The notes under the pieces: generated by a model
The model's input: only the letters and a program-made list of their open reading frames with translations
What the model was told of the DNA's origin: nothing
Databases searched by the model: none
Shown here: positions 1-34,084 of the stretch, piece by piece
How positions within the stretch are numbered: the stretch's first letter is position 1
How the letters are laid out: each line of letters begins with the position of its first letter
Translations under genes and position numbers: made by a program
Assembly (NCBI GenBank): GCA_937928425.1
Contig: CALFVL010000065.1
Location: 1-34,084, forward strand
Origin: an uncultured Verrucomicrobiales bacterium
GTDB taxonomy: Bacteria > Verrucomicrobiota > Verrucomicrobiia > Verrucomicrobiales > Akkermansiaceae
DNA: 34,084 bases
Direction: 5' to 3'

Positions 1-192
1 GAAGCTGAACAAAACGCTCCTAAAATGGGTGCGAAAGGGAATTTTCACATTTGCATGATCATAGGTTACAATGAAACCACAAATGAGATCGCAGTCAGTG
101 ACTCTTGGGGGACAAACTACTCGATCCGCTGGATCCACGTCGATGAAGCAGAGGCTGTCAGTAACCAAACAGGTTTCGTCATTGATATCTAG
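1..192 (+). CDS. C39/papain-like cysteine peptidase, C-terminal fragment
   Basis: This is the 3' end of a gene that begins before the window; frame 1 is open from base 1 to the TAG at 190-192, leaving 63 residues. The fragment holds a His-start strand (HICMIIGYN, about residues 16-24) followed by SDSWG (33-37). This is the usual His...Asp/Asn arrangement of C39-type and papain-like peptidases, where these residues assist a cysteine that would lie upstream, outside the window. Target and location cannot be told without the N-terminus. It converges on purK with 64 bases between and no clear terminator. A shorter-looking frame starting at 71 is a shadow of this one. The family call rests on two motifs only. 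Confidence 0.6.
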   Translation, partial: EAEQNAPKMGAKGNFHICMIIGYNETTNEIAVSDSWGTNYSIRWIHVDEAEAVSNQTGFVIDI

Positions 193-256
193 ACTCGAAC
201 TAGACACCCCTGTTCCCCTTCCCCTCCTTATCTTTCCTTATACAGACCTAACTTGC

Positions 257-1363
257 CTAGGGGAGTAATTTTTTCTTTAAAGATCGGGCGCGTGCTTCAG
301 GGGAGTCACCTCCGATTAAATTGACGTGACCTAGCTTTCTGCGGCCACTGGCGTCTTGCTTACCATAAAGATGCAGCTTGGCCCCTTCGGTGGCCAAAAT
401 TTCAGCGCGGTTCAGATCTGGATTCCACATATCGCCGAGTAAATTAAGCATCACGCTTTCTCCTAGGAGCTCGGTCGAGCCTAAGGGCAATCCACAAACG
501 GCGCGGAGTTGCTGCTCGAACTGGGACGTCACACAGGCATTCATGGTAAAGTGACCTGAATTATGGGGTCTAGGAGCCATCTCATTAACCAAGACTCCTC
601 CTGACTTATCGACAAAGAATTCTACTGCTAAGAGTCCACGATAGTCTAACTTCTCTGCCAATCGGGTTGCTATCTGCTCGGCCTCTTTTGCGCTTGTTGA
701 GGAGACCCGCGCTGGCACGATGCTTAGATCGAGAATATGATGGCGGTGCTCATTCTCAGCGAGAGGAAAGATTCTCATATCCCCCCTTTTTCCTCGAGCA
801 ACGAGAGCTGAAATTTCGCATTGGAAATCGACGAATCCTTCAAGAACGGAGGGAGTCCCCTGCACTGAGTGCCAAGCTGCCTCGACTTGCTCGGAGGCCG
901 TAATTTTAACCTGGCCTTTTCCGTCATAACCAAAAGCCGCAGTTTTTAAGACTGCCACTGGTCCCAGTTCTGCATAGGCAGCCTCTAACTCTTCTAATGA
1001 ATTCACGAGAGCGAAAGGGGCGCAGGGAATCCCATGCTCTCTAAGGAAACTCTTCTCTCTGGAGCGGTGCTGACTAATCGCGATACTCTCTGCGGAGGGA
1101 TGTAGGCCTACGACCTCCTCTACTTTACATAAAGTTTCTTGAGGAATATTTTCAAATTCCACGGTCGCGAAGTCCACTTTATGGCAAAATTCCTCACGTG
1201 CTAACTCATCGTCAAAGCTCTTTTTAATCACTTGATCGGCGACTCCTTCTGTCGGTTCTGCCGTCGCCGTGCCGCTCCACACTACGGTTTTCACTCCCAT
1301 CCGCCGAGCGTCTAAGCAGAGCATGCGAGCGAGCTGACCTCCTCCTAATATCCCGAGAGTCAT
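257..1363 (-). CDS. purK: 5-(carboxyamino)imidazole ribonucleotide synthase PurK
   Basis: ATP-grasp enzyme of purine synthesis: it uses ATP and bicarbonate to convert AIR to N5-CAIR, which PurE then rearranges. The N-terminus MTLGILGGGQLARML is the classic PurK nucleotide-binding start. Further on come the conserved FATVEFENIP stretch, the ATP-grasp lysine region (VLKTAAFGYDGKGQ) and the metal/substrate motif VNEMAPRPHNSGH. I chose the ATG at 1363 (368 residues) because it begins exactly at the family motif and sits one base after the purE stop; an in-frame extension to 1429 would overlap purE. It is the last gene of the can-purE-purK cluster, and close coupling suggests co-translation. Confidence 0.95.
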   Translation of the reverse strand: MTLGILGGGQLARMLCLDARRMGVKTVVWSGTATAEPTEGVADQVIKKSFDDELAREEFCHKVDFATVEFENIPQETLCKVEEVVGLHPSAESIAISQHRSREKSFLREHGIPCAPFALVNSLEELEAAYAELGPVAVLKTAAFGYDGKGQVKITASEQVEAAWHSVQGTPSVLEGFVDFQCEISALVARGKRGDMRIFPLAENEHRHHILDLSIVPARVSSTSAKEAEQIATRLAEKLDYRGLLAVEFFVDKSGGVLVNEMAPRPHNSGHFTMNACVTSQFEQQLRAVCGLPLGSTELLGESVMLNLLGDMWNPDLNRAEILATEGAKLHLYGKQDASGRRKLGHVNLIGGDSPEARARSLKKKLLP

Positions 1364-1364
1364 C

Positions 1365-1904
1365 TTAGAGTTCTGGAGGTAACACTTTTCCAAGGACGCT
1401 GTCCCTTTGTTCAATGCGGAACTGCTCAAGTTTCACAGACATTCCCTCGTCACTCGTAGCCAGAATAGAAAGAGCAGAAAGCCCTGCATTCCCAGCACCA
1501 GCCTCGCCGATCGCAAAGGTGGCTACTGGAATGCCCTTCGGCATCTGGACGATTGATAGGAGAGAGTCCATTCCTCGAAGGGCCCGCGATTGCACGGGGA
1601 CTCCTAGGACAGGAAGCGTAGTCATGGCTGCGACCATTCCCGGAAGATGCGCTGCCCCCCCTGCTCCTGCAATGATCACTTTAAGGCCTCGTCCTCTCGC
1701 GCTTTTAGCGTAATCGACTAGGAGATCTGGAGTGCGGTGGGCACTCACCACTCGCGTCTCATAGTGGACTCCAAACTGCTCTAACACCTCTACTGCTTTA
1801 ACCATCGTCGGCCAATCGGAGTCGCTTCCCATAATCACGCCTACCAGAGGGCTCTGTTCTGCATTCACGAGCGGAGTATCGGACGAAGCAGCCCCCTTTG
1901 GCAA
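1365..1904 (-). CDS. purE: N5-carboxyaminoimidazole ribonucleotide mutase PurE (class I)
   Basis: Rearranges N5-CAIR to CAIR in purine biosynthesis. Class I signatures are clear: [13 protein letters not shown] near the N-terminus, [22 protein letters not shown] and the GVPVQS segment. The longest reading uses TTG at 1904 and gives 179 residues, with AAGGAG just upstream but only two bases away, which is too close for normal spacing. A GTG at 1868 gives 167 residues, nearer the usual length of the family, so the true start may be there. The gene lies 6 bases after the can stop and 1 base before purK, so the three are almost certainly one operon. Confidence 0.94.
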
Positions 1905-1910
1905 GGCTCC

Positions 1911-2504
1911 TTAACCTGTGAGCGGTTCCCCTAAGTCTTTTAATTTCCCATCACAGAGGCTGTAAATCCACGGATGGATGTCGATTTGGTTCCCCTCAGT
2001 CCAAGCGTCTTGGAGCACTGTAGTCTCGCTGAGTTTACGAGTCTGGGCTAGGACGTTCAGTTCACACAAGCGGGCCAGCCTTCCTCTCTCAGCCAGCTCT
2101 GCGAGCTCATCTTCATGATTCTTAGCGACTTCTGCAATTGGCTTTATCCAGTTATCGACGATCCCATGCCGCTGCCCATCTACCGAAGCGGCCACTCCTC
2201 CACATCCGTAATGTCCACACAGAATAATGTGCTGAACTTTAAGGTGCTCCACGGCATACTGCACAACTGAGAGCATGCTCAGATCACTATGGTGGATGAG
2301 GTTCGCAATATTGCGATGCACAAAGACCTCTCCTGGATCTAGGCCCATGATTTCACTCGGAGGCACTCGACTATCGGCACAACCGATCCAGAGATACTTG
2401 GGTGATTGCTGCTCCGCGAGGCATTTAAAAAAATCGGGATCAGTAGAATTCTTGGCTTGTGACCAAGCTGCATTCTTCTCGAAAAGAGTCGATATCGTCT
2501 TCAC
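1911..2504 (-). CDS. can: Beta-class carbonic anhydrase (Can type)
   Basis: Interconverts CO2 and bicarbonate with a zinc ion in the cytoplasm. With the GTG start at 2504 the protein has 197 residues. Zinc/active-site residues then fall at Cys42, Asp44, Arg46 (CADSR), His98 and Cys101 (HYGCGG), which is the same numbering as E. coli Can, a strong reason for this start. An earlier in-frame GTG at 2537 would add 11 residues and run further into the divergent regulatory region. Being first in a can-purE-purK cluster suggests it supplies bicarbonate to PurK, although bicarbonate has other users. The start lacks a Shine-Dalgarno sequence. Confidence 0.94.
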   Translation of the reverse strand: MKTISTLFEKNAAWSQAKNSTDPDFFKCLAEQQSPKYLWIGCADSRVPPSEIMGLDPGEVFVHRNIANLIHHSDLSMLSVVQYAVEHLKVQHIILCGHYGCGGVAASVDGQRHGIVDNWIKPIAEVAKNHEDELAELAERGRLARLCELNVLAQTRKLSETTVLQDAWTEGNQIDIHPWIYSLCDGKLKDLGEPLTG

Positions 2505-2553
2505 TGGGGCGAGCTTAGATGGGAACAGAAATCTCACAAGAGAGCTTTTACCT

Positions 2554-2575
2554 GAGTTTAGCCTCTCCTAAACTC
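2554..2575. promoter_or_regulatory. Perfect inverted repeat between can and rarA
   Basis: The 122-base divergent gap holds a perfect 8-base inverted repeat, GAGTTTAG at 2554-2561 and CTAAACTC at 2568-2575, with a 6-base CCTCTC spacer. It has no T-run on either side, so it does not look like a terminator. It could be a protein operator for can-purEK and/or rarA, or a hairpin in the can leader. Its function is inferred from position only. Confidence 0.4.
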
Positions 2576-2626
2576 CCCCGCCTTCTCTTAGACATCTTCC
2601 CCCTCCCCACCCAAAAAAACTTCTTC

Positions 2627-3970
2627 ATGGATCCACTCTTCATCCCAGATGACTCTCCACCCATACCGAGCTCCGGCCACAGCGGTGAGCCCCTAGCCGC
2701 ACGAATGCGCCCACGCACTCTCGATGAGATCGCCGGGCAAGAACACATCCTCGGAGAGGGAAAACTCCTCCGCCGTGCAATCGAGTCTGATCGCTTCACT
2801 TCTCTCATCTTCTATGGACCTCCGGGAACGGGTAAGACGACTCTCGCCTCTGTCATCGCTCGGAGCAGTGGCTCCCGCTTCGAGTCTCTTAATGGGGTGG
2901 AATCAAACGTGGCAGAAATCCGCACGAAAATCGAGGCCGCGCGCACCTACCAGACGCTCCGTGATCAAAGTACGATCCTTTTTATTGATGAAATTCACCG
3001 CTTTAATAAATCACAACAAGACACCCTGCTTCCACACCTCGAGCGTGGGACGGTCCGCTTCATTGGCGCCACCACCCATAACCCTTACTTCTATGTCAAT
3101 TCCCCCCTCGTCTCGCGCTCGCAAATTTTCCAGCTCGAAGCAGTCGCCACGCCAGATCTCGTCCCTCTTCTTCAGCGAGCACTCTCAGATGAAGAACGTG
3201 GCTTTGGTCAGATGAAAATCACGGCCCATGATGAGGCGCTTGAGCACCTCGCCCGTAAAGCTGATGGTGATGCACGTAAGGCTCTCACCGCGCTGGAGCT
3301 GGCAGTTCTCACCACCCCTCCCACGGCTGAAAGCATCGTAATCGACTTGGCCATTGCAGAGGAGTCGATTCAAGAAAAGGCCATCCTCTACGACTCAGAC
3401 GGAGACCAACATTACGACACCATCTCTGCTTTTATTAAGTCTATTCGAGGTTCTGATCCAGATGCCGCGCTCTACTGGCTGGCCAAGATGTTGCACGCTG
3501 GGGAAGATCCTCGCTTCATTGCACGGCGTCTCGTCATTTCCGCCTCTGAGGACATCGGTCTGGCTGACTCTTCCGCGCTTCAAGTCGCAGTTGCCGCACA
3601 GCAAGCTTACGAATTACTCGGCATGCCTGAAGGCCGCATTCCACTCGCCCACGCCACCGTCCACCTCGCCACCGCTCCAAAGTCAGCCTCTGCTTACAAG
3701 GGCCTAGGACTCGCACAGCGTGATGTCGCCAGCGGAGAAACACTCAAGGTCCCCGACCACCTCGTCACCCGTTTCCGTAAAAAAATCGCCGCAGACTCTG
3801 GAGTAGAAAAGGCAGCGATGCAGTATCTCTATTCACATGATTATGAGGGGAATTTCACCCCGCAGGCCTACCTCCCAGAAGGGCGTCAATACTACACCCC
3901 TACGAGTAATGGCATGGAAAAGCGGATCAAGGAACGCCTTGAGCACTGGCAGGCTCAGTTTAAAGAGTGA
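2627..3970 (+). CDS. rarA: Replication-associated recombination protein A (RarA/MgsA), AAA+ ATPase
   Basis: Clamp-loader-like AAA+ ATPase that acts at stalled replication forks. From the ATG at 2627 it has 447 residues, the normal family size. It shows the family N-terminus (LAARMRPRTLDEIAGQEH, 23-40), Walker A GPPGTGKT (64-71), Walker B ILFIDEIHRF with D121/E122, sensor motif FIGATTHNPYF, and the C-terminal half with SASEDIGLADSSAL and the DHEGNF-like DYEGNFTPQAYLPEG segment. A longer frame from 2519 overlaps the can promoter region and adds a low-complexity N-terminus, so I reject it. It is divergent from can-purE-purK and convergent with the pseudoprotease gene (14-base gap). Confidence 0.94.
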   Translation: MDPLFIPDDSPPIPSSGHSGEPLAARMRPRTLDEIAGQEHILGEGKLLRRAIESDRFTSLIFYGPPGTGKTTLASVIARSSGSRFESLNGVESNVAEIRTKIEAARTYQTLRDQSTILFIDEIHRFNKSQQDTLLPHLERGTVRFIGATTHNPYFYVNSPLVSRSQIFQLEAVATPDLVPLLQRALSDEERGFGQMKITAHDEALEHLARKADGDARKALTALELAVLTTPPTAESIVIDLAIAEESIQEKAILYDSDGDQHYDTISAFIKSIRGSDPDAALYWLAKMLHAGEDPRFIARRLVISASEDIGLADSSALQVAVAAQQAYELLGMPEGRIPLAHATVHLATAPKSASAYKGLGLAQRDVASGETLKVPDHLVTRFRKKIAADSGVEKAAMQYLYSHDYEGNFTPQAYLPEGRQYYTPTSNGMEKRIKERLEHWQAQFKE

Positions 3971-3984
3971 TGCCCTTTCTTAGC

Positions 3985-5148
3985 TTAGCGCCCGAAGTGG
4001 AAGCGGAACCCCTCGATCAAGCGGCGTATTAATTCCTGCTCACGCTGTGCTTGCTGGATTTCCTGCACCTCTCTCTGAGCTTCCCTCTGGCGAAGACCAC
4101 GGCCGGGACCTATTCTTCTAAACGCGGGATCATAAGGGCTGGCCTCGGTTTTAATAAGCTGGCTGATGTCTTCTCCCGGTAAAATCAGGGTACTGATCCG
4201 CCCAGCACGCGCGATCACCATGCCCACCATTCTCCCTTCCAGATCTACGACTGGGAGCCCTGCATCGAAGCTCTCGAGCTCCATATCAGACTGGATGACT
4301 CCATCAAACTCTCCCCTCACACGACTCTGCGAACCACTCATCCGCTCCATCCGCTGTATCCGATTCGAGCGCTCTATGTCTCTCTTTTCAATGATGCGCC
4401 CTTTCAGAGTCGGCGTGACTTGAAAGTTCTGATTGGCGCGCTGGAGGCTGATCTTTGGCCTCTCTCCCTCCCTCATCCGGCGTAAGCGCGTAGAAAGTTC
4501 ATAGAAGCCCTTCACCTCTTCGCCATCAACCATCGTAATGATATCACCCGCACGGATGCCCACCTCTGCGGCTGCTGATCTCGGCTGGACTCTAGCCACT
4601 TTCACCCCCATGCCCAGTTCACTAGGGTCAATCTCGATTCCCAGAAAGCCCTGATCCCCTTCTTTCAAACTCCGCTCCTTCACACTGAGAACTCCGATCG
4701 CCTGCGCGTCTCCATCAGGGCGGATCGCCATGAGGAAGGCGCCATCATCCAAGCTTGCAGCATTAGCCCACTGAGCAGGAGCAGCAGCTAAACCGGACAC
4801 CTCGAGAATCGCTAAATCGGCATCGGCATATAGCCCTACGACTCTGGCAGGAAGCGCTCTGGATTCCTGATTAAGCACATACAGATCTTTGAGATGCAGT
4901 ACCTCACTGGCTTTCGTGAGGAGACGTTCCTCCCCCATCGAAATTCCGTAGACTAAATGGGTCTGTCCCGAAAAAACCGAAAACACGAGGTCCTGAGCTT
5001 GGAATTCCGCCGCCCGTATCGCATTAAAGACATCGAGTGCTTGGGCTCTAGTGCGGGCCCTATCCTCCAGAGGGATTCCATTCCCGCGCTCCTGTGCACC
5101 TAGAGAGACCAGACTAAGAATGGTAAAAAAAAGGAATCGTTTCATCAC
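3985..5148 (-). CDS. Secreted HtrA-like pseudoprotease with a nested PDZ domain
   Basis: 387 residues from GTG at 5148 (an ATG follows at 5145), with a hydrophobic signal sequence (4-18). The order is unusual. A trypsin-like first half (about 50-160) keeps the Asp of the ADADLAIL motif (D111) but has TKASEV where the catalytic TNNHVV would be, so His becomes Ser81. A PDZ domain (about 165-250, GFLGIEI to ISLQR) follows. The end of the protease barrel resumes at IQSDMELESFDAGLPVVD (285-302), where GNSGGP reads DAGLP, so Ser becomes Ala296. Two of three catalytic residues are therefore lost and PDZ sits inside the second barrel. The tail (350-387) is charged and Gln/Glu-rich. It starts 3 bases after the active htrA-like gene. 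A scaffold or regulatory role is an inference. Confidence 0.8.
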   Translation of the reverse strand: MMKRFLFFTILSLVSLGAQERGNGIPLEDRARTRAQALDVFNAIRAAEFQAQDLVFSVFSGQTHLVYGISMGEERLLTKASEVLHLKDLYVLNQESRALPARVVGLYADADLAILEVSGLAAAPAQWANAASLDDGAFLMAIRPDGDAQAIGVLSVKERSLKEGDQGFLGIEIDPSELGMGVKVARVQPRSAAAEVGIRAGDIITMVDGEEVKGFYELSTRLRRMREGERPKISLQRANQNFQVTPTLKGRIIEKRDIERSNRIQRMERMSGSQSRVRGEFDGVIQSDMELESFDAGLPVVDLEGRMVGMVIARAGRISTLILPGEDISQLIKTEASPYDPAFRRIGPGRGLRQREAQREVQEIQQAQREQELIRRLIEGFRFHFGR

Positions 5149-5151
5149 GTC

Positions 5152-6135
5152 TTAGCGTCGTCGTTTACGGTTAATTTCACTCAGAGGAACGAGCTTCACT
5201 TTTATCGTCATCTCTTTCTGACCTCTCCACGAAGTGACGCTAATCTCATCTCCTATGCTAAGGTCAGCGAAAATCTCTGCTAAGCCATCTAGGCTGCGAA
5301 TGTCTTGGCCTGCGATCGAGGTCACTAGATCTCCGGGACGTAGACCAGCGGCAAAAGCCGGCCCCTGTGCTGGCACTGATTCTACCAACAATCCCGCCGG
5401 GGTTTCTCTAAAATTAATTCCAATGACAGGGCGGTGAGGGTCCCTGTGACGATCTCCGAGAACGCCCCAAGATTTCCCTGCCAACATTTTTTCCCATGAA
5501 GACTGGAAACCCGAAAGCCCTGCATGGTTATTAATTTCACGGTCTGGTCCGATATTAGAGTGAATTCCCACGACTCGCCCTTTCAGGTCGAAGAGCGGGC
5601 CTCCACTATCACCGCCAATTAAGGTGCAGTCTGTTGTGATGAAATCGAGGTCCCGCTTTGTCATCACTCGCCCGAAGCGGACTGGCGGACGCCGAGTGGG
5701 ATCATAGCCCTTAGGGTGTCCCATCGCGACAACGAAGTCTCCGACCTCTAGTGAACGTGAATCACTCACTTCAGCAAAAGGCCACGGCCCTTCCCCTAGC
5801 AGCCTGGCCATCGCCGCATCTCGAGTATAATTCGCGCCTAATACGCGTGCCCTTTCCTGCCTCCCATCAGGAAAGATCACGGTCATGAACTCATTCCCTT
5901 CTATCACGTGGGCCGCAGTTAAAATGAGGCCGTCTCGGGAGACAATCACGCCGCTCCCAGCTCCACCAGATTTAGGTGATATGAGAGATACCGTCACCTT
6001 AGTGTTCTCACGCACGACTTGCTGCACCTGCTCTTCAAGCTTCTTAAGATCATCAATACTCTCGATCTTAGGAAGCGCCTGAAGAAGCGGCATCCCTAAT
6101 GTGAAGAAAAAAAACGCAACGAATTTATCTCTCAT
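5152..6135 (-). CDS. HtrA/DegP-type serine protease with one PDZ domain
   Basis: Secreted or periplasmic serine protease, 327 residues. After a signal sequence (1-20) and a short helical linker comes a trypsin domain with an intact triad: His76 in LTAAHV, Asp106 in TRDAAMARL and Ser177 in GGDSGGPLF. A single PDZ domain occupies about residues 235-315 (GINFRE... GLRPGDLVTSIAGQDI), and the protein ends in a basic RKRRR tail. The domain order is the normal one, unlike the following gene, with which it forms a probable two-gene operon. Proteins of this family degrade misfolded envelope proteins or act as regulated sheddases. The actual substrate is unknown. The ATG at 6135 lacks a Shine-Dalgarno sequence. 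Confidence 0.9.
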   Translation of the reverse strand: MRDKFVAFFFFTLGMPLLQALPKIESIDDLKKLEEQVQQVVRENTKVTVSLISPKSGGAGSGVIVSRDGLILTAAHVIEGNEFMTVIFPDGRQERARVLGANYTRDAAMARLLGEGPWPFAEVSDSRSLEVGDFVVAMGHPKGYDPTRRPPVRFGRVMTKRDLDFITTDCTLIGGDSGGPLFDLKGRVVGIHSNIGPDREINNHAGLSGFQSSWEKMLAGKSWGVLGDRHRDPHRPVIGINFRETPAGLLVESVPAQGPAFAAGLRPGDLVTSIAGQDIRSLDGLAEIFADLSIGDEISVTSWRGQKEMTIKVKLVPLSEINRKRRR

Positions 6136-6290
6136 TACTCTATTTAAAAAATCGCCTGTCCAAAGTCATCTTGTTTGTAAAAAAATCAAATTTTTATCAC
6201 TCACTTCAGGAAGAAAAAATCTGCCAAAAAGGCCCAAAGTGACTTTCTTTCCCTCTTACTCACTCGCTTCTTAAGGACATCACTACAAAT

Positions 6291-6431
6291 AAGGAGGTAA
6301 ATTTGTCTTTTCGCCCCTTTCCTAAGCCGTCACCATCCCCTCAACACAAAACTTTTCCTCCATGCCACAAAAAGACTTCACCATCACCAACCAACTTGGA
6401 ATTCACGCTCGCCCTGCGGCGCAATTTGTAA
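6291..6431 (+). other. Strong Shine-Dalgarno with a possible 42-codon leader ORF ahead of ptsH
   Basis: AAGGAGG at 6291-6297 is the best ribosome-binding sequence I found in the window. It sits 5 bases before a TTG at 6303 that opens a 42-codon frame ending in TAA at 6429-6431, overlapping the first 70 bases of ptsH in another frame. The encoded peptide is Pro/Ser/Lys-rich early on and resembles no family I know. It may be a translated leader that tunes ptsH, a standby ribosome site, or chance. Confidence 0.3.
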
Positions 6432-6637
6432 AAATCGCCAATACCTTCCCCTGCGATATTCTTGTAGAGAAGGATGATGATGAGGTTGATGGGAAGAGCA
6501 TTCTCGGCTTGATGATGCTCGCCGCTGGTCATGGCTCAGTCATCTCAGTCACGACTGAGGGTGAGCAGGCAGACGAGGCTCTCGCCGCGCTTGAAGAGCT
6601 AATCACCCGTAACTTCGAAGAAGTGGCCTCGGCCTAG
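6362..6637 (+). CDS. ptsH: HPr, phosphocarrier protein of the PTS
   Basis: Small cytoplasmic phosphocarrier, 91 residues. It takes phosphate from Enzyme I on His15 (GIHARPA motif) and passes it to EIIA-type proteins. It also has Ser46 in the DGKSILGLM motif, the site used by HPr kinase/phosphorylase in bacteria that have that enzyme. Both residues fall at the textbook positions when the ATG at 6362 is used. That ATG has only a pyrimidine-rich leader, while a strong Shine-Dalgarno lies 64 bases upstream. ptsI follows after 70 bases. No sugar-specific EII component is present in the window, so a regulatory role is as likely as sugar uptake. Confidence 0.95.
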   Translation: MPQKDFTITNQLGIHARPAAQFVKIANTFPCDILVEKDDDEVDGKSILGLMMLAAGHGSVISVTTEGEQADEALAALEELITRNFEEVASA

Positions 6638-6707
6638 AAACCCGAATTTCCCATCCCCCTCGAGGGCTCTGCTAGTAGTTTCACAGAGTGCTTCCCCTCT
6701 CTCCCCT

Positions 6708-8474
6708 ATGGCGAAAAACCCACAAGAAGAACGCGTTTTTCATGGCTCCCCAGTCTCACGTGGAATCGCATTTGGCCCTCTTCACGTTTCGGCACGAGGC
6801 TTCTCTGCTCCGGACGTCTATGCCATTTCAGAAGAAGAAATCCCCTTAGAGAAAGAGCGTCTGCAAGCTGCCTTCAAACGCACCCGCCAACAGCTTAGTG
6901 AGTTAAAAGAGCGGATCGATAAAATAGCAGACGGTGATGAGGGGCTCGTCTTTGAGGCTCACGGAATGGTTCTAGATGACCCTAGTCTTCTTAAAAAAGT
7001 TGAGCAGTCCATCGAGGAACGTAAACAGAATGCCGAGTACTGTTTTTACGCAATTATGCAGACCTTTTTAGAGGGAATGCGGCGAATTTCTGACCCCTAT
7101 CTTCGCGAGCGCACGATCGATATCGAGGATGTCTCCCAGCGAGTCTTACGTAATTTCCAAGCCAAGCTGGACATTCTTCTGCCTGACCACCAGCACCTCC
7201 TCGTCGCCCATGATCTGACACCCTCAGACACAGCGTCCATGGACCGCTCGAAGCTCCTCGGCTTTGTCACCGAGGCGGGCAGTGTGAACTCCCATACCGC
7301 CATCTTAGCACGTGCTTTAGGCATCCCCGCGATCGTAGGTCTTGAAAACGTCGTTTTAGAAACCACCACGCTCGCCCCAGCTATTCTAGATGGATACAGT
7401 GGTAAATTCATTATTTACCCTTCAGAGAAGACCACTGAGTATTATCAAGCGCTCGCGGCGAGAAAGAAGGAAGCTCGCGAAGATCTGGAAAAACTCCGTG
7501 ATCGGGAAAGTACGACTCTGGATGGACGGCACATCACTCTTTCCGCAAATATTGAATTCGTAGATGAACTCGATCTCGTGGCTGAAACTCGGGCCGAGGG
7601 CGTGGGGCTTTTTCGCACTGAATTCTACCTCTTAGAGTCCCGTAGGACGCGAAGTGAGGCAGATCAAACGACCACCTATACCGAACTCGCACAGAAGACA
7701 CATCCTCACCTCACGATCATTCGCACCCTCGACTCTGGCGGAGATAAACTCTCTACCGAACCGCTCACGGAGCCAGAGCCAAATCCCTTCTTAGGCTGGC
7801 GAGGTATCCGCGTCTCCCTAGATCGCCCAGAATTTTTTAAAGAACAACTCCGCGCGATTTTACGGGCAAGTGCTCACGGAAAAATCGGCCTCATGTTTCC
7901 TTTCATCTCTGGTCTGAGTGAGGTGCGTGCCTGCAAGGCCCTCATTAAAGAATGCATGGTAGAATTGGACCAAGAAGGGAGTTCCTATGATCCTAAACTC
8001 CAGATCGGGGCGATGATTGAAATCCCCTCAGCAGCACTCATCGCGGAAGAAATCGCCCGAGAAGTGGACTTCTTCTCGATCGGCACGAATGATCTTATCC
8101 AGTACACTCTCGCGGTAGATCGCATTAATAATAATGTTGCTAAGCTTTACCGCTCGTCACATCCATCTGTCATTCGTCTGATCAAAATGACCACAGATGC
8201 AGCACGAGATGCCAAAATCTGGACGGGAATTTGTGGTGAACTCGCCGCTGACCTGAATCTCACTCCCCTTCTCTTAGGTCTCGGTGTGGATGAACTCTCG
8301 GTAGGTCCACGGGAACTTCCTGCGGTGCGGAAGGCTCTCCTCTCACTCGACTATGCCAAATGCCAAAAATTAGCTCAAGAAGCTCTCAGCCTCCCCACTA
8401 GTGCTGAAGTTTTTGAACTGAGTCGTGCCGCTGCCCTAGAAGCATACGGCGATCTTATCGCGGAAAGCGAATAA
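6708..8474 (+). CDS. ptsI: PTS Enzyme I, phosphoenolpyruvate-protein phosphotransferase
   Basis: Autophosphorylates from PEP and donates the phosphate to HPr. It has 588 residues, close to the family norm of about 570-590. The HPr-binding helical region occupies the N-terminus. The active histidine is His196 in GSVNSHTAILAR. The C-terminal TIM barrel shows GVGLFRTEFYLL, the PEP/Mg site FFSIGTNDLIQYTLAVDR and the catalytic cysteine segment TGICGELAAD. It lies directly after ptsH as the second gene of the pair, with no visible terminator between. The ATG at 6708 follows a C/T-rich leader. It converges on the Rrf2-like gene with a 6-base gap. Confidence 0.96.
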   Translation: MAKNPQEERVFHGSPVSRGIAFGPLHVSARGFSAPDVYAISEEEIPLEKERLQAAFKRTRQQLSELKERIDKIADGDEGLVFEAHGMVLDDPSLLKKVEQSIEERKQNAEYCFYAIMQTFLEGMRRISDPYLRERTIDIEDVSQRVLRNFQAKLDILLPDHQHLLVAHDLTPSDTASMDRSKLLGFVTEAGSVNSHTAILARALGIPAIVGLENVVLETTTLAPAILDGYSGKFIIYPSEKTTEYYQALAARKKEAREDLEKLRDRESTTLDGRHITLSANIEFVDELDLVAETRAEGVGLFRTEFYLLESRRTRSEADQTTTYTELAQKTHPHLTIIRTLDSGGDKLSTEPLTEPEPNPFLGWRGIRVSLDRPEFFKEQLRAILRASAHGKIGLMFPFISGLSEVRACKALIKECMVELDQEGSSYDPKLQIGAMIEIPSAALIAEEIAREVDFFSIGTNDLIQYTLAVDRINNNVAKLYRSSHPSVIRLIKMTTDAARDAKIWTGICGELAADLNLTPLLLGLGVDELSVGPRELPAVRKALLSLDYAKCQKLAQEALSLPTSAEVFELSRAAALEAYGDLIAESE

Positions 8475-8480
8475 GACTTT

Positions 8481-8891
8481 TTAGATATAGAACATAGGCT
8501 CCGCACTCGTCGTCAGCGACTCTAAACTGCAGTCTGTAAGAAGCTGCCGACTACTCTGGCGGAGTTCCTCCCAAAGTTTATTTACCACGCTTCCCGATTC
8601 ACCTTGGGCCATAGGCACTTGCCCCAGGCTCTCAGGCTCTAAAGCCTCTACGATCATAAGCAGATTCACCTCTGAAGGTGGGCAGCTAAGACGCCAACCC
8701 CCAGTTTTACCCCGCCGACTGGTCACCAAACCAGTCCGCTTTAACTCGTGGAGAATTTGAGCTAAAAAACTAGGTGGTATCGCCTCGCTCTCTGCAATAT
8801 CATCAGAGCGAACGACCGACTGACCGTCATGCTTACGCGCTAAGTGCACCATGGCGCGGCTCGCGTAGTCCAATTTTTGGGAAATCCTCAC
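8481..8891 (-). CDS. Rrf2-family transcriptional regulator, CymR-like (no Fe-S cysteines)
   Basis: Winged-helix DNA-binding regulator. From GTG at 8891 the protein begins VRISQKLDYASRAMVHLA, which matches the usual Rrf2 start, and has 136 residues. A GTG at 8915 would add 8 residues and overlap cysE. The helix-turn-helix lies around SDDIAESEAIPPSFLAQILHELK split over two helices, and the wing is at RRGKTGGWRL. The three spaced cysteines that bind an Fe-S cluster in IscR/NsrR are absent, as in CymR, which senses cysteine status with the help of CysK. Its head-to-head position with cysE supports a role in sulfur/cysteine control. The regulator-target link is inferred. Confidence 0.82.
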   Translation of the reverse strand: MRISQKLDYASRAMVHLARKHDGQSVVRSDDIAESEAIPPSFLAQILHELKRTGLVTSRRGKTGGWRLSCPPSEVNLLMIVEALEPESLGQVPMAQGESGSVVNKLWEELRQSSRQLLTDCSLESLTTSAEPMFYI

Positions 8892-8893
8892 TG

Positions 8894-9751
8894 ATGAAAG
8901 ATCAACACATTCCACCTGAAAACACCAGTCCCGAGAGCAGTTACCTCTGCGTCGAGGGGAAGCCTGATCTCCCTAAGGTATGGGCCGCTATCCGCCAAGA
9001 AGCAGTCCGGGTCCAGCAGGACGAAGGACGTCTAAACTCGTTAGTGGATGATGTTTTTCTCTCTCGCGACTCACTTGCCTGCTCCATCGCTGCTCGTCTT
9101 TCCCGTAAACTAGCCCGTGAGGACATGCCCCGTGATGAACTCCATCCTCTCTTGCAAGAGATTCTCCTCCAGCATCCTGAACTCTCTGCCAGTATGGCTT
9201 CTGATCTCATCGCAATTGATGAGCGTGATCCCGCTTGCCACTCTCTCATGCACCCACTTCTCCACTATAAAGGCTTCATGGCGATTTCGACTTACCGTCT
9301 GAGCCACCAGCTTTGGAAGAATAAACGTCGTGACTTAGCCTGCTACTTCCAGAGTCTCTCGTCAGAAGTTTTCGGAGTTGATATTCACCCCGCCGCGCGC
9401 CTCGGGTGTGGCATTTTCCTAGATCATGCCACTAGTCTGGTGATAGGTGAGACCTCCATCGTAGAAGATAACGTCTCGATCCTTCATGAAGTGACGCTCG
9501 GAGGCACGGGGAAAACATCAGGGAATCGCCACCCCATCATCCGTTCCGGAGTGCTCATCGGTGCTGGGGCTAAAATTTTAGGACGGGTAGAAATCGGGCG
9601 AGGCGCCAAGATCGGAGCAGGGAGTGTGGTCCTTACAGATGTCGCTCCCCACAAGACCGTAGCCGGCGTCCCTGCGATTGTCGTGGGCACAAGTCCTTCT
9701 GAAAACCCAGCGGCGGCGATGGACCAGAGTCTCTATTGCTCAGGAATTTAA
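8894..9751 (+). CDS. cysE: Serine O-acetyltransferase CysE
   Basis: Acetylates serine to O-acetylserine, the first step of cysteine synthesis. From ATG at 8894 it has 285 residues. The helical N-terminal domain aligns with the E. coli enzyme (DLPKVWAAIRQEA). The left-handed beta-helix carries VDIHPAARLG, LDHATSLVIGE, VTLGGTGK, IGAGAKILG and KIGAGSVVLTDV. The C-terminus ends in ...YCSGI. A terminal Ile is the residue other SATs insert in the CysK active site to form the cysteine synthase complex. The start codon is two bases from the divergent Rrf2 start, leaving no intergenic promoter space. Longer upstream frames are antisense to the regulator. Confidence 0.94.
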   Translation: MKDQHIPPENTSPESSYLCVEGKPDLPKVWAAIRQEAVRVQQDEGRLNSLVDDVFLSRDSLACSIAARLSRKLAREDMPRDELHPLLQEILLQHPELSASMASDLIAIDERDPACHSLMHPLLHYKGFMAISTYRLSHQLWKNKRRDLACYFQSLSSEVFGVDIHPAARLGCGIFLDHATSLVIGETSIVEDNVSILHEVTLGGTGKTSGNRHPIIRSGVLIGAGAKILGRVEIGRGAKIGAGSVVLTDVAPHKTVAGVPAIVVGTSPSENPAAAMDQSLYCSGI

Positions 9752-9837
9752 TGGGAACATCTTGGGTACTTGCCAAGGGATGCGTTTCTCGCTTGATTAG
9801 TAGATAGCTCAACGAGAGTTCGGAATACGAAAAAATC

Positions 9838-11238
9838 ATGTCAGAATTGAAAGAAGTCAAAGAGATCTCCGAAGATGAATTGCCAGCCTCACTGAAAGAT
9901 CACTGGAAGAACGCCAAGGCCAGTGTGGAGCGTAATAATGCAGGGTATGCGATCAAGTTTCTCCAGGCCATTCTTAAAGAGGAACCCGGATTCGTAAACG
10001 CTCGGAAACTCCTTCGCCAAGCCGAAATTAATGAAACTGGAGCGAGTCCCGGATCGAGTAAAAAAGGACTCTTTGGAGGCGCCAGTGGCGGAAGTTTCCT
10101 CCGACAGGCTAAAAAAGATGCTCCTGCCGCCCTGGTCGCACTTGAAAAAGAGCTCGAAAAGGATCCATTTAATATCTCCCTGAACGAGGCACTCCATGAC
10201 ATAGCCCTCCGCCTAAATCTTCTCAGCACCTCATCATTTGCTCTGGAAACCGCCCGTAAGGGAAACCCTGAGAATACGAAGGTGGCTCATAAACTCGCCC
10301 AGTTTTATGTCGCCCGGGACATGCACTCAGAAGCCTCCATAGTCTACCGCGATATTGTCAAAACCGACCCCGGTGATGGCGAGGCAGTTAAAGGAGAAAA
10401 GGACTGCTCAGCTAAGGCTTCAATGCAGCAGAACCGTATGTCTGAAAACACCAGCTTTAAGGATATGGTGAAGAGTGATGAGGCGGCAGAACTAGAAAAA
10501 GCATCACGGACCTCACTCACTAAAGAACAGCTTGCCGAGAGAGCAGAGGAACTCCTCGTCCAGTATGGACAGGATCAAAATAACCTCGTAGTTGTCAAAC
10601 AACTCGCCTCGACTTACGAGCAGCTCGAAGACTGGGATAACTCAAACCAATTTTATAGCTGGGCCTACGAACTCTCCGGCGGCGACGTAGCCCTAAAAAA
10701 CAAGGCAAACGAGATTAAAGACAGGGCCGCTGAAAAATACATCAAGGATGTCGAAGCTGCTGCTGCGGCCGATCCAGAGAACGCTGAACTGCAAGCTCAG
10801 CTCTTAGAAATCCAGCAAGCCCGTATCGCGGAACGCCTAGAGGAATGTAAAGTCCGAGTGGAACAGAACCCCACCGATCCGAAAATGCGCTACGACTTAG
10901 GTCATGCTTACTATGACGCCGGTGACTTTAGTGAGGCCATCCCGCATCTTCAGCAAGCCACCCGTAATCCGCACATCCGCACTAAAGTCCTCCTCCTCCT
11001 CGGAAGGACCTTTGACGCCAAGGGCATGACTGACCTCTCGATCAAGCAGCTGAAAGACGCTAATGATGAACTCACCCAGATGGATAATACCAAGAAAGAA
11101 ATCCTCTACGAACTGGGAGTGATCTACGCCAAGGCTGAGAAGAAAGAAGAGGCCCTAGAGTGCTTTAAGCAAATCTACGAGATCGACTACGGATACCGCG
11201 ATGTAGCAGCCAGAGTGGAGGGCTCATATCAAGGATAG
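9838..11238 (+). CDS. TPR-repeat protein, function unknown
   Basis: A 466-residue soluble protein with no signal peptide or membrane segment. It is built of tetratricopeptide-like helical hairpins: an N-terminal pair (about 20-60), a Gly/Ser-rich linker near 65-90 (GSSKKGLFGGASGGSF), a middle set (about 95-185) and a C-terminal set (about 235-465) with typical TPR patterns such as LASTYEQLEDWDNSNQFYSW, LGHAYYDAGDFSEAIPHL and LGVIYAKAEKKEEALECF. A Lys/Glu-rich helical stretch lies between the sets. Such proteins are usually scaffolds. No partner can be named from context. The ATG at 9838 follows an A-rich leader. A strong terminator ends the unit. Confidence 0.85.
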   Translation: MSELKEVKEISEDELPASLKDHWKNAKASVERNNAGYAIKFLQAILKEEPGFVNARKLLRQAEINETGASPGSSKKGLFGGASGGSFLRQAKKDAPAALVALEKELEKDPFNISLNEALHDIALRLNLLSTSSFALETARKGNPENTKVAHKLAQFYVARDMHSEASIVYRDIVKTDPGDGEAVKGEKDCSAKASMQQNRMSENTSFKDMVKSDEAAELEKASRTSLTKEQLAERAEELLVQYGQDQNNLVVVKQLASTYEQLEDWDNSNQFYSWAYELSGGDVALKNKANEIKDRAAEKYIKDVEAAAAADPENAELQAQLLEIQQARIAERLEECKVRVEQNPTDPKMRYDLGHAYYDAGDFSEAIPHLQQATRNPHIRTKVLLLLGRTFDAKGMTDLSIKQLKDANDELTQMDNTKKEILYELGVIYAKAEKKEEALECFKQIYEIDYGYRDVAARVEGSYQG

Positions 11239-11261
11239 GAAAAGCCTCTCTTCCCCTTTCA

Positions 11262-11297
11262 AAATACCGTATAGGAAGTCCTATGCGGTATTTTTTT
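11262..11297 (+). terminator. Intrinsic terminator after the TPR gene
   Basis: A 14-base stem, AAATACCGTATAGG paired with CCTATGCGGTATTT with one G-T pair, closes a 4-base loop (AAGT) and is followed by a run of Ts to 11297. It starts 24 bases after the stop codon. The A-rich 5' arm means it may also work for the converging thrC transcript. Confidence 0.9.
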
Positions 11298-11320
11298 AGG
11301 GCCGCCTCTTCTTAGAGTAG

Positions 11321-12628
11321 CTAAGCGATCGTCTCTAGCCACTGGTGGAAGGATTCCTCCTCAGGCCCCATAGGAATGGCTATCTTCTCACGCTGTGCGA
11401 GACAGGCCAGTCGCTCAGGGATCTCGATCGCAGCTTTTCCTAACTCTTCCTCCATCACATCAAGAAACTTGGATGGATGAGCGGTCTCTAAAACGATGGT
11501 GTGATCTTCAGGATGAGTCTCACGCCACTCTTCTGCGGCGAGCCAGCCGACAGCCCCGTGAGGCTCCAGAATATACTTTGTTTCCTGATAAATCCGGCGG
11601 ATCGTCTCGCGGGTCCGTTCATCTCCATAAGAGTGAGCCGCCACTCTGGCCTTCATCGCCGACCATTCATTCCCAAAAATATGCTCCATCCGCGCAAAGT
11701 TACTGGGAGCCCCCACATCCATAGCGTTAGAAATCGTAGCAATACTCGGCCGAGGGCGATATTCACCCTCGCGAAGATACTCAGGGACGACATCATTCTG
11801 ATTCGTAGCTGCTACGAAGTGCTTCACCTTAAGCCCTAACTTTTCAGCCAATAGACCCGCAGTGAGATTACCAAAATTTCCACTAGGCACCACAAAAGTC
11901 GCTTGAGCACCCTCGGGGAGACCTTTGGCCGCCTCGAAGTAGTAAAAACTCTGAGGAACAAGGCGTGAGATATTGATCGAATTCGCAGAAGTGAGGTTAA
12001 GGCGCTCAGACATTTCACGCTTTAAGAAGGCGGACTTCACCAGCCTCTGACAATCATCGAAAGTCCCGTCCACCTCTAGAGCCATGATATTCTTACCTAG
12101 AGTAGTGAGCTGCTTTTCTTGTAAATCACTCACTTTCCCCTTCGGATATAAGATGATAACTCGAGTTCCCTCCACCGCATGAAATGCACTCGCCACGGCC
12201 CCGCCCGTATCACCACTTGTCGCGACTAAAACCGTAAGTAGACCCTCATCTTCACGAGTCAGCCAGCGCATTAACCGAGCCATGAAACGCGCCCCGAAAT
12301 CTTTAAAAGCGAGAGTAGGACCATGGAAAAGCTCTAAGACAGACTCCCTCTCACGCAGCTGAATGAGTGGAGCTGGGAAGTTCGCCGACTCATGGACGAT
12401 CTTTTCTAACTCCTCGGCTGGAATGCTCTCTTTAAAGACGGCCTTAGCCACTTCCACCCCGATTTCTGCCAGCGACATATCACGCCAATTTTTCCAAAAC
12501 CCCTCGCTCAGCGGAGCGAGAGACTCAGGCATATACAGCCCATTATCGGCAGGCAGTGAACGGAGAACCGCCTCCTTAACATCCACAAAATGCCCAGGAG
12601 TCTTGGTGCTAAAAAATCGTTGAGACAT
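11321..12628 (-). CDS. thrC: Threonine synthase
   Basis: PLP enzyme converting O-phosphohomoserine to threonine. It has 435 residues and is of the ThrC type with the longer N-terminal domain: the start MSQRFFSTK, NGLYMPE (29-35), the PLP lysine K109 in LAFKDFGARF, the SGDTGGAV phosphate-binding loop, TSANSINISRL, the VPSGNFGN loop and EPHGAVGW. All catalytic elements look intact. It follows thrB by 4 bases, so the last two steps of threonine synthesis are translationally linked. The other threonine-pathway genes are not in the window. The leader before the ATG is A/T-rich with no ribosome-binding sequence. Confidence 0.95.
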   Translation of the reverse strand: MSQRFFSTKTPGHFVDVKEAVLRSLPADNGLYMPESLAPLSEGFWKNWRDMSLAEIGVEVAKAVFKESIPAEELEKIVHESANFPAPLIQLRERESVLELFHGPTLAFKDFGARFMARLMRWLTREDEGLLTVLVATSGDTGGAVASAFHAVEGTRVIILYPKGKVSDLQEKQLTTLGKNIMALEVDGTFDDCQRLVKSAFLKREMSERLNLTSANSINISRLVPQSFYYFEAAKGLPEGAQATFVVPSGNFGNLTAGLLAEKLGLKVKHFVAATNQNDVVPEYLREGEYRPRPSIATISNAMDVGAPSNFARMEHIFGNEWSAMKARVAAHSYGDERTRETIRRIYQETKYILEPHGAVGWLAAEEWRETHPEDHTIVLETAHPSKFLDVMEEELGKAAIEIPERLACLAQREKIAIPMGPEEESFHQWLETIA

Positions 12629-12632
12629 GGAT

Positions 12633-13586
12633 TTAAAATTCGGAGACCACTTGCACTCCGTTTTGGTTAATTTTGGAAACGTAAACTTGGTTCCCTAGCT
12701 CCACATTCGCGAAGGCACCAGAAACTGCGACTCCCACTTTCCGAGCAGACTCCTCTCCCTCACAGAGAGCAAAAACACTCGGACCAGCTCCCGAAATACT
12801 AAAGCCGAGAGCTCCCGCAGACATCGCAGCCCGCTTTGCTTGGTAAAATTCTGGGATCAGTTTTTGGCGCTTCGGCTCGGCAATCACATCGTGCACTGAG
12901 CGGCTGATCATCCCGTAATCTTCTTGGATCAGGCCGCAAATAAGACCACCCAAGTTTCCAACTTGCTGCGTGACATCGGCGAGCGGAATTTCCTTCGGCA
13001 GGATGTCACGCGCGACCTTAGTAAGGATTTCGATATCTGGATGCACTACGGCAGCCCAGAGATTTTCCGGCACCGGGAGTTGTGCAATGTCCAGCTCCTG
13101 ATTATCGCGAATAAAGACCATTCCCCCCAGCAGACATGGGCCGACATTATCAGCGTGCCACGCTCCATCAGCACTTGCCTCCCCGGTCATGGCGTAGGGA
13201 AGAAGCTGCTTCTTTGTGAGCGGTTCCCCCAGAAGCTGATTCATGGCATAAGCACCTGCCACCGCACTCGCGGCGCTAGATCCTAAGCCGCTTCCAAAGG
13301 GCATTTTCTTATGGATCTCCATCTCGATCCCTAAGTCCAATTTCCCCAAATGTTTCAAGAGATCTAAAGCAGCCACTCCGGCAGTGTTCTTCTCCGCCTC
13401 CAAGGGTAACTTACCATCATCTCCTGTGATCTTAGTAATACGTAAGCCCACCTCTGTGCTAAAGCGAGCTACGACTTCATCACCAGGTTTATCAATCGCA
13501 AAGCCTAAGACATCATAACCGCACGCTACATTCGCCACGGTCGCAGGAGCAAAAACGCGCACTTCCTTAGGCCCATCCATCTTCAT
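12633..13586 (-). CDS. thrB: Homoserine kinase
   Basis: GHMP-superfamily kinase that phosphorylates homoserine, giving the substrate of the adjacent threonine synthase. It has 317 residues with the three GHMP motifs: VFAPATVANVACGYDVLGFA at the start, the ATP loop PFGSGLGSSAAS (96-107) and the late Gly-rich SISGAGPSVFAL. Size and motif order are normal. The ATG at 13586 is followed by a second ATG two codons on (13580), and either could be used. It is the first gene of thrB-thrC. The 105-base gap to the divergent M50 gene must hold both promoters; I could not pick a convincing one. Confidence 0.95.
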   Translation of the reverse strand: MKMDGPKEVRVFAPATVANVACGYDVLGFAIDKPGDEVVARFSTEVGLRITKITGDDGKLPLEAEKNTAGVAALDLLKHLGKLDLGIEMEIHKKMPFGSGLGSSAASAVAGAYAMNQLLGEPLTKKQLLPYAMTGEASADGAWHADNVGPCLLGGMVFIRDNQELDIAQLPVPENLWAAVVHPDIEILTKVARDILPKEIPLADVTQQVGNLGGLICGLIQEDYGMISRSVHDVIAEPKRQKLIPEFYQAKRAAMSAGALGFSISGAGPSVFALCEGEESARKVGVAVSGAFANVELGNQVYVSKINQNGVQVVSEF

Positions 13587-13691
13587 CTAAGGCAGTCGGT
13601 AGCAGAGCTCCCCCATTCTAGCAATCCCTACCTTCCGCGTCTTAAAAGCTTTTGTTTGCCACGCCTCTTCACTGCACCCTAGATTCGCGAC

Positions 13692-14402
13692 GTGCTAGAT
13701 TTTACGCTCTTCAAAATTCCTGTCCGAGTAGAGCCCTTGTTTTGGCTGAGCGGTTTCTTACTCGGTGGCGGCCTCTCCGGCTCACTAGATCGCGCCGTCC
13801 TCATCAGTATTTTACTGTGGATGCTCATCCTCTTCATCTCCATTCTTGTGCATGAATTTGGCCATGCCCTCGTGAGCCGGAAACTCACTGGAGTAACCCC
13901 AAGTGTGAAGCTCTGGGCCATGGGCGGCTTAGCCTATCCTAACACCCAGCTCACCCGCCAACAGAGCTTCTGGGTCACCTGGGCAGGCCCCCTTGCTGGT
14001 CTCGCTTTCTTTGCCCTTACCACTCTCACGTGCTGCCTCGTCTATGGATTTCCCGGCGGGAGTAATGTCATCTCCTTCCTCATGCTTCCCCGTGACAATA
14101 TCACCCCAGCAGGAGCACTCGCCTTCCAAGCGATGGATCCAGTCACCTTTGACATCCTCCGCGCCCTCGTTTTTATCAATTTCTGGTGGAGCCTCGTGAA
14201 TCTTCTCCCCGTCTTTCCTCTCGACGGGGGGCAAATTTACGCAGCGGTAGAAAGCTCTCAAAAAAAGGTCTTCCAAGTCGGAATGGTCGTAGGGATTCTC
14301 GTGGCCATCGTAGCGTTCTTCCAATTCCAGCTGATCTTCGCCAGCCTGCTCTTCGCTTACCTCGCCTTCCAGAACTACCAGCGACTTCAGCAACTAGGCT
14401 AA
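13692..14402 (+). CDS. M50-family membrane zinc metalloprotease
   Basis: Polytopic site-2-protease-like enzyme, 236 residues with about 5-6 membrane segments. The zinc motif HEFGHAL places H54, E55 and H58 inside the membrane, and the third ligand is D178 in NLLPVFPLDGGQ, the conserved NxxPxxPLDGG motif. There is no PDZ or CBS domain, so it belongs to the short, PDZ-less group. The substrate is unknown; family members cut membrane-bound regulators. The start is GTG at 13692, with no Shine-Dalgarno. It is divergent from thrB and converges with the TauE/SafE gene (11 bases between). Confidence 0.88.
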   Translation: MLDFTLFKIPVRVEPLFWLSGFLLGGGLSGSLDRAVLISILLWMLILFISILVHEFGHALVSRKLTGVTPSVKLWAMGGLAYPNTQLTRQQSFWVTWAGPLAGLAFFALTTLTCCLVYGFPGGSNVISFLMLPRDNITPAGALAFQAMDPVTFDILRALVFINFWWSLVNLLPVFPLDGGQIYAAVESSQKKVFQVGMVVGILVAIVAFFQFQLIFASLLFAYLAFQNYQRLQQLG

Positions 14403-14413
14403 TGATCTTCTCC

Positions 14414-15181
14414 CTAAGATCCTAAAAGGAGCCTCAGTCCGGCGAAGACCGCAAAACCCACGACCATCCACTCAAAGACTCTTTGAGAAATGAGTTGGAG
14501 AAGAAACCGGCCACAGAAGACCCCCAGTAAAATCATCGGGACTAATTTAAGATTCAGTAAAAGACTCTCCCCAGTCGTGTAACTTAAGCCTCCCATAAAA
14601 GGGAGTTTGATAAGGTTGATGAGCAAGAAGAAGCGAGCCCCTATCCCGATCAGTTCCATTTTAGGAAGCCTCTTAGCTAGGAAGTAGAGTTGAAAAACTG
14701 GTCCTGCCGCATTCGCAATCGTCGTCGCCACCCCAGCAAAGGCCCCCGCAGCCAGCCCGAAGCCCCTTGAATCTGCCAAGCGTGTAAACAAGCTAGGCGC
14801 AAAATTTCTCAAAAGTTGTAGCGCGACCATCGTCAAAATGAGTGCCCCAATCACCGGCTTAGCCCACTCTTCAGGCATCTGCCTTAACAAGAAAAAACCC
14901 AATAGCATCCCTAGGAGAGCCGGTGGTAAAAGCCGCCATACTGGGGCCCAAGAGGCATACTTCCGGAACATCGGGTACACGCTGACATCCGCCACGATTA
15001 ACATCGGTAACAAGACGCCGACTGAAGCTTTCCCAAAAAGCTCTGCCATAATAAAAACAGCAATCAGCCCGAGTCCTGAAAACCCAGCCTTCCCTAAACC
15101 CACGCACAGCCCAGCTAGACAGACGAGGATCCAGCCGGAGACACTATCAATCACGCCCCCGTTCTCTTCCAGATTAGCCAC
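14414..15181 (-). CDS. TauE/SafE-family membrane transporter
   Basis: A 255-residue integral membrane protein with about 7-8 hydrophobic segments. It shows the family repeat pattern: an N-terminal GLCVGLGKAGFSGLGLIAV half and a second half with GAFAGVATTIANAAGPVFQLYF, the typical GxxxGxxxxxxxxxGP signature of this family. Known relatives export sulfite, sulfoacetate or other organosulfonates, but the substrate cannot be read from sequence. The start is GTG at 15181. It is divergent from the hydrolase gene, whose start lies 50 bases away. No sulfonate-metabolism gene is nearby. Confidence 0.85.
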   Translation of the reverse strand: MANLEENGGVIDSVSGWILVCLAGLCVGLGKAGFSGLGLIAVFIMAELFGKASVGVLLPMLIVADVSVYPMFRKYASWAPVWRLLPPALLGMLLGFFLLRQMPEEWAKPVIGALILTMVALQLLRNFAPSLFTRLADSRGFGLAAGAFAGVATTIANAAGPVFQLYFLAKRLPKMELIGIGARFFLLINLIKLPFMGGLSYTTGESLLLNLKLVPMILLGVFCGRFLLQLISQRVFEWMVVGFAVFAGLRLLLGS

Positions 15182-15231
15182 CGACTCAAGGAGCCTTTCC
15201 TTCTGAACTGATATTCGCTACATCTCGTCCC

Positions 15232-16797
15232 GTGAAGTGGCTCCCTCTCATCCCTTTTTTCTTTCTCCTCTGCCACTGCGGCACCCCCTCACCCCCCCGC
15301 TGCCTAATCGTCCCTAAAGAGTCACGCCAACCCAGCAGCACACTCCTGAGCGAAGCCCACTCCGCTTGGCAGGAAATGAGCCAAAAAAACTCCCTTAGCG
15401 CGCGCACTCGCTACAATCTCGCCGTCGCCAAACTGTTCGATCAACTTCAGTGCCGCTCGCGCAACTGGGAGCAGAAAGCACAAGAACTAGGCACCCGCCT
15501 GGATCAAACTCAGCCCCTCGGAGTAGGACTCACTTTAGACGATATCGATGCCCTCGTTCCTGCTGCGAACATCTCTTTAAAAAAAATCGGAAAGCGCCAT
15601 CTCGATCCCGGTATTGGCCTCCCCATCGTGGCTTGGAAAACTAGCTCTGCTCTGGCCAGTCGCCGCTTTGAATTCGCTCCCCCCTCTGGACTACCGCTCA
15701 ATCTTACCGCTCTACTCGACTTTTCCACCAATCAAGCAACCTGGAAATTCATCTACGGCGGCCACACTCCCACGCTAAAAATCGGGCCACGACACGAAAA
15801 AATCGCGATCGATTGGTCCGCTCCTGCAGCCCTTTACTGGCGCATGAGTGACCTTGACGACCGCGACCTCCTTAAGGTCTTTCTCCCTACTCGTTTCACC
15901 GACCACGCGGGCCTCTTCTTCGCCACCCCTTATAGTAGGAAGAAAATTCCCATCGTCTTCATCCACGGCCTAAAATCCAGCCCCGGAACTTACAAAACGA
16001 TGTATAACGAACTCGTCGGCGAGGACTGGTTCCGCGAAAGATACCAAGTCCTCTTCTTCAGTTACCCCACTGGCATCGCCTGGCCCTACAATGCCGCTGA
16101 GTTCCGCCGCCAACTTCGCCGTGCACGTGACTTCGCAGCCAGTAAGGGAGACCTGAGTCACTGGAATCAAATGGTGATCGTAGGACACTCCATGGGAGGC
16201 GTGATCTCACGTGCCTCTCTCGTAGACCCCGGCAAGCGTTTTTATGAGGCCTCTTACCGCACCCCACTCGAGGAATTAAGAGTCTCTCAAGCGACTCGCC
16301 AAGCGATTAGGAGCACCCGTCTCTATCAAGCTCTAGCTGCCCCCTCGCGGGCAATTTTCATGGCCGCTCCCCACCGTGGATCTCCGCTCGCCGACCGTAA
16401 ACTGGTCACGTGGATCAGTGCCATCATCCGACTTCCTAAAACCCTCACCATCGACCTAGCCACCGCTACGCTGGAGGAAATCACGAAGGCCATCCAGCAA
16501 GGTGGACAGACCCGCCCGCCCCTCACCTCTATCGGCACTCTCTCACCCACTTACCGCCCTTATCAGGCTCTGGCTGACTCACCTTACCGTGCTGGACTCA
16601 GCTACCACTCCATCATCGGCGATCAGGGAAAAGGCGGAGGGCCTCATAGTTCTGATGGCATCGTCCCCTACTGGTCTTCTCACCTCCACGGAGCTAAAAG
16701 CGAGCTCATCGTCCCCGCAGGTCATAGTCTTATCAGCCATCCAGAGACGATTGAAGAGGTCCGCCGCATCTTAAAACTCCACCTTGAGCCACGATAG
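15232..16797 (+). CDS. Exported lipase-like alpha/beta hydrolase, possible lipoprotein
   Basis: 521 residues from GTG at 15232. An N-terminal hydrophobic segment (4-16) ends in LLCHCG, a poor lipobox with His at -1, so anchoring as a lipoprotein through C16 is uncertain. The first 230 residues match no domain I recognise. The alpha/beta-hydrolase half begins at IPIVFIHGLKSSPGTY (239-254, oxyanion-hole strand) and has the nucleophile elbow VIVGHSMGGVISR with Ser320. An Asp (SSDGIVPYWSSH) and a late His (PAGHSLISHP) are good candidates for the rest of the triad. It is probably an esterase or lipase at the cell surface or in the periplasm. The substrate is unknown. Confidence 0.8.
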   Translation: MKWLPLIPFFFLLCHCGTPSPPRCLIVPKESRQPSSTLLSEAHSAWQEMSQKNSLSARTRYNLAVAKLFDQLQCRSRNWEQKAQELGTRLDQTQPLGVGLTLDDIDALVPAANISLKKIGKRHLDPGIGLPIVAWKTSSALASRRFEFAPPSGLPLNLTALLDFSTNQATWKFIYGGHTPTLKIGPRHEKIAIDWSAPAALYWRMSDLDDRDLLKVFLPTRFTDHAGLFFATPYSRKKIPIVFIHGLKSSPGTYKTMYNELVGEDWFRERYQVLFFSYPTGIAWPYNAAEFRRQLRRARDFAASKGDLSHWNQMVIVGHSMGGVISRASLVDPGKRFYEASYRTPLEELRVSQATRQAIRSTRLYQALAAPSRAIFMAAPHRGSPLADRKLVTWISAIIRLPKTLTIDLATATLEEITKAIQQGGQTRPPLTSIGTLSPTYRPYQALADSPYRAGLSYHSIIGDQGKGGGPHSSDGIVPYWSSHLHGAKSELIVPAGHSLISHPETIEEVRRILKLHLEPR

Positions 16798-16802
16798 ATT
16801 CC

Positions 16803-16831
16803 TTGACCAAAGCGCAGCCCATTTGTATCTC
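16803..16831 (+). promoter_or_regulatory. Possible sigma-70 promoter for the 39-residue membrane protein
   Basis: TTGACC at 16803-16808 and TATCTC at 16826-16831 are separated by 17 bases. The -35 matches well and the -10 only in three positions. If used, transcription would start at or next to the ATG at 16838, making the message leaderless. This is a weak call. Confidence 0.3.
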
Positions 16832-16837
16832 ACCGCC

Positions 16838-16957
16838 ATGCTCACACGTAAGCACATCGAATTCGGTGCCATCGCCTACATCATCCTGCACCTTCTCTTC
16901 TTCATCTACTGGCTCTTCGATGTCTGCCAGATGATGGGCTTCTTCGGCGGCAAATAA
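16838..16957 (+). CDS. Small single-pass membrane protein, 39 residues
   Basis: ATG to TAA encodes 39 residues. A charged start (MLTRKHIEFG) is followed by one strongly hydrophobic, aromatic-rich helix (AIAYIILHLLFFIYWLFDV) and a short tail containing MMGFFGGK, which is what a single-span inner-membrane microprotein looks like. It lies 40 bases after the hydrolase stop with a promoter-like sequence of its own just upstream. I know no family for it. Codon use is heavy in C-ending codons like its neighbours (ATC, TTC, GGC), which supports real coding. Confidence 0.6.
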   Translation: MLTRKHIEFGAIAYIILHLLFFIYWLFDVCQMMGFFGGK

Positions 16958-16993
16958 GCCCCCTCTCTCCCCTTTAAAAAAATGGGTCCTAAG

Positions 16994-17020
16994 GCGAGAG
17001 CGTTTCCCAAGCGAGAGCGT
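16994..17020. repeat. Short direct repeat in the intergenic gap before yebC
   Basis: GCGAGAGCGT occurs twice, at 16994-17003 and 17011-17020, 17 bases apart, between the converging microprotein gene and yebC. The copies are exact over 10 bases. No function is evident and it could be a local duplication. Confidence 0.5.
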
Positions 17021-17024
17021 ATAA

Positions 17025-17735
17025 TTAGCGCTCCACATTCGTGAAGACCGCCTGCACGTCTTCATCATCCTCGAGTTTATCAGTCAGGGCATCAATTTCC
17101 ACGAGCTGAGCCTCGCTAAATTTTTGTGGATTATTTGCGATGCGTTCCAGACTCGCCTTCGTAACCTTCACTTCTAATTTTTCACATACTGAAGTGAGAT
17201 TCCCAAACGAGGTGTATTCACCATAGATTAAGCCCATATCACCTTCCACTTCCATTTCTTCTAAACCCGCATCCATCAACTCCAACTCTAGTTCCTCCAG
17301 ATTCACCCCCTCAGGATTAAACTCGATCACACTCTTACGATCGAACATAAATTCAAGCTGGCCTGAATTGACCATCTCTCCACCAGTCTTATTGAAAATC
17401 GTCCGCACGTTCGTCACTGAGCGATTGGTATTCTCAGTCGCACACTCCACATAAAAGAGACTGCCATGCGGTCCCTTCCCCTCGTAATTGATCTGGCTAA
17501 TGTCTGCCAAGTCCTTACCAGCCGCACGCTTAATCGCCTTATCTATATTATCTTTAGGCATATTTTCAGCCTTCGCGTTTAAAATCGCGGTCCGCAGAGA
17601 GGCATTAGAATCAGGGTCAGGGCCACCCTCCTTCGCTGCCATCGTAATGCTTTTCGCCAGCTTCGGGAAAATTCGTGACATCTTCCCCCAGCGCTTCTCC
17701 TTGGCTCCTCTTCTGATTTCAAATGCTCTTCCCAT
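17025..17735 (-). CDS. YebC/PmpR/TACO1-family protein
   Basis: 236 residues, normal for the family. The N-terminal MGRAFEIRRGAKEKRWGKMSR is a variant seen outside Proteobacteria, and the core EGGPDPDSNASLR and NMPKDNIDKAIKRA is unmistakable. The C-terminal domain ends in a conserved acidic LEDDEDVQAVFTNVE stretch. Members have been called DNA-binding transcriptional regulators (PmpR). More recent work on relatives points to a translation role, relieving ribosome stalling at proline runs, as TACO1 does in mitochondria. Which applies here is not visible. It is a single gene on the minus strand, convergent with the microprotein gene. Confidence 0.93.
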   Translation of the reverse strand: MGRAFEIRRGAKEKRWGKMSRIFPKLAKSITMAAKEGGPDPDSNASLRTAILNAKAENMPKDNIDKAIKRAAGKDLADISQINYEGKGPHGSLFYVECATENTNRSVTNVRTIFNKTGGEMVNSGQLEFMFDRKSVIEFNPEGVNLEELELELMDAGLEEMEVEGDMGLIYGEYTSFGNLTSVCEKLEVKVTKASLERIANNPQKFSEAQLVEIDALTDKLEDDEDVQAVFTNVER

Positions 17736-17838
17736 AAATCGTGTGTTTTGTTTACCCAGAAACTAGCGAGCTGAACGAGTTTTCAAATCTCAAAATTCCA
17801 CCCTTCGCGAATCTCTCTTCCTTGAAAAAAAAGACACC

Positions 17839-18333
17839 TTAGAGCGCTTCCCGCTTCGCCACCTCCATTTCGCCCTTCCAGTGACGTTTAAAAGTGATGC
17901 GTTCTCGCCGGATCTCTGACTTCTTTGCCGAACCATGCTCGATTAAAATGACGGCACGGCTGCTCTTAATCATCATCTCACGCACGCGGAACACTGGCTC
18001 TGAGCGCGTCCTAAAAAAAGCATGTAAACTGACATCCCAGTGATTTGCATTCCAAAGAAAAGCCGCTGGGGGGAAGTCATCCAGCCAAGAGAGGGCCATA
18101 AACAACTCACGAATCGCCGCTTCACCGTGACTCATCGTAAGCCGCCGAGCCGCCCTCTTATTCAGTAAGCCCTCGATGTATCCTGAAATCGGGTTCTGGT
18201 AGTACTGTTCTGCCTCCTCCAAGAGAGCGGCCTGGTGCTCGGCCATCAGGCGCTGCATTTCCTCCCGCTCGATTTCCCCATCTTGCCACTGCCGGATTAA
18301 GGCGGGCGGGCTGGGGAAAGGAGACAGCTTCAT
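17839..18333 (-). CDS. Uncharacterised protein, 164 residues
   Basis: I do not recognise this family. From the ATG at 18333 it has 164 residues; a longer frame to 18390 adds an unlikely basic leader and runs nearly to the divergent VOC gene. The N-terminal third is helical and charged (WQDGEIEREEMQRLMAEHQAAL), the middle is aromatic-rich (FMALSWLDDFPPAAFLWNAN, then WDVSLHAFFR) and the C-terminus is basic (EIRRERITFKRHWKGEMEVAK). It has no signal peptide or membrane helix, so it is probably cytoplasmic. Codon use is like its neighbours. It may be a lineage-restricted conserved protein. Confidence 0.7.
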   Translation of the reverse strand: MKLSPFPSPPALIRQWQDGEIEREEMQRLMAEHQAALLEEAEQYYQNPISGYIEGLLNKRAARRLTMSHGEAAIRELFMALSWLDDFPPAAFLWNANHWDVSLHAFFRTRSEPVFRVREMMIKSSRAVILIEHGSAKKSEIRRERITFKRHWKGEMEVAKREAL

Positions 18334-18396
18334 TGGAGAAGCATTAGCACGGTGGCTGCGCCTTGTCCACCTGCTGAACTGTGATAACACTTAGCC

Positions 18397-18744
18397 ATGC
18401 AGGTTCAAAAAGTAAAATACGCCCTCTGGGCTGCCGACCATCTTCGCGCGATTAAATTTTACCAACAATGCTTCGGCGCAGTGCTCTCCTTCGAGATGGA
18501 GGTCTGGAGCGAACTGACGCTCTGTGGTTCCACTCTCGGAATCCATGGCGGAGGGGAAGGGAAACGCACTTGGACTGGCCTCAGCTTCCAGTGTGACAAC
18601 ATTCGCGAAGGCATCGAACAGGTCAAAGAAAATGGGGGAAACCTAGTACGAGAGCCGGAAGAAGAAGACGGCTTCATCCACCTCGCCTTTTGTTATGATA
18701 CTGAGGGCAATGAATTCATGCTCACTCAGAAACGTCCCTCCTAG
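18397..18744 (+). CDS. VOC-superfamily (glyoxalase/bleomycin-resistance fold) protein
   Basis: 115 residues forming one vicinal-oxygen-chelate domain: the opening VKYALWAADHLRAIKFYQQCFGA is the usual beta-alpha start, TLGIHGGGEG sits in the middle, and the end strand FCYDTEGNEFMLTQ is the conserved closing 'DPeGN.f.l' motif. Such proteins are dimeric and bind a metal and a small substrate, for example in glyoxalases or dioxygenases. The exact reaction cannot be assigned because the metal ligands are not all clear. It is followed after 13 bases by the DUF3817-like gene on the same strand. Confidence 0.82.
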   Translation: MQVQKVKYALWAADHLRAIKFYQQCFGAVLSFEMEVWSELTLCGSTLGIHGGGEGKRTWTGLSFQCDNIREGIEQVKENGGNLVREPEEEDGFIHLAFCYDTEGNEFMLTQKRPS

Positions 18745-18757
18745 CCCCTCCCTTAAA

Positions 18758-19069
18758 ATGTTCCAATATCCTCTCGGCCTCCTCCGGCTAAGCTCTCTGC
18801 TCGATGGTCTCTCGTTCATCATTCTTCTCTACTTTGCAATCTACGAGAAACGCATCCTCGGAGATGATACCGCTGTCCGTATTCCAGGCATGATCCACGG
18901 CGCCATCTTTACCATTTTTCTCATCTTTCTCTACCTCACCCTAGAGAAACAGAAGTGGCCTCTCCGGCGCGGGGCCCTCGTCTTACTCTGCTCGCTCATC
19001 CCCTTCGCCCCTTTCTTCCTAGAACCCATGCTCAAGCGCGAACAGGAAGACACGCGCCTCAAGAAATAA
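18758..19069 (+). CDS. DUF3817-like integral membrane protein
   Basis: 103 residues from ATG at 18758, with three hydrophobic segments (about 20-35, 55-73, 79-96). The sequence LRLSSLLDGLSFIILLYFAIYEKRI and the PGMIHGAIFTIFLIFLY segment match my memory of the DUF3817 family, small membrane proteins of unknown function also found fused to transporters. The C-terminus is polar and charged (KREQEDTRLKK). A longer frame from 18695 overlaps the VOC gene and is rejected. It probably shares a transcript with the VOC gene. Confidence 0.75.
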   Translation: MFQYPLGLLRLSSLLDGLSFIILLYFAIYEKRILGDDTAVRIPGMIHGAIFTIFLIFLYLTLEKQKWPLRRGALVLLCSLIPFAPFFLEPMLKREQEDTRLKK

Positions 19070-19095
19070 TCCTCCACCTTCATCCATAAAAAATC

Positions 19096-19512
19096 ATGAA
19101 AATCATCAGTCTCATTTTCCTAGCCCTCTTACCTCTCCTCGCCCTCGCAGATCACCATCACAGCAGCACCCCGGCTTTAAAAGAAATGTCCGCCTCTCCT
19201 GCACCCTATCGCCATGTCGTCTGTTTCAAATTTAAAGACGAAGCCTCCCCTGATCAGATCGAGAAAATTGAAACACAATTTGCCGCGTTGAAAGCTAAGA
19301 TCGACAGCATCACCCACATCGAGTGGGGGCAAAATGTGAGCCCTGAGAACCATGCTCAAGGATTCACCCACTGCTTCATCGTCTCTTTTAAAGATAAAGC
19401 AGGTCTTGATCTCTACCTCCCACACCCAGCCCATAAGGACTTTGTGAAACTTCTCCTCCCCAGCCTTGATAAAGTCTTCGTCATCGACTTCATCGCTCAG
19501 TCCGTGAACTAA
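19096..19512 (+). CDS. Exported Dabb-family (stress-responsive A/B-barrel) protein
   Basis: 138 residues with a signal peptide (1-18, cut after ALA before the His-rich DHHHSS). The mature part is one Dabb domain: YRHVVCFKFKDEASPDQIEKI, then LKAKIDSITHIEWGQNVSPE, FTHCFIVSFKDKAGLDLYLPH and the HKDFVKLLLP end, all typical of this dimeric ferredoxin-like fold. The function of bacterial exported members is unknown. Its TAA overlaps the stop of the converging cupin gene by 2 bases. The ATG follows an A-rich leader. Confidence 0.85.
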   Translation: MKIISLIFLALLPLLALADHHHSSTPALKEMSASPAPYRHVVCFKFKDEASPDQIEKIETQFAALKAKIDSITHIEWGQNVSPENHAQGFTHCFIVSFKDKAGLDLYLPHPAHKDFVKLLLPSLDKVFVIDFIAQSVN

Positions 19513-19862
19513 GTAAAGTAAGTGTCCTCATCGGCATAAGGGGGCGCACAGCAGCAGAGAAAGCGCAGCCTCTCTACGGCTCTAATCTCATGCCAAGCCC
19601 CTGCCGGAATAAGAATAGCATCACCCACACTCACCCCCTGCTCTTCTCCGTTGATCTCCATCACCCCGCTCCCTTCTAAGACATAATAGAGTTCCTCACT
19701 TCGCTTATGGTAGTGTCTCTCAGTCGTCTGGCCCTCCGCTAAAGTCGCCTCAGCTAAGCTTTGCTCCTTCACCGGAGCATTACTTAAATCTAACAAGCTC
19801 CGAATCGTAGAACCGTCTTTCGTTGTAAAAAGTTTTTGCTTTTCTCGTTTCCGTATCTCCAT
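19509..19862 (-). CDS. Small cupin-domain protein
   Basis: 117 residues, a single-domain cupin. Motif 1 is G-x5-H50-x-H52-x4-E57 (RHYHKRSEELYYVLEG) and motif 2 is GDAILIPAGAWHEI with H91, so a full metal site of three His and one Glu is present. Many such proteins are sugar isomerases, dioxygenases or ligand sensors, and the sequence does not decide. It follows the flavoprotein gene by 3 bases on the minus strand, so the two are very likely co-expressed. Its stop overlaps that of the converging Dabb gene. Confidence 0.85.
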   Translation of the reverse strand: MEIRKREKQKLFTTKDGSTIRSLLDLSNAPVKEQSLAEATLAEGQTTERHYHKRSEELYYVLEGSGVMEINGEEQGVSVGDAILIPAGAWHEIRAVERLRFLCCCAPPYADEDTYFT

Positions 19863-19865
19863 GAC

Positions 19866-21497
19866 CTATCGTACTTTATGGATGAGCGCCTCGGCGCAGC
19901 GGCGGCCATCTAATGCTGCTGAGACAATGCCACCCGCATAGCCCGCACCTTCCCCACAAGGGTAAAGTCCCTCTACCTCGGGATGCTGTAAATCGTCACC
20001 TCTTGGAATCCGTAAGGGCGAGCTGGTCCGCGTCTCAAAGCCGATTAAAAGAGCATCTGGCCCCGTATAACCTCGGATCATTTTTCCGAATTTACGTAAA
20101 CCACCAGCCAGACGGTCACTAATCTCTCGCGGTAAGATCTCATCCAGCCTTACCGAGTTTAAGCCCGGAAAGTAGCTCGTCTTTGGCAATTTACGCGAAA
20201 CTTTTCCGGCCAAAAAATCACCCACTTTTTGCCCCGGTGCCACCTGCCCACCACCACCAGCTTTCTTCGCCAATCGCTCCACATGCTTCTGATAGCGGAT
20301 CCCGCAGAGCACATCATCTCCTCCGAATCCCCGCACATCATCCGGCTCCACTCCCACCACCATCCCACTATTGGCAAAGGGTGAGTCGCGTCGTGAGAGA
20401 CTCATCCCATTCACCACCACCTCATCATTCATAGTAGCAGCAGGCACCACAAAACCTCCCGGACACATGCAAAAAGAATGCACACTGCGCCCCTTCACCT
20501 GCGTAGCGAGACGGTAGCGAGACGCTGGTAAATTACGCCCACGTTCCTCTCCTTCACCTAAGTGATACTGCACTCGGTCGATGAGTGGCTGAGGGTGCTC
20601 TATCCGCACCCCCACGGCAAAGGGTTTAGCCTCTAAGAGCACATTCTGCTTATGCAGTAACTCGTAAATATCTCGGGCGGAGTGCCCTGTTGCTAAGATC
20701 ACGCCCTTCCCTCGGAACTCCCGCCCATCCGCAGTTCTCACCCCCAGCATCTTCCCTCCCGCCATGAGGAATTCATTGACCTTCGCCCCAAAGTGCACCT
20801 CTCCTCCGGACTCCCGTAGGGACTCGCGCATCGCCATCACCACTTTCGGGAGCAGGTTAGATCCAATATGCGGGTGGGCCTCTACTAGAATTTTTCGGGG
20901 AGCACCGTGGGCCACCAGCGTACGGTAAATTTCCGCCACTGGTCCTCGCTTCGTCGCCCGAGTGTAGAGCTTCCCATCAGAGAAAGTTCCGGCACCACCT
21001 TCCCCAAAGCAGTAGTTCGACTCCTCGATCACACGACCTTCTTTTAAAATCGGCCCTAGATCGAAGCGCCTCGCCGAGGCATCCTTCCCCCGTTCTAGTA
21101 ACACTGGTTTGTAACCGAGTTCTAGACAACGCAGTGCCGCAAACATCCCCGCCGGACCACAGCCTACGATTACGATCTCTTCCGCGGCCATCCCGCTCTT
21201 CTTCAGAATTCCCCCCTCCCATCTCAGCTCCGCCTCTTCTGGCAATTTCTCATCCACCCCTACCTCGAACCTTAAGCGGAACCTCACGGGCCGTTTCCGT
21301 GCGTCGAGCGAGCGCTTTAGAAGGCGAAAGCCTGTCACCCGTTCTGCTTTCACCCGTAATTTTTTAGTGATTCGTAAAGCCCATCCCCGCTCATCAGCAG
21401 CCTCACTAGGGCTCAACACCAACTCAACTGTTTCCAAAGCCATCTCGTGAAACGCAATACGCCCTTCCTCCTCATCAACCAAGCTCAATGATTTCAT
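19866..21497 (-). CDS. FAD-dependent dehydrogenase of the COG2509 type
   Basis: 543 residues. An N-terminal domain of about 100 residues (LRITKKLRVKAERVTGFRLL, KRSLDARKRP) is typical of this group and precedes the FAD-binding Rossmann motif IVIVGCGPAGMFAALRCLE (108-126). Other landmarks are the GEGGAGTFSDGKLYTR motif, an ATGHSARDIYELL stretch and the C-terminal FAD loop GLYPCGEGAGYAGGIVSAALDG. Substrate and partner are unknown for these proteins. The gene is first in a two-gene unit with the cupin. Its start lies 36 bases from the LexA-like box shared with divergent imuA, so SOS control is possible but unproven. Confidence 0.88.
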   Translation of the reverse strand: MKSLSLVDEEEGRIAFHEMALETVELVLSPSEAADERGWALRITKKLRVKAERVTGFRLLKRSLDARKRPVRFRLRFEVGVDEKLPEEAELRWEGGILKKSGMAAEEIVIVGCGPAGMFAALRCLELGYKPVLLERGKDASARRFDLGPILKEGRVIEESNYCFGEGGAGTFSDGKLYTRATKRGPVAEIYRTLVAHGAPRKILVEAHPHIGSNLLPKVVMAMRESLRESGGEVHFGAKVNEFLMAGGKMLGVRTADGREFRGKGVILATGHSARDIYELLHKQNVLLEAKPFAVGVRIEHPQPLIDRVQYHLGEGEERGRNLPASRYRLATQVKGRSVHSFCMCPGGFVVPAATMNDEVVVNGMSLSRRDSPFANSGMVVGVEPDDVRGFGGDDVLCGIRYQKHVERLAKKAGGGGQVAPGQKVGDFLAGKVSRKLPKTSYFPGLNSVRLDEILPREISDRLAGGLRKFGKMIRGYTGPDALLIGFETRTSSPLRIPRGDDLQHPEVEGLYPCGEGAGYAGGIVSAALDGRRCAEALIHKVR

Positions 21498-21512
21498 TCC
21501 CTAATTGTTCGC

Positions 21513-21541
21513 TTGCTCACACCTTAAATAAGTGTTCTAAT
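21513..21541 (+). promoter_or_regulatory. Probable imuA-imuB promoter
   Basis: TTGCTC (21513-21518) and TCTAAT (21536-21541) are spaced by 17 bases. The -10 differs from TATAAT at one position. The LexA-like box covers the -10, as expected for a repressed SOS promoter. Transcription would start near 21548. Confidence 0.5.
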
Positions 21542-21546
21542 GAACA
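21533..21546. promoter_or_regulatory. LexA (SOS) box in front of imuA-imuB
   Basis: The sequence TGTTCTAATGAACA is a perfect TGTTC-N4-GAACA palindrome, the LexA-binding motif reported for Verrucomicrobia. It sits between the divergent flavoprotein gene and imuA, over a plausible -10 element, in front of genes that are SOS-regulated in other phyla. I found no second perfect copy in the window. Confidence 0.8.
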
Positions 21547-21550
21547 GAAC

Positions 21551-22156
21551 TTGAGCATTCTTCAAATTCAACAATTGCGCCGTGAACTTCGCGAGAAATT
21601 TCCTGCTGCTCATCGTGCTCCTCATCCGCCAGCCTCTCTTCCACCTGCGCCACTCACCTTCGCCCCCGGCCACCTGAGCGAGATGATCTCCCCTCATCAA
21701 TCATCCGGTGCCTCTCTCGTCATATCTAAACTCCTTGATAAAAAACGTGAGACTCCCTTAGTCCTCATCGATGGCCGTGACAGCTTCGACCCCGCCTCTT
21801 ATGGGAATGAAAAATGCCATAATCTGATCTGGATTCGCTGCTCAAAGTCCGAACAAGCTATCCAAGCTGCGGACCTCCTTCTCCGAGATGGGAATCTTCC
21901 CTTCATCATCCTAGATCTTCACCTCGTCGCCGAGCGTGAACTTCGCCGCATCCCGCACGCGCTCTGGCAGCGACTTAAAGTTCATGCCCGTCATTCGGGT
22001 AGCACCATGCTCGCGATCACTCCACATGCCCTCGTCCCCACTCCTCATCGCCGACTCACTTTAAGCGGTCACTTCTCTCTCGCTCAGCTAGAACTCGAAG
22101 AACCCTCCCTACAACTCCATCACAGCCTAGAACACCAGCACACTCATAAAGCATGA
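21551..22156 (+). CDS. imuA: ImuA-like protein, RecA-related accessory factor of translesion synthesis
   Basis: About 201 residues from a TTG at 21551 (21575 TTG is an alternative). A frame open from 21488 would place the LexA box inside the coding region, so I prefer the later start. The N-terminus has the ImuA-type LRRELREKFPAAHR. The core resembles a degraded RecA fold: a VLIDG strand, LIWIRCSKSEQAIQAADLLLRDG and a Walker-B-like FIILDL, but no Walker A (GxxxxGKT). Without a Walker A it is unlikely to be an ATPase of the RecA kind. It overlaps imuB by 4 bases (ATGA), the classic imuA-imuB arrangement. ImuA links ImuB and the DnaE2 polymerase in mutagenic repair. Confidence 0.8.
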   Translation: MSILQIQQLRRELREKFPAAHRAPHPPASLPPAPLTFAPGHLSEMISPHQSSGASLVISKLLDKKRETPLVLIDGRDSFDPASYGNEKCHNLIWIRCSKSEQAIQAADLLLRDGNLPFIILDLHLVAERELRRIPHALWQRLKVHARHSGSTMLAITPHALVPTPHRRLTLSGHFSLAQLELEEPSLQLHHSLEHQHTHKA

Positions 22157-23616
22157 GCTACGCCGCCCTCCACTTCCATGACCTCCCGCTACACTGTCTC
22201 CTCTCTCGCCGTGGCACCCCCTCCACCCAGCCCGCCGCCCTCCTCGCTCAACGAGGATCCGAAAAAGTTCAGATCATCGCAGTAAATCAGGCTGCTCGCC
22301 AGCAGCACATTCACCCCGGCCTTCATCCCACCCGCGCCATCGCTCGTCACCTTGACCTCCTCATCCTCGAGCGTGACCTTGCCGCCGAGAAATCAGCTCA
22401 GTCCGAGGCACTGGCTTTTGTCGACTCCCTCGTTCCTGACTTCGAGCTAACCACCCCAGAGACCTTCCTTCTCGACCTCTCCACACTCCTCATGGCCTCA
22501 GAAGAAGACTGGTCTACTCACACTCTTGCCGCTGCTAGTTATCTTGATCTACCTCTCCAAATCGGGCTCGGTCCCACTCCCGACCTTGCCCACCTCGCCT
22601 CCCTCACTAAAGAAAACTCCCCCCTTACCCTAAAACTCGAAGACCTTGCCCGGGCTCGTTTGGAAAACTTCCCCCTTTCCCAACTTAGCACCTTGCAGCT
22701 CTGGGGCCTGCAATGCCTCGCTGACCTTAGCCGGCTCCCTCGCCAAGGACTCGCCGAGCGCCTCGGGCCAGACTTAGCCCATCTGCATGACGTCCTCCTC
22801 GCTAAAAAACACCGCCTTCTCACCCTTCACCGCCCTAAAAAACACTACCAGATCCAGCACAGCTTCACTCCTCCGATCGAGACCCACGCGCCTCTTCTCT
22901 TTATCGCAAAACGCCTCCTGCAAACCCTCTGCAACCGCCTCGCACAGCAGCAGCGTGCAGCCGCAGAATTACACCTTACTCTCGCCTTTAATAATGGAGC
23001 CGCACACAGCCGTAAGCTCACCCTCTCCGAGCCCACCCTCTCACCAGACATTCTTCTACGTAGCCTCCACACCCACCTCGATACCCTCCAAGCTCCCGCT
23101 CCCACTGAGGAATTCCACCTCCAACTCATCCCCGCTCTCCCTCACCATGCTCAGCACCAACTCTTTTCCCGCAGTCTCAAAGACCCGAATCAATTCACCG
23201 AAACCATCCGCCGTCTCTCCGCCTTCGTCGGGCCTCAGAACCTTGGCATCCCTCACCAGCGTGACACCCACTGCCCAGACTCCTTCCAGCTCTCTCCCAT
23301 CCTCCCAGATTTCAAAACACCCACCGTCCCAGAGCTGGACCCCGTAAGCAATCTGCCCCTTAAACGTCAGCGCCCGCCCATCTCGGTAAGCGTTGCATCA
23401 GAAAAGCGAGGGGCATACCTACACCCCCTCGCTCTCCTGAGTGGCCCTCACCAAGGCCCTATCCATAAAACTCGCGGTCCTTTCCCTCTTTCAGGATCTT
23501 GGTGGCAAGACAGCTGGCAGCAAGCACAGTGGGACATCGAACTGCCAGACTCCCTCCTCCTGCAACTCACTTACACTCCACCAAAAAATTGGCAGCTCAC
23601 TGGGATTTATGCCTAA
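22153..23616 (+). CDS. imuB: ImuB, catalytically degenerate Y-family polymerase-like protein
   Basis: 487 residues, the clamp-binding adaptor of damage-induced mutagenesis. The overall Y-family order is visible, but the acidic active-site residues are missing: the first motif reads LHFHDLPLHCLL in place of DCDAFFA, and the SxDE motif region reads TTPETFLLDLSTL. That is normal for ImuB. A clamp-binding-like AQHQLFSRS lies near residue 337, where ImuB proteins usually have a QxxLF motif, followed by the family's GIPHQRDTHCPDSF stretch. The DnaE2 (ImuC) polymerase that normally completes the cassette is not next to it, since rpoD follows. The sequence is rich in His, Leu and Pro. Confidence 0.85.
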   Translation: MSYAALHFHDLPLHCLLSRRGTPSTQPAALLAQRGSEKVQIIAVNQAARQQHIHPGLHPTRAIARHLDLLILERDLAAEKSAQSEALAFVDSLVPDFELTTPETFLLDLSTLLMASEEDWSTHTLAAASYLDLPLQIGLGPTPDLAHLASLTKENSPLTLKLEDLARARLENFPLSQLSTLQLWGLQCLADLSRLPRQGLAERLGPDLAHLHDVLLAKKHRLLTLHRPKKHYQIQHSFTPPIETHAPLLFIAKRLLQTLCNRLAQQQRAAAELHLTLAFNNGAAHSRKLTLSEPTLSPDILLRSLHTHLDTLQAPAPTEEFHLQLIPALPHHAQHQLFSRSLKDPNQFTETIRRLSAFVGPQNLGIPHQRDTHCPDSFQLSPILPDFKTPTVPELDPVSNLPLKRQRPPISVSVASEKRGAYLHPLALLSGPHQGPIHKTRGPFPLSGSWWQDSWQQAQWDIELPDSLLLQLTYTPPKNWQLTGIYA

Positions 23617-23633
23617 TAGAACCCACCGTTCTA
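23617..23633. repeat. Inverted repeat right after imuB
   Basis: TAGAAC (23617-23622) and GTTCTA (23628-23633) form a perfect 6-base inverted repeat with a 5-base spacer, directly after the imuB stop. There is no T-run, so a terminator is doubtful. The arms resemble half of the LexA box but the spacing differs. Confidence 0.4.
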
Positions 23634-23648
23634 AAATTAAATTCAGCT

Positions 23649-23670
23649 TAGTAGAATATCCACCCTACTA
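23649..23670. repeat. Second inverted repeat upstream of rpoD
   Basis: TAGTAG (23649-23654) and CTACTA (23665-23670) form a 6-base inverted repeat with a 10-base spacer, 15 bases after the previous repeat. Together they fill most of the first half of the imuB-rpoD gap. They may be operators or leader hairpins; the role is unknown. Confidence 0.35.
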
Positions 23671-23760
23671 GACGTCCCTGCTTGGAACTGCTTGAAAAAT
23701 ACTTGACCAAACGCCGTTCCTCACAAACAACCTCTTTCCCGCAGTTTCATCCTGCTGGCC

Positions 23761-23766
23761 TATAAT
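23761..23766 (+). promoter_or_regulatory. Possible -10 element of the rpoD promoter
   Basis: A perfect TATAAT lies 44 bases before the rpoD ATG. No good -35 sits 16-18 bases upstream; TTGACC at 23703 is too far for the same promoter. The call rests on the hexamer and its position. Confidence 0.4.
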
Positions 23767-23809
23767 AGGTGAGGTGTGCCCTGCATTCCACAACCCCGTT
23801 CTAACAATC

Positions 23810-25690
23810 ATGGCAAAAAAGAAAACGACCGCTAAGAAAGCTGCTAAAAAGGCACCTGCCAAGAAAGCCGCGAAGAAAGCTCCCGCCAAAAAAAATACAG
23901 CGAAGAAAGCCGCCGTAAAAAAGACTGCCAGTAAAAAAGCGGTCAAAAAAACTGATAGCAAAAAAAAGGTCACCACTAAGAAAAGCGCTGCCAAAAAAGC
24001 GGTAAAGAAAGCTGCCAAAAAAACCGCAGCCACTAAAAAAGTCGCTCAGGTAAAGAGTGAAGAGGCGCCAAAGAAAACCAGCAAGGGGAAAAAACTTAAG
24101 AACCGCATCGACACACCCGAGATTCAGGAAAAAATCCGTGAACTCATCAAACTCGCCAAAGAGCAGGAATACCTGACCTATGATGACATCCATGAGATTC
24201 TCCCGAATAACCTCGTCGAGGAAGAAGACATCACCGCCATCCTTGACCGCCTCCGCCAGATGGAGTTCGACATCATTGACGCCTCAGAAGTCGACCGGAT
24301 TAAGGATAAGAAAAAAAGCGATATTGATGGCGAAGAGGAGCCTAAGGACCAGAAGCTCGACATCCTCGATGATCCTGTCCGGATGTATCTTAAGCAAATG
24401 GGACAGGTCCCCCTCCTCACTCGTGAGCAGGAGGTAGAAATTTCAAAACGCATCGAAGACGCCGAAATCGAGGTCCAGAAATATCTTCACCTCTTCGGAT
24501 TTACCGCCAAAGGATACCTCGCTCTCGCAGACAAGCTCATGCGCGGAAAAGAGCGCTTTGACCGCGTCATCCTAGATAAAAAGATCGAAAGCCGGGAACG
24601 CTACATGAAGGCCCTCCCTAAGCTCTGTGATCAGGTCCGTGGACTCCACGAGGAAACCACTGACATCATCAAGAAACTCTCCGCGAAAGCACCACGCGGT
24701 AAGAAGAAACTGGAGACTACCCTCTCGAAAAACCTCCAGAGCATAGCCCGTCTATACAGCCGCTTTTTCTTCAAACAAAAAGTCATCGAAGACTTCTGTG
24801 ACGTCGTAGGCGAGTATCAGGAAAAAATCTGGAAATACTCACGGAAAAAGAGCGATGAATCAGAAATCGCGATCAAAGAACTCTCACTAGAATCTTGGCA
24901 TAATGTCGAAGAGTTTGAGAAAACGAATCGTGACCTCCGCCTGTGGATGCGAAATGCCCTCAAGGCAAAAACCGAAATGGTCGAGGCCAACTTACGTCTC
25001 GTCATCTCAATCGCGAAAAAATACACCAATCGCGGACTCTCATTCCTAGACCTCATTCAGGAAGGAAATATGGGACTCATGAAGGCGGTCGAAAAATTCG
25101 AATACCGTCGTGGCTATAAATTCTCCACCTACGCCACATGGTGGATCCGCCAGGCCATCACCCGCTCCATCGCAGATCAGGCCCGCACCATCCGTATTCC
25201 GGTGCACATGATCGAGACCATCAATAAACTCATGCGGGTGCAGAAACAGCTCGTCCAAGAGTATGGTCGTGAACCCACTCCTGATGAAATCGCCGAGGAG
25301 ATCCACCTCCCTGTGGAGCGCGTCCGCGCCGTGCTAAAAATGGCGCAACAGCCCATCTCTCTCCAAGCTCCCGTGGGTGACTCAGATGACACCTCATTCG
25401 GAGACTTCATCGAGGATAAATCTGCGGAGAACCCTATGGAAGAAGCAGGCTTCGCCATGCTGAAGGATAAGATCATCGAGGTTCTCGATACTCTCACCGA
25501 GCGGGAACGCGAGGTCCTAGAGCAGCGCTTCGGGCTGAAGGATGGCTACTCCCGCACGCTGGAGGAAGTGGGACGCCAGTTCCAAGTCACCCGTGAACGT
25601 ATCCGCCAGATCGAGGCTAAGGCCCTCCGTAAAATGCGCCACCCCACCCGGATCCGTAAGCTCGAGGGCTTCATCGAACTCCCGATGTAA
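23810..25690 (+). CDS. rpoD: Primary sigma-70 factor RpoD with histone-H1-like N-terminal tail
   Basis: 626 residues from ATG at 23810. Residues 2-95 are a low-complexity Lys/Ala tail made of [11 protein letters not shown] repeats, like bacterial histone-H1-like proteins. The normal sigma factor follows: region 1.1-like (about 103-165, [19 protein letters not shown]), region 1.2 ([21 protein letters not shown]), region 2 ([47 protein letters not shown]), region 3 and region 4 ([35 protein letters not shown]). All promoter-recognition parts look intact. The tail would give the factor strong positive charge and could bind DNA or RNA. An in-frame earlier ATG at 23774 overlaps the -10 region and is unlikely. 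Confidence 0.95.
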
Positions 25691-25702
25691 TCTCTTTTTC
25701 CC

Positions 25703-25734
25703 AGCCCGCTTATCCACAGATGAGCGGGCTTTTT
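25703..25734 (+). terminator. Intrinsic terminator after rpoD
   Basis: An 8-base GC-rich stem, AGCCCGCT (25703-25710) with AGCGGGCT (25723-25730), has a 12-base loop and a T-run to 25734. It sits 13 bases after the stop codon. The loop region contains a perfect DnaA-box sequence. Confidence 0.85.
25710..25718 (+). other. DnaA-box sequence in the rpoD terminator
   Basis: TTATCCACA, identical to the consensus DnaA box, lies at the loop of the rpoD terminator. It stands alone, with no cluster, AT-rich unwinding region or dnaA/dnaN nearby, so an origin is not indicated. A titration or regulatory site is possible, and chance is not excluded. Confidence 0.35.
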
Positions 25735-25753
25735 ATAGACCTTATTGACACTC

Positions 25754-26137
25754 ATGCAGACGAACCAATTTGAGCACGCCGTCGCCTCCATTCTAGAAAA
25801 AGAAAAGCGCTTCCAGCCCGGAGCCTATTTCCTAGTACGAGAAGCCCTAGATTTCACCGTAGACCGCCTATCAAAGGAGACGAATGGTGAGAAACGCCAC
25901 GTCAGCGGGAGTGAACTGCTTCAAGGATTCCGTGACCACGTCTTAGAAGAATACGGCCCGATGGCGGCCACCATTCTGGAGGACTGGGGCATCAGCAAGT
26001 GCCGTCACATTGGAGAAATCGTCTTTCTCTTCATCGAGAACGGAGTCTTTGGGAAACAGGACTCTGATAGCCTAGATGACTTTGGAGAAATCTACACCTT
26101 TGAGGAAGCCTTCACCACGCCCTTCATCGCAGCCTAA
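25754..26137 (+). CDS. Minf_1886-like protein, restricted to Verrucomicrobia/Planctomycetes
   Basis: 127 residues from ATG at 25754 (a TTG at 25745 is also in frame). The sequence has the features I associate with the Minf_1886 family: FEHAVASILEKEKRFQPGAYFLVREALDF, HVSGSELLQGFRDHVLEEYGPMA, ILEDWGISKCRHIGEIVF and the closing DFGEIYTFEEAF. It is a small, soluble, mostly helical protein with no catalytic motif I can name. The function is unknown and it is largely confined to the PVC group, so it also serves as a taxonomic marker. It follows the rpoD terminator and precedes the UbiA-type gene by 33 bases. Confidence 0.8.
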   Translation: MQTNQFEHAVASILEKEKRFQPGAYFLVREALDFTVDRLSKETNGEKRHVSGSELLQGFRDHVLEEYGPMAATILEDWGISKCRHIGEIVFLFIENGVFGKQDSDSLDDFGEIYTFEEAFTTPFIAA

Positions 26138-26170
26138 ACTAAGGTTCCTCTTCCCGCTCTCCACAGACTC

Positions 26171-27085
26171 ATGAGCCGCCAAAAAATCATCGACCTGCTC
26201 GCGATGAGTCGCTTCGCGAACCTGCCCACCGTCTGGTCAAATGGCCTCCTTGGGGCTCTTCTCGGCTACATTACATTTCAAGAAAGTGGACATCTATGCC
26301 CGACTTGCCTTAGCCTCATCACCCTCTCTCTATCCTGCCTCTACCTCGGCGGATGTTTTTTGAACGACTGGTATGACGCCAGCTTTGATCACAAGACACG
26401 CCCTGATCGGCCCATCCCTGCTGGCCGTTGGTCACGTCAAAGCGTCCTCATCCTCGCACTCAGTCTCATGGGAGCAGGTCTAATTTTTAGCGCCCTCGTC
26501 AGCCCAGTCTCTGCCCTCTTTGCCACGGGGATCATCATCTGCATCCTCGCCTACACGAGGTGGCATAAGGTCCACCCCATCAGCTTCCTCTTCATGGCGG
26601 GGGCACGCGCCCTCATCTATCCACTGGCCGCATTCTCCCTCATTCAGTGGGAGCAGTTCACCCAGCTTAGGGTGGAGAACTGGGCCATCTTCCCTCTCCT
26701 CGGCCTGGGTCTGGGTGGCTACATCCTCGGCATCTCTCTGAGCGCCCGCGCTGAGACTTCTCAGAAAAGAGGAGACGAGATCGCCAGAACTCTGCCCATC
26801 CTCTGCCTCTGCTCTCCGCTGCTCTTTTTCTCAGGCCCACAACTTCTCCTATACGCCAGCGCGCTCATTCCCCTAGCCCTCTTCATCCTCATCCTTGCCA
26901 TCATCGTCAGGAGATTCCGCCGGACGCATGATGTCGGCGCCTTCGTTTCACGCTGCCTTGCGGCCATCCCCCTCGTCGATTTCCTCCTCGTCTTTACACT
27001 CGCTCCCCACTTCATCTTCTGGATCGTCGTCCCTCTTCTTGCGCTCGGCGCCCTCGCTTTACAAAAAATCGCCCCAGCCACCTAG
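26171..27085 (+). CDS. UbiA-family prenyltransferase
   Basis: 304-residue membrane protein with about 8-9 helices. The first prenyl-diphosphate site is intact: NDWYDASFD with N65, D66, D69 and D73, followed by TRPDRPIPAGRWS, the classic UbiA pattern. The second acidic loop is unusual: the stretch SARAETSQKRGDEIART stands where most members have a DxxxD motif. This suggests a divergent acceptor site, as in EboC-like or other uncharacterised members. Quinone, haem, chlorophyll or other acceptors cannot be told apart. tsaD starts only 2 bases after its stop, so the two are probably co-transcribed. Confidence 0.82.
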   Translation: MSRQKIIDLLAMSRFANLPTVWSNGLLGALLGYITFQESGHLCPTCLSLITLSLSCLYLGGCFLNDWYDASFDHKTRPDRPIPAGRWSRQSVLILALSLMGAGLIFSALVSPVSALFATGIIICILAYTRWHKVHPISFLFMAGARALIYPLAAFSLIQWEQFTQLRVENWAIFPLLGLGLGGYILGISLSARAETSQKRGDEIARTLPILCLCSPLLFFSGPQLLLYASALIPLALFILILAIIVRRFRRTHDVGAFVSRCLAAIPLVDFLLVFTLAPHFIFWIVVPLLALGALALQKIAPAT

Positions 27086-27087
27086 CC

Positions 27088-28095
27088 ATGCTCCTCGCCA
27101 TCGAGTCCTCTTGTGATGAAACTGCCGTCGCCATTATCCGCCGTGGCCAGAACGGACCAGAGCTCCTGAGTTCTCTCATTTCCTCACAGATTGACATCCA
27201 CCGGGAATTCGGTGGAGTGGTCCCCGAGGTCGCCTGCCGTAATCACGCACAGCGTATCCGTCCCCTCGTCGAGCAAGCACTTCGTGACGCCGCACTCACT
27301 CTGGAAGAAATCGATGTCTTTGCTGCCACTCGTGGGCCCGGCCTCGCATCCTCGCTGCTCGTCGGCCTCGCCTACGCAAAGGGTCTAGCACTCGCCAGTG
27401 GGAAACCCTTCTACGGGATCAACCACATGGAGGGGCACCTTCTCTCTCCCTTCCTTGCGGATGGCCAAATTCCACCCCACCTTGGCCTCATCGTCTCAGG
27501 AGGGCACACCCTTCTCATCGACGTCCAAGCCTACGGAGATTATTCCCTCATCGGGCGCACGATCGATGATGCCGCAGGGGAAGCATTTGATAAAGTGGGC
27601 CGTATGCTCTCACTGCCCTATCCGGGTGGACCAGAGATCGAGAAATTGGCCCGTTCTGGCGACCCCAAAGCATTCGCCTTTCCACGCGCCCAGCTAAAAG
27701 ACGCCCCTTTCGACTTCTCCTTTTCTGGGCTAAAAACCTCCGTTCTCTACCAGATCCAAAAGCTCAAGAATCCCCAAGACCATCTCGCTGACCTCTGCGC
27801 CTCTTTTCAAGCCTCCGTCATCGACTCCCTCGTGACGAAGTCTCTTAAAGCAGCCCAGAAACGGGGTCACCAAATCATCACCCTCTCTGGCGGCGTGGCT
27901 TGCAACCGCCGCTTACAAGACTGCCTCTCCGAAGCCGCTGATCAAAAAGGACTACAGATCAGACTCACCCCGCCCGCCCTCACTACCGATAACGCTGGGA
28001 TGATTGCCTTCGCCGCACTCCTCGCCTCTGAGAAGCGCCCACCAGATGATCTCGCCACCGGAATAGACCCGAATCTATCCCTCGCAAAGCCCTAG
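27088..28095 (+). CDS. tsaD: tRNA N6-threonylcarbamoyladenosine transferase TsaD
   Basis: Transfers threonylcarbamoyl to A37 of ANN-decoding tRNAs, giving t6A, together with TsaB and TsaE. It has 335 residues, the normal size. Landmarks are the start MLLAIESSCDETAVAI, the metal ligands H113 and H117 in YGINHMEGHLLSP, LIVSGGHTLL, DDAAGEAFDKVGRMLSLPYPGGP, FDFSFSGLKTSV, LSGGVACNRRL and the final TDNAGMIAFAAL, with all expected motifs present. It is read directly after the UbiA-type gene (2-base gap) and converges on the RsmA-Nudix gene. The partially visible tcdA 5 kb away acts on the same modified nucleoside. Confidence 0.97.
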   Translation: MLLAIESSCDETAVAIIRRGQNGPELLSSLISSQIDIHREFGGVVPEVACRNHAQRIRPLVEQALRDAALTLEEIDVFAATRGPGLASSLLVGLAYAKGLALASGKPFYGINHMEGHLLSPFLADGQIPPHLGLIVSGGHTLLIDVQAYGDYSLIGRTIDDAAGEAFDKVGRMLSLPYPGGPEIEKLARSGDPKAFAFPRAQLKDAPFDFSFSGLKTSVLYQIQKLKNPQDHLADLCASFQASVIDSLVTKSLKAAQKRGHQIITLSGGVACNRRLQDCLSEAADQKGLQIRLTPPALTTDNAGMIAFAALLASEKRPPDDLATGIDPNLSLAKP

Positions 28096-28119
28096 CAACT
28101 GACTTGCAGGACCTGCGAC

Positions 28120-29475
28120 TTACTCTTCAGCAAAGCGTGCGGGATTGACCTCCTTCCAGAGCTTCCAACAGGCCAAGAAACCGGGGGCGAAATCCTCAGG
28201 CACCCCAGTCACCCACTGCTCAATCTGGGCCATCGTAAACCACTCACCATACTCCACCTCTACGCAGGGAAAGCGGATCTTCCCCTGCGCTAAGGTTGCG
28301 TAAAGTTTCACATGCTCCCAGCCCGTATTGGAGTGGGCGCCCAGTTTCCCCACCTCTTTTAAATCATGCTGGACCAGCCCTAATTCCTCCTCCAGCTCCC
28401 GCTGAGCGCAGAGCTCATACTCCTCTCCGGCATCGACATGCCCTGCCGCGCTAGAGTCCCACAATCCGGGGCACTTGTCTTTCAAGCGGGACCGCTTTTG
28501 TAAAAAAATCTCCCCTTTTTGGTTCAGGACGAAGAGATGAACCGCTCGATGTTTTAGCCCCTCACGGTGGATCACTTCCCGCTTCTCACTTCCCAGCACG
28601 ACATCATTCTCATCCACCACGGTGAGTAACTCATCAGCACCCTGACCTTCCTCCTTCTCAAAGAGTGGATCAGCTTCCCGGGTCAAAGCCACCCAATCCT
28701 CCAAACTCAGTTCCTCTGCCCGTGCCGTCGCCAAAAAGCCCAACTTCTGACTCACTGTCTCCCAGTCGATTTCAGCAGGAAGGTTCTTCCGTAACTGCTT
28801 ACGCCGCTGCGCGAATCCTCGGCGGACCAGCTCGTCAAACAAGCGCCGATCATGCACCGGTAATTCTGCCTGCCGAGGCTCCAAGGTCATCACGGTAGAG
28901 TCGATTAAAGGGCGCGGGATAAAGCAGCTCGGCGGTACCACCTTCACCGGTTCTCCCTGCCATTCACACTGCATTCTAAGGGTCAATACCCCATAATCTT
29001 TACAACGCGGACCTGCTAAGATCCGATCGATCATTTCCTTCTGCAACATCAAGACCGCACGAATAAAGGGTGATGGCCCTTTCAGGAAATTTCGTAAAAT
29101 GGCCCCTCCTGCTGAGTAGGGTAAATTGCCTAATAACTTCACCTGTCTGTGGGCAAAGAAAGGGCGCACATCCAGACGCACTGCATCATGATTCAGCACC
29201 GTCACTTCAGAACGATCTGCGAAGCGTCTCTGAAGATACTCGGCGAGCCTGCGATCATACTCCACGAGAATGATTTTAGACACCCGCCCGATGAGATGCT
29301 CAGTCAGTGCTCCTGTCCCCGGCCCCACCTCCACCACGGTATCTGCAGGATCTAAATGCAACTGCTCCACGATCCACCGCGCAGTATTTTCATCGACGAG
29401 GAAGTTTTGCCCTAGCCGCTTAGAGGGCACCACATCGACTTCAGCTAAAATTTCCGTTAATTCAGTGGCCGTCAC
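28120..29475 (-). CDS. rsmA: RsmA (KsgA) rRNA dimethyltransferase fused to a Nudix hydrolase
   Basis: A single 451-residue frame. Residues 1-270 are a complete RsmA/KsgA: SKRLGQNFLVDE (18-29), the SAM motif VEVGPGTGALTEHL (48-61), NLPY (117-120) and the C-terminal helical FAQRRKQLRKNL. This enzyme dimethylates two adenines near the 3' end of 16S rRNA. Residues 280-451 are a Nudix domain of the YfcD/IPP-isomerase-like group (HRAVHLFVLNQKGEIFLQKRS), with an intact Nudix box from G345 to L367 (GX5EX7REUXEEXGU). Both halves look functional and no stop or frameshift separates them. KsgA alone is normally about 270 residues. The start is GTG at 29475 with GAAAGGA 5 bases ahead, one of the few good ribosome-binding sites here. 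Confidence 0.93.
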   Translation of the reverse strand: MTATELTEILAEVDVVPSKRLGQNFLVDENTARWIVEQLHLDPADTVVEVGPGTGALTEHLIGRVSKIILVEYDRRLAEYLQRRFADRSEVTVLNHDAVRLDVRPFFAHRQVKLLGNLPYSAGGAILRNFLKGPSPFIRAVLMLQKEMIDRILAGPRCKDYGVLTLRMQCEWQGEPVKVVPPSCFIPRPLIDSTVMTLEPRQAELPVHDRRLFDELVRRGFAQRRKQLRKNLPAEIDWETVSQKLGFLATARAEELSLEDWVALTREADPLFEKEEGQGADELLTVVDENDVVLGSEKREVIHREGLKHRAVHLFVLNQKGEIFLQKRSRLKDKCPGLWDSSAAGHVDAGEEYELCAQRELEEELGLVQHDLKEVGKLGAHSNTGWEHVKLYATLAQGKIRFPCVEVEYGEWFTMAQIEQWVTGVPEDFAPGFLACWKLWKEVNPARFAEE

Positions 29476-29528
29476 AGCTTCCTTTCAATTGCCCTAGCGT
29501 AGAATGTCCACTAAAAAGCAGTCCCATC

Positions 29529-30107
29529 GTGACTCTGGCCACCGTCATCACCCTCATTCGCCTCGCGCTCGTCCCGGTTTTTGCCTGGGCTGCCATCGCT
29601 TACGGACACACCGTCGAGGCAGGATCACCAGAGGACTCACGGCGCTGGCTCGCGGTGACGATCTACACGCTTGCCTCTGTTCTGGATGGCCTAGATGGCT
29701 GGGTGGCACGCACTTTCAACCAGAAGTCCCTCACCGGGGCCATCCTAGACCCCCTGACTGATAAGGCCCTCCTCATGACCGGTCTATTAACCACCACCTT
29801 CGTCAACTGGGGGAATGACTGGCACCTCCCCATCTGGTTCATCATCCTCGTCATTGCACGGGACTTAGAAATTATCATCGGGATTTTCATCCTCTACTAC
29901 CTCAATCGCCGGGTCCCCATTCAGCCACTCACGATAGGAAAAATCTGCACCGTCACGCAAATGATCGCGATGGGCTGGATCATGCTTCACTTCACGGCCA
30001 TTCCACTCATCATTCCCACCGTCATCGCCGCCGTCTTCACCCTCTGGTCGGCCTATGAATACTACATGATGGGCTACCGGCTCCTACCCAGAAACTCGCG
30101 TTCCTAG
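29529..30107 (+). CDS. pgsA: CDP-diacylglycerol-glycerol-3-phosphate 3-phosphatidyltransferase
   Basis: Makes phosphatidylglycerophosphate, the committed step of phosphatidylglycerol synthesis, in the inner membrane. It has 192 residues with about 4-6 membrane segments. The CDP-alcohol phosphotransferase motif D-G-x2-D-G-x2-A-R-x8-G-x3-D-x3-D is complete between D53 and D78 (DGLDGWVAR then ILDPLTD). The N-terminal VITLIRLALVP is typical of PgsA and separates it from other CDP-alcohol enzymes. The start is GTG at 29529; it is divergent from the RsmA-Nudix gene with a 53-base gap. Confidence 0.9.
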   Translation: MTLATVITLIRLALVPVFAWAAIAYGHTVEAGSPEDSRRWLAVTIYTLASVLDGLDGWVARTFNQKSLTGAILDPLTDKALLMTGLLTTTFVNWGNDWHLPIWFIILVIARDLEIIIGIFILYYLNRRVPIQPLTIGKICTVTQMIAMGWIMLHFTAIPLIIPTVIAAVFTLWSAYEYYMMGYRLLPRNSRS

Positions 30108-30121
30108 TCCTTGAACTATCC

Positions 30122-30127
30122 TATAAT
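30122..30127 (+). promoter_or_regulatory. Possible -10 element for the Opp/Dpp-like ATPase gene
   Basis: A perfect TATAAT lies 17 bases before the GTG start at 30145, in the short gap after pgsA. No matching -35 is found at normal spacing. If used, the leader would be about 10 bases. Confidence 0.35.
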
Positions 30128-30144
30128 TCAGCCAAGATCCCGCC

Positions 30145-30954
30145 GTGTCCTTTCTTGAGATCAAAGACCTAAAAACCCACTTCCCCGTAAAAGGAGGGCG
30201 ACTGATCTCGAAAAATCTTGAGACCATCAAAGCGGTCGATGGCGTGAGCCTCTCCCTAAAGCAGGGCGAAATCCTTGGCCTCGTAGGAGAATCTGGATGT
30301 GGGAAATCCACCCTGTCACGCACCGTGATGCAGCTTCAAGACCCCACAAGTGGGCAAGTCATCCTAGATGGTGAGGAATTAACCGCTCTGAAGAAAAAGG
30401 AAGTCCGCAAGCGCAGGCTAGACTTCCAGATGATTTTCCAAGACCCCTACGCCTCCCTGAACCCGAGGATGACCATTTTCTCCACCTTAGCTGAGGCGAT
30501 CTGCCAGCGTCATCCACATCTAAAGAAGTCCCCTAAACTTTCCGAGAAAGTCACCACCCTCATGGCCACCGTGGGCCTAGACTCTAAGCACATGCGGAAA
30601 TACCCACACGAGTTTTCCGGTGGACAGCGCCAGCGCATCGCCATCGCTCGGGCCCTCGCCCCTGAGCCGAAGCTCGTCATCGCGGATGAGCCGGTGTCTG
30701 CCCTTGATGTCTCCATCCAGTCACAGATTCTTAACCTCCTTCTTGAGCTCCGCGAAAAACTAGATCTCACCATGATCTTCATCTCGCATGACCTCTCCGT
30801 AGTCCGCTACATTGCTGACAACATCGCCGTCATGTTCTCCGGTAAAATCGTAGAGTATGGCGAGGCCGATGAAGTCTTCCTAAACGCAAAAGACGACTAT
30901 ACCAAAAAACTCCTCTCCGCGATTCCTCACCTTAAGGCGCACAGTACGATTTAA
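30145..30954 (+). CDS. Opp/Dpp-type ABC transporter ATP-binding protein (OppF-like)
   Basis: 269-residue ABC ATPase. Walker A is GESGCGKST (48-56), the Q-loop FQDPYASLNPRM, the signature FSGGQRQRIAIARAL, Walker B LVIADEPVSALD and the H-loop FISHDLSVV. The QDPYASLNPR stretch and the YTKKLLSAIP tail are hallmarks of the peptide/nickel transporter ATPase subgroup (OppF/DppF). The C-terminal zinc/cysteine motif that some OppF proteins carry is not seen. The permease, binding-protein and OppD-type genes that usually accompany it are absent here; it stands alone between pgsA and a small membrane protein gene, so its substrate is unknown. Confidence 0.88.
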   Translation: MSFLEIKDLKTHFPVKGGRLISKNLETIKAVDGVSLSLKQGEILGLVGESGCGKSTLSRTVMQLQDPTSGQVILDGEELTALKKKEVRKRRLDFQMIFQDPYASLNPRMTIFSTLAEAICQRHPHLKKSPKLSEKVTTLMATVGLDSKHMRKYPHEFSGGQRQRIAIARALAPEPKLVIADEPVSALDVSIQSQILNLLLELREKLDLTMIFISHDLSVVRYIADNIAVMFSGKIVEYGEADEVFLNAKDDYTKKLLSAIPHLKAHSTI

Positions 30955-30969
30955 AATCTCCTCAACACT

Positions 30970-31329
30970 ATGGACCCTAGCACTTATAAGATCATCCACT
31001 TCACTGGCCTCATCATTCTCTTCACGGGACTCGGCTCACTCATCGCCTCAGACCCTAAAAAGCCAGCCACCCTGCGTAAGCCGGCCATGATCCACGGCCT
31101 CGGACTCTTCCTCCTCCTCTTCAGTGGATTTGGACTCTCCGCAAAACTAGAACTAGGCTTCCCTAGCTGGATGATCGGGAAACTCGTGATTCTTCTCCTA
31201 CTTGGAGGAATCATCGTCATCATCAAACGCCGACTTCTGCCGACCCCCGTCATTTATCTCATCGCCATCATCCTAGGACTCATTGCAGCCTACCTCGGCT
31301 TTTCTAATTCAGTCCTACTCAGACCTTAA
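30970..31329 (+). CDS. Small integral membrane protein, function unknown
   Basis: 119 residues with four hydrophobic segments (about 9-25, 42-57, 67-84 and 92-112), separated by short basic loops such as DPKKPATLRKP and IKRRLLPTP. The pattern HGLGLFLLLFSGFGL-x-AKLEL followed by WMIGKLVILLLLGG recalls small four-helix proteins of the SirB/YkoJ-like kind, but I cannot assign a family. It starts 15 bases after the ATPase stop and precedes a strong terminator, so it is the last gene of that transcript. Confidence 0.72.
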   Translation: MDPSTYKIIHFTGLIILFTGLGSLIASDPKKPATLRKPAMIHGLGLFLLLFSGFGLSAKLELGFPSWMIGKLVILLLLGGIIVIIKRRLLPTPVIYLIAIILGLIAAYLGFSNSVLLRP

Positions 31330-31363
31330 TCCACTCAGTCCAGCTGACTCTGTAAAAAATCAA

Positions 31364-31400
31364 AAGCCGACCTTCTTAAAAAAGGTCGGCTTCTTCTTTA
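31364..31400. terminator. Bidirectional intrinsic terminator
   Basis: An 11-base perfect stem, AAGCCGACCTT (31364-31374) with AAGGTCGGCTT (31382-31392), has a 7-base loop. It is followed on the plus strand by a T-rich stretch and on the minus strand by TTTTGATTTTTT. It separates the converging small membrane protein gene and the oxidoreductase gene. Confidence 0.88.
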
Positions 31401-31468
31401 TGAGACTGATTGCAGGACGGATGAGACATTGGACCCCATCCAGCCTCGCCCAGCATCGTTCATAGGGC

Positions 31469-32752
31469 TTACATCACCAAATGCTCCCCAGGAATGGGGC
31501 AAGGATAGATTCCATCAGGGCCGGGCTTTGGTCCGGGATCTGCATCCCAAGCAAAGCTCTCAGGCATGATCGAGAGGCCTTTTGCGAGAGCATCATCATA
31601 CTTAATTTCCTTACCAGAATAAGTTGCCATGCGCCCGAGAATGGCTGTCATCGTGGATGCCGCCGTGTAATAAGCATTATTAATCGGCTTATCTTCACGG
31701 ATATGCTCGTAAAGTTTATCGTGCTCGATTTGATAAGGAGATTTATCGTTCTTACCGCGATAACGCCAAAGGGTCTTCCCCTTCGCGTCGATGATTTTAC
31801 CCGGCTCCGCCTTACCATTCTGACAGCCGATCACCTCGGTCACCCGGTTCAGAGTCTTAGGTTGGTGGCGGCACTGTGAACTCAGCACGGTGCCATCAGC
31901 ATAAGTGAACTCGACAGCATGGTGGTCGAAAATTTCACCATGCTGAGGCCCCTTACGGACCTGCCGCCCACCCATTCCGTGAGCCTTCACCGGAGGTCCT
32001 CCCTTAAACCAGTTCATCACGTCAATGTTATGCACGTGCTGCTCCACGATGTGATCACCGCACAGCCAGTTAAAGTAATACCAGTTCCGCATTTGATACT
32101 CCATCTCAGTCATCCCCTCAGCACGGTCCCGCACCCAGACACCTGCACTATTCCAGTAAACCTGCCCGTGCGTAATTTCTCCAATGAGACCTTCTTTCAG
32201 CTTAGCAAGTGTCTCGATATACTTAGGCTCATAATGCCGCTGCAGTCCGCAGACGACCTTCAGTCCCTTTTCATCCGCCTTCTTAGCAGCGGCTAGAACT
32301 TGGCGTATCCCCGGAGCATCCACCGCCACTGGCTTCTCCATAAAAACATGCTTCCCCTGCTCCACCGCATACTCGAAGTGCTGAGGCCGGAAACCCGGAG
32401 TGGTCGCTAAGATCACCACATCAGCAGCATCAATCGCGGCACGGTAACCATCAAAACCATCATAAATCCGGTCCGCCGGGAGATCCACCTTATCGGCAAA
32501 TTGCTGGCGGAACGAGCTCACCGCAGCCTCTGCACGATCACGGAAGGCATCCGCCACTGCGACTAATTTCGTCCCAGCCACATTCAGAGTCTGCGCCGTG
32601 GCACCGCGTCCACGTCCCCCACAGCCAATCGTCGCCACCTTTAACTCATCACTCCCCGCCACCTGTGCTTGGCTGGCAAAGGGGAGCGAGGCCGCCGCCG
32701 CCACACCTGTTTTAAGAAGAGTCCGTCTATCCGTGTTTTGTAAATCACTCAT
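31469..32752 (-). CDS. Tat-exported Gfo/Idh/MocA-family oxidoreductase
   Basis: 427 residues. The N-terminus carries a twin-arginine signal (DRRTLLKTGVAAAASLPFASQA, with R9-R10 and an Ala-rich core) that directs folded, cofactor-loaded enzymes across the membrane. The NAD(P) motif is ATIGCGGRGRG (40-50), and the family's EKP motif lies at 139-141 (FMEKPVAVD). The C-terminal domain has WYYFNWLCGDHIVEQHVHNIDVMNW, where His residues usually form the catalytic site. Exported members are abundant in Verrucomicrobia and Planctomycetes, where they are linked to polysaccharide breakdown. The sugar substrate is not evident. The ATG at 32752 directly follows AAGGGG. Confidence 0.9.
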   Translation of the reverse strand: MSDLQNTDRRTLLKTGVAAAASLPFASQAQVAGSDELKVATIGCGGRGRGATAQTLNVAGTKLVAVADAFRDRAEAAVSSFRQQFADKVDLPADRIYDGFDGYRAAIDAADVVILATTPGFRPQHFEYAVEQGKHVFMEKPVAVDAPGIRQVLAAAKKADEKGLKVVCGLQRHYEPKYIETLAKLKEGLIGEITHGQVYWNSAGVWVRDRAEGMTEMEYQMRNWYYFNWLCGDHIVEQHVHNIDVMNWFKGGPPVKAHGMGGRQVRKGPQHGEIFDHHAVEFTYADGTVLSSQCRHQPKTLNRVTEVIGCQNGKAEPGKIIDAKGKTLWRYRGKNDKSPYQIEHDKLYEHIREDKPINNAYYTAASTMTAILGRMATYSGKEIKYDDALAKGLSIMPESFAWDADPGPKPGPDGIYPCPIPGEHLVM

Positions 32753-32783
32753 CCCCTTACCCTACGGGCGTCCGGGGAGAATT

Positions 32784-33245
32784 CTAGCGTAAAAGCTCAT
32801 CTTCATACACGATAGACAGGCCAGCTTGATTCAGAACCGAGGCACCAAATTCACAATCCTCTAAATACATCGCTAAGAGCGCGTGCCCCTGATGCTGAAC
32901 CATGAGAGAAAAAGCGTAATCGAGATTCGTCTCAGCCTCATAAAGAACATTAAGGCATTTTTTCAAATCGGGCCCAGACTCCTTCATCTTCACCACCAGC
33001 AGCTCAGAGAGCGTGTAAGCGATCCCCTGCTCCATAAATAACTCCTCGGCCGCATCAGGATCATTCACCACTAAGCGGGCCACCGTAGCATCACTAGAAT
33101 CCTGCACACTCAGGCCGATCACCTCAATCTTACGGCGACTCATCAGGCTAGAAAGCGAGGAAAAAGCCCCCACTCGGTTCGGCAGCATCACGGAAAATTG
33201 CCTCACAAATTGCCGCTGTTTACTCACTTCTTTGCTACTCGTCAT
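32784..33245 (-). CDS. Tandem ACT-domain protein, likely amino-acid-responsive
   Basis: 153 residues from ATG at 33245; a TTG at 33272 would add 9 residues but a GAAAGG sequence fits the ATG better. Two ACT-like domains are visible: ACT1 at about 14-77 (VRQFSVMLPNRVGAFSSLSSLMSRRKIEVIGLSV, the classic N-terminal strand-helix-strand) and ACT2 at about 80-150 (ALLAMYLEDCEFGASVLNQAG). No catalytic domain is attached. Such stand-alone proteins bind amino acids, and some resemble acetolactate synthase small subunits, but no ilv gene is nearby. It is divergent from tcdA with a 72-base gap. Confidence 0.8.
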   Translation of the reverse strand: MTSSKEVSKQRQFVRQFSVMLPNRVGAFSSLSSLMSRRKIEVIGLSVQDSSDATVARLVVNDPDAAEELFMEQGIAYTLSELLVVKMKESGPDLKKCLNVLYEAETNLDYAFSLMVQHQGHALLAMYLEDCEFGASVLNQAGLSIVYEDELLR

Positions 33246-33317
33246 CGTCGTCTTGCGCCTTTCAATTAGCAAAATACATCCTTTTGTTCAATCGACATCT
33301 TAAGCTAGATAACACGC

Positions 33318-34084
33318 GTGACAGAGGACTATCTGAATCGCTTCGGGGGCATTGCACGTCTTTATGGCCGCGATGCCCTTAGCCACTTTTCAAAGGCCCA
33401 TGTCATGGTGATTGGCCTCGGAGGAGTTGGCTCATGGGCAGTAGAAAGTCTCGCTCGTTCGGGAATCGGCCAGTTTACCCTAGTCGATCTAGACGACCTC
33501 TGTATTACCAATACCAACCGCCAAATTCACGCCACCAGCGAGACCATCGGCCGATCCAAAGCGCTGACTCTCGCAGATCGCATTCATGCCATAAACCCCG
33601 AGGTCCACTGCACTATAGAGCAATCATTTTATAGCGAAAAAAATTCGCAAGAACTCCTCGCTCCCGCGCCTGACCTCGTCATCGACGCCATCGACTCTGT
33701 GCTACAAAAATGCCACCTCCTCGCCACCTGCCGGGATTTAAAGATTCCGGTCATCGCGAGTGGAGCTGCCGGTGGCCGCAGTGACCTCTCCCAGATTAAA
33801 ATTGCCGACCTTGCTAGAACTCACGGGGACCCTCTCCTCCTCTCTGTGAGAAAAAAATTACGCTCACACTACCACTTCCCCAAAGCGCAAAAAAAGATCC
33901 CTAAGTTTAAAATCCCAGCTGTCTTCTCTACGGAACAGGCTAAATTTCCTAGCTGCGATGGTGGGATCACGACCACCCGCCCTGCAGACATGGTCGGTAG
34001 CCTTAAATGTGACTCAGGTTATGGAGCCGTGACTCACTTAACAGCAGGCTTTGGAAACTTCATGGCCGCATGGGCCCTCGAGCA
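33318..34084 (+). CDS. tcdA: tRNA threonylcarbamoyladenosine dehydratase TcdA, 3' end missing
   Basis: The frame opens with GTG at 33318 and runs off the end of the window (255 codons and two bases visible). It is a ThiF/E1-like adenylating enzyme that dehydrates t6A to cyclic t6A in tRNA. Landmarks are the N-terminal YLNRFGGIARLYG, the nucleotide loop GLGGVGSWAVESLARSG (33-49), the LVDLDDLCITNTNRQIHA segment, LVIDAIDS and the GAAGG loop with a ...RSDLSQIKIADLARTHGDPL stretch, all TcdA-specific rather than MoeB/ThiF-like. It also has the late GFGNFMAAWALE helix. It acts on the product of TsaD, found earlier in the window. Confidence 0.93.
   Translation, partial: MTEDYLNRFGGIARLYGRDALSHFSKAHVMVIGLGGVGSWAVESLARSGIGQFTLVDLDDLCITNTNRQIHATSETIGRSKALTLADRIHAINPEVHCTIEQSFYSEKNSQELLAPAPDLVIDAIDSVLQKCHLLATCRDLKIPVIASGAAGGRSDLSQIKIADLARTHGDPLLLSVRKKLRSHYHFPKAQKKIPKFKIPAVFSTEQAKFPSCDGGITTTRPADMVGSLKCDSGYGAVTHLTAGFGNFMAAWALE

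Follow-up and report, generated by a model that had tools for sequence, protein, structure and literature searches.

The window, the whole 34,084-nucleotide stretch of DNA analysed here, derives from contig CALFVL010000065.1 of an uncultured Verrucomicrobiales bacterium of the family Akkermansiaceae and encodes two consecutive HtrA-related proteins near its beginning (Table 1). The downstream gene reads on the minus strand from 5148 to 3985, initiates with a GTG codon that is followed directly by an ATG, and codes for a protein of 387 amino acids, while on the plus strand over the same positions the frame is interrupted by stops; the earlier note on this DNA had given the position without a strand. 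Two Pfam domains are recognised in the product, PDZ_2 (residues 167-244, E 8.4e-12) and Trypsin_2 (E 1.6e-7), the latter in two stretches of which the best covers residues 87-151. The upstream gene, coding for a canonical HtrA-type protease (hereafter the partner), lies on the same strand and in the same frame, and between it and the gene for the nested protein there is nothing but its stop codon and a single additional codon.

Table 1. Features of the partner and nested-PDZ genes, with positions in the window
Feature	Position	Strand	Basis
Nested-PDZ gene (predicted pseudoprotease)	3985..5148	-	ORF, Pfam, AlphaFold2 model
Residues 1-20, hydrophobic signal-peptide-like N-terminus	5089..5148	-	Inferred from sequence; helix 2-20 in model
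Residues 50-165, first barrel and start of second HtrA barrel	4654..5001	-	Model, structure and profile alignments
Residues 79-82, K-A-S-E in place of catalytic A-A-H-V	4903..4914	-	Alignment of relatives
D111, equivalent of the catalytic Asp	4816..4818	-	Alignment of relatives
Residues 166-250, PDZ inserted at the site of HtrA sensor loop L3	4399..4653	-	Pfam, model, profile
Residues 251-278, low-confidence linker with helix returning to the barrel	4315..4398	-	Model
Residues 279-340, end of second barrel, SFDAGLP for GDSGGP	4129..4314	-	Model, structure and profile alignments
A296 at the nucleophilic Ser position (F294 at the oxyanion-hole Gly193 position)	4261..4263	-	Profile alignment
Residues 351-386, C-terminal helix, amphipathic by inspection	3991..4098	-	Model
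Partner gene, canonical HtrA-type protease, 327 aa	5152..6135	-	ORF, Pfam, alignment
Partner S177, in a triad with H76 (5908..5910) and D106 (5818..5820)	5605..5607	-	Alignment
Partner residues 236-315, C-terminal PDZ in the usual order	5191..5430	-	Pfam

An AlphaFold2 model of the nested protein (mean pLDDT 85.2, pTM 0.71, from a 28-row alignment) predicts one double barrel that closes around the PDZ domain and is completed by the C-terminal segment. In VIA-align comparisons with solved structures, model residues 32-340 superimpose on HtrA protease domains with Z scores of about 20-22 over 171-192 aligned residues (rmsd mostly 2.3-3.6 Å, with one listed row at 5.5), and the catalytic domain of HtrA1 without its PDZ (3tjn_B) is matched over 180 of its 197 residues by the stretch 33-336. 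This aligner reports the first and last aligned residues only; since the stretch ahead of the PDZ amounts to at most about 135 residues, the ranges imply that the segment following the PDZ must contribute to the barrel. When the PDZ columns are removed, the nested profile is aligned by hhalign to that of the partner HtrAs with a probability of 98.2 (E 3.9e-14), in a match that spans the first barrel through to the GDSGGP segment and pairs S81 (in LLTKASEV) with the His of TAAHV, D111 with the Asp and A296 (in SFDAGLP) with the Ser of GDSGGP. The earlier note had read the protein as a PDZ domain nested in a degenerate trypsin fold that keeps the HtrA barrel order, with His replaced by Ser81 and Ser by Ala296. 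This description is borne out by Pfam, hhalign, the DegQ profile match given below and the predicted structure; the residue numbers are correct, the Asp is kept as D111, and an unrelated C-terminal domain, which the note had held to be incompatible with its reading, is not seen in the structure prediction that it had proposed.

The site of the insertion can be placed by profile. In a search of PDB profiles, positions 67-161 of the nested protein match DegQ residues 66-165 and positions 279-312 match DegQ residues 171-204, and the 5-residue gap left between the two indicates that the PDZ insertion replaces DegQ residues 166-170, corresponding to Ser minus 21 to minus 17. In published work, the sensor loop L3 extends from Ser-25 to Ser-12 in HtrA3 and from Ser-25 to Ser-15 in Deg5 (PMC3640471). 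By this alignment, the nested PDZ occupies the sensor loop L3 position of the HtrA proteases. As outlined in PMC3575494, a PDZ of these proteases that has bound peptide would signal via L3 to the loops LD and L1.

The earlier note had recommended that the same order be searched for elsewhere, and had treated the protein as a single odd case. The unusual layout is real and recurs in 112 non-redundant genes, 94 of them in Verrucomicrobiota and 18 in Planctomycetota, so that the nested arrangement is not a matter of chance and the window protein is a member of a widespread family in these phyla rather than a single oddity. The genes were gathered from whole-genome and named-contig searches and from two fetches of 40 places hand-picked from the match lists by their nested match and not by their neighbour, giving 167 nested rows, or 112 after the removal of near-copies, each with one profile hit running from model position 100 or lower to 300 or higher at 60 bits or more. 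The named-contig scan made use of one peptide pattern, and its titled hits belong to Verrucomicrobiota and Planctomycetota, with one record titled only 'Bacterium'. Samples of the two phyla gave counts of 37 out of 387 genomes for the phylum of the window and 33 out of 199 for that of the Gemmataceae genome, the latter, on the Planctomycetota side, also including some partial or PDZ-only matches; in both samples part of the first-look candidates was scored per genome, so that copies can be missed. On a quick tree built from a random part of the rows (45 of the 112 nested, 40 of the 105 partners and one DegP-like protein) and containing long branches, the nested barrels occupy one side of a single branch with a support of 99, with 45 nested rows on that side and 41 HtrA rows on the other. 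Evolutionary intermediates, that is, nested proteins with an intact triad, are absent among the 112, a set found with profiles that were built from K-x-S members and may under-sample such proteins. Of the genomes listed for one genus of the Akkermansiaceae, the family of the window genome, 13 yielded the nested gene and 10 did not, and the latter tend to be smaller.

The loss of the catalytic apparatus extends to the whole family. A catalytic His occurs in none of the 112 relatives, position 81 being occupied by Ser in 108, Thr in three and Ala in one, and the nucleophile position 296 is variable (Cys in 53, Ala in 17, Met in 15, Val in 14, Thr in six, Ile in four, Ser in two and Asn in one), with Cys in 16 of the 18 planctomycete members. 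The oxyanion-hole Gly193 (chymotrypsin numbering) is missing from all 112 nested proteins, in contrast to the 36 aligned partners, all of which retain both this glycine and an intact triad. Members with Cys or Ser at position 296 should consequently also be inactive. That the nested protein is a pseudoprotease, as the earlier note had suggested on the basis of the fold and of the His and Ser losses, is well supported by the alignments and the model, with the loss of Gly193 providing an additional argument. By comparison, K79 (110/112), Ser or Thr at position 81 (111/112) and D111 (111/112) are among the most conserved residues, and the K-x-[ST] motif and the Asp persist in 56 of the 57 members in which position 296 is occupied by a residue other than Cys or Ser. 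A single member, L149, has lost K79 along with D111, a case that fits a putative K79-D111 salt bridge replacing the catalytic pair. A subgroup of long fused proteins (L153-L156) carries K-N-T or K-N-A in place of K-x-S, with the Asp and the Cys kept. Within the PDZ domain, G170, located in what we take to be the carboxylate loop, is conserved in 110 of the 112 relatives, making a role as peptide sensor or scaffold plausible.

Association with an intact HtrA characterises the family as a whole. In all 35 named loci with upstream sequence (38 named loci less L057, L072 and L074, which begin inside the gene), an HtrA gene on the same strand lies directly upstream, with TA[AG]HV and GGDSGGP intact. 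When all 112 nested genes are considered, 105 are accompanied by an HtrA, which is directly upstream in 87 and fused in 18; adjacency required a same-strand HtrA hit above 40 bits that lies upstream and ends before the start of the nested domain plus 400 bases, and 77 of the 87 upstream HtrAs end within 200 bases of the nested domain. The partner triad is intact in 104 of the 105, the remaining hit stopping short of the His. Pairing is seen in 91 of the 94 verrucomicrobial and 14 of the 18 planctomycete genes, while for seven of the 112 no HtrA was found beside or in front of the nested gene within the flank examined (four planctomycete loci, one verrucomicrobial locus and two second copies following a fused gene). 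Fusion or fission requires at least ten changes on a quick tree. The 2.57-Mb genome of the window yielded four HtrA-type protease genes, three of which are paired or fused: the partner described here, an HtrA on contig 40 that precedes a second nested gene, and one on contig 77 that is fused to a third; the only unpaired gene is DegP-like and is located on contig 25. A larger conserved operon was also considered and rejected, as the commonest family in the flanks of the 35 named loci, a divergent upstream gene, is present in 17 of them, and the two-gene unit seems to stand alone, with flanks that are not conserved beyond the pair. In the window genome (L172, contig 77) and in L004, a 556-aa gene comes after the fused HtrA-pseudoprotease gene; the first half of its product resembles, by eye, another degenerate trypsin-like domain, and the second half is a nested pseudoprotease.

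The two members of a pair have duplicated and diverged as units. In permutations of the partners within 16 genomes holding 36 pairs, none of 5000 rounds (mean r 0.18, sd 0.07) came up to the correlation of tree distances seen for the true pairs (r 0.775), and swapping the partners lowered r in all 12 of the two-pair genomes. Confining the permutation to genomes with two or three pairs separates the effect of pairing from that of species relatedness and provides the controlled version of the all-pairs Mantel correlation (r 0.77, 105 pairs), which is inflated by such relatedness. This co-duplication may stem from the physical linkage of the operon rather than from protein contact.

Among known systems, the HtrA/Deg proteases (DegP, DegQ, DegS and HtrA1; MEROPS S1C) share with the nested family the double-barrel trypsin-like fold (Z about 20-22), the HtrA-type PDZ and a profile match to DegQ in several stretches. 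The nested family differs in lacking the His-Asp-Ser triad (S81, D111 and A296 in the window protein) and the oxyanion Gly193, in carrying its PDZ within loop L3 and not behind the protease domain, and in the added conserved K-x-[ST]. The nested protein thus falls outside the S1C proteases, having their fold but not the triad, Gly193 or the C-terminal PDZ. Closest in function, by analogy, would be MamO and MamE, an inactive HtrA-type protein accompanying an active HtrA, with which the nested family and its partners have the degenerate trypsin fold and the genetic association in common. According to the passages of PMC4794232 that concern these proteins, MamO is needed for MamE-dependent proteolysis, and its loss of the oxyanion-hole glycine 193, a position that is non-glycine in MamO and the nested family alike, is argued to be a barrier to catalysis. 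The same passages describe MamO as a metal-binding alphaproteobacterial magnetosome protein composed of a protease domain and a C-terminal TauE-like domain, and do not mention a nested PDZ (PMC4794232). No Pfam match to a TauE-like transporter domain, a feature of MamO-family membership, was obtained for the window protein, and the nested family, unlike MamO, is mostly located immediately downstream of, or fused to, the protease and spans two other phyla. Arabidopsis Deg5 and Deg8 are a pair of HtrA proteins that act synergistically, one of them without detectable activity, but according to PMC3640471 Deg5 has no PDZ at all and its catalytic His147 is misplaced and not lost. A description of the nested-PDZ architecture was not found in searches of an open-licence library, nor in passages of PMC6411480 and PMC2605481; PMC3575494 deals with an unrelated Vibrio protein. 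The nested family is set apart from MamO by its inserted PDZ, its K-x-[ST] motif and its occurrence in two phyla.

The reading that we favour, with a rough probability of 0.6, is that the nested protein is a secreted, HtrA-derived pseudoprotease serving as a dedicated partner subunit of the active HtrA encoded just upstream, with its PDZ sensing peptide at L3. The requirement for MamO in MamE-dependent proteolysis constitutes a precedent for such a subunit. The two proteins would be synthesised jointly, as products of one operon or as a single chain, before being exported; judging from the hydrophobic N-termini, export of the pair is probable. They may then assemble, most simply via their homologous protease domains in the manner of HtrA protomers, after which the nested PDZ would bind client or misfolded proteins by their C-terminal peptides and, from its position at L3, could switch or direct the active site of the partner. 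We infer secretion, co-transcription, physical assembly and peptide binding, and the effect on the partner may be either activation or restraint. In the natural fusions, examples of which are a 725-aa protein of the window genome and the 743-aa protein L037, the nested pseudoprotease and the HtrA share one chain, so that their proximity is unavoidable in those members. An artificial read-through chain of the two window genes, folded as one covalently linked protein of 716 residues from a 14-row alignment, reached a pTM of 0.73, which weakly suggests a defined packing of the two halves. The suggestion of the earlier note, a pseudoprotease built as a scaffold or peptide sensor, is retained in part: the nested pseudoprotease stands, while the intact HtrA upstream and the pairing or fusion throughout the family had been missed.

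The same pairing evidence, both linkage and co-duplication, would suit a substrate adaptor, in which the PDZ and a peptide-binding cleft capture clients and hand them to the partner, or the nested protein itself holds them in the manner of a chaperone, with the active site of the partner unchanged allosterically. The conserved glycine of the PDZ carboxylate loop is in agreement with such a role, and the 18 fusions among the 112 genes suit tethering as well as allostery. An adaptor leaves unexplained, however, why the PDZ is located exactly at the sensor loop and why the K-x-[ST]/Asp core is constrained above most other residues, and we consider this explanation unlikely. An inhibitory subunit, or decoy protomer, that holds the partner off until a peptide signal arrives would be consistent with the co-duplication and with the active protease always coming first in the order, and an HtrA trimer that includes a catalytically dead protomer could lose its cooperative active state; MamO, the sole functional HtrA-pseudoprotease precedent found, is nonetheless needed for the activity of its partner, making restraint improbable.

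Near-invariance of K79, S/T81 and D111, coupled with Cys at the nucleophile position in 53 of the 112 members and in nearly all planctomycete ones, might point to a new catalytic or ligand-binding centre built on K79-x-S81 and D111. Retention of the motif in all but one of the members without Cys or Ser at 296 indicates no dependence on that nucleophile, the oxyanion glycine is missing throughout, and the joint loss of K79 and D111 in L149 is as expected of a structural salt bridge, so that we regard a new centre as very improbable. Loss of the catalytic residues could also mark a decayed paralogue, a non-functional leftover of an HtrA duplication. The counts for conservation and linkage led us to reject this: the family is conserved in both phyla, its new residues hardly vary, its linkage persists, and its barrels lie on one side of the single well-supported branch; we attach scarcely any weight to it. 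The partner-subunit reading is preferred, and it may be extended to a two-part periplasmic protease class found throughout the Verrucomicrobiota and Planctomycetota, in which a near-obligate dead twin with a PDZ in L3 senses peptide in trans and gates the active HtrA allosterically, a tentative proposal to which we would give somewhat short of an even chance. HtrA proteases are models for PDZ peptide binding that is relayed through L3 to the active site, and here a PDZ has been placed directly in L3, catalysis has apparently been removed, and the product has been kept beside or fused to a working HtrA in two phyla. Should the two proteins assemble into a complex, sensor and enzyme would be split over two genes, and the PDZ-to-L3 relay could be tested in pieces.

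Aside from this pair, two further loci of the window deserve mention. Two overlapping genes at 21488..23616 on the plus strand, which we take to be of the ImuA/ImuB type, comprise a first gene without a Pfam match and a second, of 487 aa, with weak matches to Y-family polymerase domains (IMS, IMS_C). On the minus strand at 28120..29475, one frame of 451 aa combines an rRNA adenine dimethylase of the KsgA/RsmA type (PF00398, residues 19-267) with a C-terminal NUDIX domain (PF00293, residues 308-418).

Follow-up and report, generated by a model that had tools for sequence, protein, structure and literature searches.

Few rRNA-modifying enzymes are conserved across all domains of life; KsgA (RsmA) is one of them, and it normally stands alone. 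Why, then, does an uncultured Verrucomicrobiales bacterium encode it in one protein with a Nudix hydrolase? The initial annotation of the window, i.e., the whole analysed stretch of 34,084 nucleotides, reported such a fusion and knew of no described role for it. We find that the fusion is real, conserved, and apparently recurrent, and that its parts are ordinary. In the open-access literature, the fused architecture was found once, as a table row: protein 34 of the Akkermansia-like fosmid SMG 25, with 450 aa and listed as 'ksgA, NUDIX hydrolase', has the same architecture, shares 91% identity with an Akkermansia sp. CAG:344 protein, and goes undiscussed in that study (PMC3861447, Table 1). No study of why the two enzymes are joined and no described role were found in this literature, in agreement with the initial annotation.

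One reading frame with two enzyme halves

The gene lies on the minus strand of the window (positions 28120-29475) as one unbroken frame of 451 codons, which begins with GTG at 29475 and ends with the stop at 28120-28122; the plus strand of the same interval is closed by many stops. The features of the locus are as follows.

28120..29475, minus strand: fused ksgA-nudix gene, 451 aa, GTG start, frame shared with relatives
28672..29475, minus strand: KsgA/RsmA 16S rRNA (A1518/A1519) dimethyltransferase half, predicted, residues 1-268 (TIGR00755 and 6ift matches)
29311..29331, minus strand: SAM-binding motif I EVGPGTG, residues 49-55 (from sequence; E49, G51, and G53 invariant)
29116..29127, minus strand: catalytic NLPY motif, residues 117-120 (from sequence; L-P-Y invariant, N nearly so)
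28636..28671, minus strand: linker, residues 269-280 (lowest between-domain model confidence, pLDDT about 61)
28141..28635, minus strand: predicted Nudix hydrolase half, YfcD-like, residues 281-445 (PF00293; YfcD 2fkb match)
28375..28443, minus strand: Nudix box GX5EX7REUXEEXGU, residues 345-367 (from sequence; 59/60 fused and 23/23 unfused loci)
27088..28095, plus strand: tsaD-like neighbour gene, convergent with and separate from the fused gene
29529..30107, plus strand: pgsA-like CDP-alcohol phosphatidyltransferase neighbour gene, divergent from and separate from the fused gene

The pgsA-like gene is linked to the fused gene throughout the genus. Elsewhere in the window, inspection by eye points to two consecutive genes resembling ImuA and ImuB, the mutasome pair (21488-23616, plus strand), and to a primary sigma-70 factor (23774-25690, plus strand) whose N-terminal ~90 residues consist of lysine/alanine-rich repeats like a histone H1 tail.

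Pfam matches cover residues 19-267 (RrnaAD, E 1.8e-52) and 308-418 (NUDIX, E 1.1e-18), which bears out the annotation of a complete 16S rRNA dimethyltransferase and an intact Nudix hydrolase in one frame. The SAM motif and NLPY, which had been described as intact, were both found in the sequence, and their key columns are invariant or nearly so in an alignment of 33 sequences. The KsgA half scores 225.5 bits against TIGR00755 (ksgA; cut-off 171), and the fold including the C-terminal domain matches B. subtilis KsgA 6ift (Z 30.6, 273 aligned, 2.6 A). Identity as an Erm 23S rRNA methyltransferase was rejected, with 150.4 bits against NF000499 at a cut-off of 212. The protein is like known KsgA/RsmA (TIGR00755; B. 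subtilis 6ifs/6ift, E. coli 1qyr) in its SAM motif, NLPY, and C-terminal domain, but whereas these have about 250-300 residues, it adds a second enzyme of about 180 residues at the C-terminus.

In the source genome, a draft of 168 contigs that is about 97% complete, the fused gene is alone in encoding an RrnaAD protein that passes the cut-off in a profile search and must therefore, if the assembly is taken as is, supply 16S dimethylation. Across a large part of Verrucomicrobiia, Akkermansia included, the fused protein is the only 16S dimethylase. The GGAA loop of helix 45, the target of KsgA, was found in the genome's 16S rRNA (GGGGAACCTGCGGCTGGAACA, one mismatch to the pattern; none in the control), and the KsgA half is predicted to dimethylate A1518 and A1519 of this helix. 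The 3' end of the 16S rRNA (G000:C166:4287-4307) reads GGCTGGAACA instead of the common GGYTGGATCA. KsgA serves as a checkpoint in 30S assembly, acting on late pre-30S particles close to the 3' end of the rRNA in a late phase of maturation (PMC9032327).

Distribution and history of the fusion

The source assembly is a draft in 168 contigs and the two genes are separate in some relatives, so that an assembly or frame artefact joining two genes had to be considered. The identical unbroken frame recurs in dozens of independent genomes, including single-contig ones, and the stop or frameshift between the halves that would have pointed to an artefact was absent from them, which makes this explanation next to inconceivable. 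The fused query is matched by 57 of 58 relatives at 46-88% identity, nearly always over its full length in one open, stop-free frame, with a few matches split or cut by contig ends. A genome search for the same domain order, as proposed with the initial annotation, gave a full-length fused match in 49 of 141 Verrucomicrobiia genomes (count of rows), some single-contig. Named records that carry the fusion are labelled Akkermansia, other Akkermansiaceae, Prosthecobacter, Terrimicrobiaceae, and Chthoniobacterales. Each of 60 fused loci yields a single frame on ORF extraction, in which 5-21 residues separate the domain matches. Within the genus, dN/dS of the KsgA half is 0.02-0.08, and the Nudix half has 0.01-0.12 nonsynonymous versus 0.18-0.85 synonymous changes per site, the latter mostly saturated; this low nonsynonymous change means that both halves are under purifying selection. 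Single-contig genomes of only 0.9 Mb in family f19 (L049 in G073; also G082) keep the whole fusion despite genome reduction, with an intact Nudix box in L049.

Outside the class, KsgA is alone in every other phylum sampled, in line with its annotation as normally a stand-alone protein. A wider set of KsgA loci from the genome collection comprised 67 further loci (L104-L170), 64 of them without a Verrucomicrobia label, and among the matches listed none of these 64 had a Nudix gene of this kind beside KsgA in the fetched flanks. For other classes of the same phylum, no full-length fused match was listed, and matches were to one half only. Rarity of the KsgA-Nudix linkage outside the class is well supported, if not proven.

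Other families of the class have ksgA and Nudix as separate, adjacent genes on the same strand, in head-to-tail order with ksgA first, and the junctions of four loci (L062, L064, L066, L103) are 4-base ATGA overlaps. One locus is a near-fusion, in which ksgA and the Nudix gene share a frame and just one in-frame TAG plus a few further codons lie between them (L061:3980-5389). The fusion is a class-level feature with unfused, operon-like forms and not an oddity of one genome. In still other class genomes the Nudix gene is unlinked from ksgA, and no recurrent neighbours of these unlinked genes were seen with a simple gene caller that performs poorly in G+C-rich DNA. Of the 52 class genomes in the phylum sample, 51 have the Nudix gene in one copy, fused or not (row count). 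G163 is the sole genome of the 52 without this Nudix gene, and the fused query matches weakly there (best 1.3e-11).

How often did the fusion arise? In a careful KsgA tree of 72 rows, the fused rows require five changes, at least four of them by starred branches and one being that of the doubtful locus L100. A single clade of all fused rows, L100 included, was rejected by an AU test (lnL difference 150, p 8e-61), a result to be read with caution, as the tree contains long branches and gain is not distinguished from loss. Fusion occurs in a large Verrucomicrobiales/Chthoniobacterales group, in family f7, and in a single member of family f34, whose counterpart in the same family has the genes unfused and overlapping by ATGA (G166 vs G139); L054 sits on a long branch with an unsure place in the tree. 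The Nudix tree, which is weakly resolved, likewise sets f7 and f34 apart from the others. Since a single fused clade is rejected, at least three fusions are probable, and it is simplest to read them as arising from an ancestral tandem, although change counts alone do not separate gain from loss and the alternative history of one fusion followed by several splits might still apply. The Terrimicrobiaceae locus L100 was set aside as a candidate natural split and looks like an insertion or misassembly. At L100:5501-6901, G+C falls from about 0.53 to 0.27 past the end of KsgA, near the contig end, and GATGAAAATAGGTAA-like repeats stand in place of the Nudix domain.

Identity and substrate clues of the Nudix half

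The Nudix box of the fused protein (GHVDAGEEYELCAQRELEEELGL, residues 345-367) fits GX5EX7REUXEEXGU exactly, and the box is intact in 59 of 60 fused loci, the remaining one ending at a contig edge, as well as in all 23 unfused loci. Among the four Nudix proteins of the source genome, the fused one is the only match to the IPP isomerase model, under its cut-off. YfcD, DR_0079, and IPP isomerase are the closest sequence relatives of the Nudix half, with MTH1 and RNA decappers further off. With 84.6 bits against YfcD NF011922 (cut-off 152), it is related to YfcD and not filed as such; the closest structure among the matches listed is YfcD 2fkb (Z 24.3, 160 aligned, 1.6 A, 30% identity), and as these matches are mostly to KsgA, the Nudix half is judged from this single YfcD row plus sequence. 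Unlike the fused domain of the window, YfcD (2fkb, NF011922) is a free protein. This is also the case for DR_0079 of Deinococcus radiodurans (1q27/2o5f), whose Nudix domain is related to the window half with moderate sequence similarity (E 1.7e-8) and has Asn instead of the last Gly of its Nudix box.

Some Nudix enzymes such as RppH and NUDT16 decap RNA, and KsgA works near the rRNA 3' end in late maturation. KsgA might hence bring the Nudix half to pre-30S particles, where it would strip precursor rRNA or bound RNA of a 5' phosphate or cap. We consider this quite improbable, as the closest relatives are YfcD, DR_0079, and IPP isomerase instead of RNA decappers, and unlinked copies of the Nudix gene persist.

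The similarity to IPP isomerases offers a further reading, namely that the C-terminal half is an isopentenyl-diphosphate isomerase by which ribosome assembly is tied to isoprenoid synthesis. The half matches TIGR02150 at 62-65 bits and keeps the His residues common to IPP isomerases. However, this is far under the cut-off of 105.8 bits, and the VCGH of IPP isomerase 3hyq aligns with AAGH of the Nudix half, so that the catalytic Cys is replaced by Ala; at this position, 56 of the 60 fused copies have Ala and three have Ser. In addition, the full hydrolase-type Nudix box of the fused protein is absent from IPP isomerases (PMC5389931). An isomerase is on these grounds very improbable, and the coupling to prenyl-diphosphate metabolism that the initial annotation had suggested is disfavoured. 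Hydrolysis rather than isomerisation is expected because the full Nudix box is kept and the catalytic Cys is replaced by Ala or Ser. The Nudix half is predicted to be a hydrolase of a nucleoside-diphosphate-linked substrate, and its conserved residues do not indicate a particular one. In the literature, E. coli YfcD is listed with function undetermined and DR_0079 as a pyrimidine nucleotide di/triphosphatase (PMC5389931).

Shared production or dedicated pair

The explanation we favour, with moderate confidence, is that two enzymes, each predicted to be active, were first produced together as neighbours and then fused repeatedly, with tethering being secondary. The N-terminal half would be the cell's only KsgA/RsmA and would dimethylate both helix-45 adenosines at a late stage of 30S assembly. 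The C-terminal half would be a catalytically competent, YfcD-like Nudix enzyme that cleaves a soluble substrate of the nucleoside-diphosphate type, most likely for housekeeping of the nucleotide pool. In the ancestor, ksgA and the Nudix gene would have lain side by side, probably transcribed together and with their translation coupled through the 4-base overlaps. We propose that they could fuse repeatedly since making both proteins in equal amounts was already an advantage or did no harm. A single copy of the Nudix gene is the rule with and without fusion, and its box is intact in a 0.9 Mb genome; the gene therefore appears to serve a task for which the tether is not required. Its persistence as a separate, unlinked single copy likewise argues that this task is independent of KsgA. 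That the same partner was joined repeatedly argues for co-production being favoured or at least tolerated, but could equally mean direct functional coupling. Co-transcription, the direction of change from tandem to fusion, and co-production rather than allostery as the link between both predicted activities are what we infer from these patterns.

Direct coupling would make the two halves a dedicated pair, in which the Nudix half either removes dimethyladenosine nucleotides of rRNA turnover or reads a nucleotide signal that gates 30S assembly. Taken together, we regard this as possible but doubtful. In the first form, the Nudix half clears the waste of the methylase by hydrolysing N6,N6-dimethyladenosine di- or triphosphates released by rRNA degradation and thereby blocks their re-use. 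This would give a direct reason for pairing KsgA with a Nudix enzyme, and has a precedent in human MTH1, a Nudix enzyme active on N6-methyl-dATP; the authors of that work suggest a possible activity on N6-methylated adenine nucleotides for other bacterial Nudix enzymes as well (PMC7152754). Yet the modification is also made outside the class, by bacteria that lack such a Nudix neighbour, and the Nudix half is closer to YfcD and to DR_0079, the pyrimidine nucleotide phosphohydrolase (PMC5389931), than to MTH1, which leaves waste clearance unlikely.

In the second form, which takes up the sensing of a nucleotide pool put forward in the initial annotation, the Nudix half acts as a sensor for a signal nucleotide, or removes it, and adjusts binding or release of KsgA at the pre-30S particle, which would couple ribosome assembly to nutrition. 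In the E. coli ksgA-apaG-apaH operon, KsgA is co-produced with ApaH, an Ap4A hydrolase and, as such, a nucleotide pyrophosphohydrolase. The E. coli products are separate proteins, however, and ApaH is not a Nudix enzyme, which makes this an analogy at most. Sensing would further be consistent with the role of KsgA as a 30S assembly checkpoint (PMC9032327) and with the predicted structure of the window protein (pLDDT 92.8, pTM 0.90), where the confident single arrangement of the two domains suggests that they are packed and perhaps communicate in this lineage. In contrast, the model of the independent f7 fusion (pLDDT 93.0, pTM 0.65) has no confident domain arrangement; this difference is a hint only, given that the underlying alignments differ in make-up. 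Moreover, the Nudix gene is unlinked from ksgA in many members of the class. Sensing is in our judgement about as unlikely as waste clearance. If the halves did form a dedicated pair of either form, this would reveal a new kind of ribosome-assembly factor and a function for the orphan YfcD-like group.

The linkage to KsgA provides a genome-context handle on the function of this orphan Nudix group. In the class of Akkermansia muciniphila, one and the same Nudix hydrolase has been joined to KsgA, apparently on more than one occasion, whereas KsgA is alone in the other phyla sampled. This poses a question for the culturable A. muciniphila, i.e., whether its ribosome assembly is linked to nucleotide metabolism or whether the two enzymes merely share their production.
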